DNA of 64,000 nucleotides from positions 124,001 through 188,000 of the forward strand of contig NZ_BLWF01000004.1 of NCBI RefSeq assembly GCF_013167955.1. Reading direction: 5' to 3'. Both the position numbers and the translations under genes were made by a program. The DNA comes from Thermanaeromonas sp. C210. GTDB lineage: Bacteria > Bacillota > DSM-521 > Neomoorellales > Neomoorellaceae. The stretch's first letter is position 1. Each line of letters begins with the position of its first letter. The notes below the pieces were generated by a model. It worked only from the letters and a program-made list of their open reading frames with translations, was not told the DNA's origin and ran no database searches. Below, piece after piece: positions 1 to 64,000 of the stretch.

Positions 1-3000
1 ACGCTCTAGGGACCTGATTTCTTCCTGCACCCGGTCCAGGCCCTGGCAGATGATGTCGGCGTCGAATTCTTCGGCCCGCACGCTGAAAAAGGCGGCGTAG
101 AAGGCTTCGGGGTGGTAAACCTTATAGTAGGCAATGCGAAAGGCCATCATGACGTAGGCCACGGCATGGGCCTTGGGGAATAAGTAGGTTATCTTTTTGC
201 ATGATTGAATGAACCATTCGGGCACCCCGGCCGAGCGCATTATATCTTCATATTCCTTCTTTACCCCCTTCCCCTTGCGCACGTCCTCCATCACGCGAAA
301 GGCCACTTCCGGGGGCACTCCCTTATGGAGCAGGTAGTTCATAATATCGTCCCGGGTGGATATGGCCTCGCTGAGGCGGGCGGTCCCGCTCCTGATAAGG
401 TCCTGAGCGTTATTCAGCCATACGTCGGTGCCGTGGGAAAATCCGCTGATGCGCACCAGCTCGGCAAAGGTCCGGGGCCGGGTTTCTTCCAGCATTTGCC
501 GTACAAAGCGGGTCCCGAATTCAGGGATCCCTAAGGTGCCCACCTGGGTGCCTATATCCTCCGGCCTCACCCCCAGAGCTTCCACGCTGGAAAAGAGGGA
601 CATGGTTTTTTTCTCGTCCAGGGGGATCTCCCGGGCAGGTACCCCGGTTAAATCCTCCAGCACCTTAATGACCGTAGGATCATCATGGCCTAGCAAGTCT
701 AACTTCACCAGGCGCTCACTCAAAGCCTCATAATCAAAGTGGGTGGTGATAACGGTGCTGGACTGGTCGTCTGCCGGGTGCTGGAGGGGTGTAAATAAAT
801 GTATGTCAGTTCCCCGGGGTACCACCATCAATCCCCCGGGATGCTGCCCGGTGGTCCGCTTCACCCCGGTACACCCGCGCACCAGGCGGTTGACCTCCGC
901 CTGCCTCAGCTTCAAATTATGCTCTTCTAGATATTTTTGTACAAAGCCGTAGGCGGTTCGTTCGGCTATGGTAGCGATGGTACCGGCGCGGAAAACGTGA
1001 TCCTTGCCGAACATCTCTTCGGCGTAACGGTGGGCCTGGGCCTGGTATTCGCCGGAAAAATTCAGGTCGATGTCTGGGACTTTGTCCCCTTTAAAGCCCA
1101 GAAAGACTTCAAAGGGTATGTCATGGCCGTCCTTGACCAGACTTTCCCCGCACCGCGGGCAGCATTTGTCGGGGAGATCCGCCCCGCAGTTAACGCTGCC
1201 GTCCTGGACAAACTGGGTATAGCGGCAACCGGGGCACCGATAATGGGGGGGCAACGGATTTACCTCGGTGATTCCAGCCATGGTGGCCACCAGGGAGGAA
1301 CCTACCGACCCCCGGGAGCCAACCAAGTAGCCGTCTTCATTGGATTTTTTGACTAACCTGTGGGCAATGAGGTAGAGCACCGCAAAACCGTGCTGAATAA
1401 TGGCCTTGAGTTCCTTGTAGAGCCGACCCTGAACTTCGGGCGGGAGGGGGTCACCGTACCATTCCCGCGCCCGCCGGAGGACGATGTCGGTTAGCTCTTC
1501 CTCGGCTCCCGGGATCTCGGGAGGATAGAACTCGTCGGGAATGGGTTTAAGGTCCTCCACCTGGGTGGCCAGGAGCCGGGGGTTTTCGATTACCACTTCC
1601 CGGGCCGTCTCTTCCCCCAAATAGGCGAATTCGGCCAGCATTTCCTCCGTAGTACGGTAATAAAGGGGAGCCTGAACCTCGTCTTCATAGCCCTGGCCGT
1701 GCAGGAGGATCTGGCGGAAGATAGCATCCTCCGGCTCCACAAAATGGACGTCCCCGGTGGCCACCACCGGCTTGCCCAGTTTTTTGCCCAGGGCCACGAT
1801 GCGGCGGTTCATCTCTTCCAGAGCCCGCCGGTCGGGCATTTTACCCTCCCGGATTAAAAACTCATTGTTGGCCAGGGGTTGAATTTCCAGATAGTCGTAA
1901 AAGGCCGCTATGGCCGCCAGCTGCTCTTCGTCAGCCCCGGCCAAATAGCTGCGGATGAGTTCACCGGCCTCACAGGCAGTGCCGAGAAGCAGCCCCTGCC
2001 TGTACTGCTGGAGCAGGCGGCGGGGTATGCGGGGTTTGCGGTAAAAAAACTGGAGGTGGGAAGCCGATACCAAACGGTAAAGGTTGAGCAGGCCCTCCCG
2101 GTCCTTGACGAGGATCACAATATGATAGGTTTTCTGCTGGTCCGGGGGGGAACCGTCGTCATCGAAGAGGTATCCTTCCAGGCCATAGATTATCTTGACC
2201 CCGTAGCGGCGGCCGGCCTCGGCCGCCACCGGAAAGGCCTGGAGTACCCCGTGATCCGTTATGGCCACCGCCCCATGCTGCCAGCGGGCGGCACACCGGA
2301 CCACTTCTTCCACTTCCGCCACTCCGTCCATGGCGCTCATTTTGGTATGAAGGTGCAGCTCCACTCTTTTGACCGGCGCCAGGTCCTGACGGCAAAGGGG
2401 GTCGGCCATTTCCATATCCCGGGCCAGGAGTATTAGTTCCTGACTGTAGAGATCGTATTGCACATCCCCCCTGACCCGGACCCACTGGCCCGGTTGCAGA
2501 GATTTATCCTTCAGGGGGCCTTCGGTTACAAAGGCCTTCACCGTGATGCTGTCCGTCCGGTCGGTAATGTCCAGGGTCACTAGCAGGCGGCCGCTCCGCA
2601 GCTGGCGGCTGCTAAAGTTCAGGACCTCTCCCCGCACTACTACTTGCCGCTCTTCATCCTGTATACCGATAAGGGCCCGCTCCTGACCCTTAATTTTATG
2701 GCCCAACAACACCCCGCCGTTTTCCTGCTCACCGCTTTCCCCTTCATTTCCTCGGGGGGCGGAGTCCTTAAGGGGCTGGCATATTTTCTGAAGGTGTTCA
2801 ACCTGCAACTCCCGGGAAACCCTGGACAGCTCCCGGCAGTAGTCTTCATCCGTTATTACCTCTACCGTTACCTCTTGCCCCAGATCCTCTTGCAGGATCT
2901 CGGCCAGTACGGCAGCGCATCCCGACCGGCGCAGCACCTCCAGGGGCAGCTTTCCCGGCAAGATGAGCTGCCAACTGTTTCCCCCGTCCCTGGCTAAACG

Positions 3001-3258
3001 GGCTCCCGCCAGCCAGGCGCGGCTTCCCGGGCCCAGGCGGGCGGTCAACTGCTGCAAAATACCCTCTTCCCACCCGAGCTGCCCTTCCCCCTCTTCCATG
3101 GTTTCCAACCGGATCTCCAGCCCGGGGAATTCCTCCCCCAGCCTGGCCTGCCATGTAAGCTCCTCTCCGGGTGCCAGTCCTCGACGGAGCCATATCCGGC
3201 ACTCGCCCCGCCGACGAAACACCTCTACGCGTGCAATCGCCTCGCGGTCGACAGCCAT
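1..3258 (-). CDS. polC: DNA polymerase III alpha subunit, Gram-positive PolC type, lacking the exonuclease insert; 3' end outside window
   Basis: Replicative DNA polymerase. About 1086 codons are in the window and the C-terminal part lies off the left edge. Reading the minus strand from the ATG at 3258 gives an N-terminal/OB region (about residues 1-298), a PHP domain starting at VELHLHTKMSAMDGV (about 299), the four-cysteine zinc motif (CPGC...CCPRCG, about 676-710) and the catalytic segment DKVPDIDLNFSGEYQ (about 720), all diagnostic of PolC rather than DnaE. Other PolCs carry a ~180-residue DEDDh exonuclease within the PHP domain. Here the chain passes directly from GYLFDDDGS (about 368) to KTYHIVILVKD, so that domain is absent with no frameshift. 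The gene directly follows proS, as in Bacillus. The start is supported by a GGGGGA stretch upstream. Confidence 0.95.
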   Translation of the reverse strand, partial: MAVDREAIARVEVFRRRGECRIWLRRGLAPGEELTWQARLGEEFPGLEIRLETMEEGEGQLGWEEGILQQLTARLGPGSRAWLAGARLARDGGNSWQLILPGKLPLEVLRRSGCAAVLAEILQEDLGQEVTVEVITDEDYCRELSRVSRELQVEHLQKICQPLKDSAPRGNEGESGEQENGGVLLGHKIKGQERALIGIQDEERQVVVRGEVLNFSSRQLRSGRLLVTLDITDRTDSITVKAFVTEGPLKDKSLQPGQWVRVRGDVQYDLYSQELILLARDMEMADPLCRQDLAPVKRVELHLHTKMSAMDGVAEVEEVVRCAARWQHGAVAITDHGVLQAFPVAAEAGRRYGVKIIYGLEGYLFDDDGSPPDQQKTYHIVILVKDREGLLNLYRLVSASHLQFFYRKPRIPRRLLQQYRQGLLLGTACEAGELIRSYLAGADEEQLAAIAAFYDYLEIQPLANNEFLIREGKMPDRRALEEMNRRIVALGKKLGKPVVATGDVHFVEPEDAIFRQILLHGQGYEDEVQAPLYYRTTEEMLAEFAYLGEETAREVVIENPRLLATQVEDLKPIPDEFYPPEIPGAEEELTDIVLRRAREWYGDPLPPEVQGRLYKELKAIIQHGFAVLYLIAHRLVKKSNEDGYLVGSRGSVGSSLVATMAGITEVNPLPPHYRCPGCRYTQFVQDGSVNCGADLPDKCCPRCGESLVKDGHDIPFEVFLGFKGDKVPDIDLNFSGEYQAQAHRYAEEMFGKDHVFRAGTIATIAERTAYGFVQKYLEEHNLKLRQAEVNRLVRGCTGVKRTTGQHPGGLMVVPRGTDIHLFTPLQHPADDQSSTVITTHFDYEALSERLVKLDLLGHDDPTVIKVLEDLTGVPAREIPLDEKKTMSLFSSVEALGVRPEDIGTQVGTLGIPEFGTRFVRQMLEETRPRTFAELVRISGFSHGTDVWLNNAQDLIRSGTARLSEAISTRDDIMNYLLHKGVPPEVAFRVMEDVRKGKGVKKEYEDIMRSAGVPEWFIQSCKKITYLFPKAHAVAYVMMAFRIAYYKVYHPEAFYAAFFSVRAEEFDADIICQGLDRVQEEIRSLER

Positions 3259-3295
3259 TCAACTGTTCCCCCATGAACTTCATCCTCGGCCAGGT

Positions 3296-5044
3296 TTAAA
3301 GTCCGGGATATCCCCGGTAGAACTCGTCGGGCGTCTGCAAGGCCGCCGTAATGGCCTCCTTTACCCTCCGCGCCACTCCTTCTCGGGGCACCGCCTTTTC
3401 TTCCTTACTCCAGCGCCACTTCCAGTCCACAGTGCCTTCAGCCACGGTTTTCTTCCCGATGGTGAGGCGCAGGGGGTAACCGATGAGGTCTGCTTCGACG
3501 AATTTAACCCCCGCCCGCTCATCGCGGTCATCCAGGACTACTTCGATGCCTTCTGCCCGGAGCTCGGCATAGATTCTTTCCGCTTCTTCCCTCTGGGCCG
3601 CATCCCGGACCGCCACGGGTATAATTACCACCTGATACGGCGCAATGGACACCGGCCAAACGATGCCGTGCTCATCGTGGTGCTGCTCCACGGCGGCGGC
3701 CATGGTACGGCTTATGCCTATTCCGTAGCAGCCCATAACAACGGGCCGTTCCTCACCCTTGTCGTCTTTATAGAGGGCGCCTAAGGCAAGGCTATATTTG
3801 GTACCGAGCTTGAAAATCTGCCCCACTTCAATACCCCGGGCCTCTTCCAGGGGTGAGCCGCACTGGGGACATGGTTCCCCGGCGCCGGCCTGCCGGAGAT
3901 CTGCCACCTTGAGGGGCACGAAGTCCCGGCCCGGATTTACGTGGAGGTAGTGATAATCCTTCTCGTTGGCTCCAGCCACTCCGTTGACCAGGTAGGGGAT
4001 CTCCAGATCCGCATAAATGGGTATTCGGCCCAGTCCCACGGGGCCCACGAAGCCCACCGGTACGCCCAGCACCTCTTCCACCTTGTCCGGTTCCGCCAGG
4101 TTCAAGCGGGCTGATTCCAGGACCTTCTGCAGCTTCACCTCATTGAGCTCCCGGTCTCCACGCACCAGGGCGGCCACCAGTTGCCCGTCGGCTTCATATA
4201 AAATCGTTTTTATCAGACGCCGGGAGTCAACGCCTAAATAAGCGCATACTTCTTCCACCGTCCGCCGGCCGGGAGTATGTACTTTTTCTAGAGGCAGGGG
4301 TTGGGCGTCTCCGGCCACCGGACTGGGGGCCGCCGGGGCTATTTCTACGTTGGCGGCATAATCGCAATGGTGGCAGAAGAGCACCAGGGCCTCGCCAGCT
4401 TCCGCCAATACCATGAATTCGTGGCTGAAATTGCCTCCAATGGCCCCGGTATCCGCCTCGACCGCCCTGAACTTCAGCCCGCACCGGCGGAAAACATTGC
4501 TATAAGCCACGTACATTTTATTATAGCTTTCCTGCAGGCCTGCTTCGTCCCGATCGAAGGAATAGAGGTCTTTCATGATAAACTCCCGCCCCCGCAGGAG
4601 CCCGAAGCGGGGCCGGCGCTCGTCCCGGTATTTATTTTGGATCTGGTACAGGCGGAGGGGGAGCTGTTTATAGGAGTTCACCTCGGCCCGCACCAGGGCG
4701 GTAATGATTTCTTCGTGGGTGGGCCCCAGACAAAAGGAACGGCCGTGGCGATCCTTAAGGCGGAACATTTCCTCTCCGTAAAGCTCCCAGCGGCCGCTCT
4801 CCTGCCAAACTTCGGCCGGCTGGATAATGGGCAAGAGCAGCTCCTGGCCCCCCGCCCGGTCCATTTCTTCGCGGACGATCCCTTCGATTTTATGGATAAC
4901 CCTCCAGCCCAAAGGAAGAAAGGTATAAATTCCGGCCGCGGCCTTACGGATAAATCCGGCCCGCAGCAACAGTTGGTGGCTGGCTATTTCCGCCTCGGCA
5001 GGTGTTTCCCGTAACGTTGGAGTGAAGAGTTCACTGGCGCGCAT
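3296..5044 (-). CDS. proS: Prolyl-tRNA synthetase, bacterial type with editing domain
   Basis: Class II synthetase that charges tRNA-Pro in the cytoplasm. The 582 residues match the long bacterial (ProS type 1) form. Motif 1 region lies around [17 protein letters not shown] (residues 31-47), motif 2 around [21 protein letters not shown] (about 140-158), an inserted editing domain covers roughly 225-400, and the C-terminal anticodon-binding domain contains [10 protein letters not shown] and [13 protein letters not shown]. The ATG start overlaps the end of ispG by 14 bases, pointing to translational coupling. polC begins 37 bases after its stop. Nothing looks unusual in the catalytic parts. Confidence 0.97.
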
Positions 5045-6128
5045 GGCGTTCCTCCCGTTCCTGCAAGATTTTATCGATTTCTTCCCAGAGGGCGTCTACC
5101 AAGTGTTCTTCCGGCACCCGGCGGACGGGTTCTCCCTGCCGGAAGACCATGCCCCACCCCCGCCCGCCGGCTATTCCTACATCGGCCTGCCTGGCTTCCC
5201 CGGGTCCGTTCACGGCGCACCCCATTACGGCCACCTTGAGGGGCACCTGCAGCCCTTTAAGTTTCTCTTCCACCCGGGCTGCCAGCCCTTCCAGGTCGAT
5301 CTGGCAGCGCCCGCAGGTGGGACAGGAGATGAGCTCAACTCCCCGTTTTCTTAGGCCCAGGGACCGCAGGATGGTGTAGGCTACTTCTACTTCCAGAACG
5401 GGGTCCCCGGTTAAGGACACCCGGATGGTATCTCCTATCCCTTCGCTCAGCAGGATTCCCAATCCCACGGCCGATTTTACCGCCCCCGTCAGCAGAGGAC
5501 CGGCCTCGGTAACGCCCAGGTGCAGGGGGTAATCCACCCTTTGGGCCAGAAGACGGTAGGCATCTACCATCAGCGGAACCTCCGAAGCCTTTAGGGAAAC
5601 TTTGATATTAAAGAAGCCCAGGTTTTCCAGCAACCGTATGGAACGCAGGGCACTTTCTACCATGGCCTCGGCCGTAATGCCGCCGTGGGCCTCCATGACT
5701 TCCCGCTCCAAGGAGCCCGCATTAACCCCTACACGGATGGGAACGCCCCTTTCCCCCGCTTCCCGGGCGACCCGCTCTAGGGCCCGGGCGCCTCCGATAT
5801 TGCCGGGGTTTATCCGCAGGCCGTCGGCGCCGGCCGCCAGGGCCTCCAAGGCCAGCCGGTGATCGAAATGGATGTCGGCAATGAGGGGTAAATTCGTCTG
5901 GGCCTTTATGGACCGCAAGGCCCGGGCCGCCTCACGGTCCGGCACGGCCACCCGCACTATCTCGCAGCCGGCCGCCTCCAGGCGCCTGATTTGATCTACG
6001 GTGGCGGCCACATCCCGCGTGTCGGTGTTAGTCATGGACTGGACCACTATGGGGGCCCCGCCGCCAACGGCTACTTTACCCACGTAAATGCGCCGCGTCT
6101 GACGCCGCCTAACCTCCACCTCTTCCAC
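5031..6128 (-). CDS. ispG: 4-hydroxy-3-methylbut-2-en-1-yl diphosphate synthase (flavodoxin/ferredoxin)
   Basis: Penultimate enzyme of the MEP isoprenoid pathway, a [4Fe-4S] enzyme that reduces MEcPP to HMBPP. The 365-residue protein has the TIM-barrel start [13 protein letters not shown] and a C-terminal iron-sulfur domain with CPTCGRC and a later [10 protein letters not shown], which supplies the third cysteine. The proposed start is a GTG one base after the rseP stop; a second GTG lies four codons in, so the exact start is open. It belongs to the dxr-rseP-ispG-proS-polC run, so two MEP-pathway genes sit either side of rseP. Confidence 0.96.
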
Positions 6129-6129
6129 C

Positions 6130-7140
6130 TCAGCTAAAAAGGCGTAATATGTCGCGGTAGGTTATCAACAGCAGGAGCCCCATGAGCAGGGCAAAGCCTA
6201 TGAGGTGAATTATGTTTTCCTTGGCCGGATCGAGGGGCCGGCCCCGGACGCCCTCCCACGTTAAAAACACCAGCCGGCTGCCGTCCAGGGCCGGGATGGG
6301 CAGGAGATTGATAAGCCCCAGATCGAGGCTTAAAACAGCGGTAAAACTCAGGACGTTGGCCAGGCCGAAGGAAGCTGCCTGCCCCACCATCTGGACAATG
6401 CCCACCGGTCCGACTACATCGGGGGCTATCTTTCCCGTAATCATCTCAATTAAACTTACCACTATCGCTGCCGTGATGCTGACGGCCTGGGAAAAGCCCA
6501 GGTACAGGGAGCGCCACAACCCCTGCCTTTCCCAGGAAGGCCCAATGCCTATTAGCCCCACTCCGGTGCCGGGGTCCCGCTCGCTCTGCACGGAAACGAC
6601 CATTCTTCGTCCCGCCCGCTCGATCTCTAGCGAGAGGTTTTCCTCGGGCCGCCGGTTGATCTCCTGCACCATGTCCATCCAGCTATCCACCGGCACGCCG
6701 TTTATGGAGATAACCCTGTCTCCCGGTTGGAGGCCGGCTGCAGCCGCCGGCCTTCCGGGCTCCACCCGGCCGATGACATTTTTATCCACCGGGATCCCTA
6801 ACACCATAAAGACAAAGATAAAGAGGGCCACTGCCAGGACGAAGTTCATGAGGGAGCCGGCGGCAATAACCGCCATCCGGACCAATACTGGCTGCCGGTT
6901 AAAGCCGCGAGGGTCGTCCTGGTCGTCGCCCTCCATTCCGGCCATACGGTTAAAACCGCCCAGGGGAAGCGCGCGCAGGGAGTACACCGTCTCACCACGC
7001 TTAAATTGAACCAGGGCGGGACCCATCCCGATGGCAAACTCTTCTACCTTAATGCCGGCCTTCTTGGCCACCAGGAAGTGGCCCAGCTCGTGGGCGACGA
7101 TCAAGAGGCTGAAAACAAATAAGGCCCAAACAATCGTCAA
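6130..7140 (-). CDS. rseP: RIP metalloprotease RseP/RasP (site-2 protease)
   Basis: Integral membrane zinc protease that cuts transmembrane segments of anti-sigma factors and signal peptides. The zinc motif HELGH sits at residues 18-22 in the first membrane helix, a PDZ domain spans roughly 115-185 (GRVEPGRPAAAAGLQPGDRV), and the second active-site motif LLPIPALDGSRL is near 285. The 336-residue length fits the single-PDZ Gram-positive form. The TTG start overlaps the dxr stop (TTGA), so it is coupled to dxr; ispG follows at once. Confidence 0.95.
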   Translation of the reverse strand: MTIVWALFVFSLLIVAHELGHFLVAKKAGIKVEEFAIGMGPALVQFKRGETVYSLRALPLGGFNRMAGMEGDDQDDPRGFNRQPVLVRMAVIAAGSLMNFVLAVALFIFVFMVLGIPVDKNVIGRVEPGRPAAAAGLQPGDRVISINGVPVDSWMDMVQEINRRPEENLSLEIERAGRRMVVSVQSERDPGTGVGLIGIGPSWERQGLWRSLYLGFSQAVSITAAIVVSLIEMITGKIAPDVVGPVGIVQMVGQAASFGLANVLSFTAVLSLDLGLINLLPIPALDGSRLVFLTWEGVRGRPLDPAKENIIHLIGFALLMGLLLLITYRDILRLFS

Positions 7141-8309
7141 GCTAACTTACACCTTCCTTTCCATCCGGCGGCCAGGGATAAAGCCTCCCGGCGGGCCCAA
7201 TGGTCTGCCGCCAGTATATCCTGCAGCCCCGGTGCCTCTACAGGGTGGTGGCGGGCTAGAACCCCCTCTACCAGCCGCGGGATGTCCAGGAAACCGATTT
7301 TCCTCTGTAAGAACAGGTCTACTGCCACTTCGTCGGCCGCGTTCAAGGCTGCCGGGAATGTGGCCCCCCGGCGCCCGGCTTCAAGGGCTAACCCGAGGCA
7401 AGGAAACCGGTCCCAGTCGGGCTCTTCGAAGGTAAGGGATCCCAGGGCCGTCAAATCCAGGCGGGGATACGCGTTTGCCCACCTCTCCGGCCAGGTGAGG
7501 GCATACTGGATGGGCAGCCGCATATCGGGCAGGCTCATGTGGGCCAAGGAACTGCCATCATTATATGTAACTATGGCGTGAACAATGCTCTGGGGATGGA
7601 TGACCACCTCGATATCTCGATAATCCAGCTGAAAAAGGTGTTTGGCTTCCAACACCTCTAATCCCTTATTCATGAGGGTGGCCGAATCAACGGTGACCCG
7701 CGGCCCCATCCGCCAGTTGGGGTGGGCCAGGGCCATATCCGGAGTTACCTTCTCCATTTCCTTCACGGAAAGTTTCCTGAAAGGGCCGCCGGAAGCCGTG
7801 AGGATGACCTTATGGATGCCTTCACCCGGCCGCCAGCACTGGAAGACGGCCGAATGTTCACTGTCCACGGGTAGAATACGGACGCCCCTGCGCCGGGCCT
7901 CTTCCATAACCAGGTCTCCGGCCGTCACCAGGATCTCTTTGTTGGCCAGGGCTACGTTCTTCCCGGCCTCTATGGCCGCCAGCACGGCCGGCAGGCTCGT
8001 GGTGCCCACCATGGCCGCCAGCACCAGGTCGGCCTCGGGGAGGGTGGCCGCCGCCAGCAGGCCCTCCGCTCCGGCCAGGACCTCCACCCCCAGCCCGCGA
8101 ACTCGTTCCCTTAACTCTCGCTGTCTTGCCGCCTCCAGGACCACCGCCATCCGGGGCCGGTGGCGCCTTATCTGCTTCTCCAGCCGCTCTATATTGCGGG
8201 CCGCGGCCAGGGCCAGGACCTCAAACTTCTCCCGGAAGTTTTCGATGACTTCCAGGGCCTGTCGTCCGATGGACCCGGTAGACCCCAGGATAACTATGCC
8301 TTTGCTCAT
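7137..8309 (-). CDS. dxr: 1-deoxy-D-xylulose 5-phosphate reductoisomerase
   Basis: Converts DXP to MEP with NADPH, the committed step of the MEP pathway. The protein is 390 residues with the N-terminal nucleotide loop ILGSTGSIG (7-15), the metal and substrate motif LPVDSEHSAVFQC (about 147-159), and the flexible-loop motif TASGGPFRK (about 172-180). The ATG overlaps the stop of the upstream permease by one base (TGATG), and its own stop overlaps the rseP start. Length and motifs are normal for the family. Confidence 0.97.
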   Translation of the reverse strand: MSKGIVILGSTGSIGRQALEVIENFREKFEVLALAAARNIERLEKQIRRHRPRMAVVLEAARQRELRERVRGLGVEVLAGAEGLLAAATLPEADLVLAAMVGTTSLPAVLAAIEAGKNVALANKEILVTAGDLVMEEARRRGVRILPVDSEHSAVFQCWRPGEGIHKVILTASGGPFRKLSVKEMEKVTPDMALAHPNWRMGPRVTVDSATLMNKGLEVLEAKHLFQLDYRDIEVVIHPQSIVHAIVTYNDGSSLAHMSLPDMRLPIQYALTWPERWANAYPRLDLTALGSLTFEEPDWDRFPCLGLALEAGRRGATFPAALNAADEVAVDLFLQRKIGFLDIPRLVEGVLARHHPVEAPGLQDILAADHWARREALSLAAGWKGRCKLA

Positions 8310-9409
8310 CAGGTGCCTCCTGTCTCTCTGTTACTGTAAATAATGGCTTTGACCACCAGTACGGTTAGCGGCCCGATAATGATCCCCGCAATGCCCAGGA
8401 GCTTCAGTCCGGCATAAAGGGCCACCAAGGTGGTTAAGGGATGCAATCCCAGGCTTACAGCCACCAATTTAGGCTGTAGGAGCTGTCGCAGGATGATAAT
8501 AAAACTATAAAGGACTAGCAGAGCGATACCCAGGCCGTATCTGCCCTGGATAAACTCCCACACGGCCCACGGAATATAAATGGTGCCCGGACCCACAATA
8601 GGTAAAAGATCGGCCAGGCCGATTACAAAGGCCAGGGTCAGGGCGTAGTCCACCTTCAAAATCAGCAGCCCGATAACCGTCTGGACGATCTGCAAGCTGA
8701 TCAGGACGGTTTCCGCCCGCAAAACGCCGATGATGGCCTTGCCGAGGAAAACGCCTGTGCGCTCCACCCGTTCGGCCCACACGGCGGGCAAAACGCTGCG
8801 CAGGCCGGCCAGTATGGTATCCTTATCCCGGCTGAAGAAGAAGGTGGCCACCAGGATGATGATCACTACTACAAAGAGTTCGGGCAGGGAGCGCAGGAAG
8901 GTTATCAACCATTGGGCGAGGGAAGTCAACCACTCCCTCAGAGTAGCAATACCGGTATCCACGAGATTCTGCAGGGAACTTAAAATATCCGACGGCCAAT
9001 TGCCGGAAAAATAAAAGGCCTGCAGCCGGTTAATCCACTCGGCCAGGACTCCCCCCAGATTCCGGGCCTGAGCCGGCAGGCTGGCCACCAGCGCTTCCAG
9101 TTCTACTACCAGGCTGGAGATCAGCATAAAAAGGAGAATGCTGGCCACACCCAGGCAAACCAACAGGGCGATAAGCACAGCTAGGGTACGGCTAACCCTG
9201 CCCCGGTACTGGATAAAGTTTACCACCGGGTCGATGAGGGCCGCCAGTAAAGCCGCCAGGGCAAAAGGTAATACCACGGAGGATATCTTGTGGTAAATAA
9301 CCGCTACCGCGGGCAAAATATAATAAAAAACCAGCAAGCAGATAACTGTCAAAACCAGGACAAAGATCAGGGTCTGGAAAGCCCGGTTAAAGCGTTCAGG
9401 CGCCGACAA
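8309..9409 (-). CDS. AI-2E family (YdiK/TqsA/PerM-type) membrane permease
   Basis: A 366-residue polytopic membrane protein of the AI-2E transporter superfamily. Two hydrophobic hairpins lie at the N-terminus (about 13-65 and 75-100), followed by an amphipathic soluble region (about 105-160) and a further set of helices, ending with the typical SLGLHPLTTLVALYAGLKLLG pattern near 320-340. Members of the family export diverse compounds, so the substrate cannot be inferred. It sits between cdsA and dxr, a place where Bacillus has no such gene, and is coupled to dxr by a one-base overlap. Confidence 0.88.
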   Translation of the reverse strand: MSAPERFNRAFQTLIFVLVLTVICLLVFYYILPAVAVIYHKISSVVLPFALAALLAALIDPVVNFIQYRGRVSRTLAVLIALLVCLGVASILLFMLISSLVVELEALVASLPAQARNLGGVLAEWINRLQAFYFSGNWPSDILSSLQNLVDTGIATLREWLTSLAQWLITFLRSLPELFVVVIIILVATFFFSRDKDTILAGLRSVLPAVWAERVERTGVFLGKAIIGVLRAETVLISLQIVQTVIGLLILKVDYALTLAFVIGLADLLPIVGPGTIYIPWAVWEFIQGRYGLGIALLVLYSFIIILRQLLQPKLVAVSLGLHPLTTLVALYAGLKLLGIAGIIIGPLTVLVVKAIIYSNRETGGT

Positions 9410-9424
9410 TCATTTCACCTCTAT

Positions 9425-10210
9425 TTAAGTAACAAATCTCCAAAAATAGTATACCACTGGTCCTACTAGAAACAAACTATCAAATCGGTCGAGGATTCCG
9501 CCGTGGCCGGGAAGAAAGCGGCCGCTGTCTTTAGCTCCGGCCATCCGCTTAATACCGGACTCTATCAGGTCGCCTGCCTGCCCGGCCGCGGCCACCAGCA
9601 CCGCCAGAGGGACTAGGTGCCAGGGGCTCAGCGGCAGTAGCCGGGGGCCCACCAGCACGCCGGTGACGACCACCCCCACCAGACCGCTTGAAGCCCCTTC
9701 CCACGTCTTGGCCGGGCTCAAGCCGGGACACAATTTCCTCCTGCCCCAGAAGCGCCCGCCCAGGTAAGCGGCCGTATCGTTCACCCAGGTCAGGATCAGG
9801 CTGTACAAGAGGAGGGGGAAACCCCACTCAGGGATAAAGCGAAGGAGCAACAGGTGGCTTAAGGATCCGGACACATAGAGGAGCCCGGTGTAACTGGCAG
9901 CCGTGTCCACCAGGGAGTAGCGAGGATAAGCGAATAAGAAGACCAAAAGGAAGAGGAAGAGCGCCCCTTGCGGAAAAAAAGTGGGGAAATCACGCCCCCA
10001 GTACACCATGAGGAGCAGGGCCAGGCCGCCCAGTTGACCCCAAACCCTTAAAGGGTTGATGCCCATGCGCTGCAGCAAGTCATAATACTCCCTTAACCCC
10101 CAAAAGGATATCAGGGTTAAGAGGACCCACAGCCATAGACCCCCGGCATATGCCAAACCGATCAGGAGGGGAATGCCCACGACGGCCACCAATACCCGCT
10201 GTATCAGCAC
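9425..10210 (-). CDS. cdsA: Phosphatidate cytidylyltransferase (CDP-diglyceride synthase)
   Basis: Makes CDP-diacylglycerol from phosphatidic acid and CTP at the membrane, feeding phospholipid synthesis. The 261-residue protein is highly hydrophobic (seven or eight predicted helices). It carries the family signature late in the chain: SPAKTWEGASSGL (about 165-177), then GDLIESGIKRMAGAKDSG and LPGHGGILDRFDSL (about 210-246). The GTG start follows the uppS stop directly (TAAGTG), so the two genes are coupled, the standard arrangement in bacteria. Confidence 0.96.
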   Translation of the reverse strand: MLIQRVLVAVVGIPLLIGLAYAGGLWLWVLLTLISFWGLREYYDLLQRMGINPLRVWGQLGGLALLLMVYWGRDFPTFFPQGALFLFLLVFLFAYPRYSLVDTAASYTGLLYVSGSLSHLLLLRFIPEWGFPLLLYSLILTWVNDTAAYLGGRFWGRRKLCPGLSPAKTWEGASSGLVGVVVTGVLVGPRLLPLSPWHLVPLAVLVAAAGQAGDLIESGIKRMAGAKDSGRFLPGHGGILDRFDSLFLVGPVVYYFWRFVT

Positions 10211-10981
10211 TTATTTTAATCCCCCAAAGCGCCGCTCCCGCCGGGCATAATCCTCCAGGGCCGCGAGCAGGTCTTCCCGGCGGAAATCCGGCCACAAAGT
10301 AGAAGTAACCCATAATTCCGTATAGGCCGCCTGCCACAGCAGAAAGTTGCTGAGGCGCATCTCCCCGGCCGCCCGGATCAGGAGATCAGGGTCGGGCAAA
10401 CCGGCCGTGTAGAGGTATCTCTCCAGGGTATCCTCTCGGACCTCTTCCGCCCTTAACTTTCCTGCCTCTACGTCCTTAACCAGGGCCGCACAGGCGTCCA
10501 CGAGCTCCGCCCGGCCGCCATAATTCAGGGCCAGATTCAAAACGAGGCGGCCATTGCCGGCCGTGGTTTGCATAGCCTGCTGTAACTTCTGCCGGGCCTC
10601 CGGCGGGAGTTCATGCAACCTGCCGATGGCCCGTATTTGCACGCCCTGTTCGTGCAGTTCCCTCACTTCCCGCTCCAAGTATTCCACCAGCAGGTTCATC
10701 AGAGCCTCTACTTCCGACCGGGGGCGCTTCCAATTTTCAGTAGAAAAGGCGTACACCGTCAGGATTTGAATGCCCCATTCCAGACAGGCCTTAACCACTT
10801 CCCGCAGAGCTTCTACTCCGGCCCGGTGGCCGGCCGCCCGGGGCAGGCCCCGCCTCAGGGCCCATCGTCCGTTCCCGTCCATAATGATGGCCACATGGCG
10901 GGGCAGGCGCTCGGGAAGGGGCTCTGCCTTTTGGTCGTCCCTCTTCTCCTTGCGCCGTCGAGGAAACAATGCCGTCAGCAC
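10211..10981 (-). CDS. uppS: Isoprenyl transferase, undecaprenyl-diphosphate synthase type
   Basis: Cis-prenyltransferase that extends farnesyl-PP with IPP to the C55 carrier of cell wall synthesis. The 256-residue protein has HVAIIMDGNGRWA (about 29-41, catalytic Asp), YAFSTENWKRP (about 80-91) and the C-terminal DLLIRAAGEMRLSNFLLWQ (about 198-216). The usual RTSGE is RAAGE here, a mild change. The GTG start has GGGAGGTAAC upstream. A terminator-like hairpin stands between it and the ferredoxin gene, so it may have its own promoter. Confidence 0.96.
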   Translation of the reverse strand: MLTALFPRRRKEKRDDQKAEPLPERLPRHVAIIMDGNGRWALRRGLPRAAGHRAGVEALREVVKACLEWGIQILTVYAFSTENWKRPRSEVEALMNLLVEYLEREVRELHEQGVQIRAIGRLHELPPEARQKLQQAMQTTAGNGRLVLNLALNYGGRAELVDACAALVKDVEAGKLRAEEVREDTLERYLYTAGLPDPDLLIRAAGEMRLSNFLLWQAAYTELWVTSTLWPDFRREDLLAALEDYARRERRFGGLK

Positions 10982-11010
10982 TCACCCGTTACCTCCCAGG
11001 GAACACACTA

Positions 11011-11038
11011 TAAAACAAACCCCCTCCAGGGGAGGGGG
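11011..11038 (-). terminator. Rho-independent terminator-like hairpin after the ferredoxin gene
   Basis: On the minus strand an 8-bp all-GC/purine-rich stem (CCCCCTCC pairing with GGAGGGGG, three-base loop) is followed by GTTTGTTTTATAG. It lies between the ferredoxin stop and the uppS start and would end or attenuate transcription from the frr side. Confidence 0.7.
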
Positions 11039-11048
11039 ATGACCGCCA

Positions 11049-11219
11049 TCACTCTTCTACGATGGCTTCATTGGGGCAAACTTCCATACACGTACCGCAA
11101 TTAGTGCAGACATCAGGGTCGATCACAAAGATGTTATCTCCCTCCGAAATCGCCCCGCTGGGGCACTCATCTGCACATACGCCGCATGCCAGGCACTCCT
11201 CGGTAATCCGGTAGGCCAT
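11049..11219 (-). CDS. 2[4Fe-4S] bacterial-type ferredoxin
   Basis: Small electron carrier of 56 residues. It has two CxxCxxCxxxCP cluster motifs, CLACGVCADECP and CTNCGTCMEVCP, as in clostridial ferredoxins. The start is set at the ATG at 11219, because the strong AAAGGAGG site lies 11 bases upstream of it and overlaps the alternative GTG at 11231. It sits between frr and uppS, where it could feed electrons to iron-sulfur enzymes such as IspG; that partner is only a guess. The upstream hypothetical reading frame overlaps its first 53 bases. Confidence 0.93.
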   Translation of the reverse strand: MAYRITEECLACGVCADECPSGAISEGDNIFVIDPDVCTNCGTCMEVCPNEAIVEE

Positions 11220-11442
11220 CCTTTCTTCCACCTCCTTTCGCCGGTGGCTCGATATACACAGGGGCCAGTACCAGTTCCACCTGGCCGGCTCCCACCACCC
11301 GCACCCTCACAATCCGGTTTTCACCTTCTGAGGTGGAACCTTGTTTTCGACCGGTAAACCTGATATCCACCACCCGGTAACCGGCTTCGGCAAGATCCGC
11401 TTCCGCTTCCTCGGGGGGCAGTCCCAGGTACTCCTCCCACAA
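11167..11442 (-). CDS. Small hypothetical protein (91 aa) overlapping the ferredoxin start
   Basis: I do not recognise this family. The 91-residue frame begins seven bases after the frr stop and is in line with the operon. Its first 70 residues look like a real protein: an acidic helix (PPEEAEADLAEAGY), then alternating hydrophobic strands (RIVRVRVVGAGQVELVLAPVY), faintly like a PASTA-type fold. The last ~18 residues are encoded by sequence that is also the ferredoxin's ribosome site and first codons, so the C-terminus may be poorly constrained. Function unknown. Confidence 0.6.
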   Translation of the reverse strand: MWEEYLGLPPEEAEADLAEAGYRVVDIRFTGRKQGSTSEGENRIVRVRVVGAGQVELVLAPVYIEPPAKGGGRKDGLPDYRGVPGMRRMCR

Positions 11443-11449
11443 TTGCCCC

Positions 11450-12010
11450 TTAAACCTCCATAATTTCTTCTTCTTTCACGGCCAGGGCTTTATCTATAGC
11501 CTGAATATACTTGTCGGTCAACTTTTGCACTTTATCCTGGGCCCGGCGGACCTCGTCTTCCGAGGCTTCACCGCTCTTTTCTTTGGTCCTAAGCTTATCG
11601 TTGGCCTCCCGCCGGATGTTCCGCACCATTACCCGGAACTCTTCGGCCTTCTTGCGGGCTACCTTAACGAGTTCGGCCCGCCTCTCCTCGGTTAATTGGG
11701 GCAGCACAATCCGCAGCACGGAGCCGTCGTTGGTGGGGGTCAAGCCCAGATCGGACTTCAGGATGGCCTTCTCCATCTCTCCCAGGACCGAACGATCCCA
11801 GGGCTGCACCACCAGCAACCTGGCCTCCGGGGCCGAGATAGTGGCCAGCTGGTTGATGGGCGTAGGCGTACCGTAGTAGTTCACCTGTACCTTCTCCAGC
11901 AAGGCAGGGTTGGCCCTTCCCGCACGAATGGTAGCCAGCTCCCGCCGCAGTCCTTCCACGGTTTTCTGCATCTTACTTTCCGCTTCCCTGAGGATATCTT
12001 CCAATGCCAC
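11450..12010 (-). CDS. frr: Ribosome recycling factor
   Basis: Splits the post-termination ribosome with EF-G. At 186 residues it has the standard length, starts [15 protein letters not shown], and contains the conserved hinge and triple-helix segments [21 protein letters not shown] and [14 protein letters not shown]. The start is GTG directly after the pyrH stop (TAGGTG), with the ribosome site GGGAGG inside the pyrH end, giving tight coupling. Confidence 0.97.
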
Positions 12011-12772
<762 letters not shown>

Positions 12773-12793
12773 CTAAAATTCCTTTCACCGGCG

Positions 12794-12820
12794 GAAAAAA
12801 AGAGCACTTTCGTGCTCTTT
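12794..12820 (-). terminator. Rho-independent terminator after tsf
   Basis: Minus-strand hairpin AAAGAGCAC-GAAA-GTGCTCTTT followed by a run of T (TTTTTTTCC). It lies just past the tsf stop and before pyrH. The GAAA loop and the U-tract make this a convincing intrinsic terminator of rpsB-tsf. Confidence 0.9.
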
Positions 12821-12825
12821 CTTCC

Positions 12826-13431
12826 TTACCCCTCTATCCCTCCTTCCCCCAATTCGAACCGTACAAAGCGGCGTACCTCTATGTTCTCTCCCAGCTTGGC
12901 TATTTTTTCAGCAATCAAATCCTTTACGGTGCGCTCCATATCCTTGATGAAGGGCTGTTCCATAAGACAAGCTTCTTGATAAAACTTTTCCAGCCTGCCT
13001 TCTACGATTTTATCGAGAACCTTTTCCGGCCTGCCTTCATTGAGGGCTTGGGCTCGGAGAATACTTTTCTCTTTTTCGATGACTTCCTGGGGAACATCCT
13101 CCCGTCGCACGTACTGAGGCCGGGCAGCGGCTACCTGCATGGCCAGATCGTGGACCAGTTGTTTAAATTCGTCGGTCCGGGCCACAAAATCGGTTTCACA
13201 GTTGACCTCGATTAGGACCCCAATGCGGCCTCCGCCGTGGATGTAGGCATCCACAATGCCTTCGCTAGTAGCGCGTCCAGCCTTTTTGGCGGCTGCCGCC
13301 AAGCCCTTCATACGCAGGTATTCGATGGCCTTATCCATGTCTCCCCCGGTTTCTTCCAGGGCCCTCTTGCAGTCCATCATACCGGCCCCGGTACGGCTAC
13401 GCAGCTCCTTAACGTCCGCAGCAGAGATCAT
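12826..13431 (-). CDS. tsf: Elongation factor Ts, short form
   Basis: Nucleotide exchange factor for EF-Tu. The N-terminal motif [19 protein letters not shown] and the core [12 protein letters not shown] are clear. With 201 residues it is the short type (as in Thermus and many clostridia) rather than the ~290-residue form with a second core subdomain. The ATG has GGAGGAG a few bases upstream. It follows rpsB by 12 bases and is followed by a terminator. Confidence 0.97.
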
Positions 13432-13443
13432 AGCTCTCCTCCT

Positions 13444-14154
13444 TTACTCACCAACGGCTTCCGGCTGGTCCTGTCCCTGCAGGCCTTCCAACACGGCATC
13501 GGCTATCTTGCTGGTCAACAGCCGGATGGCGCGGATGGCGTCATCGTTACCCGGGATTACATAATCGATTTCATCGGGATTGCAGTTGGTATCCACAATG
13601 GCCACTACGGGTATGCCTAAACGACGGGCCTCGGCCACGGCAATGCGCTCTTTGCGCGGGTCAACCACATAAAGGGCATCCGGCAACTGCCTCATTTCCT
13701 TAATGCCGCCCAGAAAACGCTCGAGCCTCTCCCTCTCCTTGCGCAGGGTCATGGCCTCCTTCTTGGGCAGCACTTCCAGGGTCCCGTCCTCCTCCATGCG
13801 CTCCAGTTCCTTAAGGCGCTCAATGCGCCTCCGGATGGTGGCGAAATTGGTCAGGGTTCCTCCCAGCCAGCGCACGTTTACGTAGAACATCCCGCACCGC
13901 TGGGCCTCTTCCTTGATGGATTCCTGGGCTTGCTTCTTGGTGCCTACAAAGAGAATCTTGCCCCCGTTGCTGGCTGTTTCCCGGACGAAGTTGTAGGCTT
14001 CCTCAATTTTTTTCACCGTACGCTGCAGGTCAATGATATAAATACCGTTGCGCTCGGTGAAGATGTAAGGGGCCATCTTCGGATTCCAGCGCCTCGTCTG
14101 ATGGCCAAAGTGGACTCCGGCTTCCAACAACTGCTTCATGGAAATAATCGCCAT
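13444..14154 (-). CDS. rpsB: 30S ribosomal protein S2
   Basis: Small-subunit ribosomal protein. The conserved start [22 protein letters not shown] and the later [26 protein letters not shown] and [20 protein letters not shown] identify it. The start is placed at the ATG at 14154 (MAIISMKQ), which has GGGGAGG nine bases upstream; the open frame continues 35 codons further but with no family similarity. It is first in the rpsB-tsf operon, with codY and its hairpin upstream. Confidence 0.97.
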
Positions 14155-14313
14155 TAATGCTAACCTCCCCGTGGTTTTTGTACCTCCGCCGTCATCACCG
14201 GCCCAAAAGACCTTATCCGGCACCCTTTTGGGCCTCCGCCAGCGTGTGTAGTAGTACACCAGCGGTAGTATAGCATAATCCAGAGTCTACCGCAAGTTTA
14301 ACCCCCCATAATA

Positions 14314-14348
14314 AGTAAAACCGGGGAATATCTCTCCCCGGCTTTACT
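14314..14348 (-). terminator. Hairpin terminator between codY and rpsB
   Basis: A 14-bp near-perfect stem (AGTAAAGCCGGGGA on the minus strand pairing with TCCCCGGTTTTACT, one mismatch, seven-base loop) lies just after the codY stop. It is flanked by AT-rich sequence rather than a long T run, so efficiency is uncertain; the position suits a codY terminator. Confidence 0.7.
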
Positions 14349-14377
14349 GCTCCCTTGGAGACACCGATGGGCCTTGC

Positions 14378-15160
14378 CTAGCGGCGCAGTTTTTGCAACT
14401 CCTCCAGCAGGTTGTCGTTCAGAATGCGGATATAGGTCCCCTTCATGCCCAGGGACTTGGACTCGATGACACCGGCGCTTTCGAACTTCCGCAGGGCATT
14501 CACAATAACCGAACGGGTAATCCCGGCCCGATCGGCTATTTTGCTGGCTACCAGGATTCCTTCATCGCCGTCCAGTTCGGCAAAAATGTGCTCGACTGCT
14601 TCCAGCTCGGAATAAGACAGGGTAGCCAGCGCCACCTGCACGGCAGCACGCTTGCGCGCCTCCTCTTCAATCTTTTCGGCTTTAGAACGCAGGATCTCCA
14701 TACCCACTACGGTGGCCCCATATTCGGCCAAAATCAAGTCTTCATCGGTAAACCTGATGTTAAACTTGGACAACACCAGGGAACCAAGGCGCTGGCCGCC
14801 GCTGACGATGGGTACCACGGTCGTCAACTTGTTGTTGAAAACACACCTCTTCTCGGCGTCGAACACGCAGGCATTACCCACCTGGCAGAAGTTGGCCTGG
14901 GTTTCATCAATACGGAGGAGTTGTTCGTTGTATTTCTCCGGGAAGCGCTCCGATTGGAACACTATCTCCTCCATAATGTCGCAGGTGAAACCCTCCACAA
15001 AAGCATAACCCAGGACCCGCCCGTGGCGGCCGACGATATAGGTGTTAGCTCCGAGGACGTCCCGGAGTACGCTGGCCATTTCTTGGAAATCCACTGGGTT
15101 GCCCGCGGTCTTTTGCAGAAGACGGTTGATACTGCGCGTTTTTTCCAGCAAGGTTTGCAT
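14378..15160 (-). CDS. codY: GTP-sensing transcriptional repressor CodY
   Basis: Global regulator of nutrient-limitation genes in Firmicutes that binds GTP and branched-chain amino acids. The N-terminal GAF domain (about 1-155) and the C-terminal winged helix with [20 protein letters not shown] and [13 protein letters not shown] are both intact. The start is taken as the ATG at 15160 (MQTLLEKTR), with AAAGGAGG 11 bases upstream; a TTG three codons earlier is less likely. It ends the xerC-hslV-hslU-codY block, the same order as in Bacillus. Confidence 0.97.
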
Positions 15161-15188
15161 AAATGCCAATTCCTCCTTTCAGTTGATT

Positions 15189-16574
15189 CTACAAGATGTA
15201 GGCCCTTACATCGGCATTCTGCAGAATATCTCCTAGTTTCTCCCGGACGTAGTTACGGTCGATAACTACCCGGTTGGGCTGCCGGTCGGGAGCTTCAAAT
15301 AAGAGATCCTGCAACACCTTTTCCAGGATGGTATGGAGACGGCGTGCGCCGATGTCTTCTCCTTGAGTATTTACAGTATAAGCAATATCGGCAATTTCCG
15401 CAATAGCATCACCAGTAAATTCTAATTCTAAACCTTCTGTAGCCAGGAGAGCAGCATACTGCCGCAGTAGAGAGTTCTCCGGCTCCGTTAAGATGCGCCG
15501 GAAGTCCTCCCGGCTCAGGCTCTTGAGTTCCACCCTGATGGGGAAACGGCCCTGTAGCTCGGGAATCAGATCGGAAGGCTTGGCTATATGAAAGGCGCCG
15601 GCGGCAATGAACAAAATATGATCGGTCCTCACCGGGCCATACTTGGTCTGTACGGTAGCACCTTCCACAATGGGTAGGATGTCCCTCTGTACGCCTTCCC
15701 GGGACACATCGGGTCCCACGCCGCCGTTACGCCCGGCAATCTTATCGATTTCGTCGATAAATATAATACCATTTTGTTCTACCCTCTGTACAGCTTCTGC
15801 CGCTACTTCGTCCATATCTATGAGCTTATCCGCTTCTTCCTGGGTGAGAATCCGGCGTGCCTCGGCGACAGTTACCCGCCGCTTGCGTTTACGCCGGGGT
15901 AAAAAGTTACTTAAGGCATCCTGGAGATTGACGCCCAGCTCTTCCAGACCCAGGGCACCAAACATGAGGCCCGGGGCCGCGCTCTCTTCCACCTCTATCT
16001 CTATAACCATATCCTCCAGTTCTTTTCTCCGCAGTTTCTCCCGCAGAATGGCCCTCTCGTCTTCCGTAACCCCAGGAGCCTCTCCGGCCGGTGTCTCGCC
16101 CTCGGCCACGCCTCCGAAAATCAGCTCCCACGGGTTGCGTCCCTCCCGGCCCCGGCGCGGGCGCGGAGCTAAAAGGTCCAGGAGCCTTCTTTCCGCCAGC
16201 TTAGCGGCTTCTTTTTCCACTTCGGCCCGTTTCTCTTCCTTCACCATTCTTACGGCCTTCTCCACGAGCTCCCGGACCATGGACTCTACGTCCCGGCCCA
16301 CATACCCTACCTCGGTAAACCGCGTGGCCTCCACCTTGACGAAAGGGGCCCCAACTAGACGGGCCAGGCGCCGAGCAATTTCCGTCTTTCCGACACCCGT
16401 CGGGCCGATCATCAGGATATTCTTGGGCAGAACTTCATCCCGTATCTCGGGCGGGAGTTTTTGCCGCCTGTAGCGGTTACGCAAAGCAACGGCCACGCAT
16501 TTCTTGGCCTCTTCCTGGCCTATGATGTATTTATCCAGTTCGCGCACTATTTCACGAGGTGTAAGGACAGACAC
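15189..16574 (-). CDS. hslU: ATP-dependent protease ATPase subunit HslU (ClpY)
   Basis: AAA+ unfoldase that feeds the HslV protease. Features: start [20 protein letters not shown], Walker [10 protein letters not shown] (about 53-61), pore motif GYVGRD, the family-specific intermediate domain (about 110-240), Walker [12 protein letters not shown] and sensor region GRFPIRVEL. The C-terminus VRAYIL resembles the hydrophobic tail that docks into HslV. Its 461 residues are normal. It lies 67 bases after hslV and 28 bases before codY. Confidence 0.97.
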
Positions 16575-16641
16575 CCCGCCACCTCCTTACCCCTTGGCGC
16601 CGCCTCAGTCTGTTTGCGGCTTCACCCGCTCTTATGATATT

Positions 16642-17166
16642 CTATAATTCTTCCACTACTATATTATCGTTAGTATAAATGCAAATTGAAGCAGCAATTT
16701 TCAAGGCTTCCCGGGCAATGGTAGCGGCATCGAGCCCCGTATGGGTAAGGAGGGCCCGGGCCGCTGCCAGGGCATAGGGTCCCCCGGAGCCGATGGCCAC
16801 CAGCCCATCATCGGGCTCCAGGATCTCGCCGCTGCCGGAAATGAGGAGGAGGCCCTCCCGGTCGGCTACCACCAGCAGGGCCTCCAGGCGCCTGAGCATG
16901 CGGTCGGTACGCCAATCTTTACCCAGTTCCACGGCCGCCCGCCATAGGTTGCCGTGGTATTCCTCTAGTTTGCCTTCGAATTTTTCAAAGAGGGCGAGGG
17001 CATCGGCCACGCTGCCGGCGAAGCCAGCCAGAACCTGTCCCCGGTAAAGGCGCCGTACCTTCCGCGCCCCGTGCTTAATCACGGTGTTTCCCAGGGTTAC
17101 CTGCCCGTCGCTGCCCATGGCCACTCTGCCATCCCGTCTAACGGCGACCACCGTGGTCCCTTCCAC
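16642..17166 (-). CDS. hslV: ATP-dependent protease peptidase subunit HslV (ClpQ)
   Basis: Proteasome-like threonine protease that works with HslU. The sequence starts [26 protein letters not shown]. Processing after Gly-3 would expose the N-terminal Thr nucleophile. The Lys-33 region ([10 protein letters not shown]) and the [14 protein letters not shown] motif are conserved. The GTG start immediately follows the xerC stop, so the two are coupled. Confidence 0.96.
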
Positions 17167-18105
17167 TTAGGTTTCCTCCTCGGTTAAGGCTTTGCCGGCC
17201 CGGGGATGGGCCAGATCGTAAACTTCCCGCAGGCGATGGGGATTAACATGGGTGTAAACCTGGGTGCTGCTCAGCCTAGCGTGGCCCAGCAGTTCCTGCA
17301 CCGCCCGCAGATCGGCGCCGCGCTCCAGCATATGGGTAGCAAAACAGTGGCGCAGGGTATGCGGGCATATACCGGCAGACAGGGAGGCCTTTCTAACATA
17401 ATGCTCCAGCCGTTCCCGGATGCCCCGGCTGCTCAGCCGGCCACCCCGGTAGTTGAGGAAAAGGGCCCTCTCCGGCCGCCGTCCTTTACGCTCCAAGAGC
17501 GGACGCGCAGAACGGAGATACTCCTCCAGGGCCGCCCGGGCTGCCGCTCCCAGGGGCGCCAACCGCTCCCGCCGGCCCTTGCCCATTACCCTTAAATGGC
17601 CACCCTTTAAGTCTAAATCATCCAGGTCGAGGTTGACAAGCTCCCCTACCCGTACCCCGGACGCATAAAGGGTTTCCAGGATAGCCCGGTCCCGCAAGCC
17701 CAGGGGAGTGTGAACTGGGATTTCTAGAAGCCTCAGGAGGTCGGGATAACTAATGTACTGCGGTAGACGTTTAGGCTGCCGGGGGGCTTTGATGGTGTCT
17801 ACGGGGTTGCGGTCGACTATGCCTTCCCTCAGAAGATAGCGATAAAACACCCTCAGGGACACCAGTTTCCGCGCCATGCTGCTCCTCTGTTGTCTTTGCC
17901 CGTTGAGCCAGCCTAAAAAGCGGCGGACCAGAAGGTGGTCGACCTCATTGGGATGGGCTGTGGGGCCCAGGTTTTTTTCGATAAAAGAAGCAAATTGTCT
18001 TAAATCAGTCAAATAGGCCTTCAAGGTGCCCGGCGCCGCGTTTTTCTCCCCCGTCAGGTAAGAGGCAAACTCCTCCAGGGCTTCGGCAAAGGTATTAACC
18101 CTCAT
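17167..18105 (-). CDS. xerC: Tyrosine recombinase XerC/CodV
   Basis: Site-specific recombinase that resolves chromosome dimers at dif. It has an N-terminal SAM-like DNA-binding domain (about 1-90) and a C-terminal catalytic domain with Arg in ASGVRVGEL, Lys in MGKGRRER, HTLRHCFATH, GHARLSSTQVY (final Tyr nucleophile). The 312-residue length and the position between trmFO and hslV mark it as the housekeeping CodV-type enzyme rather than a phage integrase. Confidence 0.94.
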   Translation of the reverse strand: MRVNTFAEALEEFASYLTGEKNAAPGTLKAYLTDLRQFASFIEKNLGPTAHPNEVDHLLVRRFLGWLNGQRQQRSSMARKLVSLRVFYRYLLREGIVDRNPVDTIKAPRQPKRLPQYISYPDLLRLLEIPVHTPLGLRDRAILETLYASGVRVGELVNLDLDDLDLKGGHLRVMGKGRRERLAPLGAAARAALEEYLRSARPLLERKGRRPERALFLNYRGGRLSSRGIRERLEHYVRKASLSAGICPHTLRHCFATHMLERGADLRAVQELLGHARLSSTQVYTHVNPHRLREVYDLAHPRAGKALTEEET

Positions 18106-18164
18106 TTAAGGAGGGCCTCCTTACTTAATGTATATCTTATATCAAAAAGCGCCAAAAGTGCAAG

Positions 18165-19484
18165 TCAATTGAGCGAAAATTCGCCGAGAATCTTCTGCCA
18201 GCTACTGATGGCCCGCCGGGAAAGAAGGAGATTTCGCTGCCGTCGCGACCGGACCCGGCGATCCAGCGGGGGCAGTAGGCCGAAATTAATGTTCATTGGC
18301 TGGAAGCGGGCCGGGTCGGCCGTGGTAATATAATGTATCAGGGCACCGTGGGCCGTATCCAGGGGCAAATCCAGGGGCTCCAGACCCTTTATTAACCTCA
18401 CGGCATTGATCCCGGCCACCAGCCCCATGGCGGCTGATTCAATGTATCCTTCCACCCCTATGAGCTGGCCTGCCAGAAAGATTTCCGGGCGCCCCTTAAG
18501 CTGCAACGTGGGCGTCAGCAAGCGGGGAGCATTAATGTAGGTGTTCCGGTGCATTACGCCGTAACGCACGAATTCGGCCCGGGCCAGGGCGGGAATCAGG
18601 CGAAAAACCCGCTCCTGTTCTCCCCACTTAAGGCTGGTCTGAAAGCCCACCAAGTTATACAGCGTGCCCTCACGATTGTCCTGGCGCAGCTGGACCACGG
18701 CAAAGGGCCGCTTCCCCGAAACGGGGTCCACCAGGCCCGTGGGCCGCATGGGCCCGTAGCGCAGGGTTTCAGGCCCTCGCCTGGCCATCTCTTCCACCGG
18801 CATGCACCCTTCGAAATAGATTTCTTGTTCAAAGGGGTGGGGGGTATGGCGCTCTGCACGAAGGAGGGCCTGGTAAAAAGTATAGTATTCTTCCTCCGAC
18901 AGGGGGCAGTTTAAATAATCCCCCTCTCCCCCGCCGTAACGGGAGCCCCGGAAGACCTTGCTCCAATCCAGGGAATCGGCGGTAACAATGGGAGCCGCCG
19001 CGTCATAAAAATAGAGATATTCCTCTCCGGTCAGATCCTTAAGGGCCTCCGTAAGGGCTGGCGAGGTCAAGGGGCCGGTGGCCATGATGACCACCCGTCC
19101 GGCGGGTATCTCCTTTACTTCTTCCCGGATTACTTCAATGGAAGGGTGACCTTCTATGCGGGCCGTGACCTCCCGGCTGAACCCTTCCCGGTCCACGGCC
19201 AGGGCCTTACCAGCCGGAACCCGATGCCTGGCAGCCACTTCCATCAAGAGGGAACCTGCCTGACGCATTTCCTCTTTCAGCAGGCCAGCCGCATTCTCCA
19301 GCTCGTCGGAGCGGAGGGAATTGGAGCAAACCAGCTCGGCCAAATAGCCGGTCTGGTGGGCGGGAGTGGTCTTGGCAGGGCGCATCTCCCAGAGCTCCAC
19401 CTTTATTCCCCGCGAGGCGGCCTGCCAGGCCGCCTCACTGCCGGCCAAGCCCCCGCCTATGATCATAAGGGTATCCGATTTCAC
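18165..19484 (-). CDS. trmFO: Methylenetetrahydrofolate-tRNA-(uracil-5-)-methyltransferase TrmFO
   Basis: FAD- and folate-dependent enzyme that makes 5-methyluridine at position 54 of tRNA. The N-terminal FAD loop [15 protein letters not shown] and the family segments [13 protein letters not shown] and [15 protein letters not shown] are present. The start is set at the GTG at 19484, preceded by AGGGGGAAGG and overlapping the topA stop (GTGA); the frame is open further upstream inside topA but that part is not TrmFO-like. About 439 residues, normal. Confidence 0.96.
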
Positions 19485-21583
19485 GGTTGTCCTTCCCCCT
19501 GCCTTGGCATCTTTTCTTCGTAGCCACAGCCCTGTTGGGGGCAGACCAGGCGGACCTCGCGTCGGTTGGCCTTTTCCACCAGGCGGCTGCCGCACCGGGG
19601 GCAGGAGCTCTCACTTGGTTTGTCCCAGGAAATATAATCGCACTGGGGGTAATTCCTGCAGCTGTAAAAGCGGCGCCCCTTTTTGCTGCGCCTTTCTACA
19701 ACCTCCCCGCCGCACCGGGGACAGGATACACCTATAGCCGTAAGCAGGGGCTTGGTAAAACGGCACTCGGGAAAACCCGGGCACGCCAGGAACTTGCCGA
19801 ACCGGCCCTGTTTTACCACCAAATTGCGGCCGCATATCTCGCACTTTTCCTCGCTGACCTCTTCCGGCAGTTCAATAACCCCGATCTTGGCCTCGGCCTG
19901 TTCCAAGACCCGGCTGAAGGGAAGATAGAATTCCTCCACCACCTGCCGCCAGGATAGCCTGCCTTCTTCGATCTGGTCTAACTTGGCCTCCATGTGAGCT
20001 GTAAATTCCACGTCGATGATATCGGGGAAATGCTCCTTTAAAAGGTCTACCACTACGCGCCCCAGTTCGGTGGGGACCAACTGTTTCTGCTCCCGCACCA
20101 CGTAGCCCCTGCTCAAAATAGTCTCAATGGTGGGGGCATAGGTGCTGGGCCGGCCGATGCCCAGCTCTTCCATGGTTTTCACCAGGGTTGCCTCGGTATA
20201 GCGGGGAGGCGGCTGGGTAAAATGCTGCTTGGGATCGAGGGAAACCAGGGTCAGGATCTGGCCCGGTACCAGCTCCGGTAAGCGCTCCTCTTTCTCCCCT
20301 TCTTCCCCGTCCCTGTCCTCCCTGTATAGCTTTAGGAAACCAGGGAACTTAACCACCGAGCCGCTGGCGCGAAAGAGGTATTCCCCGGCGGCAATGTCCA
20401 GGGTAACGGTATCCAGCACCGCCGCTTCCATCTGGCTAGCCAAAAAGCGTTCCCATACCAGGGCATACAGGCGGTACTGGTCCCGCGTAAGATACCCTTT
20501 AATGGATTCGGGGTCCAGCCCCACGGAGGTCGGCCTAATGGCCTCATGGGCGTCCTGGACGTTGTCCTTGCGGGCGCTGTATTGCCGCCTTTCCCGCGGA
20601 ACATAATCGGGCCCGAAATGCTCCTGCAGGTAGTGGCGGGCTTCCTCCTGGGCCACCTGGGCTACACGGGTGGAATCCGTGCGAATGTAAGTGATGAGGC
20701 CCACCCTACCCCATTCCGGGCCTAGATCGACGCCTTCGTAAAGCTGTTGGGCCACCTGCATGGTGCGCCGGGTAGTAAAATTCAGCCGCCGCGAGGCTTC
20801 CTGCTGCAGAGTGCTGGTGGTGAAAGGCGCCGGTGGATTCTTGCGCCGTTCCTTTTTCTTGACCTCCACCACTTTAAAGGGTACACCGGCCAGGGCGGCC
20901 AGCACCCGGTCCATGGCCTCTTTGTTAGGGATGCTAACGGCCTCGTCCCGGTATTTGTGGAGCTTTGCCGCAAAGGCGGGCCCTTCTTCCCCTTTCAGCC
21001 ACGCCGTTAGGCTCCAATATTCCTCGGGTTGAAAACTTTGGATCTCCCTCTCCCGGTCCACGATTAACCGAACGGCCACCGACTGCACCCTTCCGGCGCT
21101 CAACCCCTTCTTAATTTTTCGCCAGAGAAGGGGGCTAAGTTTGTAGCCCACCAAGCGGTCCAAAACCCGGCGGGCCTGCTGGGCCGCTACGCGATCCTGG
21201 TCAATAGCCCGTGGTTTCTTAATGGCCTCCAAGATGGCCTGGCGCGTAATTTCGTTGAATTCTATCCTGCACTGGCCGTCCGGCAGGCCTAGAAGGTGCT
21301 GCAGGTGCCAGGCAATGGCTTCCCCTTCTCGGTCCGGATCCGGCGCCAAAAGCACCTTGTCGGTCTTCTGGGCCGCCTGCCTCAACTCCTTGACGATCTC
21401 CCCTTTGCCACGGATGGTAATATAATGGGGTTCAAAGCCGTTTTCGATGTCGATACCGAATTGGCTTTTGGGCAGGTCCCTTATGTGGCCCATGGACGAC
21501 TTGACTAAATAGCCGCGGCCCAAAAATTTGCTTATAGTCTTGGCCTTGGCCGGTGATTCTACTATGACCAGCGTTTTAGCCAC
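19481..21583 (-). CDS. topA: DNA topoisomerase I
   Basis: Type IA topoisomerase that relaxes negative supercoils. The N-terminal TOPRIM domain begins [16 protein letters not shown] and contains the [11 protein letters not shown] acidic triad. The active-site Tyr is in [14 protein letters not shown]. Three C-terminal four-cysteine zinc ribbons are visible (CEICG...CPGFPEC, CPRCG...CRNYPQC, CPRCG...CPQQGC). I place the start at the GTG at 21583, which yields the usual N-terminus and has AGAGGTG six bases upstream; an in-frame GTG at 21604 is possible. Confidence 0.96.
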
Positions 21584-21608
21584 TTTTTTCACCTCTGCTG
21601 ACACCGGG

Positions 21609-22712
21609 CTAACAACGCGAATATAGTCCCCCTGGCATCCTCGTGACGAGGCCCTGCAATTCTAAGAAGGTGAGGGCGACGTTTATTTCTCGGGCAGGCA
21701 ACCCCACAGCGGCCACCAGCTCTTCCACCGCTGCCGGCACGTCACCCAGGGCGGCCAGAACCTTCTCCTCTGTGGGGGACAGCTTAAAGCCGCCTGTCCT
21801 TTCCCTCCGTTCCGGGAGAGCCGGAGGGCCGTAATCGGAAAAATATTCCTCCAGGATGTCCTCTACACCCGTGACCAGTTTCGCTCCCTGTTTAATCAAG
21901 TTCAGAGTTCCCTTGCTCTGAAGGCTGGTAATGGGCCCCGGTACGGCAAATACATCCCGCCCCTGCTCCAGGGCAAAATCGGCCGTTATAAGGGCCCCGC
22001 TCCTTTCCCCTGCCTCCACCACCACCGTTCCCGGGCAAAGACCGCTTATAATGCGGTTGCGGGCCGGAAAGTGATGCCTCTCTGGAGGCGTTCCCGGCGG
22101 CAGTTCCGACAATATAAGCCCCTCCCGGGCTATCTGTTGGAAGAGGGACGTATTTTGACGGGGATAGATTACATCCACCCCGCACCCTAAAACGGCTATA
22201 GTCTTGCCTTTGCCCTGGAGGGCACCTCGATGGGCGGCGGCGTCTATACCTACCGCGAGTCCGCTCACCACGGACACCCCTTGTTCCGCCAGTTCCCGGG
22301 CCAAAGCCTGGGCCACTTTTAACCCATAGGCTGTAGCCCGCCTGGTGCCCACGACGGCCACTTTAAGGTTTTCCAGGAAATCTAAACTTCCACGATAATA
22401 CAACACCGGAGGCGGATTGTAAATGTTTTTTAGCTCCTGGGGATAAACAGGGTCGGAAAATAGGAGAACTCCCACCCCCGAACCGGTGAGATTATCCCAT
22501 AGCTCTGCCGGACGGACTTTACTCCGCCAGTCCAGCAGTCTTCCGGCCCCTTCTCCCAACCAGGTCAGGCTGCGGAGTTCCTCCTCACCCGCCCTCCAGG
22601 CTGCTTCCGCGCTGCCGAAGTGTTCGATAAGCTGCAACATTCTGCGTCCTCGCAGCCCGGGGCATTGATGTAAGGCTACCCAGTAACCCCGGTCTACATT
22701 TTCATAACTCAA
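21609..22712 (-). CDS. dprA: DNA-processing protein DprA/Smf
   Basis: Loads RecA on incoming single-stranded DNA in natural transformation. It has an N-terminal SAM/HhH region (about 1-65), the Rossmann-like core with VVGTRRATAYG, SGLAVGIDAAAHRGAL, VLGCGVDVIYP and HHFPARNRIISGL, and a C-terminal winged helix (about 305-367). The order dprA-topA-trmFO-xerC matches Bacillus smf-topA-gid-codV. Confidence 0.96.
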   Translation of the reverse strand: MSYENVDRGYWVALHQCPGLRGRRMLQLIEHFGSAEAAWRAGEEELRSLTWLGEGAGRLLDWRSKVRPAELWDNLTGSGVGVLLFSDPVYPQELKNIYNPPPVLYYRGSLDFLENLKVAVVGTRRATAYGLKVAQALARELAEQGVSVVSGLAVGIDAAAHRGALQGKGKTIAVLGCGVDVIYPRQNTSLFQQIAREGLILSELPPGTPPERHHFPARNRIISGLCPGTVVVEAGERSGALITADFALEQGRDVFAVPGPITSLQSKGTLNLIKQGAKLVTGVEDILEEYFSDYGPPALPERRERTGGFKLSPTEEKVLAALGDVPAAVEELVAAVGLPAREINVALTFLELQGLVTRMPGGLYSRC

Positions 22713-22786
22713 CTTTCCCTGTTCCCCCTACCGAATATTCGCCTTACGGGGCCGAGCCCTGCAGAAAAAACGGGTCCCGCACTTGC

Positions 22787-22921
22787 CTAAGGGCCTCCAC
22801 CGGCGGGCTTGCCCTCCTGTTCCTTACCGCCCTTTTTCTTATCACCAATGGCCATTAAGAGGAGAACGAGGAAAAAAACCTGTAACACTAGTGAACTCAG
22901 GGCCGCCAACATTTTAAGCAT
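22787..22921 (-). CDS. Small membrane peptide (44 aa), unknown function
   Basis: An unrecognised 44-residue reading frame. It opens MLKMLAALSSLVLQVFFLVLL, continues as one hydrophobic helix to about residue 26, and ends in a charged Lys/Gly-rich tail (KKKGGKEQEGKPAGGG). The ATG at 22921 has AGGGGGTGG about five bases upstream. It lies in the gatD-dprA gap on the same strand as its neighbours. The helix-plus-basic-tail layout and the good ribosome site argue for a real small membrane protein; there is no evidence for function. Confidence 0.55.
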   Translation of the reverse strand: MLKMLAALSSLVLQVFFLVLLLMAIGDKKKGGKEQEGKPAGGGP

Positions 22922-23013
22922 CAATCCCACCCCCTGTTAAAGGATGCTGCTCGCCATACCGCACCCGGCTTATAGAAGAGCCACCGCTCCCGGTAGCCGC
23001 AGCCTACGGTATG

Positions 23014-23766
23014 TTAACCTCCCTTCCTCCTACCCCGGCCGAACCGCCGCAGAAGATTCTCGTTGGCCTCCCACTCCAGTTCATCATTCAGAGGAGCTAA
23101 AGGGACCTCGCCGTAACGCTTCTGCAGCGCCAGGGCCAAAACGTAATCGGCCAGATGGGGATTCTTGGCCAGAAGCGGTCCGTGAAGATAAGTGCCGATG
23201 ACCCTCCCGGAAATGCAACCTTCGGTGCCGTCTGCCCCATTATTTCCAAAACCGAACACCACGTGGCCCAGGGGTTCTGCCTGCCCGTCACCTTCGAGAA
23301 AAGTGCGGCCCCCGTGGTTTTCAAATCCGACCACCGGCCTAGGGTCGCCCAGGCGCGGAGCGCGAATAGCTATGTTACCCTTCAGGCGCCGGTTTCCCGC
23401 TTCCGTATATACCGGCAATAGGCCCAGTCCCGGAAGAATATTACCTCCTGCGGTGCGGTAATAGCGACCGAAGAGCTGGTACCCACCGCATATAGCCAGC
23501 ACCGCAGCTCCTTCTTCCACGGCTTCCCTCAGCCAGGGTCCTTTGGTGAGCAGATCCCTGGCCGCTACACCCTGCTCCTGATCGGGGCCTCCTCCCAGGA
23601 AAAACAAGTCGTATAGTTTGGGATCCAAAGGGTCCCCTAAGGAGAGACCGGTTATTTCTACTGCTATACCCCGCCACCGGGCGCGACGGTAAAGGACGAG
23701 GATATTGCCGCGGTCCCCGTAGAGATTAAGCAGGTCGGGATAAAGGTGGCATATATGCAGCTTCAC
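23014..23766 (-). CDS. gatD: Lipid II isoglutaminyl synthase, glutamine amidotransferase subunit GatD
   Basis: Supplies ammonia from glutamine to MurT, which amidates D-Glu of lipid II to D-isoGln. The class I triad is visible: nucleophile in AVLAICGGYQLFG, His in GTYLHGPLLAKNPHLAD. The start is placed at GTG 23766 (VKLHICHLYPDLLNLYGDRGN), preceded by GGGGATGGGAG. It overlaps the end of murT by 41 bases, so the two subunits are translationally coupled. The C-terminus is basic. Confidence 0.93.
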   Translation of the reverse strand: MKLHICHLYPDLLNLYGDRGNILVLYRRARWRGIAVEITGLSLGDPLDPKLYDLFFLGGGPDQEQGVAARDLLTKGPWLREAVEEGAAVLAICGGYQLFGRYYRTAGGNILPGLGLLPVYTEAGNRRLKGNIAIRAPRLGDPRPVVGFENHGGRTFLEGDGQAEPLGHVVFGFGNNGADGTEGCISGRVIGTYLHGPLLAKNPHLADYVLALALQKRYGEVPLAPLNDELEWEANENLLRRFGRGRRKGG

Positions 23767-25114
23767 TGTGAGCTCCCATCCCCTTGAGCAAACGGCGGCA
23801 AAGGGCGAGATTAGTATAGGTACACAGTATAATAAGGTTATCAACCGGTTCCCGGGTGGCCTCGCGCAGGGCGGACTCCAGGTCGGGAATCACTTTTAAG
23901 GCCTCAAGGCTTACCCCGCTGTATTTCAGACAAACGGCCATATCCCACGCCCTAAGGCCGGAACAAATAATCCGCGAGTAGAGGGATTTGAGCAGGGGTT
24001 CCAGGTCCACGTCCCAAAGCCAGGATACGTCGCGACCGTCGGCCGCCAGGTCGTTGATGGCCACGATATATGCCGCCGGCCGATTCCCCGCGACCGTCCG
24101 CAGGGCTTCAGCCATCCCCACGGGATTCTTGACTAGAACCAGAACACCCTTCTTGCCTGCCAGCCGGAAACCTTCTATGCGTCCCCGCCCCGGGCGAAAA
24201 TCCTTCACTACTTCCCGTATTACCGAAGGCTCTACTCCCAAAAGCATTCCTGCACTGCTGGCCGTCAAGACGTTATAAGCATTATAGACACCGGGAAGGG
24301 CACTCGTCAACCTTATACGGCCGCCGTTAAAAACAAAATGGAAAGAAGAACCGTTTTCATCCCAGAGGAAGTCCTCGGCCCGGAAGGCCGTTTCCGGACG
24401 CGCCCAGTCACAGCGGGGGCAGCGATAGGATCCCAAGTGCCCGTAATGGTAATAGGCGTACTCCAAAGGCACCCGGCAGGAGGGGCAGAGGTGCCCCTCC
24501 TGCACATCAGCCGGGCGGGTTCGGCTAAGGGGGGTGCGCTCCAACCCGTAATAAAAAACTCCCTTTCTGCCGCGCCCCAAAGAGGCAACTAATGAGTCGT
24601 CCGCATTAAGGAGCAGCCGGGCCTCGGGCACCTGAGCCAGGGCCCCCTTTATCGATGCGGCCAACTGTTCTAATTCATGGTACCGGTCCAGCTGATCCCG
24701 TAGAAGATTGGTAACTACCACCAGGTGAGCGGGCACTTGTCCCAAAACTATACCCAAGCTACCTTCATCCACCTCTAAAACCGCTGCGCGGCCGTAACCT
24801 TTAGCTTTTGCCCCTTTGAGCATGGCCGTAGCCACCCCAGCCGGCATATTGGCTCCTTCGCCATTGTACACCACCTGCCAGCCCTGGGCGGTCAAGAGCT
24901 GAGCCAGCAAGTTGGAGGTGGTAGTTTTGCCGTTGGTACCGGTAACGATGACAATGGGGTTTAAGCCCCGGGCGAGGTGGCGCAAGAGGCCCGGGAACAC
25001 CTTGAGCGCTATACAGCCCGGCAGGGACGTGGCATCCCGACCTGCCAGGCGACAAAGGAGGGCCGCCAGGCGGCCCAGGAATACTGCCAGCGAACAAAGT
25101 AGAAGATTAAACAT
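23726..25114 (-). CDS. murT: Lipid II isoglutaminyl synthase, Mur ligase-like subunit MurT
   Basis: ATP-dependent catalytic partner of GatD. The Mur-ligase P-loop IVTGTNGKTTTSNLLAQLL is near residues 57-75, followed by the MurT-specific four-cysteine ribbon (CPSCRVPLEYAYYHYGHLG ... CPRC, about 208-236) and the C-terminal DUF1727 domain with VAINDLAADGRDVSWLWDVD. It has 462 residues. It overlaps murJ upstream by eight bases, giving a murJ-murT-gatD cell wall operon. Confidence 0.94.
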   Translation of the reverse strand: MFNLLLCSLAVFLGRLAALLCRLAGRDATSLPGCIALKVFPGLLRHLARGLNPIVIVTGTNGKTTTSNLLAQLLTAQGWQVVYNGEGANMPAGVATAMLKGAKAKGYGRAAVLEVDEGSLGIVLGQVPAHLVVVTNLLRDQLDRYHELEQLAASIKGALAQVPEARLLLNADDSLVASLGRGRKGVFYYGLERTPLSRTRPADVQEGHLCPSCRVPLEYAYYHYGHLGSYRCPRCDWARPETAFRAEDFLWDENGSSFHFVFNGGRIRLTSALPGVYNAYNVLTASSAGMLLGVEPSVIREVVKDFRPGRGRIEGFRLAGKKGVLVLVKNPVGMAEALRTVAGNRPAAYIVAINDLAADGRDVSWLWDVDLEPLLKSLYSRIICSGLRAWDMAVCLKYSGVSLEALKVIPDLESALREATREPVDNLIILCTYTNLALCRRLLKGMGAHSEAAYMPPLSRPA

Positions 25115-26720
25115 CGCGAGTTTTCTGCCCCCCTACCGGCCGGGTACGGCGGACGCGCCGCCTAAGTATTCTCCATAAGTGTTCTAATTCCTCCATGCGC
25201 CAAACCCAGGCCAAACCCAAGTAAAGAACGGCCCCCAGCCCTATCATAACTAAAAGTCCAAGCCCTTCCCGTACAACTTCGAAGTCCGGCCAGCCCAGGG
25301 AGATCCGCCCGGCCAGGAGCTTTAAGACCACACCCATTACCAAAGCGGCTCCCAGGCTGCGCGCCAGGGTGCGTCCTACGGCGCTGAAGTCCACGGGTAC
25401 AAAACCCCGCCGGCGTAGATAGTAGTAAAGGAGGAAAGCATTAAACCAGCCGGCTAGGGAATAAGCCAGGGCCAGGCCCCTGACCCCCCACAGGGGGCCT
25501 AAAGTAAAATTAAGGCCGGTGCCCAAGGCGAGGGTGAGGAGACTGGTTTTCAAGGGCGTCCTCGTGTCATGCAGGGCATAAAAGGCGCGGGCCAAAATCT
25601 CATAGGCACCGTAGGCGGTAATACCTAAAGCATAATAAGTAAGGGCGCCGGCGGTGAGGAGGGTATCCTGGCGCGTAAAACGCCCGTGCTCAAAAAGCAC
25701 CCTGATCACCGGCTCTCCTAATACCGCCAGCCCTACCGTGGCCGGCAGGGCCAGAAAAACAATCGTCCTCAAGGACGTGACCAGGTAGCTGCTGAAGGTT
25801 TCACGTTCCTCCTGTGCCGCCAGCCGGGTTAGGGCCGGTAGCAAAGTAATGCCTATGGAAGTGGCAAAAAGCATGGGAACCATGACCACCCGGCTGGAAA
25901 TAGTCAGGGCGTTAATGGAGCCCTGAGGCAGAAAAGAAGCGATGAAGGTCTGGTTGATAAAAAGATTGATCTGGGCGATGGACAGACCCAGGGCCACCGG
26001 TAACATAAGGTGCCCGATCCGCCTGATGGCCGGATGGTGAAAGTTAAGGGACCATGTGTAACGTGGCTTAAGGCGCCCCACACCCCAGATCTGTACCAGG
26101 AAGTTAAGAAAGGCGCCTATCAGAGTGGAAACCGCGAAGGCCGCAATACCTAAAGGCTGGGCCAGGGCAATGCCGAAAATAATAATGGCCGCATTATATA
26201 CGAGAGGCCCGATAACCGTCCCGATAAAGGACTGGTAGGCGTATTCGGTTCCCATGAGGACCCCATTCAGGGAGTGGAACATTATACTGATCAGACCGAT
26301 GCGGGTCAAAAAGGCGGTGTAGGCTACTTGCTGGTCGTCGAAACCGGGGGCCACCAGGCGCACCAGGGACGGCGTAAGGGACATGCAGAAGAGGATGGCC
26401 AGGCCCACCAGGACCAGCACTATATTGAAGGCGATACTTACAACTTCCCAGACCTCTTTCTCTCTTTTCTCAGCCAAATAAGTGGACAGCACGGGGATAA
26501 AGGCAGAGCTTATCCCCCCTCCCACTAAAACCAGGTAAATGGTGTCCGGAATAACGAAGGAAGTATTGAGCATATCCGTCAGGCGGTTCTGGCCAAAGAG
26601 GGTGGAGATAGCCGTGTTACGCAGAAAGCCCAGTATGCGGGACACCATCGACGCAGCGGTCATTACCATGGCCCAATGGGCCAAACCCAGTTCCACTCGG
26701 GCCGTCACTTTTTCTGTCAC
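25107..26720 (-). CDS. murJ: Lipid II flippase MurJ (MviN)
   Basis: MOP-superfamily membrane protein that moves lipid II across the membrane. The 537-residue chain has about 14 hydrophobic segments and the family N-terminus MVSRILGFLRNTAISTLFG, plus GTVIGPLVYNAAIIIFG and FEHGRFTRQDTLLTAGALTYY. The start ATG (MTEKVTARVE) follows a GGAAGGTTGG stretch. The gene heads the murJ-murT-gatD run. Confidence 0.94.
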   Translation of the reverse strand: MTEKVTARVELGLAHWAMVMTAASMVSRILGFLRNTAISTLFGQNRLTDMLNTSFVIPDTIYLVLVGGGISSAFIPVLSTYLAEKREKEVWEVVSIAFNIVLVLVGLAILFCMSLTPSLVRLVAPGFDDQQVAYTAFLTRIGLISIMFHSLNGVLMGTEYAYQSFIGTVIGPLVYNAAIIIFGIALAQPLGIAAFAVSTLIGAFLNFLVQIWGVGRLKPRYTWSLNFHHPAIRRIGHLMLPVALGLSIAQINLFINQTFIASFLPQGSINALTISSRVVMVPMLFATSIGITLLPALTRLAAQEERETFSSYLVTSLRTIVFLALPATVGLAVLGEPVIRVLFEHGRFTRQDTLLTAGALTYYALGITAYGAYEILARAFYALHDTRTPLKTSLLTLALGTGLNFTLGPLWGVRGLALAYSLAGWFNAFLLYYYLRRRGFVPVDFSAVGRTLARSLGAALVMGVVLKLLAGRISLGWPDFEVVREGLGLLVMIGLGAVLYLGLAWVWRMEELEHLWRILRRRVRRTRPVGGQKTRDV

Positions 26721-26802
26721 CAGCCAACCTTCCCTCGACTTCTACCTGAAGTACCGCCTTCATTTTTGCCGGGCTAAAGGTATTTTAACCCCTTTGAGGC
26801 CG

Positions 26803-26840
26803 CAAAAAAAGAGGGGGCTGGCTGAAAGGTTCAGCCTCCC
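26803..26840 (-). terminator. Rho-independent terminator at the end of comM
   Basis: On the minus strand the last codons of comM run into GGGGAGGCTGAA-CCT-TTCAGCCAGCCCCC followed by TCTTTTTTTG. The stem starts within the coding sequence and overlaps the stop codon at 26831, a compact arrangement. Confidence 0.8.
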
Positions 26841-28354
26841 CATACGGAACGGTATTGAAGGGCCTCGGCCAGGTGGTGTTCCTCAATCATCTCCGCTCCC
26901 TCCAGATCGGCAATGGTGCGGGCCACCTTGAGGAGGCGGTCATGGCCCCGCATGGACAAGGCGAGCTTGTTAAAGGCCGAACGCAACAGAAGGCGGGCTC
27001 CACGGGTAAGGCTACAGCACTCACGCACCTGGTGCCCGCTCATTTCGGCATTGCAGCTGAGGCCCCAGGGGGCCAGGCGTCGACGCTGCCGCTCCCTGGC
27101 TTCCGTCACCCTATGGCGGACCACCCCGGATGGTTCCGCCCACTGTTGGGTTTCAATTTCCCGGTACTCGAGGCGCCGCACTTCTATGTGGAGGTCAATA
27201 CGATCCAGCAGAGGGCCGGACAAGCGTTTGCGATACTGGGCTATCTGGTAGGGGGTACAAGTGCAGGTGTTCCTCTCATCAGCGAAGTAGCCGCAGGGAC
27301 ACGGATTCATACTTCCCACAAGGATAAAATTGGCAGGGTAGGTAATAGCTGCCGCCACCCGCGCCACGGTGACCACCCGGTCTTCCAGGGGCTGGCGCAG
27401 GGCTTCCAGGACATCCCGGCGAAACTCCGCCATCTCGTCCAAGAAAAGAACACCGTAGGTGGCCAAACTAACCTCACCGGGCTTGGGAATCCGGCCGCCG
27501 CCGATAATACTGGCCGTGGAAGCAGTATGGTGAGGGGTGCGGAAGGGCCGCTCTGTCACGAGCCCCTGGCCCGGGGCCAGGAGTCCGGCTGCGCTGTAAA
27601 TCTTGGTCACCGTTAAGGCTTCTTCGTAGGTTAAGGGCGGCAGAATGGAAGGTAGACTCCGGGCCAGCATGGTCTTCCCGGCCCCGGGGCTTCCGATAAG
27701 AAGCACGTTATGGCCGCCGGCTGCGGCTATCTCTAAGCCCCTCTTGGCGGCTTCCTGCCCCTTGATTTCCGCCATGTCAACCCCGGCGGTAACCCCAATT
27801 GGCCCGGCCGGATCTGCCGCCTCGACTACGGGAAGGTCTCCCTCTCCCCGCAGGTAGGCCACAACCTCCACCAGAGTCTCGGCCGCCATTACCCTCAAAC
27901 GGCTGGCCAAGGCGGCTTCGTTAGCATTGGCCGACGGCACAATAAAAGTAGCCCCCGGCTCAATCTCCTGCAGTGCCAGGGCCATAGGCAAGACTCCGGG
28001 AACGGGCCGCAGGCTTCCTTCCAAGGAAAGCTCGCCGACGGCATAGACAGCCGTTGCCTTCTCGCCGCTCAGCTCACCTGCGGCGGCTAGAATACCTAGA
28101 GCTATCGGAAGGTCATAGATGGGGCCCTCTTTTTTTATGTCGCCGGGGGCCAAGTTAACAATAATGCGCCGTAGAGGAAACTCGAAACCGGAGTTTTTGA
28201 GGGCTGCTCTAACTCTCTCCCGGGCCTCCCTCACGGAAGGGTCGGGGAGGCCTACAATCTCAAAAAGGGGCAGGCCGTTGCTAATATCGACCTCTACCCT
28301 TACCTTTTGCCCCTCCAGGCCCACCAGGACTACGGAGTTAACAATGGCCAGCAT
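26831..28354 (-). CDS. comM: ComM/YifB family Mg-chelatase-like AAA+ ATPase
   Basis: Hexameric helicase-like ATPase; ComM promotes branch migration in natural transformation. The protein (about 507 residues from ATG 28354) begins MLAIVNSVVLVGLEGQKVRV, has Walker A GSPGAGKTMLARSLPS (about 215), Walker B GVLFLDEMAEF, the inserted cysteine loop MNPCPCGYFADERNTCTC and the C-terminal Mg_chelatase_C region. Two degenerate copies of its 5' end occur at 33.2 and 48.7 kb, which makes this the intact parent locus in the window. A terminator of the upstream acr3 operon lies in its leader. Confidence 0.93.
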   Translation of the reverse strand: MLAIVNSVVLVGLEGQKVRVEVDISNGLPLFEIVGLPDPSVREARERVRAALKNSGFEFPLRRIIVNLAPGDIKKEGPIYDLPIALGILAAAGELSGEKATAVYAVGELSLEGSLRPVPGVLPMALALQEIEPGATFIVPSANANEAALASRLRVMAAETLVEVVAYLRGEGDLPVVEAADPAGPIGVTAGVDMAEIKGQEAAKRGLEIAAAGGHNVLLIGSPGAGKTMLARSLPSILPPLTYEEALTVTKIYSAAGLLAPGQGLVTERPFRTPHHTASTASIIGGGRIPKPGEVSLATYGVLFLDEMAEFRRDVLEALRQPLEDRVVTVARVAAAITYPANFILVGSMNPCPCGYFADERNTCTCTPYQIAQYRKRLSGPLLDRIDLHIEVRRLEYREIETQQWAEPSGVVRHRVTEARERQRRRLAPWGLSCNAEMSGHQVRECCSLTRGARLLLRSAFNKLALSMRGHDRLLKVARTIADLEGAEMIEEHHLAEALQYRSVWGG

Positions 28355-28441
28355 TTGGAACCCCCGATAAGTCGGCAAATGTACCGGTTATATATCCAAC
28401 ATTTGCTATTCGCCGGCAGACGCGGGAGTTCCTGCTCAAGG

Positions 28442-28478
28442 TGGTAAAAAAAGAAGAGACCCCGTTTGGGGTTCTTCC
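28442..28478 (-). terminator. Rho-independent terminator after acr3
   Basis: Minus-strand hairpin AGAACCCC-AAAC-GGGGTCTCT followed by TCTTTTTTT. It sits between the acr3 stop and the comM start. The same hairpin with a few changes is copied at 33360-33395 within the duplicated comM leader. Confidence 0.85.
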
Positions 28479-28536
28479 GCTATCCCTGTTTCCGGCTTAC
28501 TTACGCCCCCTTCTCCGTTCGATTTTCCGCCTTTTT

Positions 28537-29610
28537 TCAGTTCCTGCCCGGTACCGCTCCATAGTACCGTCGCTGGAAGCTTAAGGCTACGTTAACCAAC
28601 CCGATCATCACCGGCACCTCAATCAGGGGACCGATGACCGCCGCAAAGGCCTGGCCGGAGTTGATGCCGAATACGGCCACGGCCACGGCGATGGCCAGCT
28701 CAAAGTTGTTGCTGGCGGCGGTAAAGGAAAGGGTTGTCGTCTGTTCATAGTTGACCCCCAGCCGCATGCTGAGGAAAAATGAAATCAAGAACATGAGGAC
28801 AAAGTAGCAGATCAGGGGAATGGCTACCCTGACTACATCCATGGGCAAGGAAACAATGTACTGACCCTTAAGGGAAAACATAACCACAATGGTAAACAAC
28901 AGGGCGATTAGCGCTAAGGGGCTGATCTTGGGGACAAAGGTTTTTTCGTACCATTCCTTGCCGTGGGCCGGCATCAGGGTAAAACGGGTGATGACCCCGG
29001 CCACGAAGGGGATGCCCAGGTAGATAGCCACGCTGGTGGCCACTTCGCCGATGGAGACGTGGACTTGCATCCCCTGGAAGCCCAGCCATCCCGGTAGAAG
29101 GGTGATGAAAATATAGGCGTAAATTGAATAAAAGATAACCTGGAAGATGGAGTTCAGGGCCACCAGGGCGGCGGCGTACTCGGCATCGCCCCTGGCCAGG
29201 CTGTTCCAGACGATGACCATGGCGATACAGCGCGCCAGGCCGATTAATATTAGCCCGGCCATGTATTCCGGGTAATTGTGTAAGAAGATAATGGCCAGGA
29301 TAAACATGAGAATGGGGCCGATAATCCAATTCTGGACGAGGGACAGGGCCATAACTTTGCCGTTGCGGAATACCTTGCCTATTTCCTCGTATTTCACCTT
29401 GGCCAGGGGCGGGTACATCATCACGATAAGGCCGATGGCGATGGGGATGGAAGTTGTGCCCACCGACATTTTATTCAGCGCATCCGCGACCCCGGGTACC
29501 ATGTAACCCAAGGTCACACCAAAGGCCATGGCCAAGAAGATCCAGAGAGTTAAAAAGCGATCCAGCAGGGATAACCTCGCCACAGGTTGACTGTTGTTTA
29601 CCGCTGCCAT
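28537..29610 (-). CDS. acr3: Arsenite efflux transporter Acr3
   Basis: Ten-helix membrane carrier that exports arsenite (Acr3/BASS superfamily). The 357-residue chain contains [16 protein letters not shown] (about 129), which carries the cysteine essential in characterised Acr3 proteins, and the C-terminal [20 protein letters not shown]. The ATG has AGGAGG upstream. It lies 38 bases downstream of arsR in one operon and is followed by a terminator. Confidence 0.95.
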
Positions 29611-29648
29611 TAACTATTAAACCTCCTCGTAGCTTTTATTTTGCACAA

Positions 29649-30047
29649 CTAACCATCCATCTCTTTACTGCTCATCTTCCGGAACGAGCGGCAGGCAACC
29701 TTGGGGTTTTCAAGGAGCTGCTGCAGTTTCTCGTAATCAACCCTAAACTCCTTCTTATCCGCAAGGGGTACATCCAGGTAGTCCAGCCAGCCCTGAAGGA
29801 CTGCGGCCAGTTTTTCCTTATTGAGGTGGTAGAACACCCACTGGCTCACTTTTTCCTCCCAGACCAGGTCGGCTTCCTTTAGTACCCGCAGGTGCTGTGA
29901 TATTGCCGGCTGGGTAATTCCTAAAATCTCTTCCAGCTCGCAGACGCACAGCTCCCCTTCGGTCAGCAAGGCGATAATCCTGAGCCGCAGATGCTGTCCC
30001 AGGGCTTTAAAGACCTTTTCCCAATCCTTTAATGTCACCCCCTTCAC
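29649..30047 (-). CDS. arsR: ArsR/SmtB family arsenic-responsive repressor
   Basis: Winged-helix repressor, 132 residues. The metalloid-binding motif GELCVCELEEILG lies in helix 3 and the recognition helix is TQPAISQHLRVLKEADLV. A further Cys (VACRSF) lies near the C-terminus. It probably controls its own arsR-acr3 operon and perhaps the divergent genes at 30.2 kb. The start is GTG 30047 or GTG 30038, both preceded by G-rich sequence. Confidence 0.93.
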   Translation of the reverse strand: MKGVTLKDWEKVFKALGQHLRLRIIALLTEGELCVCELEEILGITQPAISQHLRVLKEADLVWEEKVSQWVFYHLNKEKLAAVLQGWLDYLDVPLADKKEFRVDYEKLQQLLENPKVACRSFRKMSSKEMDG

Positions 30048-30224
30048 CCCCCTCTAAATAAGCTATTAATTATATAATATTGGGGTTCATTATCCTTGTC
30101 AATACGGGGTTCCCGGCCCTATTGGCATCCTTGCCGATAGGGCCGGTCTTGGGCATCATATACTAAAATAATAAAGCAGCATACATTACTCCTCTATGTA
30201 TCGGGGTTAAAGGTAGGGTAGATT

Positions 30225-30338
30225 ATGAATTATATTGATCGAGTACTGGAACGGCTACATCAGGATGTGCCTGTCGAGGTTTTTTATCCTGCGCGTCCTC
30301 TACGTCCAACCCACGCCTGGGGCCCCTCATGGCCCTGA
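30225..30338 (+). other. Short open frame fused to a permease relic at a deletion junction
   Basis: An ATG with an AGGTAGGG upstream opens a 37-codon frame, MNYIDRVLERLHQDVPVEVF, that then shifts out of any recognisable family at about 30281, where the permease relic begins in another frame. The first ~15 residues resemble the start of a longer protein (glutamate dehydrogenases begin similarly, but the match is too short to call). It is best read as the left side of a deletion. Confidence 0.3.
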
Positions 30339-30481
30339 TCATCGGCGGCGCCGGGGCCAGTATACCCGAGGTTGCCCTGCTGGCAAGCATCTTTAAGCCC
30401 CGCCTGGTGGCGGTGTTCGTTCTCACCATCTTTACCATCGCCGTCCTGGCCGGGTATGCTCTTGATATTATCTTTGCATAA
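30281..30481 (+). pseudogene. C-terminal relic of a DUF318-type (ArsP-like) permease
   Basis: In frame to the TAA at 30479-30481 one reads FLSCASSTSNPRLGPLMALI, then a glycine-rich segment GGAGASIPEVALLASIF and a final hydrophobic helix ending YALDIIFA. This parallels the last two helices of the permease at 31564-32741. The rest of the gene is missing upstream. The DUF2703 gene starts 14 bases after its stop, so the pair were once an operon. Confidence 0.6.
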
Positions 30482-30495
30482 GGAGGCACTGTATT

Positions 30496-31179
30496 ATGGC
30501 GGAAAAGAAAGGACTGCTGGCCAGGGTCTTCGGCCGGCAGGGAAGCTCTTGCTGCTCTATTCAAATTGAAGAGATCTCTGAAAGGGAAAACCAAACCGCC
30601 AACAGCTGTTGCTGCTGCGGCGTTCCTGCGCCGGGCAGTCCGGAAAAAACTGCGGGGCATGAGAAAAGAACATCGCCCGATACCCAGGATAACCAGCGTA
30701 CCCTCGACATTGATTTCCTCTACCTGGACCTGGATGCCTGCACCAGGTGCCAGGGAACGGCGCGAAACCTGGAAGAGGCTCTTAACGAAGTAGCCGGTAT
30801 CTTGGAAGCAACCGGAATCAAGGTCAACCTGCGCAAGATCCACGTCCAGACGGAAGAACAGGCCCTGGCCCTGGGATTTGTCAGTTCACCCACCATCCGC
30901 ATCAACGGGCGGGACATCCAGCTGGACGTGAGGGAAAGCCTTTGTGAATCCTGCGGCGACCTTTGCGGCGAGGATGTTGACTGCCGTGTCTGGGTATACC
31001 AGGGCAAGGAATATACCGAGGCTCCCAAAGGGATGATCATTGAGGCCATCCTGAAACATGTTTACGGCGGCGGTATGGAAACCCCGGCAGAAAGGGAAAC
31101 ATTGAGGGAACTACCTGCTAATCTAAAGCGCTTCTTTGCCGCCAAACGCAAGAAAGAAGAAAACAGGTGTTGCGATTAA
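30496..31179 (+). CDS. DUF2703 domain protein, arsenic-cluster associated
   Basis: A 227-residue, cysteine-rich cytoplasmic protein. After a Cys-rich N-terminal stretch (SSCCSI, NSCCCCG) comes a thioredoxin-like DUF2703 domain (about 73-195) with LYLDLDACTRCQGTARNLEEA, where the CxxC occupies the redox position, then SSPTIRINGRDIQLD and CESCGDLCGEDVDC. It ends in CCD. Such proteins recur next to arsenic permeases and ArsR; a role in metalloid binding or transfer is inferred. AAGGAGG lies upstream of the ATG. Confidence 0.8.
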   Translation: MAEKKGLLARVFGRQGSSCCSIQIEEISERENQTANSCCCCGVPAPGSPEKTAGHEKRTSPDTQDNQRTLDIDFLYLDLDACTRCQGTARNLEEALNEVAGILEATGIKVNLRKIHVQTEEQALALGFVSSPTIRINGRDIQLDVRESLCESCGDLCGEDVDCRVWVYQGKEYTEAPKGMIIEAILKHVYGGGMETPAERETLRELPANLKRFFAAKRKKEENRCCD

Positions 31180-31244
31180 CGCCCTTTTGCCCGTCCTGCC
31201 ATTAAAAGAGCAACAAACGCGACCTTCAAATTAAACTTGACCCG

Positions 31245-31272
31245 GGGCCACGGGAAATATAACCCGTGGCCC
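31245..31272. terminator. Hairpin between convergent DUF2703 and thioredoxin-like genes
   Basis: A perfect 10-bp inverted repeat, GGGCCACGGG and CCCGTGGCCC with an eight-base AT loop, in the 98-base gap between converging genes. There is no clear T tract on either side. It could serve as a bidirectional terminator. Confidence 0.6.
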
Positions 31273-31277
31273 GCCTG

Positions 31278-31523
31278 TTACCGGCCTATTTCCTCCTGGA
31301 TCCACTTCTTGATCTCTTCTTTGTTGGGCACCCTGCCGAACACCTTAACCTTTTCGTTAACTACCAGACCCGGCGTCATCATAACACCATAATCGGTGAT
31401 CTTGTTGAGGTCCGTCACCTTTTCCACATCGGCGGCCACGCCCAGCTCAGCCAGGGCGTTCATCACGTTTTGCTCTAGCGTCTTGCACCGGGCGCATCCC
31501 GTACCTAGAACTTTGATTACCAC
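31278..31523 (-). CDS. Thioredoxin-like small redox protein (TM0996/MTH895 family)
   Basis: An 81-residue glutaredoxin-like protein with the active site GTGCARCKTLEQN (CxxC at residues 10-13) and the cis-Pro loop VMMTPGLVVNEKV. These proteins usually accompany DUF318 permeases in arsenic clusters, as here, where the frameshifted permease lies 40 bases upstream. A reducing role for arsenical handling is inferred. Confidence 0.88.
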   Translation of the reverse strand: MVIKVLGTGCARCKTLEQNVMNALAELGVAADVEKVTDLNKITDYGVMMTPGLVVNEKVKVFGRVPNKEEIKKWIQEEIGR

Positions 31524-31563
31524 GGAGTTTCATCACCCCTTTTCTTACTTTTTTGCCTTAATT

Positions 31564-32741
31564 CTAGCCCACTATGGTACCAAATACCATCCCTGTCAGG
31601 GTAGCCATGATGACTACCAGGGAGACGTAGGCAAAGGTTTTCTTGAAACCCAGCACGCTGTTGATCACGAGCATGCTGGGCAGACTCAAGGCCGGGCCCG
31701 CCAGCAGGAGGGCTAAAGCCGGCCCCTGTCCCATCCCGGACCCGATAAGTCCCTGGACGACCGGCACTTCCGTAAGGGTGGCAAAGTACATAAAGGCGCC
31801 GACAATAGAAGCGGTAAAGTTGGCCAGGAGGCTGTTGCCCCCTACCACCAAAGCAACATATCTGGCCGGGATAATGCCGGTATCGACGCCGGGTCTCCCC
31901 ATCAGGAAGCCGGCCACCAGCACGCCGCCGAAAAGGAGGGGCAGGATTTTAATGCTGAAATCCCAAGTGGAATTCACCCAGGCCGACAGCTCTTCCCGCT
32001 TGAACCAGGCCTTTAAAATAACAGACAAGGCTAAGAGCAGCGCGATAACCAAATACCATTTGGCGCTGTATACCGCGTGCCAGAAACCCGCCTGTTCCGC
32101 CGGCTTGCTCCAGGAGGCAAAGATAAGGACCAGGACAAGGACCAGGAAATAAAGAACCGTCTGCCTGAGAGTACGAGAGGATTCTTCTCCTTCCGGCATG
32201 AGCAGTCCTTTGGCCCGCTCCTTCTCTTCGCCCCTGAAGAGCAGGGCCATGATGAGGCCGATTATTACCGAAAAGAGTACGGCGCCCAGGGCCCTGGCCA
32301 GGCCGATCTGCCAGCCCAGCACCCGGGCCGAGAGGATAATGGCCAGGACGTTTATCGCCGGCCCGGAAACAGGAAGGCTATGGCCGGTCCCAGCCCGGCG
32401 CCACGTTTGTATATCCCCATAAACAAGGATAAGACGGTGCAGGAGCAGACGGCGAGAATAGCACCCGATACGGCTCCCACGCCATAGGCCGTAACTTTGG
32501 GGCTTTCCGGTCCCAGGTATTTCATGACCGCCCGAGAAGAAAGGAAATTGCTCATGGCCCCGGCGATAAAGAGGGCGGGCACCAGACAGAACAGCACATG
32601 TTCCCTAGCGTATTCCTGCAGCATGTAGAAGGCCTCCAGGATGGCGCTCTGCATACGGGGATGCTGGAAGGGCAGGAAATAGGCAGCCGCAAACACGGTG
32701 ACAATCAATAACAATTTGGCCCACTTGCTCACAGGAAACAT
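31564..32741 (-). pseudogene. DUF318/ArsP-like permease, broken by a one-base frameshift
   Basis: Two consecutive frames make one permease of about 390 residues. The first (32741 to about 32352) ends GLGPAIAFLFPGRR and stop; deleting one base from TTTTCCGG would explain it, since restoring the base gives FLFSGPAIN leading into the second frame (VLAIILSARVLGWQIG..., to 31564). The fold has the conserved CSCTVLSLFMGIYKRGAGLGPA and C-terminal LLLAGPALSLPSMLVI segments. Proteins of this family export organoarsenicals or related compounds. Either a true lesion or a sequencing error. Confidence 0.8.
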
Positions 32742-32774
32742 CTCCTCTTATATCCATTAGTTTATTATAATTTA

Positions 32775-32794
32775 CCTATATGTTAATTTATAGG
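32775..32794. promoter_or_regulatory. Candidate operator upstream of the permease/thioredoxin-like operon
   Basis: Inverted repeat CCTATA-N8-TATAGG in AT-rich sequence 34 bases upstream of the permease start. Its size and position suit an ArsR-type operator, but no binding consensus could be tested. Confidence 0.35.
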
Positions 32795-33164
32795 CGACTA
32801 ATGGTCTTGTCAATAAAGAACAAAGGAAGGACCCATCACCCCTCTTCGCTTTTTGGTGGAAACTTTAGAGACGATAAACTTCTTAGCCGAATGAATGCCC
32901 TGGTGTCTATAGTTGAGGATTTAACTGCGGTGAGGGCAGGAACAATCCTAGCTAGATTCCAATCTTGTTGGTATTTAAAGACGAAAAAGCTCCTACCGAT
33001 CACTGGTCGCTTTCAGTAGGAGCTATTAGCTCATTGAGCATTAGACGAGTTCCATCGCCGTTGTATTTAAGTCATTATCATATATGCTATATTATAGCAA
33101 CGACGTCTAATTTGCCCTTCAATAGCTTCCGTTCAAGGTAGACATATCGTATATAAAATTTAAC
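32795..33164. other. Non-coding gap with two inverted repeats
   Basis: No gene is supported in these 370 bases. Two structures stand out: AGCTCCTAC (32988-32996) with GTAGGAGCT (33016-33024), which on the minus strand is followed by TTTTTC like a terminator; and ATTAGACG (33039-33046) with CGTCTAAT (about 33103-33110) enclosing a second pair CGTTG/CAACG and an AT-rich core. This looks like the remains of a gene end or mobile-element end. Confidence 0.45.
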
Positions 33165-33405
33165 CAACAATCTCACAAACCGGCAAACCATTGCTAATGT
33201 CGACCTCTACCCGTACGCTCTGCCCTTCCAGGCCCACGAGGACGACGGAATTGACAATGGCCAGCATGCGGAACCCCCGATAAGTCGGCAAATGTGCCGG
33301 TTATCTACCCAACATTTGCTATTCGCCGGGAGACAGGGAGTTCCTGCTAAGGTGGTGAAAAAAGAAGAGGCCCCGTTTGGGGTCTTCCGTTATCCCTTTT
33401 TCCGG
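33165..33405 (-). repeat. Degenerate copy of the comM 5' end and leader
   Basis: About 240 bases closely resemble 28255-28493, the comM start, leader and the acr3 terminator hairpin, in the same orientation. The minus-strand translation from the ATG at 33267 gives MLAIVNSVVLVGLEGQSVRV and on to SNGLPVCEIVG, nearly identical to ComM. Base changes relative to the intact gene are largely silent in the coding part. The frame ends after about 35 codons, so it is a gene fragment. Confidence 0.85.
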
Positions 33406-33465
33406 CGCGGGTTTTTTAACTTTTATCCCTATTTCCTTTTAAAACATTACGCAATTCTCAATTAC

Positions 33466-33810
33466 CTATTCTGTTATACATATCCCCTCTTCGCTTGGGT
33501 TGAGACTATAAAAGAACAGTATGCGCCCGTCTGCCAGAACCCCCAGGATATACGTTTGGGCAGCCTTCACCGAAACTATTTTCGCTTCCACCGTTAATGT
33601 TTCTAAATCAATGCGGTTTAGATAGGACATGTTGTTGGCATAATCATTATCGGACTCAAACGTTAGAAATGCAGCGTGGTTCTGGCCGACATAATAAGCT
33701 TCAGGAAAAATAATGTTGCCTGTTTCGCCGGGATCATCAAGCTTGATTTCCTTCACCTCTCCGCTCTTAAAATCCAGGAACAGGGTCTTATATCTCCCCC
33801 CTCCGGCCAA
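33466..33810 (-). CDS. Hypothetical protein fragment (114 aa)
   Basis: Unrecognised. The frame is rich in beta-strand patterns (TLFLDFKSGEVKEIKLDD, AAFLTFESDNDYANNMSYL, TYILGVLADGRILFFYSL), like blades of a beta-propeller or a C-terminal part of a secreted protein. There is no signal peptide and the TTG start has only a purine-rich stretch before it, so it may be the tail of a larger, lost gene. Confidence 0.4.
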   Translation of the reverse strand: MAGGGRYKTLFLDFKSGEVKEIKLDDPGETGNIIFPEAYYVGQNHAAFLTFESDNDYANNMSYLNRIDLETLTVEAKIVSVKAAQTYILGVLADGRILFFYSLNPSEEGICITE

Positions 33811-33982
33811 GTTATGGTCATTAGTTCATTTATATTGTATTCCTATTATGGCCATATGTCAATAAAATTATCGTCTTAACGGTCAAAAAAACGGCCGCCT
33901 TCCCTGGCCCGGCCTTCAAGAGGGGGATACCCGGGGCTCTGCCCGGTTCAAAGTCGGCCGGAAAACCGGAGATACATGGGGT

Positions 33983-34626
33983 TCAGGAGGCTTCGGCGGT
34001 CCGGGGGGGCAAGACAAAATGAAAGGTAGTCCCCCTTAAAAGCAGAACCGTATTCCGCGCCATTACTTCCTGGACCTGGCGGAAGAAGGCCTCCTGCCTG
34101 CCGAACAGCGACTGGAGTACCGTCCTCGTGATTTCTGCCACCGTTAAAGCGTCGCCCTCCAGTGGGTTGAACCGCGGGGTATCCGGGTCTTCCGAGTTGA
34201 TAAACGTGACCGGGATGCCCATGCTGCGGGCCATCTCAGCTACGTCCGCGCTAAAATCGCCCTTCGGTTCTACAACCGTGATACCCAGCCGTTCCCCCTT
34301 TTTATTCTCATGAGATCCTGCTCTATCATCGATGTTAGTACCCGGCTGCTCTTTCCTGTCCCGGTCGTGCCCACCACCAGCGTGTGCAAGAAACGGTCTT
34401 CCCCCGAAATTACTGCCCCCGGGGCTATGCGCACATCAAACCCCTTTTTGCCGAATTCAAATCGCCCCTTAAAGCAGCTGCCCACCCTTTCGAATACTGT
34501 TGCCAGGAAGTTTTGACCCCCGGTTCCCCTAAACGTTTTCCCGGCAGCTGCCACAAATGCAATGGTCTTACGATTCTGGGAATAGGAAGTGCATCGACAA
34601 AAGGGGTGAGAGCCATACCTATTCAC
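33983..34626 (-). pseudogene. Relic of a conjugative coupling protein (TraG/TraD-like ATPase), frameshifted and truncated
   Basis: Two frames join into one product. The first (34626 to about 34270) contains LHTLVVGTTGTGKSSRVLTS, a Walker A in the type IV secretion coupling-protein context. The second continues GITVVEPKGDFSADVAEMAR and TFINSEDPDTPRFNPLEGDA to the stop at 33983. The switch is at about 34275. The C-terminal half with Walker B is missing. It points to a decayed integrative or conjugative element here. Confidence 0.75.
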
Positions 34627-34829
34627 TCCTCCAAAATATTATTACTCAATCTATGTAAACAAGCGGTAAACAGTTCCCACACTTCTTCAAAGTTGCAGTT
34701 AATTATCCTTTAGCCTGGCCTTGTTAAATTATCTACTTGGTGGTAAGGGTAAGCTCTTATTATTTCCTCCACATGAACATTAAGCCGGGATGGGTCCCGG
34801 CATAACTCGTTTATGTTGCTGTTTGAAAA
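34627..34829. other. Intergenic stretch, no gene seen
   Basis: About 200 AT-rich bases between the coupling-protein relic and the cytochrome b5-like gene. I find no supported reading frame. Confidence 0.5.
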
Positions 34830-35081
34830 TCAATCCACCAGGCGCCCTACTACGGGGTAACCGGCCAGGACTGCAGGGACATGCTGGCGGAGAAAGGCTC
34901 CGGTTAAATCCTGGCCAGCCTGGTGTTCAAAGTGCCGTCCCTGCAGGAAAACGGTGGTGACATCGAAGACAAGGCCGTTGACCGCTACATATGCCGGTTT
35001 TCCTCCGGTCCCGTTATACCGGGACAGTTCCGCCCGGGTAAAAACCCGTTCCTGTCGGACCAAAGGTAACACTCCTTCCAA
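34830..35081 (-). CDS. Cytochrome b5-like heme-binding domain protein
   Basis: An 83-residue soluble protein. The cytochrome b5 fold is suggested by FTRAELSRYNGTGGKPAYVAV, VNGLVFDVTTVF and GRHFEHQAGQDLTGAFLRQH, with His residues in HFEHQAG and RQH as likely axial heme ligands (the family HPGG becomes HQAG). It lies 126 bases downstream of the hydrogenase large subunit on the same strand, so it may be an electron partner of the enzyme; that link is inference from position. Confidence 0.82.
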   Translation of the reverse strand: MEGVLPLVRQERVFTRAELSRYNGTGGKPAYVAVNGLVFDVTTVFLQGRHFEHQAGQDLTGAFLRQHVPAVLAGYPVVGRLVD

Positions 35082-35207
35082 AATATGTTCTATCCATTAC
35101 TGGTTTCTCTATGTTCCAGTCCTCCAGCCTGCCCCGTTTCATAGTTCAGGGCGGTGGTCGTCAGCCCTCCACCGGGCTTCTTCTACGAAGCCTATTAATA
35201 ATAAAGA

Positions 35208-36596
35208 TCAACCCTGCAAGTTAATGCTTATTAACCTTTGCCCCTCGCTGTTGATTACATGGGCCGCGCAACTCAAACAGGGATCAAAGGCTCGTACCAC
35301 CCGCCCTACTTCCACCAGGTCGGTAGAAGAGCTAACCCTGGTACCCACCAGTGCTTCCTCGACAGGGCCCCGCTTGCCGGTATCGTCTTTGGGAGAAAAG
35401 TTCCAGGTTGAGGGGGTGATGACATCGTATTTCTCCACCTGGTCATTGTTGATCTTCATACTATGCAAAAGAGGGCCCCTCGGCGCGTCGTTGATCTGAG
35501 TCGCCTGAAGGCGAGCAGGGGCGGCCAGTTCGGTAATATATTTTCCTTTCGCGGGCAGTTCGCGTACCCATTGCTCCATCCAGGTAGCTATGAGCGCCGC
35601 CTCCTCGGCCCGGGCAATAATCCGGCTCATTGTTCCCGGAGCCGTCACCAAAGACCTGGAAGAGATTATTTTCCGGGCCAGCGGCCCGCCCTCAAGGGCT
35701 AATCCCCGGTAGCGGGGAGCCTTGACCCAGGTGTAAGCTGCCGGTTTGTCTGGAGCGGGAACGGTCTCTCCTTCCGGAGTAGCGGTAAACCAGGCGAAGA
35801 GGATACTTTCGTCAATTTCTTGCGGCTGCACCGGCAAGAATTTTTCACCGTCATAGATCCCGGCAGGGAAATGACCGCCGAATTCCGGTTCAAAAAGGCC
35901 GAAGGAAATAAACCGGGGTGGCCTTGTTCCGATATGAAAATAGTCCGGGTAGACTTCGGCCAGGAGATAAGCATCGGGGACCATTACCTGGGTTAGGAAA
36001 TCTTGAACCTGTTTTAACAGGGATAAAAACTGCATTTTCTTGTCGGCTGTGGGAACAACGGTCACTCCCTGGGCGACCAGGCCGTGCTGGTGGGGTATTT
36101 TGCCCCCGAAAACGGCCAGCATGTCGTGGCATTTGCGACTGTACTCCATGGCGGCGAAATAATGGTCGACAAGCAGCCTGGTTTGAGCGTCGGTGAAACG
36201 CCGGTCTTTTAGGCCCGTGCCCGACCCCGGCAGAGAAGAAGATTCGAGATAATCAGGTAAAACGAGGAGGTAAAAATGGCGGATATGATTCTGCAAAAAT
36301 TCTGCTCCCAGCATGGCTTGTTGTAGCATTCTGGCTTCCGGGGCAAGTCTTGCATTGTAAATTTTATTTACCAGGCGGGCGGCGGTATAACCGTGGGCCA
36401 TGGAACAGATACCGCAGATACGCTGGGTGAAATAAACGGCGTCTAGAATTTTTCTACCCTTCATCATCAGCTCGAAACCGCGGAACTGTTCACCTATACA
36501 ATTGGCTTCACTGATAATTTGGCCGGGTCCCAGATAGATGTCGATGCTTAGTAACCCGCTAATTCTTGTTACCGGGCTTAAACTGATCGCCTTCAT
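35208..36596 (-). CDS. [NiFe] hydrogenase large subunit
   Basis: Holds the Ni-Fe active site. Both cysteine pairs are present: RICGICSMAHGYTAARL near residue 60 and DPCLSCAAHVINSEGQRL at the C-terminus, with a 14-16 residue tail after the His that a maturation protease removes. At 462 residues it is shorter than membrane-bound uptake enzymes. It overlaps the small-subunit stop by four bases. The small subunit lacks a Tat signal, so the enzyme is probably cytoplasmic. Confidence 0.95.
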   Translation of the reverse strand: MKAISLSPVTRISGLLSIDIYLGPGQIISEANCIGEQFRGFELMMKGRKILDAVYFTQRICGICSMAHGYTAARLVNKIYNARLAPEARMLQQAMLGAEFLQNHIRHFYLLVLPDYLESSSLPGSGTGLKDRRFTDAQTRLLVDHYFAAMEYSRKCHDMLAVFGGKIPHQHGLVAQGVTVVPTADKKMQFLSLLKQVQDFLTQVMVPDAYLLAEVYPDYFHIGTRPPRFISFGLFEPEFGGHFPAGIYDGEKFLPVQPQEIDESILFAWFTATPEGETVPAPDKPAAYTWVKAPRYRGLALEGGPLARKIISSRSLVTAPGTMSRIIARAEEAALIATWMEQWVRELPAKGKYITELAAPARLQATQINDAPRGPLLHSMKINNDQVEKYDVITPSTWNFSPKDDTGKRGPVEEALVGTRVSSSTDLVEVGRVVRAFDPCLSCAAHVINSEGQRLISINLQG

Positions 36597-37525
36597 AATT
36601 TCTTTCCGTCCTTTGTCCCACCCGGAATTTTCCCGGGGAGAGGGGTATAAAAAGGAGTCGCTTTGTCGGGAAAGCCAGCCTTGGTGCAGCCGATGCAGGG
36701 GGTACTGGCTTTCACCGGCCAGTTTAAATGATCGTTCCAGAGACGGTAGGGGCAGTCAGCCCCGGTGACCGGCCCCATGCAACCCAGGGAAAACATGCAT
36801 TCCCGGTCGCCCAGGTTCCGGGCCAGGGCCCCGGTATCAAAATATGAACGTCGCTGGCAGTGAACATGAATGGTTTGCCCGTAGAACAAAGTGGGTCGTT
36901 GATAACGGTCAACTTCGGGAAAACCGTACAATAATAAATGAAGAAGGGTTCCTACCAACCAGTCAGGGTTGATGGGACAACCGGATACATTTACCACCGG
37001 CTCCCGGATAACCTCCCATACCCCCTTGCTCCCGCTGGGATTGGGCCGGGCGGCGGAAGGCCCGCCGAAAGCGGCGCAAGTCCCCACGGCCACAATGTAT
37101 TTGGCCCGGGGGGCCATCCAGCGGATTAATTCTTCAGAAGTGAAAAGGCGCTCCTCTGTTTTGAAGGGGATGGTGAATTTACCCCCGGCGCGTGTGGCAA
37201 TGGCCCCTTCTACAATTAAGATAAAATTTCCGGCTTCCACTGTTGCCAAAAGGGACTCTATCGCCTCAGCCCCCTGGCCGGGCATCAAGGCATTCCAAAA
37301 TCTTATATCCAGCAGAGAACAGATGACCTGGCCCAGCCCGGGTTTTACCGTATTTAAAGTAGATATGGAATCACCCGAGCAGGCATTGGCTTCCAACCAG
37401 ACAAGAGGGGTTTTGGGGACGGAAGCAATTAAATCTTTTCCGAATAGTTCAGCCAGCTGCCGCGAAAAGCCGGGGGTGTGTTTATGAAGACGGCAGAAAA
37501 CGGCAAACTGTTCTTTTTCGGTCAT
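36593..37525 (-). CDS. [NiFe] hydrogenase small subunit
   Basis: Iron-sulfur electron-transfer subunit, 310 residues. The proximal-cluster region reads VWLEANACSGDSIS (Cys-49, Asp-52) where most members have CxxC; the later ligands AVGTCAAFGG and VSGCPINPDW are normal. Medial/distal cluster ligands are in IHVHCQRRSYFD, CMFSLGCMGPVTGADCPY and TPCIGCTKAGFPD. There is no Tat signal peptide at the N-terminus (MTEKEQFAVFCRL). It is the first gene of the minus-strand hydrogenase operon, divergent from the maturation genes. Confidence 0.94.
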   Translation of the reverse strand: MTEKEQFAVFCRLHKHTPGFSRQLAELFGKDLIASVPKTPLVWLEANACSGDSISTLNTVKPGLGQVICSLLDIRFWNALMPGQGAEAIESLLATVEAGNFILIVEGAIATRAGGKFTIPFKTEERLFTSEELIRWMAPRAKYIVAVGTCAAFGGPSAARPNPSGSKGVWEVIREPVVNVSGCPINPDWLVGTLLHLLLYGFPEVDRYQRPTLFYGQTIHVHCQRRSYFDTGALARNLGDRECMFSLGCMGPVTGADCPYRLWNDHLNWPVKASTPCIGCTKAGFPDKATPFYTPLPGKIPGGTKDGKKL

Positions 37526-37550
37526 AACGCTTCTTTCTTTCCCATAAATT

Positions 37551-37571
37551 TAAGATAGCTATTCTATCTTA
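37551..37571. promoter_or_regulatory. Palindrome between the divergent hydrogenase operons
   Basis: TAAGATAG-CTATT-CTATCTTA, an 8-bp perfect inverted repeat centred in the 83-base gap between the structural genes (minus) and the maturation protease (plus). Its position suggests a shared operator for coordinated control. Confidence 0.5.
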
Positions 37572-37608
37572 TGCCCGTTGGGAGAAAAAATGAATAGAGG
37601 AGTTAAAG

Positions 37609-38109
37609 ATGGAAGTTTGCGTAATCGGGCTCGGCAACGAACTGCGGCGGGATGACGGGGTGGGGGTGAAGGTGGTCGACAGGTTACGGAGTTGCTACGG
37701 CACGATTAAAGAGTGTGACTTTTTCATCCTGGCGAATGATTTGTTTAGTCTGCCGGTTCTACTAGAACCCTATAAGAAGGCGGTGATTGTTGACGCTTTT
37801 CCTCCCGGGCCCCACCCGGGGAAATTAGTAATCTCACGGTTTGTACCAGGAATAGTGGAGCGGGGACCAACAGCCGTGTATTCTCTCCATGATCTGGACC
37901 TTTACTGGCATTTGCAATATGCCTTACACCGGGGATATAAAGGCGACATTTTTCTCGTGGGAATTGAAACGGCTTCATTAGAACCGGGGATTGGATTGTC
38001 GCCCGCTTTAAAGGAGAAATTACCAGCCTTGACAAAGCAGATACGAGGTTTTTTAGCAAAACTGGTTAAGGGTTTGCCGGAAGAAGACTGTGGGTATGAA
38101 TTGAAATAA
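37609..38109 (+). CDS. Hydrogenase maturation endopeptidase (HyaD/HycI family)
   Basis: Nickel-dependent protease that trims the C-terminal tail of the large subunit after metal insertion. The 166-residue chain has the family start VIGLGNELRRDDGVGVKV (metal-binding acidic residue), a second acidic ligand in VIVDAFPPG, and a conserved His in SLHDLDLYWHLQ. GAGG lies just upstream of the ATG. It is divergent from the hydrogenase genes and heads the maturation operon. Confidence 0.92.
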   Translation: MEVCVIGLGNELRRDDGVGVKVVDRLRSCYGTIKECDFFILANDLFSLPVLLEPYKKAVIVDAFPPGPHPGKLVISRFVPGIVERGPTAVYSLHDLDLYWHLQYALHRGYKGDIFLVGIETASLEPGIGLSPALKEKLPALTKQIRGFLAKLVKGLPEEDCGYELK

Positions 38110-38149
38110 CTGTTGCCCAGCCGGAAGCCATAGACGGAGGATGAACTGT

Positions 38150-38398
38150 ATGCATGAGCTGGCAATAATGCAAGAAATCTTAGAGATTGTCACCCAAAAC
38201 GCCCATGATCATGGTTTACACCGGGTCACGAAAATAAAGCTGGTTATAGGTAAGCTAAGGGCAGTTGAACCTGAATGCCTGGACTTCTGCTTTAATGTAC
38301 TAAAAGAAGATATGCCCCTCATAACAAAAGCGGCACTGGAGATTGAAATAAAGGAAATAGGGAATGAACTCTATGTTGACTGTATTGAGGGCGATTAG
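38150..38398 (+). CDS. hypA: HypA-like hydrogenase nickel chaperone lacking the zinc domain
   Basis: HypA delivers nickel to the large subunit. The N-terminal MHE motif (Ni-binding His-2) and MHELAIMQEILEIVTQNA are clear from the ATG at 38150, as is the segment VIGKLRAVEPECLDFCF. At 82 residues it is about 30 shorter than usual: the chain jumps from LEIEIKEIG to the final NELYVDCIEGD strand, so the whole CxxC...CxxC zinc ribbon is missing in frame. Whether it works is uncertain. A second, weaker start is ATG 38141. Confidence 0.88.
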   Translation: MHELAIMQEILEIVTQNAHDHGLHRVTKIKLVIGKLRAVEPECLDFCFNVLKEDMPLITKAALEIEIKEIGNELYVDCIEGD

Positions 38399-38443
38399 GG
38401 TACTGGGGAGCTATTCATAGCTTTCGGGTATCTGCCCTGAAAG

Positions 38444-38689
38444 ATGAAGGGTGGAGGCCTGGTGTCTGTGGCTTACTTAACTCGTGGGGAGGAAGCGGGA
38501 AAAACAATTAGTTACCAGGTCAAAATTCGAGGTATTGTCCAGGGAGTAGGATTTCGCCCTTATGTTTTTAACCTGGCACGTAGATACAGTCTCAAGGGGT
38601 GGGTGCTCAACTCCACGTCAGGGGTAACTCTGGAAATTGAAGGAGAAACGGATGGTGTTTCTTCATTCTTGAAGGAACTATCTCAATAA
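38444..38689 (+). pseudogene. hypF: HypF N-terminal stump (acylphosphatase domain only)
   Basis: HypF makes the CN ligands of the Ni-Fe site from carbamoyl phosphate and is normally about 750 residues. Only the first ~80 remain: the acylphosphatase motif QVKIRGIVQGVGFRPYVFNL and GWVLNSTSGVTLEIEG. The frame stops at 38689 where sequence associated with the IS110-family element begins, and no continuation is found beyond the element. The likely true start is GTG 38462, six bases after GGAGG. Confidence 0.85.
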
Positions 38690-39017
38690 TTTGCTTCTAA
38701 CTTGTTAAATCGCCTGCTCTCTTAGATTTTCATTTTTTATGATGCAGTCCAAGAGGGCAGACTAAGCCTCCAGCATCATTCACGATAACAAGACGATGGC
38801 TTAATCTTTAAGTCTTGGGTAGTACCCTCACCACTTCCTGGCCCTCGGCTACCCTATCATGTCTCCCGGGGTCTATGCCCTGTTTCATTCCTTCGTTCGG
38901 CCTTTTGAGGGCGGGTGGGGTGTGCCTGGTACTTAAATGCAGGGTCTATGCCCTTATGGTAGGGATTAAGGCTTCCCCCACCCAAGACTTTTTACCTTGT
39001 GTTTGGGGTTTTACTTC
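38690..39017 (-). ncRNA. Candidate bridge RNA region of the IS110-family element
   Basis: No protein is supported in these 328 bases. They contain two exact copies of GGGTCTATGCCCT (38869-38881 and 38942-38954) about 70 bases apart and several G/C-rich blocks able to pair. In IS110 relatives the non-coding end encodes an RNA with donor and target loops. The assignment is by position and repeats only. Confidence 0.4.
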
Positions 39018-40295
39018 TTAAGCTGCTTGCTGCAATTGGGCGCGGCGATAGTCGCCTAATACTTTGTCAGGATCGTAGTTTTCTTTCTTCCTGGCCAGGC
39101 CGTACATCACCCGCAGTAATTTTACGGATATGGCTATTAAGGCCTGCTTTTTCTTCAACGGGTTTTTCCGCCTGGTCAAGAAGTAGTGGTACAGCGCTTT
39201 AAATTCACGGTTTTTGGCTACCAAAGTTATACTGGCCTGGTATAAAAGGTTCCTTAATTCGGCTCGCCCGCGTTTGGATATCTTGCTTTGCCCGTTCTTT
39301 TTCCCGGAACTTTGTTCGCTTAAGTTCAGCCCGGCAAGTTTTTGGATTTGCTTCCAGTGCTCGTAATTTTGGGGATCGCCTATTTCGCCTAAAAAGCCGG
39401 CTACTGTTACCAGGCCTATACCGGGGATGCTTAATAAATTGCCTGCGATATCTATCCCTGCCAAAATATCGGCCATCGCTGCTTCTGTTTGCTCAATCTG
39501 CTTCTGGTAAAAGGCTATTTCGTCCAGGCAAGCGTTTAATCTGTGTCGGGCCCCGAATAATCCTTCGGTTACTCCTATGGTCTCCTGGGCCGTCTGGTAA
39601 AGGGCCTGGGCCCTTTTCATCCCTACCCGGTGGTTACTGGCCTCTTTTAATGCAGTGGCTAATTCTTCGAGTTTATAGGCTAATATTAACCTGGGGAAGG
39701 GACAGTTCCTTAAGACCCATTGGGCTGCTTTGCCTAACAGGTTTTTGAATACTTGCCCCAGCTCGGGGAAGTATTCGTCCAGGATGGCCTTAAGTTGGTT
39801 TAAGGCGCTGTTTAGTTTCCGGCGTTGTTGCCGCCGGGTTACGGTCAGGTTCCTTAGTTCGGCATATTTTCCTTTGGGCAAAAGGCAGTGGAGGAAATTC
39901 CCGTCCTTGACTACTTTGGCTATTATCCCGGCGTCTTTGCGGTCGTTCTTGGTGGGGGAGTTGCCTACTTCCTCTTTCCGCCTTTTGACGTGATAGGGAT
40001 TGACTATCACTACTGTATACCCCTGCTCCTTAAGAAACCATGCTAAGGGTTTCCAGTAGTGGCCTGTGGGTTCCATGCCGATTACTACCCTTTTTGCCCT
40101 GGCTTTTTCTTTGGCTTCTTCCATTTTTGCCACTAGACGATAATAGCCTTCTTTGCTATTATGAAACTTGAAGGGTTTGACCACATCCAGTTCCATTTGG
40201 TTATAGATACGTGCCCAGTGATTGTGTTTGGCTACGTCGATACCGACTATTATCACATCACCATGGACCAGTAATTTCTTTTCCACTTCATTCAT
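39018..40295 (-). CDS. IS110-family transposase (DEDD recombinase)
   Basis: A complete 425-residue transposase. The N-terminal RuvC-like domain has VGIDVAKHNHW (first Asp), GMEPTGHYWKPL (Glu) and NSPTKNDRKDAGIIAK (Asp pair). A coiled region follows (about 215-290). The C-terminal Tnp20 domain has LLSIPGIGLVTVAGFLGEIGD and AGLNLSEQSSGK...ISKRGRAELR with the serine expected to act in recombination. No frameshift is seen, so it may be active. Its ribosome site is held in a hairpin. Confidence 0.95.
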   Translation of the reverse strand: MNEVEKKLLVHGDVIIVGIDVAKHNHWARIYNQMELDVVKPFKFHNSKEGYYRLVAKMEEAKEKARAKRVVIGMEPTGHYWKPLAWFLKEQGYTVVIVNPYHVKRRKEEVGNSPTKNDRKDAGIIAKVVKDGNFLHCLLPKGKYAELRNLTVTRRQQRRKLNSALNQLKAILDEYFPELGQVFKNLLGKAAQWVLRNCPFPRLILAYKLEELATALKEASNHRVGMKRAQALYQTAQETIGVTEGLFGARHRLNACLDEIAFYQKQIEQTEAAMADILAGIDIAGNLLSIPGIGLVTVAGFLGEIGDPQNYEHWKQIQKLAGLNLSEQSSGKKNGQSKISKRGRAELRNLLYQASITLVAKNREFKALYHYFLTRRKNPLKKKQALIAISVKLLRVMYGLARKKENYDPDKVLGDYRRAQLQQAA

Positions 40296-40305
40296 ACGGT
40301 TTCTC

Positions 40306-40352
40306 GCCTCCTGGTGAGTTTGTTGCGGCTTATTACCTTTTTACCAGGAGGC
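40306..40352 (-). promoter_or_regulatory. Hairpin sequestering the transposase ribosome-binding site
   Basis: GCCTCCTGGT (minus-strand 5' arm) pairs with ACCAGGAGGC, whose AGGAGG is the ribosome site 11 bases before the transposase ATG. The loop is 27 bases. On the plus strand the same stem is followed by TTTTTT and could terminate transcripts entering from hypF. Both properties would limit transposase made by read-through transcription. Confidence 0.65.
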
Positions 40353-40465
40353 TTTTTTATTGGCAACACCTACCTTAATTCATTACAGGAATGCTTATGT
40401 TTCTTTAGGGCCTCAAGGCCTTAAGGAGATAATCTTAAAGGGGTGACATTAGGCATTCGAAGGAA

Positions 40466-41059
40466 TTAACGCGAAATCGCCTGGGGGATAGCAGGCAGGC
40501 TATTAATAAATTCCTCGGTGGTCATTAAGTTTACGCCGATGTTCTGCATATCGAACAAATTGGCGGCGTGCACTTCTGGGGTTTGCGCCCCGGTGGCGTC
40601 GGTCAAGACAATAACCCCATAACCCAGGGAATTGGCATCCCAAACAGTAGCCCTTATACAATTTGGGGTCTGGACGCCGGTTACGACTACCTGGTCTACT
40701 CCCAGGCGTCTCAATAACAAATCCAGCTCCGTCTGGAAGAAGGCGCTCCACCGGCGCTTAACGATTATGTACTCACCCTGCAGGGGCTTTAACTCCTCGA
40801 TGATTTCCGCCCCCTTACTACCCGCTACTACTGCCCCGCCCGCCTTTATAAAAGCCTCATACCTGGTGATTTCAACATCGCTGCCGTCAGGCCGGTATTG
40901 GCGGATGACGTGGATGATAGGCAGGCCGTGTTGGCGGCAGGCTTGCAGCGCCTCCTTTATCCTGGCCGCCACCTGCAGAGCTCCGGTAACCTCGAAGGGC
41001 GCCCCCGGCAAACAAAAATCGTTTTGCATGTCGATGATCAATAGGGCAGTCTTACCCAT
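40466..41059 (-). CDS. Isochorismatase/nicotinamidase-like cysteine hydrolase
   Basis: Alpha/beta hydrolase of the isochorismatase superfamily. The catalytic triad is visible: Asp in ALLIIDMQNDFC, Lys in IIVKRRWSAF and Cys in VTGVQTPNCIRATVWDA. The substrate is not evident; nicotinamidases and N-carbamoyl hydrolases share this pattern. The ATG at 41059 (MGKTALL) follows GGGGGTG. It is a single gene between the IS110 element and dedA. Confidence 0.9.
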   Translation of the reverse strand: MGKTALLIIDMQNDFCLPGAPFEVTGALQVAARIKEALQACRQHGLPIIHVIRQYRPDGSDVEITRYEAFIKAGGAVVAGSKGAEIIEELKPLQGEYIIVKRRWSAFFQTELDLLLRRLGVDQVVVTGVQTPNCIRATVWDANSLGYGVIVLTDATGAQTPEVHAANLFDMQNIGVNLMTTEEFINSLPAIPQAISR

Positions 41060-41122
41060 AGTCACACCCCCAAACCCTTAGGTTTTTCCCCCGGGTAACA
41101 CTTTAATTAGTCTTGAGGCCCC

Positions 41123-41734
41123 TCACGACAGAAACCTGCGCTTTATTAGGAGAACTCCTGCCAACAAAGCGGCCAACAATAAGAAAGCAGCCGCCACCAT
41201 GGAATAAAAATTAAAATACATGGCAATGGTTTCCCAGGCATGGCCCGCTAATCTGCCCAAGTAAACAAGTACGCTATTCCAGATAAGAGTACCAAGGATT
41301 GTTAAAGGTAGGAACACCCCTAACTTCATTCCCGAGCTTCCGGCAGGGATAGAAATTAGCGTCCGCGCAATGGGCACAAACCTGCATAACAATACCGCCA
41401 TACCACCGTATCGGTCGAACCATTTTTCGGCCTTTCTAACGTCCTCCCTTCTCAACCCCATCATTCTTCCCCATTTGCTTCCGCAGAGCCTCTCCAGGCG
41501 AGGGATATTCAGCACCCGTCCCAGGTTGTACAAGACTATGGCGCCGAAGACCGATCCCAGGGTGGCCGCCAGGACAACACCCCCTACCTTTAAGTTGCTG
41601 AAGGTAGTCATGAATCCCCCAAAGGTCAAAATTACCTCGGAGGGTATCGGCGGAAAAAGGTTCTCCAGAGTAATTAGCAGGAACACGCCGATATAGCCAT
41701 ACCGATTGATGATTGCTAAGATAATATCCTGCAT
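41123..41734 (-). CDS. DedA family membrane protein (SNARE-associated/VTT domain)
   Basis: A 203-residue membrane protein. Family motifs: ENLFPPIPSEVILTFGGF near residue 25 (re-entrant region with the functional acidic residue) and FDRYGGMAVLLCRFVPIARTLISIPAG near 110-135. The DedA family flips lipid carriers such as undecaprenyl phosphate or phospholipids; which of these applies cannot be told. Confidence 0.92.
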   Translation of the reverse strand: MQDIILAIINRYGYIGVFLLITLENLFPPIPSEVILTFGGFMTTFSNLKVGGVVLAATLGSVFGAIVLYNLGRVLNIPRLERLCGSKWGRMMGLRREDVRKAEKWFDRYGGMAVLLCRFVPIARTLISIPAGSSGMKLGVFLPLTILGTLIWNSVLVYLGRLAGHAWETIAMYFNFYSMVAAAFLLLAALLAGVLLIKRRFLS

Positions 41735-41851
41735 GTCCTTCCCCCATTATACAAATCTATGGTGGTCGTCGGGCGCCGGTAAACCCCACATTCTCTCCTA
41801 GCAATTCTACTCACTTCAAAGCGCCTTAAGCGCAGTTGGAGCTTGCCACTA

Positions 41852-42165
41852 CCTTTAATCTTGGCGAACTCAGCCCGGCGGTACGGTGAGAGCAATAGAC
41901 TAGTGGCGTGAGGCTACCCTTAATCCCTAGTATAAGGAGTTTTTTTCTGCAAGGCCAGGCCATTTTAGGGATTTGGCTGTTTTTCGGGCGCTATCATCCT
42001 TGATATGTTGGTACAAAGGGACCGATACAGGGCTATAAGTTGAGGAGGCTGGCTAGATCAGGCAAGATCAATTGTACGCGGCCCGAGGGACAAAAAGCCC
42101 TGGTCGGGTTGGTGAATTACTCAACTCGAGGCACACATCAGTAAAGGGTACCCCGAAAGGTACCC
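41852..42165. repeat. Dispersed ~310-bp non-coding repeat, copy 1
   Basis: Matches 47623-47928 over its whole length in the same orientation, with scattered substitutions and small indels. No reading frame is kept in both copies. It ends in a hairpin whose 7-bp stem (GGGTACC/GGTACCC) is identical in both copies although the loop differs (CCGAAA here). Other conserved parts include GGTACGGTGAGAGCAA and CTATCATCCTTGATATGTTGGTACAA. It lies in the 500-base gap between dedA and the IS66 element. Confidence 0.85.
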
Positions 42166-42329
42166 GCACCCCCTGAGCAGGCTGGCCCGGGAAAAGGTGA
42201 GCAGCAAAACAGCACGGTCCCCTATCTTTGCAACGTAAGCGTCAAATACTACCCACCTTGTTGGGTTGCGGTAGTAAGCATAAAAGAACCCCTACCGAAA
42301 TCATCTAAGGGGTAGGGGCTAAAACAAGC

Positions 42330-43514
42330 TTAATTGTTCATCCGGCAAACGGGGGGCAGAGTTTCCGACCACGGCAGGAGTTGATCCAGGGCTTCTTTAT
42401 CCTGCGTGTCCAGGTTGGGCAGACTTTCGAAGAGGTAGGTAAGGTAGTGGAAGGGGTTTAACCCGTTTTCCTTGGCCGTTTCTATGATACTGTAGACAAT
42501 AGCGCTGGCTTTAGCACCCCGCGGGGTGTTGGCAAATAACCAGTTCTTGCGCCCAATAACAAAGGGTTTTATAGAACGCTCGCTGCGGTTGTTATCGAGT
42601 TCCAAACGCCCGTCCTGCAGGAAGGCGACAAGTTTATCCCATTGGCTAAGGCAATAGTAAACCGCCTGCCCAAAGGTGCTTTTGGGCAGTACGTGGGATT
42701 TCTGCTTCTTAAGCCATGCCCAAAATTCGTCCAGCACGGGCCGGCTGCGCTCCTGGCGGATTTGATACCGTTCTTCCGGGGTTTTGTCTTTAAGCTCGCT
42801 CTCTATGGCAAAGAGCCGGTTGCAGAACTTAAGCCCCTCCCGGGCAGCCACTGCTTTGTTGCGTTTATCTTGCGGCAGGGCTTTTAAAGCTTCGTCAAAC
42901 TTGCGCCGGGCATGAGCCCAGCAGCCTACCAGGGTGACATCCACAAGCTCATGGTAGCCGGCATAGCCGTCAACGTGTAAATAGCCCTTAAAACCTTTCA
43001 GGAACCGGCGGGGGTGTTTGCCGGCCCGGGTGGTCTGGTACTCGTAAAGAATTATGGGAGGGCCGTCCCGCCCGGTACGGTAGAGCCAAAGGAATGATTT
43101 GGTGGTAGCTTCCCTTCCCGGTTCATGAAGTACCTGTAACGTAGTTTCGTCGGCATGGAGGATGTCTCTTTTGAGGAGGTGTTCATGGAGACGGTCGTAA
43201 ATAAGGGTTAAGTAGGTGTTAGCTCCATGGAGCACCCAGTTGGCCATGGTCTGCCGGGAAAGGTCTATCCCCCAACTTTTAAACTGCTGCTCCTGGCGGT
43301 AGAGGGGCAGCCCCGCCCCATATTTCTGGCTCATGATGTAGCTAAGAAGCGAGGGAGATACCGGGCTTCCGGGAAGTACAGGAGCAGGCATGGGTGCTGT
43401 GATAACCGGGGTGGTTATTTCCTCTTTCTCGCAGCGGCGGCAGGAATAAACGTATTGAGCACAGTGCTCTCGCAGTTCTTCTATGGTCATGGTAGCTATA
43501 GACTTAGCAGCCAT
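42330..43514 (-). CDS. tnpC: IS66 transposase TnpC, N-terminally shortened
   Basis: DDE transposase of IS66. The 394 residues contain the zinc-like RRCEKEE remnant, the LPGSPVSPSLLSYIMSQKY region, the catalytic DILHADETTLQVL, YLHVDGYAGYHEL and LDNNRSERSIKPFVIGRKNW (final Glu), and a C-terminal tail. Usual members are about 510-540 residues. Here the leucine-zipper and helix-turn-helix N-terminus is absent and a TAA stands two codons before the first ATG, so it is probably non-functional. Confidence 0.9.
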   Translation of the reverse strand: MAAKSIATMTIEELREHCAQYVYSCRRCEKEEITTPVITAPMPAPVLPGSPVSPSLLSYIMSQKYGAGLPLYRQEQQFKSWGIDLSRQTMANWVLHGANTYLTLIYDRLHEHLLKRDILHADETTLQVLHEPGREATTKSFLWLYRTGRDGPPIILYEYQTTRAGKHPRRFLKGFKGYLHVDGYAGYHELVDVTLVGCWAHARRKFDEALKALPQDKRNKAVAAREGLKFCNRLFAIESELKDKTPEERYQIRQERSRPVLDEFWAWLKKQKSHVLPKSTFGQAVYYCLSQWDKLVAFLQDGRLELDNNRSERSIKPFVIGRKNWLFANTPRGAKASAIVYSIIETAKENGLNPFHYLTYLFESLPNLDTQDKEALDQLLPWSETLPPVCRMNN

Positions 43515-43594
43515 GCTTTAATAATTCGACGAATCAGCCCAAATTCCTCTAGAATAAACCATAAGGTGAAAATATTTCTTCCTGATGCTTTATA

Positions 43595-43951
43595 TTACAA
43601 GATGGTGCGTGCTTTTACCTCGGGATGGTCTTTGGGCTGGTTCAGGGGAAGGCCGTCAAGCAGCCAGCGCAGCTCCCGGCGGCTTATGGTGATGGTGGAA
43701 GAAGTATTTCCCACAGGCCATATGAATTTGCCCTTCTCCAGCCGGCGGTAATAAAGCCAGAACCCGTTGTGTTCCCAGTGGAGGATCTTTAGTTTGTCCC
43801 TCTTACGGTTGCAGAAAACAAAGAGGCAAGAAGAGAAAGGGTCTAATTCGAAACCTTCCTTGACCAGCACCGCCAGGCCGTCGATAGACTTGCGCAAATC
43901 CGTGGCGCCGCAGGCGAGATAAACCCGGTCGATGCTAACTTCGTTTAGCAT
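43595..43951 (-). CDS. tnpB: IS66 accessory protein TnpB
   Basis: The 118-residue Orf2 of IS66 elements, with the signature VYLACGATDLRKSIDGLAVL and CLFVFCNRKRDKLKILHWEHNGFWLYYRRLEKGKF. It overlaps tnpA by seven bases, as is usual. Required for transposition in studied elements, function unknown. Appears intact. Confidence 0.94.
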   Translation of the reverse strand: MLNEVSIDRVYLACGATDLRKSIDGLAVLVKEGFELDPFSSCLFVFCNRKRDKLKILHWEHNGFWLYYRRLEKGKFIWPVGNTSSTITISRRELRWLLDGLPLNQPKDHPEVKARTIL

Positions 43952-44265
43952 AAGCCTACCAGCACCCGTACTACCTGGATGAGCAAGGCCGGGTCAAAGC
44001 CGGGTCTTACCTCGATGCTGGCCAGTCCTATTTTGACCAGTAGGGACTGTTCTGGGGAACCTTGCTCGCTTATTTCTATTGGCAGCCACCGGTTGGAACT
44101 CTCCGGGGGAGCTGTGGTCTGGTTCTTAAACTTCCGCAGCCAGTACCACAGCTGCCTGGGGCTAATGCCCTCATGAGAGGCGCACCATTCTTTAACGCTT
44201 TGCCCGCTTTCCCTGTATTCGGCTATACGAGCTTCCCACAGTTGCTGTAATTCGGCTCTGGTCAT
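43945..44265 (-). CDS. tnpA: IS66 accessory protein TnpA (helix-turn-helix)
   Basis: A 106-residue protein with an N-terminal helix-turn-helix typical of IS66 Orf1: WEARIAEYRESGQSVKEWC followed by HEGISPRQLWYWLRKF. It lies just inside the right terminal repeat. Appears intact. Confidence 0.9.
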   Translation of the reverse strand: MTRAELQQLWEARIAEYRESGQSVKEWCASHEGISPRQLWYWLRKFKNQTTAPPESSNRWLPIEISEQGSPEQSLLVKIGLASIEVRPGFDPALLIQVVRVLVGLC

Positions 44266-44354
44266 AAGGGGAAATCCTCCTCAGTTAGTTTTCTGAGGAA
44301 GATTATCCCTTAAACTCGAGCACAATGCCAAGGTGGGTTATATTTGACGCTTAC

Positions 44355-44567
44355 GGTAAAGGCATAACCGCAATGGGGATAGACGGCCACTTCGTAAAAG
44401 TAAGGGTTTTCGCCCTTAAAATAAGCGCATAAATCGCTATCGCGTTTAATCTGGCGGTTCTTGCTAAAGCGAAGGTTTTTGTTTGGTAAATTCCCTTCCG
44501 CAAAACAGACAAAGATACTTTTTGTCGTATAAAGGTTCAATAGATGCTGCCATAATTTACCCTCCAA
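44355..44567 (-). pseudogene. DUF2225-like protein, cut by the IS66 insertion and degenerate
   Basis: The frame MEGKLWQHLLNLYTTKSIFV...SKNRQIKRDSDLCAYFKGENPYFYEV resembles DUF2225 proteins, which bear two zinc CxxC pairs. Here the first pair reads SIFVCFAEG and the second AVYPHCGYAFT, so at least two ligands are gone. The coding frame runs into the IS66 terminal repeat at 44354, and I find no continuation on the other side. Probably decayed before or after the insertion. Confidence 0.6.
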
Positions 44568-44703
44568 CTCTTTCGCTAGACACCCGGTTCACTTAATTCC
44601 ACGTAATTCCACGTACGAACGCTTTTTCCTTTAGGGAAAAACCAGTTGAAAATGCTTGCATAATAAAACATATGTACAATACAATTACCTTGGGCGAAAG
44701 AAC

Positions 44704-45162
44704 ATGAGAGATGAATTACCAGTAGTCCATTTGCGCCAGTTGATAGATGAACTGGCCCATACCCTGCAGTTGCTGGAAAAAAGCGAAGTAGGTTGCTGCG
44801 GGATAACACTTTCTCAGTGCCACTTGCTGCTGGAAGTCTCCCGCCGAAAGGAAGGGGAAACCTCCTTAAGTGAGCTGGCGGCAGCACTAAAGCTGGATTT
44901 GAGCACCGTTAGCCAGGTAGCCGACGGTCTAGTGCGCCGGGGGCTTTTGAAAAGAGAAGCCGATCCCAAGGATCGCCGCCGATTAGCATTGTTTTTGACC
45001 ACCGCCGGCCGTGAACTGGTGGAGACTATCAACCGAGGCATGAACGAGTACGTCAAAGAGATTTTTCGACAGATACCTACGGAAAAGCGGCGGACCGTAC
45101 TGGAGGGCCTGGACCTCCTTGTTGAAGCCACGAAAAAAATAAAAGGAGGCTGTTGTCCATGA
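44704..45162 (+). CDS. MarR family regulator, cysteine-bearing, coupled to arsM
   Basis: Winged-helix regulator of about 152 residues from the ATG at 44704. The DNA-binding part is LSELAAALKLDLSTVSQVADGL and the wing KREADPKDRRRLALFLT. Cysteines cluster in EVGCCGITLSQCHLLL before the domain and in GGCCP at the end, suggesting a thiol sensor of arsenite; that is inference. Its stop overlaps the arsM start (ATGA), and AAAGGAGG in its last codons serves arsM. A tandem ATTCCACGTA repeat (44597-44616) lies upstream. Confidence 0.88.
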   Translation: MRDELPVVHLRQLIDELAHTLQLLEKSEVGCCGITLSQCHLLLEVSRRKEGETSLSELAAALKLDLSTVSQVADGLVRRGLLKREADPKDRRRLALFLTTAGRELVETINRGMNEYVKEIFRQIPTEKRRTVLEGLDLLVEATKKIKGGCCP

Positions 45163-45956
45163 GCGATTCTTTGAAAGAAGCCGTAAAGGGAAAATACGCT
45201 GCGGCAGCCCGGATGGTCCAATCCGGCAAGGTGGGAAGTTGCTGCACCTCGGGAGGATGCTTCGGAGGCTGTAACTATACCCCAGAGGAAACAATCGGCT
45301 TGCCCCGCGAGTTGCTCAATGCTTCCTTTGGTTGCGGTAACCCCACCGCTCTGGCAGATTTAAAAGAGGGAGAAGTAGTCCTCGATCTAGGTAGCGGCGC
45401 CGGACTGGACGTTTTGCTGAGCGCCCCGCGAGTGGGGCCAAAGGGGAAGGCGTACGGCCTGGACATGACTGACGAAATGCTAGCTCTGGCCGAAGAATAC
45501 CGACGGCAGAGTGGACTGACCAATGTAGAGTTCTTAAAGGGTGATATAGAAAATATCCCGCTACCTGACAACCACGTAGACGTAATCATCTCGAACTGTG
45601 TCATCAATCTGGCTGCGGACAAAGCCAGGGTACTCAAGGAAGCTTTCCGTGTGCTTAAACCTGGCGGCCGCCTTGCCGTTTCTGATATGGTATGGCGGCG
45701 GGAGGTACCCGCATGGCTGCGGCAAAACGTTGAGCTTTGGACTGACTGCATTGCCGGTGCCTTGACGGAGGCAGAATACCGCCAGCTACTGGAAGAGGCG
45801 GGTTTTATCGATGTGGAACTGGAAATAACTTGGATCTTCGGCCCGTCCGACCTGCCAGAAGGGTTTCTGACCGCTGATATGGAAAGGCAAGTGGCGTCCC
45901 ACGCCGATTCTCTCGCTAGCGCCTTTATCCGGGCACGTAAACCCGAGAGGACTTAG
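45159..45956 (+). CDS. arsM: Arsenite S-adenosylmethionine methyltransferase ArsM
   Basis: Methylates arsenite to volatile or organic arsenicals using SAM. From ATG 45159 the protein is 265 residues. The N-terminal cysteine region GSCCTSGGCFGGC and ASFGCGNPTAL, the SAM loop VLDLGSGAGLDVLLSA, VDVIISNCVINLAADK (conserved Cys) and WTDCIAGALTEAEY (conserved Cys) match the ArsM arsenic-binding pattern. The start is fixed by AAAGGAGG and the ATGA overlap with the marR-like gene. A hairpin terminator follows. Confidence 0.95.
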   Translation: MSDSLKEAVKGKYAAAARMVQSGKVGSCCTSGGCFGGCNYTPEETIGLPRELLNASFGCGNPTALADLKEGEVVLDLGSGAGLDVLLSAPRVGPKGKAYGLDMTDEMLALAEEYRRQSGLTNVEFLKGDIENIPLPDNHVDVIISNCVINLAADKARVLKEAFRVLKPGGRLAVSDMVWRREVPAWLRQNVELWTDCIAGALTEAEYRQLLEEAGFIDVELEITWIFGPSDLPEGFLTADMERQVASHADSLASAFIRARKPERT

Positions 45957-45974
45957 TTAACAGTTGGTTGATGA

Positions 45975-46012
45975 GACCACCTTGCCAAAATTGCTTAAGG
46001 GGCGAGGTGGTC
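45975..46012 (+). terminator. Terminator hairpin after arsM
   Basis: GACCACCTTGCC pairs with GGGCGAGGTGGTC around a 13-base loop and is followed by CTTTGG. It begins 19 bases after the arsM stop. The T tract is short. Confidence 0.65.
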
Positions 46013-46166
46013 CTTTGGCCCAATTTTTGTAGGTTTGCCAGACCAACAGAAACAGCTATACCCAGTGAGCGGAAAACTTAATTACTTAATTAAGGGCCTA
46101 GCCACTGACGGGAGGTAAATCAGTCGAGTGGGGTTTTCGGGTTTCCCCGCAGTGTAGTGGTTATAA

Positions 46167-46203
46167 GTCCCCGCATATATTGAGTGCGGGGGCTTTTAAT
46201 TTT
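46167..46203 (+). terminator. Second hairpin terminator downstream of arsM
   Basis: GTCCCCGCA-TATATTGAG-TGCGGGGGC followed by TTTTAATTTT, a good intrinsic terminator on the plus strand. No gene is seen between it and the arsM terminator (46013-46166), nor in 46204-46381, so it may mark the end of a lost gene or a small RNA. Confidence 0.75.
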
Positions 46204-46381
46204 GGAATTGCATACCTGTACAGGATAATTCTTCTGTCCTGTGCTTTTTCCTGTCCTTATCCCATTCACTCAGCTCTAGCTTCACCAGCCGCGGTACCTG
46301 TGGCCTGTCGCCCTCTACTATCTTCACTACACTTGTTCACGGACGTTACCGGTCGAGGGCGTATGGCGGAAGGACACTAGC

Positions 46382-47482
46382 CTATTCTCTTAAGATTTTT
46401 TCCAGGCGGCTTGCATACTGTTTGCTTTCCTTGTCGTCCGTAATTATCTCTATCTGATCAGCATTGCGAACTCCCAGGCCAAGTTCTACCGCCCTCGATA
46501 TTTGTTCCTGCTTGAATATTGGTACCTCCATAATTTCCCTATTGCTTCCCAAATCTTTCAAAATAGCCAGACCTACGGCATCTAATGCTATACGGTCCCG
46601 GGAAAGGAGCATAACGTTAGCTTCCCTACTAGTTCCCCGGTCCGGCCCCCCGTCTACAAAGACATCAACTCCGTCCATCAAAACGAAGTCCGGCGTATAT
46701 GCCAGATTAATTTCAGCGATCATCTTTCCCATATGGGGTGAACTGTGGAGTTCGCTCATCAAAGAGTAGCCCCTGCGCGGAGTTATTCCTACCGCCAGCT
46801 TCAAAGACATACTGAAAACCCCTCCGTAAGCATGGGTCTTCAGGGTACAGGTGCCGATATTCACGTCTGCGTCTAAAACGGGCTTGGCCACATAAAATCC
46901 GTCCTTCCAGTGTAAACCTTCTCTCCAGAATTTCACCCAGCCGTCGGGAGAAAGCTTATCGTAGTTAATTAATGTTATCCCTAATTGTTCCCAAAGCTCG
47001 ATTACTCCTTTCTGCTTGAGTACATTTTCAGTCAGAGGGGGGCCGCTCCTTTCCCCGACGGCGATAGAGGATGGACCAGCCGCCTTCAATTCAATTAATA
47101 GCTGCCTGAGAGTATCGTTATGGGTAGAGCCTGGCGCAGGATCGGCGGTGTTAAAGTTGGGCTTCACAAGTATAGTCTTACCTTCGTATGCTAAAGGCCC
47201 CAGGAGCGTCAACAACCTCTTAACCCCTTCTTCCCTGTTCCGGGTCTTTACCATAAATACCTTTGATGTATCTGTCGGTTCTTTACCAGCCAAACCCGGT
47301 TCAGTGTTGGCGTAATAACTCGACTCTGAATTTCTCTCCATTTGCTGTTCCGTTTCCGTCCAGCTTCCAGGCCAGGCGCACGAGGCAAGCCCCGAGGCCG
47401 TCATGCCTAAACCAGTATAATAGCACATTCGTATAAATTCCCTACGATTTAATGCTCTATCTCCCAAAGTTAACCCCCTCAC
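46382..47482 (-). CDS. DUF362 domain protein with twin-arginine/lipoprotein-like signal
   Basis: A 366-residue protein of the DUF362 family. The N-terminus has ALNRREFIRMCYYTGLGMTASGLASC, which combines a twin-arginine-like RREFI motif, a hydrophobic stretch and a possible lipobox cysteine, so export is likely. Domain motifs include ILVKPNFNTADPAPG, KTHAYGGVFSMSLKLAVG and LMDGVDVFVDGGPDRG. No ferredoxin cysteines are present, unlike some DUF362 proteins. A TTG at 47467, six bases after GGGGG, may be the true start. Function unknown. Confidence 0.85.
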   Translation of the reverse strand: MRGLTLGDRALNRREFIRMCYYTGLGMTASGLASCAWPGSWTETEQQMERNSESSYYANTEPGLAGKEPTDTSKVFMVKTRNREEGVKRLLTLLGPLAYEGKTILVKPNFNTADPAPGSTHNDTLRQLLIELKAAGPSSIAVGERSGPPLTENVLKQKGVIELWEQLGITLINYDKLSPDGWVKFWREGLHWKDGFYVAKPVLDADVNIGTCTLKTHAYGGVFSMSLKLAVGITPRRGYSLMSELHSSPHMGKMIAEINLAYTPDFVLMDGVDVFVDGGPDRGTSREANVMLLSRDRIALDAVGLAILKDLGSNREIMEVPIFKQEQISRAVELGLGVRNADQIEIITDDKESKQYASRLEKILRE

Positions 47483-47622
47483 ATATTCCGGAGCTACTGG
47501 TCACCTGACGGCCGTTATCTTGTATATGCCCACCAGGTCCGCACGACCTGCCCCTGTCCTTCTGGCTGGTGGAACTGGCCCGGGACAATAACTGACCGCC
47601 GGTTTATCATGCAACCAAATCG

Positions 47623-47928
47623 CCTTTAATCTTGCGGAACTCAGCCCAGCGGTACGGTGAGAGCAAGAGACTAATGGCGGTGGAGGCTATCCTTAGTCCC
47701 TAGTATAACGAGTTTTTTCCTGCAAGGCCATGCAATTTTAGGGAGTTGGCCGTTTTTGGGCCGCTATCATCCTTGATATGTTGGTACAAGGGGCCGATAC
47801 AGGGCTACTGTTGAGGAGGCTGGCAATATCAATTATACGCGGCCTGAAGGAGCAAAAAGCCTCGGTAGGGTTGGTGAACTATTCAATTGCGAGGCACACA
47901 TCAGTAAAGGGTACCCCTAAGGGTACCC
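47623..47928. repeat. Dispersed ~310-bp non-coding repeat, copy 2
   Basis: Second copy of the element at 41852-42165, same orientation. It ends in GGGTACC-CCTAAG-GGTACCC, the same stem as copy 1 with a different loop. Conserved blocks run throughout, with no shared open frame. It lies between the DUF362 gene and the lipoprotein gene. Confidence 0.85.
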
Positions 47929-47986
47929 TTTACTTTAACCTCTACTCTACTGAGCTGGTCGCCGGCAGTCAACGTTTTCTGTCCTG

Positions 47987-48514
47987 TTAGTCATATCCTC
48001 CCTCTGGTGTCGGCAGCTGCTTGAATTCCTCTTTTGCTTCAATCATACCTATAATCTTATCAATCAGGTTGCGTAATTGCACGGCCTCCTGTGGCTGTGC
48101 ACTCATGTTCTGCCCGCCAGTAATGTCCTCCCAGTAGATCTCCTTGACCTTCCCGTCCATCCGTACCTTGAGGTAATAGGTGGGATAGGGGGTGACGTAG
48201 ACCTGGCCGAGCTTCTTCTGCCCAGGGGGAAATTCCTCGGGGTAGGCCAAAATGTTTATACGGCGCATTTCAGCGTACACGGCAGCCATTTCTTCCGGAG
48301 TGAGGGTAAGCCTGGTGGTCACCCTTCCAGCATTGATCAAGTCCTTGGTAAACGTGCCGGCAAAGGTATCCAGGACGTTTTTCGCCTCCACCCCGTATTT
48401 GAGGATGAAGTTAAAGTCTTCCGGGGGCGAGGTTTCAGCGGACTTGCCGCCGGAACCGCAGCCGGTAGCCAACAGGAGCCCGGCTGCCAGAACAATAGCG
48501 GCGAAAATCCTCAT
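47987..48514 (-). CDS. Predicted lipoprotein, unknown function
   Basis: A 175-residue protein with a clear lipoprotein signal: MRIFAAIVLAAGLLLATGCG, lipobox LATGC. The mature part is acidic and mixed, with LTPEEMAAVYAEMRRINIL and VYVTPYPTYYLKVRMDGKVKEI suggesting a small alpha/beta domain exposed at the cell surface. I do not recognise the family. GGAAGGTGAGAG precedes the ATG. Confidence 0.8.
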   Translation of the reverse strand: MRIFAAIVLAAGLLLATGCGSGGKSAETSPPEDFNFILKYGVEAKNVLDTFAGTFTKDLINAGRVTTRLTLTPEEMAAVYAEMRRINILAYPEEFPPGQKKLGQVYVTPYPTYYLKVRMDGKVKEIYWEDITGGQNMSAQPQEAVQLRNLIDKIIGMIEAKEEFKQLPTPEGGYD

Positions 48515-48639
48515 CTGCAGACTCTCACCTTCCTCCCCTACTTATAACTGTTCTCTTTTATAGACGGGAGTAACTACTATTTGGTTCCCTCCGCTAAAAT
48601 CTTCTCCGTTTCCGTTACCCCGTAAGATGGGGAGTCAGT

Positions 48640-48780
48640 TCCGGCAAGCCGCTACTAATGTCCACCTCTATCCGTACGCTCTGCCCCTTCAGGCTACCAG
48701 GGCGACGGAATTGACAATGGCCAGCATGGTTAACCACCCTTGAGGTCTTATACCCAACTTCTGCTCTTCATCGTAAGTAA
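48640..48780 (-). repeat. Second degenerate copy of the comM 5' end
   Basis: From the ATG at 48727 the minus strand reads MLAIVNSVALVA and then a stop, because one base is lost relative to comM; beyond the lesion VRIEVDIS reappears in another frame. The upstream part to about 48780 still resembles the comM leader but is more diverged (TTATACCCAACTTCTGCTCTTC). It is closer to the copy at 33.2 kb than to the intact gene in several places. Confidence 0.7.
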
Positions 48781-49045
48781 ACTTGCCGGATACCACCATT
48801 TGCCAGGGCCTACCCACTAGTTCATGGAACGACCGGTAACTTCCCTGAGGCGTGACTAATATTATATACCAGTGATTTCTAGTTGCCGCTCATACCTCCA
48901 TAGGCTGTCTAATCAGGAAGTAATGCCAGGCAAATAGATAACATATTTCGGGAGCTTCTGCCCAAGGCTCAAGAAGACTATCCGGCTCCAGCGGTGGCGG
49001 CAGGGGCAATGGTACGGAAACAAGAACGGGGGGATATGTGTTTCA
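48781..49045. other. Intergenic stretch before the sugar operon
   Basis: About 265 bases with no supported gene. The sequence just before the deacetylase gene is GC-richer and reads open in frame for about 45 codons, perhaps a gene remnant. No clear terminator or promoter was found. Confidence 0.4.
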
Positions 49046-49708
49046 ATGACCTGTTCCTGGACTTATGAGCACTACCGTTTCTGTATAGCCAAAGCCCAGG
49101 ACCAAGGCTATATCCTGCTTCCGTTTAAAGAGGTTGCCAGTTACCCGGAGTCGCAACCTTTGATTATTCTAAGGCATGATATCGACCGTTCCCTCACTAG
49201 AGCTTTGGCCATGGCCAGGATAGAAAGAGAATTAGGGGTGAGGGCTACCTATTTTGTCAGGGTGCACGCACCCACATATAACGTTTTTGAGTATAACGCT
49301 TACCGGGCCCTGAAGGAAATACAATCCCTGGGGCATGAAATCGGTCTGCACTTTGAAGCCGTGGATTTCGGCCACATTAACGGCGAAGCCCCGCTGGAAG
49401 TCTTCCGGCGGGAAAAGGCGGTGCTGGAAACGGCCCTCGATATAACCGTCGTTTCGGCGGCTGCTCATGGTGAACACAGCCGGTCAGGCCCCGGGCATAA
49501 CCGCGATTTCTTCCAGTGCTTCACCAAGGAACAGGTTGGTATCAAGTACGATGCCTATGATACCGCATTCACAAAGGAAATGAAGTACATCTCCGATAGT
49601 TACGGCATCTGGCAAGAAGGTTGTATGTGTAACCATATCGGTAAATACCCGCGCCTGCAGATCCTGGTCCACCCCTGCTGGTGGTTCAAGGATCACCCCT
49701 TTGAATAG
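49046..49708 (+). CDS. Polysaccharide deacetylase-like protein
   Basis: A 220-residue protein related to NodB-fold deacetylases: LIILRHDIDRSLTRALAMA carries the HDID metal/catalytic motif, VRATYFVRVHAPTYN the following strand, and GHEIGLHFEAVDFG the metal His region; ILVHPCWWF near the end gives the late catalytic His. GGGGGGAT lies before the ATG. It is first in the sugar operon and likely acts on a surface-glycan precursor or product. Confidence 0.82.
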   Translation: MTCSWTYEHYRFCIAKAQDQGYILLPFKEVASYPESQPLIILRHDIDRSLTRALAMARIERELGVRATYFVRVHAPTYNVFEYNAYRALKEIQSLGHEIGLHFEAVDFGHINGEAPLEVFRREKAVLETALDITVVSAAAHGEHSRSGPGHNRDFFQCFTKEQVGIKYDAYDTAFTKEMKYISDSYGIWQEGCMCNHIGKYPRLQILVHPCWWFKDHPFE

Positions 49709-49767
49709 CCCTGCCGGCTTTTGCCCAATTAGTAGGGATTTAGACAAATAAAAGGAGCGTAGAAACA

Positions 49768-50745
49768 ATGAAGCATGTTCTGGTAACCGGGGGGGCAGGG
49801 TTCATAGGTTCCAACTTGGTGCGGATGCTGGTTAATGATTACGGGTGCGAGGTCACGGTCCTCGATAACATGTATACAGGTTGCCCGGAAAATTTAGGGC
49901 AACAGGGAATTGCCACCGGCGTCCAGCTTGTTACCGGCACCGTGTTGGACCAACCCCTCGTCAGAAAGCTTATCCAGGGAAAGGACACCATCTTTCACCT
50001 GGCGGCCGTGAACATTACTGCTTCAATGGAGAATGCAAGGGCAGATTTAGAAACCAATATTATCGGCACCTATAACGTCTTAGAAGCGGCGCACCAGGCG
50101 GGTGTTGCCAGGGTCGTTTACGCCTCGACTGCATCCGTATACGGCAACCCGGAGTATCTGCCGGTATGCGAAGAAGATAGGGTACGATTTCTCAACTTTT
50201 ATGCCGCCAGCAAGTACGCCGGCGAATGTTACGCCCAGGTATTTTACGAACAATACGACTTGCCGGTTACGGTGGTGCGCTATTCAAATGTTTATGGTTA
50301 CAACCAGCGGCCTGAGAACCCTTATGCGGGTGTGGTAGCCAGGTTTATCAACTGGGCACTGCACGATGCACCTTTAAGAATCTACGGCGACGGCAGCCAG
50401 ACCCGGGACTTTACCTTTATCGCCGATGCCTGCCGGGCGACGGTGCTGGCGGCTTTATGTCCCCAGGCCGTTGGCAAGGTCTACAATATCGCTACCGGTA
50501 CAGAAACAACCATTAATGAGCTTGCGCGGATAGTTATCGAACTTACCAGCAGTAAAAGCAAAGTCCTTTACGAGGATAGGCGTCCCATTGATAATGTTCA
50601 CCGCCGGGTGCTAAACGTGGAAAAAGCCAGAAAGGAACTTGGATTCTTCCCTGAATGGACCCTCACCAGGGGGCTACAGGAAACCATCAATTGGGCCCGG
50701 AGCCTTGCCATTGATAAAGGCATTTCCGGGGGGTTACCGGCATGA
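49768..50745 (+). CDS. NAD-dependent nucleotide-sugar epimerase/dehydratase (GalE/WbpP-like)
   Basis: Short-chain dehydrogenase fold of the extended type, 325 residues. The NAD loop LVTGGAGFIGSNLV (5-18) and the catalytic pattern YASTASVYGNPEY and FYAASKYAGECYAQ (Tyr-x3-Lys) are present. It probably epimerises a UDP-N-acetyl hexosamine for the pathway encoded next. AAAGGAG precedes the ATG, and its stop overlaps wbpA by four bases. Confidence 0.9.
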   Translation: MKHVLVTGGAGFIGSNLVRMLVNDYGCEVTVLDNMYTGCPENLGQQGIATGVQLVTGTVLDQPLVRKLIQGKDTIFHLAAVNITASMENARADLETNIIGTYNVLEAAHQAGVARVVYASTASVYGNPEYLPVCEEDRVRFLNFYAASKYAGECYAQVFYEQYDLPVTVVRYSNVYGYNQRPENPYAGVVARFINWALHDAPLRIYGDGSQTRDFTFIADACRATVLAALCPQAVGKVYNIATGTETTINELARIVIELTSSKSKVLYEDRRPIDNVHRRVLNVEKARKELGFFPEWTLTRGLQETINWARSLAIDKGISGGLPA

Positions 50746-52091
50746 CTGCTGAACCAGTTATAACCGGAGCGTTCCAGAAGACACCTAAGGACAGTCTATT
50801 GCAGAAGATAAAAGGTAAAAGTGCCGTTGTCGGGATTGTCGGGCTGGGTTATGTTGGGCTCCCTTTAGCCCTGGAAATGGCCAGGGCCGGTTACCAGGTA
50901 ATCGGCATCGAAGAAAACCCTTTCCGGGTGCAAAAAGTCAACCGTGGTGAAAGTTATATTACCGATGTGCCGGACCAGGAGCTGCAGTTCCTGGTAAAAA
51001 GCGGAGCCATAGCTGCGGTTAACGATTTTTCCTGCGTGCCGGCAATAGATATTATCATAATCTGTGTACCTACCCCCTTGACCAGGAACCTCGTGCCAGA
51101 TTTGCAATACGTGGAAAATGTAACGCGAAGTATTGCTGCCGGGCTCAGGCGCGGCCAGCTGGTAAGCCTGGAGTCAACTACCTATCCTGGAACTGTGGAA
51201 GAGGTTATACTGCCAATACTGGAAAGCTCAGGGTTAAAAGCCGAGATAGATTTTTTCCTGGTCCATTCTCCCGAGAGGGTAGACCCCGGGAACAAGCGCT
51301 ACACCATGAAAAATACGTCCAGGGTCGTAGGAGCCATCGGACCGGCTTCCCTGGAAGTGGCCCTGAGCTTTTACAGTCAAACTGTAGAAAAAGTAGTACC
51401 CGTTTCCAGCACAAGGACTGCCGAGCTGGTTAAGGTTTTCGAGAATACCTTCCGGGCGGTCAACATTGCCCTGGTTAACGAGCTGGCCATGCTCTGTGAC
51501 CTAATGGAACTCAATGTCTGGGAGGTTCTCGATGCCGCTTTTACCAAACCCTTCGGTATCATACCCTTTTATCCCGGTCCGGGGGTGGGCGGTCATTGCA
51601 TACCCGTTGACCCCCATTACCTGGAATGGAAAGCCAGGGAATTGAATTTCAATACCCACTTTATCGCCCTGGCGGGAGAAATCAACCGCAAAATGCCGGA
51701 ATTCGTGCAGCGAAAGGCCCTGCGGATTTTGAACAACATGGGCATCCCCGCGTCCCGGGCCCAGATACTGGTTTTAGGGGTCGCCTACAAAAAGGATGTT
51801 GCCGACAGCCGTGAATCCCCGGCTATCCAGGTCATTCGCCTCTTACTAAGGGATGGGGCGCGCGTTCTCTACCACGACGAGCTGGTTAAAAGGATCCAAG
51901 ACCGTGAATTGGATATGGCCTCGACGCCCCTAAGCGAAGAGGTGATCAGGGCCAGTGACCTGGTTATTATCACCACAGATCATTCCCACCTCGATTATCA
52001 ATGGGTGGTGGAGAAGGCCAAACACGTGCTCGACACCCGCAACGCCACGCGTTACGTTGCTAACAACCGGGAGAGGATAACGCTGCTATGA
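50742..52091 (+). CDS. wbpA: UDP-N-acetyl-D-glucosamine 6-dehydrogenase (WbpA-like)
   Basis: Oxidises the C6 hydroxyl of UDP-GlcNAc to the uronic acid with two NAD. The 449-residue chain has VVGIVGLGYVGLPLALEMA (NAD loop), IIICVPTPLTRNLVPDL, the catalytic VGGHCIPVDPHYLEWKA and the C-terminal VLGVAYKKDVADSRESPA. Overlaps with both neighbours (ATGA) indicate one transcript. The pairing with WbpB- and WbpD-like genes supports GlcNAc over glucose as substrate. Confidence 0.92.
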   Translation: MTAEPVITGAFQKTPKDSLLQKIKGKSAVVGIVGLGYVGLPLALEMARAGYQVIGIEENPFRVQKVNRGESYITDVPDQELQFLVKSGAIAAVNDFSCVPAIDIIIICVPTPLTRNLVPDLQYVENVTRSIAAGLRRGQLVSLESTTYPGTVEEVILPILESSGLKAEIDFFLVHSPERVDPGNKRYTMKNTSRVVGAIGPASLEVALSFYSQTVEKVVPVSSTRTAELVKVFENTFRAVNIALVNELAMLCDLMELNVWEVLDAAFTKPFGIIPFYPGPGVGGHCIPVDPHYLEWKARELNFNTHFIALAGEINRKMPEFVQRKALRILNNMGIPASRAQILVLGVAYKKDVADSRESPAIQVIRLLLRDGARVLYHDELVKRIQDRELDMASTPLSEEVIRASDLVIITTDHSHLDYQWVVEKAKHVLDTRNATRYVANNRERITLL

Positions 52092-53092
52092 TGGTCGGTG
52101 TGATCGGAGCAGGCAACTGGGGCAAAAACCTGGTGCGTACCTTCTTTTCCCTGGGCCGGCTTGCCGGGGTAGCGGAAATAAACCCGGCAACAAGGCAATG
52201 GCTGGTGGCTGCATATCCCGGCCTGCCCGTGTACTCAGATTACGGGGACCTGCTGGCCTGCGATATTGCCGCGGTGGCCATTGCCACACCGGCGGCCACC
52301 CATTACCAGGTGGCCCGGGAAGCCCTGCTGGCGGGAAAGGACGTATTTGTGGAGAAACCGCTAGCCCTTTCCCGGGCGGAGGCCGAAGAACTGGTTGCCC
52401 TGGCGGAAAACAAGAACCGCATCCTGATGGTGGGACATCTCCTGCTCTACCAGCCGGCCGTCCAGTGGTTGAAACGTTACCTCGAGGCAGGGGTTATCGG
52501 GCCGGTGGCCTTTCTAACCCAGGAACGCCTCAAACTGGGGCGAGTGCGGTCAGCCGAGAATGTGCTATGGAGTTTCGGCGTTCACGATATCGCCGTGCTC
52601 CTCTACCTGGTAGGGCAAAAACCCCAGCAGGTAAAAGCCAGCGGGCAGTGTTTCCTGCAAAAAGAGATTGCAGACGACGTCTACCTGCACCTGAGGTTTC
52701 CCGGTGGTATTGCAGCCCACCTGCATGTATCGTGGCTGTGGCCCGAGCAGCGACGCCTCCTTACCATCGCGGGTTCTAAAGCCATGCTTGTTTACGACGA
52801 GGTGCAACAGCGATTAACCCTGCACAAGAAGCGGATAACCCCCGACCTGCAGAACGAAGACGCCGGCAGTGAAGTCGTTTTTCAGGGGGAGGGGGAACCC
52901 CTATTGCTGGAGTGCCGCCATTTCCTGAATAGGGTTGCGGACCGCCGCCGGCCGCTCTCCGACGGTAAGGGTGCCCTGGAGGTAATCGCCGTGCTGGAAG
53001 AAGCAGAAAAACAGTTAAAGGAAGATGGGAAATGGAGCGGAAAGATTATTTCGTCCACGAATCAGCCTGCATCGATGCCGGGGCCAGAATAG
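52088..53092 (+). CDS. wbpB: Gfo/Idh/MocA oxidoreductase, WbpB-like 3-dehydrogenase
   Basis: Rossmann-fold oxidoreductase (334 residues) with [37 protein letters not shown] and the [14 protein letters not shown] motif holding the conserved catalytic Lys-Pro. In the Wbp pathway it oxidises C3 of UDP-GlcNAcA to the keto sugar. It overlaps wbpA by four bases and the next gene by 61 bases. Confidence 0.88.
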
Positions 53093-53640
53093 GCAAAGGC
53101 ACAAGAATATGGCACTTCAGCCATGTGATGAGCGGTGCCGAAATAGGAGAAAACTGCACCCTGGGCCAAAACGTCTTTGTGGCCAGTAACGTAAAAATAG
53201 GCAACAACGTTAAAATCCAGAATAACGTTTCTGTGTATGAAGGAGTCACCTTGGAAGACGACGTTTTCCTCGGCCCAAGTATGGTCTTTACCAATATCAA
53301 GACGCCCCGTGCCGCCTATCCCCGGAACACCAGCGACGACTACGTCCGCACTCTGGTAAAAAGGGGGGCCAGCATCGGTGCCAACGCGACTGTAATCTGC
53401 GGGGTGACTATAGGGGAATGGGCTTTCGTAGCAGCAGGGGCGGTGGTGACCAGGGACGTGCCGCCTTACACCCTGGTTGCCGGTGTGCCTGCCAGGCTTT
53501 GCGGCTGGGCCTGCGAGTGCGGCCGGCCTTTACGTTTCGAGGGCAGGAGAGCCGCCTGTATTGAATGCGGCAAGAGGTACGAGAAACGCGGCAAGAAAAC
53601 TATCGTCAGGATAGGCGGGGTGGGCGATGGGTCAGGTTAA
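53032..53640 (+). CDS. wbpD: Left-handed beta-helix N-acetyltransferase, WbpD-like
   Basis: Hexapeptide-repeat acyltransferase, 202 residues. The repeats run from [20 protein letters not shown] to [21 protein letters not shown], and the motif RIWHFSHV with the catalytic His is typical of WbpD. A C-terminal extension with CECGRPLRF and [10 protein letters not shown] looks like a small zinc ribbon. It acetylates the 3-amino group of the diacetamido uronic acid. Its start lies inside the preceding gene and the wbpE stump starts inside its end. Confidence 0.9.
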
Positions 53641-53755
53641 AATTCCCCTGCTGGATCTTACCCCGGAGATTGAGACCCTCCGGGAGGAGCTGACGTCTGT
53701 CGTCGACCTGATCATGCATCAGGGGCCAGCAAGCCGCCGCTTATTACTTAGCTGA
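53627..53755 (+). pseudogene. wbpE: WbpE-like aminotransferase, N-terminal stump only
   Basis: The ATG at 53627 overlaps the end of wbpD and opens [27 protein letters not shown], the usual start of DegT/DnrJ/EryC1 aminotransferases such as WbpE, which supplies the 3-amino group. After about 30 codons the similarity ends and a stop follows at 53753-53755. The remaining ~330 residues are absent, so the pathway lacks this step here. The next 96 bases hold nothing I can identify. Confidence 0.7.
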
Positions 53756-53851
53756 ACCGGCTTTGCATGATGAGCCGTTTGCGCGAAGTGGTCCAGCGCC
53801 CAGCGCCGATATTTTCCCCGAGCCAGCCCGTTTTGCGGATTGGCACGTGAC

Positions 53852-54541
53852 CTACCGTCCAGCCTTGCCAGCAAGTGCCGGGGCTACCCTCACTTGTTGA
53901 AACCAATAGCCGTCGTGCAAGACTTGGCTTTCCATTTCTAGGGAGAGGGGGAAAGAAAAGATAGGACCATCTGTCACTACGGTGTGAAATTCCCCCTGCT
54001 CGCCCATGGGATCCACCCCCGAGCGCTCCATCCTATCGATAATTTCCTCGTCCAGGGTTTTCCCCAGAAGGCTTTTGTCCAGGATGTCATCTTTAACCGC
54101 GATAATCGTGGCTTTAAAGCCCAGCTCCAGGAACTCTCTCAAAAGTTCGCGATGAGGTTTTTTCCACAGGGGCAGGAAGGGAAAAATGCCCGCCGAAGAA
54201 CAGGTATTCTCTACCCATTCCCGGTGGGCTTCCAGATCGATATCGCCGAAGACACCGGCCTCAATCCCCTGTTCCTTAAGTTGACGGAGCACCGATATAA
54301 ATACGGCAGTATAGTCCTCCCACGAAGTTGCCCGGGTAACTAGGGGAATGCCGAGGGCCGCGGATTGACGGTGCAGCAGGTCCAAGGGCAGGCCGTGGGC
54401 CCGGGTCTTATCTCCCCCTTCCGCCAGGGTGGTAAATAGCGCCCGCGGCTTCCCACCCTCCCGGATGGCGTAATACAAGGCCAGGCAGGAGTCTTTTCCC
54501 CCGCTCCACGAGCAGAAAAAAGGCAAGCCCTTGATGGACAC
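53852..54541 (-). CDS. AANH/Dph6-type ATP-binding protein (DUF71) in a cobalamin uptake operon
   Basis: PP-loop ATP pyrophosphatase fold, 229 residues. The PP-loop is FFCSWSGGKDSCLALYYA (about 9-25); IEAGVFGDIDLEAHREWVE and GVDPMGEQGEFHTVVTDGP are the diphthamide-synthase (Dph6) signatures. Bacteria have no diphthamide, so the true substrate differs. Being last in a B12-riboswitch operon, it may modify a corrinoid side chain, an inference from context. It starts 52 bases after the ATPase stop. Confidence 0.85.
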   Translation of the reverse strand: MSIKGLPFFCSWSGGKDSCLALYYAIREGGKPRALFTTLAEGGDKTRAHGLPLDLLHRQSAALGIPLVTRATSWEDYTAVFISVLRQLKEQGIEAGVFGDIDLEAHREWVENTCSSAGIFPFLPLWKKPHRELLREFLELGFKATIIAVKDDILDKSLLGKTLDEEIIDRMERSGVDPMGEQGEFHTVVTDGPIFSFPLSLEMESQVLHDGYWFQQVRVAPALAGKAGR

Positions 54542-54593
54542 GAAAATGCCCCCTTTGTCTTATTTAGCTTTCATTCCAGTCCACAGATCCACA

Positions 54594-55898
54594 TTACTCG
54601 GATAGCGTAATACCCTTAGCGAAATGACTTTGGATGGCCTCTAAGGCGGAGGTCTCGCTCGGCACCGAGCAAGCTCCCTTCTCTATCATTCGCTTATAGA
54701 CCTTTGTGGCCGCTCCTCCGGTGTAATCCCTTTCCTCAATGGGGCTTTCGTCTACCAGAAATACGGGCAGGCCGCCGGACAGGGCCTCCTCAAGAGCGTA
54801 AAGGTTGCGGATATTTCCCTGGCCGAAGGGCACGCTGGCCAAGAGGGCGCAATCCGCCTTCTTCATTAGGGCCAGGTTGCGCCGGTGGTCTTCGTCGCCG
54901 ATGGGAACAAAGGGGGGTATTTCCACCATCTCAATCCCCAAAAGCCTCCCCTGTTCCCAGTCCCGGTCGCCCCGGTTCAGGACGCCGGCCGTAACCTTCC
55001 ACCCCCGGCAGAACATGGCCTCCATTAACCCGGCCGCCGTCCCTCCCCCGCCCACCAGGTGCACCGCAGGGCGGGAGTTACCGGACGTCCTCCCTGCGCT
55101 TCTACGGGGCAACAAGGTTACAAAAAGCCGCCCGTTCCCGGGGTGACGGCTGAGGAGGATTTCGCTATTGTAAGCCTTCCTTATGTTAGGCGTAGTAATC
55201 ACCTTCTCCGGGGGACCGACGTCCACAATCTTGCCCCCGCTTAAAAGGATCACCCGCGGGAAATACTGGGCGGCCAGGTTCAAATCGTGGATGACCGCTA
55301 TGATAGATATATTCTTGATGCGGTTGAGGTAGGCAAGTAAATCCAGTATTTCCACCTGGTAAGTAATATCCAGGTGGGAAGTAGGCTCGTCCAGAAGGAG
55401 AACTTCGGGTTCCTGGGCTAAGGCCCGGGCAATAATAACCCGCTGCCTCTCTCCTCCGCTCAGGCTGGACACCGGACGTTCCGCCAGGTGCAGGATCGAA
55501 GTAAGTTCCATGGCTTCACGTACAATGGCCAGGTCCCGCCAGCTTTCGCGCCTCAACAGCCCGGACAGGTGGGGCTGGCGGCCCATAAGAACAACTTCAG
55601 CCACTGTAAAGTCAAATTCCGTGACCGTTTCCTGGGGCACCACGGCCATACGCTTAGCCGTTTCCCGGGGCGAATACTCCCACAAATCCCGTCCGTCGAG
55701 CATAACTGCCCCCCGCTGGGGGCGAAGGGCGCGATCAAGACATTTAATAAGGGTGGATTTACCGGAACCGTTGGGTCCTATCACGGCTATCATTTCCCCC
55801 GGCCGCACCCGGAAAGTTATTCCCTCTAAGGCCGGGACGGAACTGTAGCTGTAGGTAATTCCGTGAACATCCAGTAGAACTTGGCCCAAGACCCCCAC
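54594..55898 (-). CDS. Cobalamin ABC transporter ATPase (BtuD-like) with extra C-terminal domain
   Basis: ABC ATPase with Walker A AVIGPNGSGKSTLIKCL (about 35-51), signature SSLSGGERQRVII (about 140-152) and Walker B EVLLLDEPTSHLD. The ATPase part ends near residue 260. A further ~165 residues follow with HLVGGGGTAAGLMEAMFCRG and LASVPFGQGNIRNLYALEEAL, a Rossmann-like domain found fused to corrinoid-transport ATPases in some clostridia. It follows the permease by five bases. Confidence 0.88.
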   Translation of the reverse strand: MGVLGQVLLDVHGITYSYSSVPALEGITFRVRPGEMIAVIGPNGSGKSTLIKCLDRALRPQRGAVMLDGRDLWEYSPRETAKRMAVVPQETVTEFDFTVAEVVLMGRQPHLSGLLRRESWRDLAIVREAMELTSILHLAERPVSSLSGGERQRVIIARALAQEPEVLLLDEPTSHLDITYQVEILDLLAYLNRIKNISIIAVIHDLNLAAQYFPRVILLSGGKIVDVGPPEKVITTPNIRKAYNSEILLSRHPGNGRLFVTLLPRRSAGRTSGNSRPAVHLVGGGGTAAGLMEAMFCRGWKVTAGVLNRGDRDWEQGRLLGIEMVEIPPFVPIGDEDHRRNLALMKKADCALLASVPFGQGNIRNLYALEEALSGGLPVFLVDESPIEERDYTGGAATKVYKRMIEKGACSVPSETSALEAIQSHFAKGITLSE

Positions 55899-55903
55899 CT
55901 GCC

Positions 55904-57007
55904 CTAACTAAAGAACCTCATTTTCCTCCGATTGCGGAGGACGTAGATAAAGAAGGGACCTCCTGCCAGGGCCGTTATCAATCCCACGGGAAGCTCCGTA
56001 GGAGCCAAGACTGTTCTGGCCAGGGCGTCGGCGGCCACCAGGAGCGTGGCGCCCGCCAGGGCCGAAGCCGGGACCAGGAAACGGTGGTCAGGCCCGGCCA
56101 TCAGCCGAACGGCATGGGGAACGATCAGCCCTACGAACCCGATCACGCCGCTGGTAGAAACGGCGGTGGCCGTTAAAAGGGTGGCCCCCGTCAGGAGAAG
56201 TTTTTTCGCCCGCTCGACTTCAACGCCCAGGTGGCCGGCCGTCTCTTCGCCTAAGAGGAGAAGATTTAGTTCACGGGCATGGAAGGCGACCACACCCGTC
56301 CCCAGGATGAAATAGGGAACTGCCACCCGGACGTAGGACCAATTAGAGCCGCTGAACCCCCCCATTAGCCAGAAAACAACCTGGTGCAGCCGTTCACCGG
56401 AGAAGTATACCAATAAGGAAACAATGGCCGACAGAAAAGAACCTACGGCGATCCCCGCCAAGAGCAGGGTAAAAATGGAAACGACATTCCCCGTTCTGGC
56501 CAGGTGGTAAACGAGGACCACGGTAGCCAGAGCCGCGGCGAAGGCCAGTACGGGCACGGAGCCTACCCCTAGAAGCCGGAAATCCAGGGCCAGTAACATG
56601 GCTACTGTAGCTCCCAGGGAAGCACCCGAAGAAACCCCAATAACGTACGGATCGGCCATAGGGTTACGAAACAATGCCTGAAAAGTGGCACCCGCAACTC
56701 CCAGGGATGCCCCTACCAGGGCGGCCAACACGACCCGCGGCAGCCGAAGCTCGATGATGATGGCCTTGTTCACCGGGTCATGGGCAAGACCAGAGCCGGA
56801 AATCATCCCCAGCGTTCTCAATAAGTCCGTCAGCGGGATGTGGACCGCTCCCACCCGAACGGCTACCATCATGGTGGTGAGCAACAGCACAAGAAGCAGT
56901 AAGATGAGGATCCTGGCCTTCCATCTCTTGTGCTCCAGTACCGTGAATGGTGTATCGGGTATTCCGGAGGAGGCCTCAGGACGAGTCGCGAGTTTAATTA
57001 TTTCCAT
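55904..57007 (-). CDS. Cobalamin ABC transporter permease (BtuC/FecCD family)
   Basis: Ten-helix membrane subunit, 367 residues. The family motifs LPRVVLAALVGASLGVAGATFQALFRNPMADP-type region (about 90-125), GVSSGASLGATVAMLL and GFVGLIVPHAVRLMAGPDHRFLVPA (EAA-like coupling helix, about 285-310) are clear. A long N-terminal leader precedes the first helix. Control by the cobalamin riboswitch at 58.2-58.4 kb argues for B12 rather than iron-siderophore transport. Confidence 0.9.
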   Translation of the reverse strand: MEIIKLATRPEASSGIPDTPFTVLEHKRWKARILILLLLVLLLTTMMVAVRVGAVHIPLTDLLRTLGMISGSGLAHDPVNKAIIIELRLPRVVLAALVGASLGVAGATFQALFRNPMADPYVIGVSSGASLGATVAMLLALDFRLLGVGSVPVLAFAAALATVVLVYHLARTGNVVSIFTLLLAGIAVGSFLSAIVSLLVYFSGERLHQVVFWLMGGFSGSNWSYVRVAVPYFILGTGVVAFHARELNLLLLGEETAGHLGVEVERAKKLLLTGATLLTATAVSTSGVIGFVGLIVPHAVRLMAGPDHRFLVPASALAGATLLVAADALARTVLAPTELPVGLITALAGGPFFIYVLRNRRKMRFFS

Positions 57008-57057
57008 CCCCCATAATCCTCTCAGCGCTCTTTATGAGTTTCTCCTGGCCGCTCCCT

Positions 57058-58047
57058 TCACGACGACGGCTCGGCCGGCTCCTCGAACAGTTCCGGGTGG
57101 ATTATTTTGGCCAGCACCTCCAGGGCCTCAACTATCCGCGGACCCGGACGGGAGATAATGTTGGCGTCCACGCCGAAAACGCGGTTATTCTTGATGGCCC
57201 TGACCTGCTGCCACCCATTCCGCGACTTCACCTGTTCAACCGTAAGGGATTCACTGCCGTGCCACTGGGGGAAAATAATCACTTCTGGATTCCGCTCTAT
57301 GATGGCTTCGACACTGAATTCTGGGTAGTCGGCCTGGGCGTCATAAGCTATATTCCGACCGCCGGCCAGTTCTATTAACTGGCCGATAAGGGTCTGGGGT
57401 CCGGCAGTCATAAGGGGGTCCGAGTAGACTTCATAGTAGACCCACGGCCTCTTCTCCCGGGGTATCTCCTTTACCACGGCCTCAACCTTTTGCATTCTGC
57501 CCCTTAAATCGGCCACCAACCTGGCGGCGCCCTCGCCCGCGCCGGTCATCTTGCCTATCCATTCGATGCTTTCCAGGACGCCTTCTACCGTTTTAGGAGA
57601 TACGACGGCAACAGGTATCCCCACTTCCTCCAGCCGCCTTACGGCCTGCTCGTGCATATTGGTGGCCAAGACCAGATCCGGCTGTAGCGCCACGATTTTT
57701 TCCACATTGGGGTTAGAAAAACCGCCTACTTTGGGCACTTCCGCGGCCTTTGGCGGATAATCGCTGTAGTCGTCAACTCCTACTACCTTGTCCCCCAAAC
57801 CCAGGGCGAAAAGAATCTCCGTGTTGCCAGGGGAGAGGGACACCAACCTCTCCGGCCTCGACTCCAGGGTGACTGTTCTACCCATGTCGTCGGCGACAGT
57901 CAGGGGATACTCCTCACCACCGGCCGCCGGAGAATTCCTCACCTGTGTCGCTTTTCGGTCGGCACAACCGAATAAAAAGAACCCCAACGCCAGCACTATT
58001 ATGACCGCCGAAACAACCCGCAACTTTCTCCGTCGTCTTAAGTACAC
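57058..58047 (-). CDS. Cobalamin ABC transporter substrate-binding lipoprotein (BtuF-like)
   Basis: Exported binding protein, 329 residues. The basic N-terminus and hydrophobic stretch end in a lipobox (ALGFFLFGC), so it is a lipoprotein. The mature domain shows RTVTLESRPERLVSLSPGNTEILFALGLGDKVVGV, typical of cluster A-II binding proteins. It is the first gene after the riboswitch. The rest of the operon follows with gaps of 50 bases or less. Confidence 0.9.
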   Translation of the reverse strand: MYLRRRRKLRVVSAVIIVLALGFFLFGCADRKATQVRNSPAAGGEEYPLTVADDMGRTVTLESRPERLVSLSPGNTEILFALGLGDKVVGVDDYSDYPPKAAEVPKVGGFSNPNVEKIVALQPDLVLATNMHEQAVRRLEEVGIPVAVVSPKTVEGVLESIEWIGKMTGAGEGAARLVADLRGRMQKVEAVVKEIPREKRPWVYYEVYSDPLMTAGPQTLIGQLIELAGGRNIAYDAQADYPEFSVEAIIERNPEVIIFPQWHGSESLTVEQVKSRNGWQQVRAIKNNRVFGVDANIISRPGPRIVEALEVLAKIIHPELFEEPAEPSS

Positions 58048-58194
58048 CTCATCATCTCCTCCCGAACATCAAGACGCCGCTTACTTGGAGAGGTCTAGCC
58101 GCCATCCCGGAAACAAAAAACCCGGCTACGACGGACCGGGGTATCGTTTCCTCTGCCATTAAGTATAGCGTGGCCCCCTTTCCCCCGAAGGTTG

Positions 58195-58385
58195 ACACCA
58201 CACCCCCGGACGGGCAGGTCTCCTGACTCCCGGATCATCGCCCCACGGCGCCTTCCCGTTCCCTCACGGTGCTTTTTGAAAGGAGAACAGTGGCTCCTGC
58301 CGCAGGCTTCCCGGTCACAGTGGCGGGACCGTTCAGGATTCTCACCTGATTCCCTATTAAGTCTCTTGGACACCCGTCCGCAGAA
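58195..58385 (-). promoter_or_regulatory. Cobalamin riboswitch
   Basis: Read on the minus strand: AGGGAATCAGGTGAGAATCC, then GCCACTGTGACCGGGAAG, an inner arm, and finally the B12 box GAGTCAGGAGACCTGCCCGTCC. These are the conserved blocks of the AdoCbl aptamer in the correct order. It lies 150 bases upstream of the binding-protein gene, with GGTCCGTCGTAGCCGGG-like hairpin sequence (about 58115-58145) between, probably the terminator of the expression platform. Confidence 0.95.
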
Positions 58386-58450
58386 CTAGCTTGTCAGCAG
58401 TATTATAACTTATAATCGCTTAAAGGTCGAGGGGGAAATTCGTCTGAGTT

Positions 58451-58699
58451 ATCCCCACTTTTTGCAGGGCAGGCCTGCTTGGGCTTGGAAGCGAGCGACT
58501 AAACCTGAGCGGTAGCCAAACTTAGCGAGGCGAAAGGCGGAGGCAGGCCCGAGGCCATGGATGGCCGAGGCCGGCAACTGAGACAGGAGGTCGAATTTGC
58601 CGGGAAGCCTGCCGGAGCCTTGAGCCAAGCGCTAGTTTGGCCCGCGAGGGTTTTTGGAGCGAGCGAAAGTCAAGCAGGCCTAGAAGCAAAACTGGGGAT
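58451..58699. repeat. ~250-bp fold-back element, possible structured RNA or MITE
   Basis: Five nested complementary pairs close on one another: ATCCCCA/TGGGGAT, TTTTTGC/GCAAAA, AGGCCTGCTTG/CAAGCAGGCCT (11 bp, perfect), GCCAAACTTAGCG/CGCTAGTTTGGC and GGCAGGC/GCCTGCC, with a central hairpin GGCCATGGATGGCC. The 11-mer GGGAAATTCGT flanks it at 58433-58443 and 58706-58716. No protein is encoded. It fills the gap between the cobalamin riboswitch and the MFS gene. Confidence 0.75.
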
Positions 58700-58793
58700 G
58701 CGCCAGGGAAATTCGTACCCCAGCAACTAGGAGACGCCTGCAACTGGTGATATAATTAAACTGCGACCGGTAAAAATTAAGGGGGATGACCTG

Positions 58794-60146
58794 ATGAGCA
58801 TAGCTGCGAGGCTCGAGCGCCTCCCCCTCAGCTCCTTTCATTATAAATTGCTCCTTATATGCGGCCTTGGCTGGCTGTTCGATGCCATGGATGTGGGGCT
58901 GATATCATTTGTCCTGCCGGCCATAGCTCAAGATTGGCAGCTAGACGCCGCGCAGCTGGGCGCCCTGGGAAGCATCGGTATGGCGGGCCTGGGACTGGGA
59001 GCCGTCCTCGGCGGGATCCTGGGTGATTTGTGGGGACGGAAACGGGTATTTACGTGTACTCTAGTAGTGTACGGTGTGGCTACCTTTCTGGCAGGATTGT
59101 CCACTAACTATGCCGTGTTAATGTTTACCAGGTTTGTTATCGGATTAGGTTTGGGAGCCGAAATACCTGTGGCCTTCACTTTGGCCAGCGAATTCTCACC
59201 GGCCGCACACCGGGGCCGCATGACGGTCCTTCTCGAAAGTTTTTGGGCCTTGGGTTGGATAGCGGCAGCGCTGGTCGGCTACCTCGCGGTTCCTTCCTGG
59301 GGGTGGCGAGCAGCCTTTTTCATCGGGGCCCTGCCGGCCCTTTATGCTGCCGTATTGAGGCGCGCCTTGCCCGAATCACCGTCGTATTTGGAAAAGGTCG
59401 GGCGCACTTTTGAGGCCGAGGCCATCGTCAGCAACGTAGAAAAGGCCTGCGGGATTTCGCCCGGTCCTGCCGCGGCCAATCTACCCTCACCTAACGGAGC
59501 GGGAGTAAACCGCCACGTAACCCGAGCCAAACTCTCTGACCTGTGGTCCCCGCGGTATCTCCGACGAACCCTGTGCCTGTGGATCCTGTGGTTTGGTATT
59601 AATGTGGCCTACTACGGGATTGTGACTTGGCTGCCCACCCTCATGGTGGGCAAAGGCTTCACCATCATCAAGAGCTTTGAGTATGTCCTGCTCATGACCA
59701 TGGCCCAAATACCGGGATATTTCAGCGCCGCCTACCTGGTAGAAGTGATAGGCCGCAAGGCTACTCTAAGCGTATATCTCCTCATGAGCGGGTTAGGTGC
59801 CTATATGTTTGCCCAATCGGCTACGGTACATCAAGTAATACTATGGGGTTCCGTGATTTACTTCTTTATGCTCGGTTCCTGGGGGGTACTCTACGCCTAC
59901 ACCCCCGAAATGTATCCTGCCGCCGTGCGGGCCACCGGGTCGGGCTGGGCGTCCTTCTGTGGTCGTATAGGGGCGGTCCTCGCTCCCTACGCCGTCGGCG
60001 CGGTACTTTCTTCCCTGGGACAGGCCACCGCCTACCCGGTAATTTTTGCCCTGATAGCTGCCGTTTGCCTCGTAACTTCCCTGGCCATGATTATACTGGG
60101 CATTGAAACGAAAGGCAAAACCTGGGAAGAATTGGCCCGGCTTTAG
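58794..60146 (+). CDS. MFS transporter, AAHS/sugar-porter-like
   Basis: A 450-residue carrier with 12 predicted helices. The N-terminal motif GLGWLFDAMDVGLISFVLPAI, the loop-2/3 motif GILGDLWGRKRVFTCTLVVYG, the loop-4/5 signature RFVIGLGLGAEIPVAFTLASEFSP and the C-terminal GRIGAVLAPYAVG resemble aromatic-acid:H+ symporters and related MFS members. The substrate cannot be told. AAGGGGGATGACCTG precedes the ATG. It stands alone on the plus strand. Confidence 0.9.
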   Translation: MSIAARLERLPLSSFHYKLLLICGLGWLFDAMDVGLISFVLPAIAQDWQLDAAQLGALGSIGMAGLGLGAVLGGILGDLWGRKRVFTCTLVVYGVATFLAGLSTNYAVLMFTRFVIGLGLGAEIPVAFTLASEFSPAAHRGRMTVLLESFWALGWIAAALVGYLAVPSWGWRAAFFIGALPALYAAVLRRALPESPSYLEKVGRTFEAEAIVSNVEKACGISPGPAAANLPSPNGAGVNRHVTRAKLSDLWSPRYLRRTLCLWILWFGINVAYYGIVTWLPTLMVGKGFTIIKSFEYVLLMTMAQIPGYFSAAYLVEVIGRKATLSVYLLMSGLGAYMFAQSATVHQVILWGSVIYFFMLGSWGVLYAYTPEMYPAAVRATGSGWASFCGRIGAVLAPYAVGAVLSSLGQATAYPVIFALIAAVCLVTSLAMIILGIETKGKTWEELARL

Positions 60147-60274
60147 CTGGGCAGACCTATGTAAATAGATTCGTTGTGGCGCCCTCCAGGGGTAAAGGAA
60201 AAGGCGATTGCCGGTTGCCAATCCCGCCGACAGAGTAAAACCTTAGGCTTTTGCGGAAATGGAGACCGCCGGCC

Positions 60275-61060
60275 ATGCTTAAATTATATGAAACCTCATG
60301 TCAGAGCGCCCTGAACCGCTCCCGCATCCCCGGCATGGACTACTGCCTTAACCCCTATACCGGCTGCAGCCACGGATGCATTTATTGCTACGCCAGCTGC
60401 ATGACGCGCTTCTGTGGCGGCCGGGAAAAATGGGGCTCCTTCGTAGGCGTCAAGAGGAACTTTGTCGAGGTCTTGGCCCGCCAGCTGCGCCGGCCCAAGA
60501 CGGGGAGCGTCATGCTGGCCAGCGTTACCGACGCATACCAGCCCATCGAGAAAAAGTACGGCCTGACGCGAAGTTGTTTGGAACTACTAACCCGAAGCAG
60601 GCTGCAGGTATCCATCCTCACCAAGTCCGACCTGGTCATTAGGGATATAGACCTCTTGAGGACCATGCCCTCCGCCGAAGTAGGCTTTACCATTACCACT
60701 TTGAATGACCGACTGGCCGGGCTACTGGAGCCCGGTGCCTCCCCTCCTTCCCGGCGCCTCAAAGCCCTGGAAAAGCTCGCCGGGTCCGGCATCAAAACCT
60801 GGGTTTTTGTTGCTCCGGTGATACCCGGGCTGACGGATGTTCCTGAAAACTTGGCCTCCCTAATAAAGGCGGCCCGGGCGGCAGGTGCCCTGGAGGTGGA
60901 CTTCGATCCGCTTAACTTTTATCCTTCAGCCGTGGCCGGCATTAGGCACCTTATGGCTCGGTACTGGCCCGGCAGTAGGACTGCTTTTGAGCATGCCTGC
61001 CGCGACCCGGCGGCTTACCGGCAGCGGCTGCGGGCTCTAATCAGGCAACTCAATAAATAA
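60275..61060 (+). CDS. Radical SAM protein, SPL/Rv2578c-like
   Basis: About 261 residues from ATG 60275 (MLKLYETSCQSALNRSRIPGMDYCLN). The radical SAM cluster motif is CSHGCIYCYAS (CxxxCxxC), preceded by NPYTG as in proteins resembling spore photoproduct lyase. SVTDAYQPIEKKYGLTRSCLELL and LTKSDLVIRDIDLL follow the same family. The partner and substrate are unknown; it is not the photolyase itself, since the C-terminal part is short. Confidence 0.88.
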   Translation: MLKLYETSCQSALNRSRIPGMDYCLNPYTGCSHGCIYCYASCMTRFCGGREKWGSFVGVKRNFVEVLARQLRRPKTGSVMLASVTDAYQPIEKKYGLTRSCLELLTRSRLQVSILTKSDLVIRDIDLLRTMPSAEVGFTITTLNDRLAGLLEPGASPPSRRLKALEKLAGSGIKTWVFVAPVIPGLTDVPENLASLIKAARAAGALEVDFDPLNFYPSAVAGIRHLMARYWPGSRTAFEHACRDPAAYRQRLRALIRQLNK

Positions 61061-61222
61061 CCGCCGCCGGCGCCGGTTCTGGCCCCCTGCTCCTTGCCTG
61101 CGGGAAGCCCGGACCAACCGCGTTGGTAAATTATGGATGTACCATATCCAAAGGAAATTCGGCGGTTAAAGGGTGGATGTCGGCAGGAATTTTTGAACAT
61201 ATGTAGAAATAAACTCGACAAG

Positions 61223-61327
61223 AAGCCTCTCCGAGCCGGTTAACCTAAAGGGCAACCCATGGTTAGTCGGCCTGGGTTTTCCAAGCCCACGGGGTATATC
61301 TGGAAACGGGTATGCCTTCCGAGGTTT
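61223..61327 (+). promoter_or_regulatory. Molybdenum-cofactor (Moco) type riboswitch aptamer
   Basis: P1 pairs AAGCCTC with GAGGTTT. Inside are CCGGTTAACC with GGTTAGTCGG capped by a GGGCAACCC hairpin, a short CTGGGTTTTCCAAGCCC hairpin, and the 3' block GGTATATCTGGAAACGGGTA, which resembles the GTATCTGGAAAGGTGTA block of the E. coli moaA Moco RNA. The order of blocks fits that family (or the tungsten-cofactor variant). Downstream are a paired antiterminator and terminator, as expected for a switch. Confidence 0.65.
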
Positions 61328-61374
61328 GAAAAGGAGGTGGCTCAGTTAGGGTTATTTTGGGTGTCTTCTTACTA

Positions 61375-61407
61375 GCCCCACCTCCTAGCGGTGGGGCATT
61401 ATTTTTG
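61375..61407 (+). terminator. Riboswitch expression platform: terminator with competing antiterminator
   Basis: GCCCCACC-TCCTAGC-GGTGGGGC followed by ATTATTTTT forms an intrinsic terminator 179 bases before the binding-protein gene. GGAGGTGG at 61333-61340 is complementary to the CCACCTCC inside the terminator's left arm and loop, and lies just after the aptamer P1, so the two pairings exclude each other. Confidence 0.8.
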
Positions 61408-61585
61408 GGGCCCAAACCCGCGGGCCGGAGGCGGGTAACATGTGCCCTCTCGGGCGGGCCAAGCCGGGTCGCAGGCCTTTCCCTGATCCGCAGGTTAAAG
61501 TTGTTATGCTCTAGACCCGCTCCGGCCATTGTCGACCTTAACAGTCAAAGCCTCGACTCATTTCAAAAGGGGGAGGAAAATCCTT

Positions 61586-62623
61586 ATGGGAAACTTTTTT
61601 AGGACCAAAAGTATACTGGCTATCGGGGTGCTTGTGGTCTTACTGCTGGTCTCTGGGGGTTGCGGCCGCCTAGGCCCAGCGGAAACGGAAAAGAAACAGG
61701 AAGAAGCTACAGAAGTTACAGTGGCCGTAGAATATACCGACCATGCGGCCGGGTTTTACGTGGCTCAGGAGAAGGGTTGGTTTGAAGAAGCCGGTCTTAA
61801 AGTCCGCAGTTGCAACGTGTACGCCACCGGTACGGCCTTGGCCGCAGCCCTTACCAAAGGAGATATCGATGTAGCCTATATCTGTCTGGTTCCTGCGCTG
61901 ACCGCTTATGCTCACGGCGGCGTATCCTTAAGAATCGTAGCCGGTACGCACAAAAACGGCTATGCACTGGTTTCGAACCAGGCTCGAGTACGGGAAATAG
62001 AGGGCCTGGAAAAAGAAGGAATTAAAATAGCTAATATGCAGCCGGGTTCGACCACCGATTTGCTTTTTGTTTTTCTTCTGAGGCAGAAGGGGTTAAATGA
62101 AGCCAAAATACTAGGCCGTACCGCCCGCATGAACCCGTCCAAGCAACTCTTAGCCTTGCAGACAGGCCAGGTAGACGCCATTTTTGTCCCCGAACACTTT
62201 GCGACCATGGCCGGCAGTCTACCGGGCATGGGGGTGCTGGCCACAAGTCAAGAGATCTGGCCGGACATGCAGGGTAGCGTGCTCGTGGTCACCGAGAGGC
62301 TGCTTAAAAAGGACCCCCAGGCGGTAGAAAAGCTTAAAGCCGTAAATGCTCGCGCTCTCGATTATATCAACCGGCATCCGGAAGAGGCTGCCAACATAGT
62401 AGCCGCTCGCCTGAACGAATACCAGTCGGTGGTGAAGAACGAAATGGCTACCCCCGAAGCTTCCCTGGAGGTGACGCCGGAAATAGTACGTCAATCCATG
62501 GCCAACCTGCGTTATACCCCGGACCTGGAACCGGGGGAAATCCAGAAGGTAATTGACCTAATGGAGTCCCTAGGCTATCTGAATACTCCGGTACGGGCAG
62601 AAGACCTTTGGCCTAAATCATGA
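61586..62623 (+). CDS. ABC transporter substrate-binding lipoprotein, SsuA/NMT1 family
   Basis: Exported binding protein of about 345 residues from ATG 61586, with GGGGGAGG ten bases upstream. The signal ends in a lipobox (LLVSGGC). The mature part follows the NMT1/SsuA pattern: EYTDHAAGFYVAQEKGWFEEAGL, GTALAAALTKGDIDVAYI and TGQVDAIFVPEHFA. Members bind sulfonates, nitrate or thiamine precursors. The Moco-like riboswitch upstream suggests a substrate tied to molybdenum or tungsten cofactor; that is inference. Confidence 0.88.
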   Translation: MGNFFRTKSILAIGVLVVLLLVSGGCGRLGPAETEKKQEEATEVTVAVEYTDHAAGFYVAQEKGWFEEAGLKVRSCNVYATGTALAAALTKGDIDVAYICLVPALTAYAHGGVSLRIVAGTHKNGYALVSNQARVREIEGLEKEGIKIANMQPGSTTDLLFVFLLRQKGLNEAKILGRTARMNPSKQLLALQTGQVDAIFVPEHFATMAGSLPGMGVLATSQEIWPDMQGSVLVVTERLLKKDPQAVEKLKAVNARALDYINRHPEEAANIVAARLNEYQSVVKNEMATPEASLEVTPEIVRQSMANLRYTPDLEPGEIQKVIDLMESLGYLNTPVRAEDLWPKS

Positions 62624-63387
62624 ACTGGGGAATGGTGAGCAAGATGCAATCATGGCCTAAGGCCTTAAACGGGTTGCCTTTGATATTGGTCGCCATAGCC
62701 TGGGAAGCAGGCGGGCGTCTGGCCGACACCCCCCTTGTTCCCCCTTTGAGCAGCGTATTGAGGGCTTTAGGACAGATGCTTTTGCAAGGTATACTGGTTG
62801 AGAACCTGGCCTTTTCCTTAACTCGGGTGGCATTGGGGTTTTTGGCAGGGAGTATTGTGGGGTTGTCCATGGGCATTTTGATGGGTTGGAGTGAATTTGC
62901 CTATAGATTCTTTAGCCCGCTGTTCAGCCTCCTGTATCCTATTCCGACCCTGGGCTGGATGCCCCTCCTCATGCTCTGGGTTGGTTTAAACGAAACGCTG
63001 CCGGTGACCATAATTTTCATCTGCACCTTCATCCCCGTCCTGTACAACACCACAACCGGTATAAAGTCGGTAGACAGGCAGTATATCATCGCCGCCCGGA
63101 CCCTGGGAGCCCCGCCTCTCATGGTGCTGCGCAGAGTCGTGCTCCCCATGGCCCTGCCTCAAATCTTTACCGGCCTCCGTTTGGAAGCCGGGATGGCCTG
63201 GCGCACAGTAGCAGTCGCCGAGATGATAGCCATTCCTACCGGCATAGGTGCCCTGCTGATAAAGGCGGAAAGCCTTATTCGGGTGGACATAATCATGGCC
63301 TGCCTCCTCGTCATCGCCTGCATCAGCCTGGGTTGTGAAAAAATGTTCTGTTGGCTGGAAAACAAATTTACGTCAGGGTGGAGGTAA
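62620..63387 (+). CDS. ABC transporter permease, SsuC/ThiX family
   Basis: Inner-membrane permease, 255 residues with about six helices. The coupling-helix motif AARTLGAPPLMVLRRVVLPMALPQIFTGLRL (about 147-177) is typical of binding-protein-dependent systems of the SsuC family. The ATG overlaps the binding-protein stop (ATGA). No ATPase gene follows; the next 350 bases are non-coding on this strand. Confidence 0.9.
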   Translation: MNWGMVSKMQSWPKALNGLPLILVAIAWEAGGRLADTPLVPPLSSVLRALGQMLLQGILVENLAFSLTRVALGFLAGSIVGLSMGILMGWSEFAYRFFSPLFSLLYPIPTLGWMPLLMLWVGLNETLPVTIIFICTFIPVLYNTTTGIKSVDRQYIIAARTLGAPPLMVLRRVVLPMALPQIFTGLRLEAGMAWRTVAVAEMIAIPTGIGALLIKAESLIRVDIIMACLLVIACISLGCEKMFCWLENKFTSGWR

Positions 63388-63595
63388 AGCCGAACGCGAA
63401 CCCCGGCTCTACCGCCCGCAGTCCCGAAACCACGGCCACGCCCTAGTTAAACCTAGGCCGGTCAGGCGCATTGTAGTGCTGGGGGCTATTATATTTATAT
63501 TATCAGGCGACGATCCACCTCAAGCCTGGCGCTGTTTCTGGCAGCCAGTGCGCCGCGTAGCCTCCAACTCGAAGACACCGGGGGTTCCTGTGAAG
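63388..63595. other. Non-coding stretch where an ABC ATPase would be expected
   Basis: A frame starting GTGGAGGTAAAGCC in the last codons of the permease runs only about 22 codons (VEVKPNANPGSTARS) before a stop. No Walker A or signature motif is seen in any frame. The ATPase is either elsewhere or lost. Confidence 0.5.
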
Positions 63596-63622
63596 TAAAA
63601 AAGGCAGCCTTTGAAGGCTGCC
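63596..63622 (-). terminator. Rho-independent terminator after the methyltransferase
   Basis: Minus-strand hairpin GGCAGCC-TTCAAA-GGCTGCC followed by TTTTTTACTT, 114 bases after the methyltransferase stop. A good stem and T tract. Confidence 0.88.
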
Positions 63623-63736
63623 GATGTCGTGAGAAATTGCGGCCATTCCATGAGCCAAACCTCCTCCCCGGCAGTATCCCCTGCCGGGGCAGGTAGCCCG
63701 GCAGACCGGCTATTCCGGGAGGGCATTGAAGACCAC

Positions 63737-64000
63737 CTAATCCCGTGCAGGCGGCGTACCGTAAACCAGGTCGGCCCCCAGAAACTTGCGGCCCGCAAGC
63801 TTGCACGCTTCCAGCACGGAATAACTACCGGCTGCCGGGTCCAGCACCACATCCCCCGGGTTGGTCACCGCCTCTATCAGGCGCTTCTGTAAGCCTACCG
63901 GCTTGCAGTGGGGATGCGCGCCGACCACCCTTTCTTCCCACACGTCGGGAATATCATGAACCGCCCAAATACCTTTAGCCCGAATAGGCCTCTTCTGAAT
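63737..64000 (-). CDS. DNA methyltransferase (N6/N4-type), C-terminal part; 5' end outside window
   Basis: The last 87 codons of a site-specific DNA methyltransferase. KPVGLQKRLIEAVTNPGDVV and LDPAAGSYSVLEACKLAGRKFLGADL form the SAM-binding FxGxG-type motif (DPAAGSYS in place of the usual DPFAGSGT). The C-terminus VYGTPPARD is short. The frame is open to the right edge. The catalytic DPPY/SPPY motif would be upstream, outside the window. Whether a restriction gene accompanies it cannot be seen. Confidence 0.85.
   Translation of the reverse strand: MQKRPIRAKGIWAVHDIPDVWEERVVGAHPHCKPVGLQKRLIEAVTNPGDVVLDPAAGSYSVLEACKLAGRKFLGADLVYGTPPARD

Follow-up and report, generated by a model that had tools for sequence, protein, structure and literature searches.

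We suggest that the intergenic fold-back element described here is, with high probability, a non-coding MITE which was moved in trans by an IS4-family transposase belonging to the IS10 subgroup. The element lies in a 64,000-nucleotide stretch of the genome of Thermanaeromonas sp. C210, which as a whole is called the window. What we observe are dispersed copies, duplications of 9–10 bp which are specific to each copy, ends shared with an insertion sequence, and an IS4-family transposase whose gene is broken in this genome. That an IS10-like transposase was the mover, and that it worked by cut and paste, would be the most likely interpretation.

The initial annotation of the region left the choice between a MITE-like mobile unit and a large structured RNA. 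The first of these is borne out by the dispersed copies with their individual target duplications, by the common terminal inverted repeats and by the matching insertion sequence. As the primary nature of the element the second is not supported, as there is no Rfam match and the repeat occurs in many different gene contexts. In a weaker form, the hairpin may be preserved or may have effects once it is transcribed.

Extent and genomic setting of the element

The features of the window copy and of its surroundings are as follows.

58444–58706, plus strand: MITE copy of 263 bp, a non-coding imperfect fold-back (about 40 BLAST copies, boundaries by copy comparison, fold)
58434–58443, no strand: left copy of the 10-bp target-site duplication GGAAATTCGT (sequence; 10 of 10 positions match)
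58707–58716, no strand: right copy of the 10-bp target-site duplication GGAAATTCGT (sequence; 10 of 10 positions match)
58444–58461, plus strand: left terminal inverted repeat CTGAGTTATCCCCACTTT (TIR pattern search of the genome)
58689–58706, minus strand: right terminal inverted repeat CTGGCGCATCCCCAGTTT, read on the minus strand (TIR pattern and copy comparison)
58196–58392, minus strand: cobalamin riboswitch, outside the element (Rfam RF00174, 121.6 bits)
58402–58430, minus strand: promoter-like site TCGACC-17-TATAAT of the B12 operon (consensus match only)
58794–60146, plus strand: MFS transporter gene, downstream and outside the element (open reading frame)

The 263-bp unit has a G+C content of 61% and is an imperfect palindrome from end to end, with the bounds CTG...CAG as seen by comparison of the copies. 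Its ends read CTGRSNYATCCCC, and CTGRSNYATCCCCRSTTT is present at both termini as terminal inverted repeats. Within the element there is no open reading frame of at least 80 amino acids and no transposase gene of its own. The stems and repeats of the initial annotation are present, among them the pair ATCCCCA (58451–58457) and TGGGGAT (58693–58699). The 11-mer GGGAAATTCGT has only two exact matches in the window, at 58433–58443 and 58706–58716, and had been read as a target duplication or a repeat boundary. A duplication it is, but of 10 bp (GGAAATTCGT), because the comparison of the copies sets the element as CTG...CAG at 58444–58706; on the right side the eleventh base is already the element's own last letter, a G.

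The MITE copy sits between the B12 (uptake) operon and the MFS gene, which are read in opposite directions. The promoter-like site of the B12 operon, which lies between riboswitch and element, has stayed intact; our search found one such site where 0.2 are expected. Relatives of the MFS transporter in Thermanaeromonas and Moorella are 71–73% identical. Judged from the sequence, the insertion appears to be neutral, with neither neighbouring gene visibly damaged.

An Rfam scan of the window revealed no family which covers the element, and only riboswitches elsewhere reach the cut-off. Besides the cobalamin riboswitch these are a molybdenum cofactor riboswitch at 61217–61352 (plus strand, 78.7 bits), upstream of an open reading frame resembling substrate-binding proteins, and a marginal fluoride riboswitch at 33010–33068 (minus strand, 34.1 bits at a cut-off of 34).

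Copies and target-site duplications in the genome

When the 2.68 Mb genome was queried by BLAST with the 351-bp region, 51 matches were retrieved. A copy count had been proposed in the initial annotation, and the element is indeed multicopy: about 40 of the matches are distinct and strong besides the window copy, with 72–95% identity over the matched part. Similarity among the copies ends at two fixed boundaries, at about query positions 45 and 308, both of which lie just inside the flanking repeats. The terminal pattern CTGRSNYATCCCCRCTTT, with up to two mismatches, was matched 95 times in the genome, compared to 6 times for its reversed control. Searching for the ends alone adds more diverged and shortened copies (about 110–115 bp; 239 bp). 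The family as a whole counts about 50 scattered members. Elements of about 110–115 bp with MITE ends are located at G000:C2:494416-494528, at C4:403525-403634 and in the region C4:362800-363600 (L198, L199, L207). These may be forms of the MITE that have lost part of their interior.

We counted target duplications in the 35 copies whose ends could be recognised, with CTG...CAG as the bounds of the element and at most one mismatch allowed. A 9-bp duplication is found in 16 of the copies, with 0.55 expected from 1000 shuffles of the flanks, and a 10-bp duplication in three, with 0.09 expected. Taken together, 19 of 35 copies have a duplication of either length against about 0.6 expected; a single copy may have been counted under both lengths. 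Flanks and duplications differ from copy to copy. A chance hairpin or local palindrome which merely happens to lie between flanking repeats and never moved is refuted by dispersed copies each having its own target duplication. We consider this explanation ruled out by copy number and duplications, and its probability as negligible.

After virtual excision of the element, 17 of 43 insertion sites span an open reading frame of at least 150 codons, compared to 86% of the control points, which were drawn from the same loci as the insertions. Most of the spanning frames that we inspected look spurious by eye; one of them, with 502 amino acids, belongs to a SelA-like gene, close to the start of which the element is inserted. 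MITE insertions are depleted from reading frames.

A candidate parent insertion sequence

The genome contains an insertion sequence of 1,120 bp with MITE-type ends at G000:C4:17613-18732, flanked by a perfect 9-bp duplication, CCTGCCGGC. The last 19 bp of the MITE are identical to its right end at 19 of 19 positions. Its transposase matches the NCBIfam IS4 family above the cut-off, and the reading frame is in two pieces of 67 and 267 amino acids. The gene is broken because of a deletion: relative to an intact homologue in the relative G018, about 95 bp are missing from its interior. The homologue is 86% identical to the relic and has an open frame of 418 amino acids, with a protein of 359 amino acids that scores 213.5 bits with NF033591 (cut-off 152) and carries at the third catalytic residue the Y-(2)-R-(3)-E-(6)-K signature as YGHRMEIEEKFKDFK. 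This intact copy is 1,214 bp long and has the same ends as the MITE, with no clear duplication. Outside the ends of about 20 bp no similarity is detectable between the interior of the MITE and the insertion sequence. Since the interiors are dissimilar, the MITE is not a simple internal deletion of the relic; by comparison of the sequences its interior would be of other origin or long diverged.

Members of the IS10 subgroup have CT ends, a length of 1200–1350 bp and 9-bp repeats (De Palmenaer et al. 2008, PMC2266710). The putative parent agrees with this subgroup of the IS4 family in its size, in its CT ends and in the 9-bp duplications. One could argue that a different transposase, unrelated to the IS10-like insertion sequence, recognises similar ends and moves the MITE, as other DDE_Tnp_1 transposases are present in the genome in 3–6 copies and the only insertion sequence found with matching ends is broken. 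However, a scan for the terminal inverted repeats with up to two mismatches found no other DDE_Tnp_1 gene bounded by MITE ends, and both the ends and the length of the duplication fit the IS10 subgroup. We regard a different mover as very unlikely and favour the IS10-like transposase.

The IS4 family transposes by cut and paste. We suggest that the gene-less MITE would be excised by an IS10-subgroup transposase, which an insertion sequence with matching ends would provide in trans. The excised MITE would then be pasted into a staggered cut of 9–10 bases, and the cut bases would subsequently be duplicated. In the Thermanaeromonas genome, which is 99.4% complete, no intact transposase with MITE ends was found. 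The family is probably immobile there now, unless an intact copy of the insertion sequence is hidden in an assembly gap.

At L122 433-864 (G000:C4, about 267930-268370) a MITE copy is located exactly one 9-bp duplication (GTGGCAGTA) from the end of another, degenerate copy. A similar spacing is seen for the relic of the insertion sequence (L197), which a single 9-bp duplication (CCTGCCGGC) separates from a MITE end. Insertions may possibly favour sites beside existing copies.

Fold and covariation

The 351-nt region is predicted to fold into one long hairpin of -162 kcal/mol. Shuffled sequences reach -125 ± 6 kcal/mol (z -6.2), with none of 100 as good, and the opposite strand folds with a z of -6.0. 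Folded alone, the 263-nt unit forms 94 pairs with -142 kcal/mol. The strong hairpin is retained in most copies, also where identity is as low as about 65%, mostly with z between -4 and -12; in several old copies (L117, L204, L209) the fold is lost.

The initial annotation had also proposed to look for compensatory changes between the copies, and some are present, although they are suggestive only. A single-copy sequence with no covariation, which it had named as speaking against its proposal, is not what we see: the copies are many and there is some covariation. RNAalifold gave only a weak consensus on the full alignment, probably due to indels. We therefore projected the fold of the window copy onto the alignment of the copies. 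The projected pairs are kept at 82.5%, compared to 78% in column shuffles and 28–47% when the fold is slid along the alignment. Double changes in pairs amount to 272 against at most 195 in column shuffles. On a tree of the copies, compensated double changes are commoner on internal branches (17 of 119) than on terminal branches (17 of 415; p = 0.0004). This pattern is suggestive of selection that acts in lineages while they transpose, with the single copies decaying afterwards. It could also arise from longer internal branches, from parsimony errors or from template switching in palindromes.

It might be, though we consider this doubtful, that the full-length hairpin itself is selected in transposing lineages because its folding, be it into a cruciform of the DNA or in the RNA, promotes mobility or protects the genes nearby. 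If this is true, the large structure and not the ends alone would define the element.

A more far-reaching explanation is that the element is a structured RNA, or a regulatory cassette acting at the RNA level, which was spread in the manner of a mobile unit, with its hairpin selected in transcripts for processing, termination or stability. The persistence of the fold in most copies, the retained pairing, the excess of double changes and the enrichment of compensated ones on internal branches could all be read in this way. But the element has no counterpart in Rfam, and in the window it is situated between divergently read genes. Furthermore, relatedness of the copies, parsimony errors and template-switch repair can yield compensated changes without any selection on RNA, and several old copies do without the fold. 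In our view this explanation is unlikely, and we hold to a MITE moved by a transposase in trans.

Distribution in relatives

Of the 61 genomes searched, 19 (among them that of the element itself) contain DNA similar to it, and most of these belong to the same family and order. Copies in the relatives G018 and G020 have perfect 9-bp duplications. Weaker matches, for example in the genus g7, cover the interior only, without recognisable ends; they may be relics of greater age, or their relationship may be a distant one. None of ten MFS loci of relatives from other genera holds the element. When the joined flanks were compared to these ten loci, no exact empty site was found at base level, because the intergenic DNA of the nearest relatives does not align; alignment of the joined flanks is confined to the MFS gene, beginning near its start codon.

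In the plasmid collection the sole match was NZ_CP061968.1, labelled as a Klebsiella pneumoniae plasmid. There, positions 14520-24746 (L111) form a 10 kb inverted repeat of 98.9% identity which is centred on a copy of the element. Judging from its sequence, this repeat probably arose as a fold-back artefact when DNA of a contaminating Firmicute was sequenced, and we set the match aside as evidence.

Comparison with known systems

A search of the literature on MITEs in Moorella or Thermanaeromonas found nothing relevant. The IS10-type MITE family thus appears to be undescribed in the literature searched; the kind of element is well known. The family occurs in Moorellales and in some other Firmicutes. 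It explains dozens of intergenic hairpins which could be mistaken for regulatory RNAs, one of them beside a cobalamin riboswitch. With many diverged and structured copies in one genome it is also a usable case for studying whether selection maintains the hairpins of MITEs.

MIC231 of the Bacillus cereus group is a miniature element derived from IS231 and mobilised in trans by an IS4-family transposase. Our element, which is likewise small, would resemble it in being moved in trans by a transposase of that family. The IS231 subgroup, however, has CAT ends and duplications of 10–12 bp (PMC2266710), and the ends of the window element do not match.

Like Correia/NEMIS, ERIC/IRU and RUP (PMC2229807), the window element is short and non-coding with inverted terminal repeats, a target duplication, a long end-to-end stem–loop and a mostly intergenic location. 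It is larger than these elements (263 bp against about 100–200 bp) and with 61% G+C it is not A+T-rich. Whereas they have 5'-TA-3' ends, it has CTG...CAG ends and 9–10 bp duplications, and the putative parent insertion sequence belongs to a different family.

From IS10/Tn10 itself the window element differs in that it has only 263 bp, lacks a transposase and matches at the ends only, and in its duplication of 10 instead of 9 bp. Common to both systems are the CT ends, the 9-bp duplications, an insertion sequence of about 1.2 kb and a DDE transposase with the full YREK signature (IS10 subgroup, PMC2266710).
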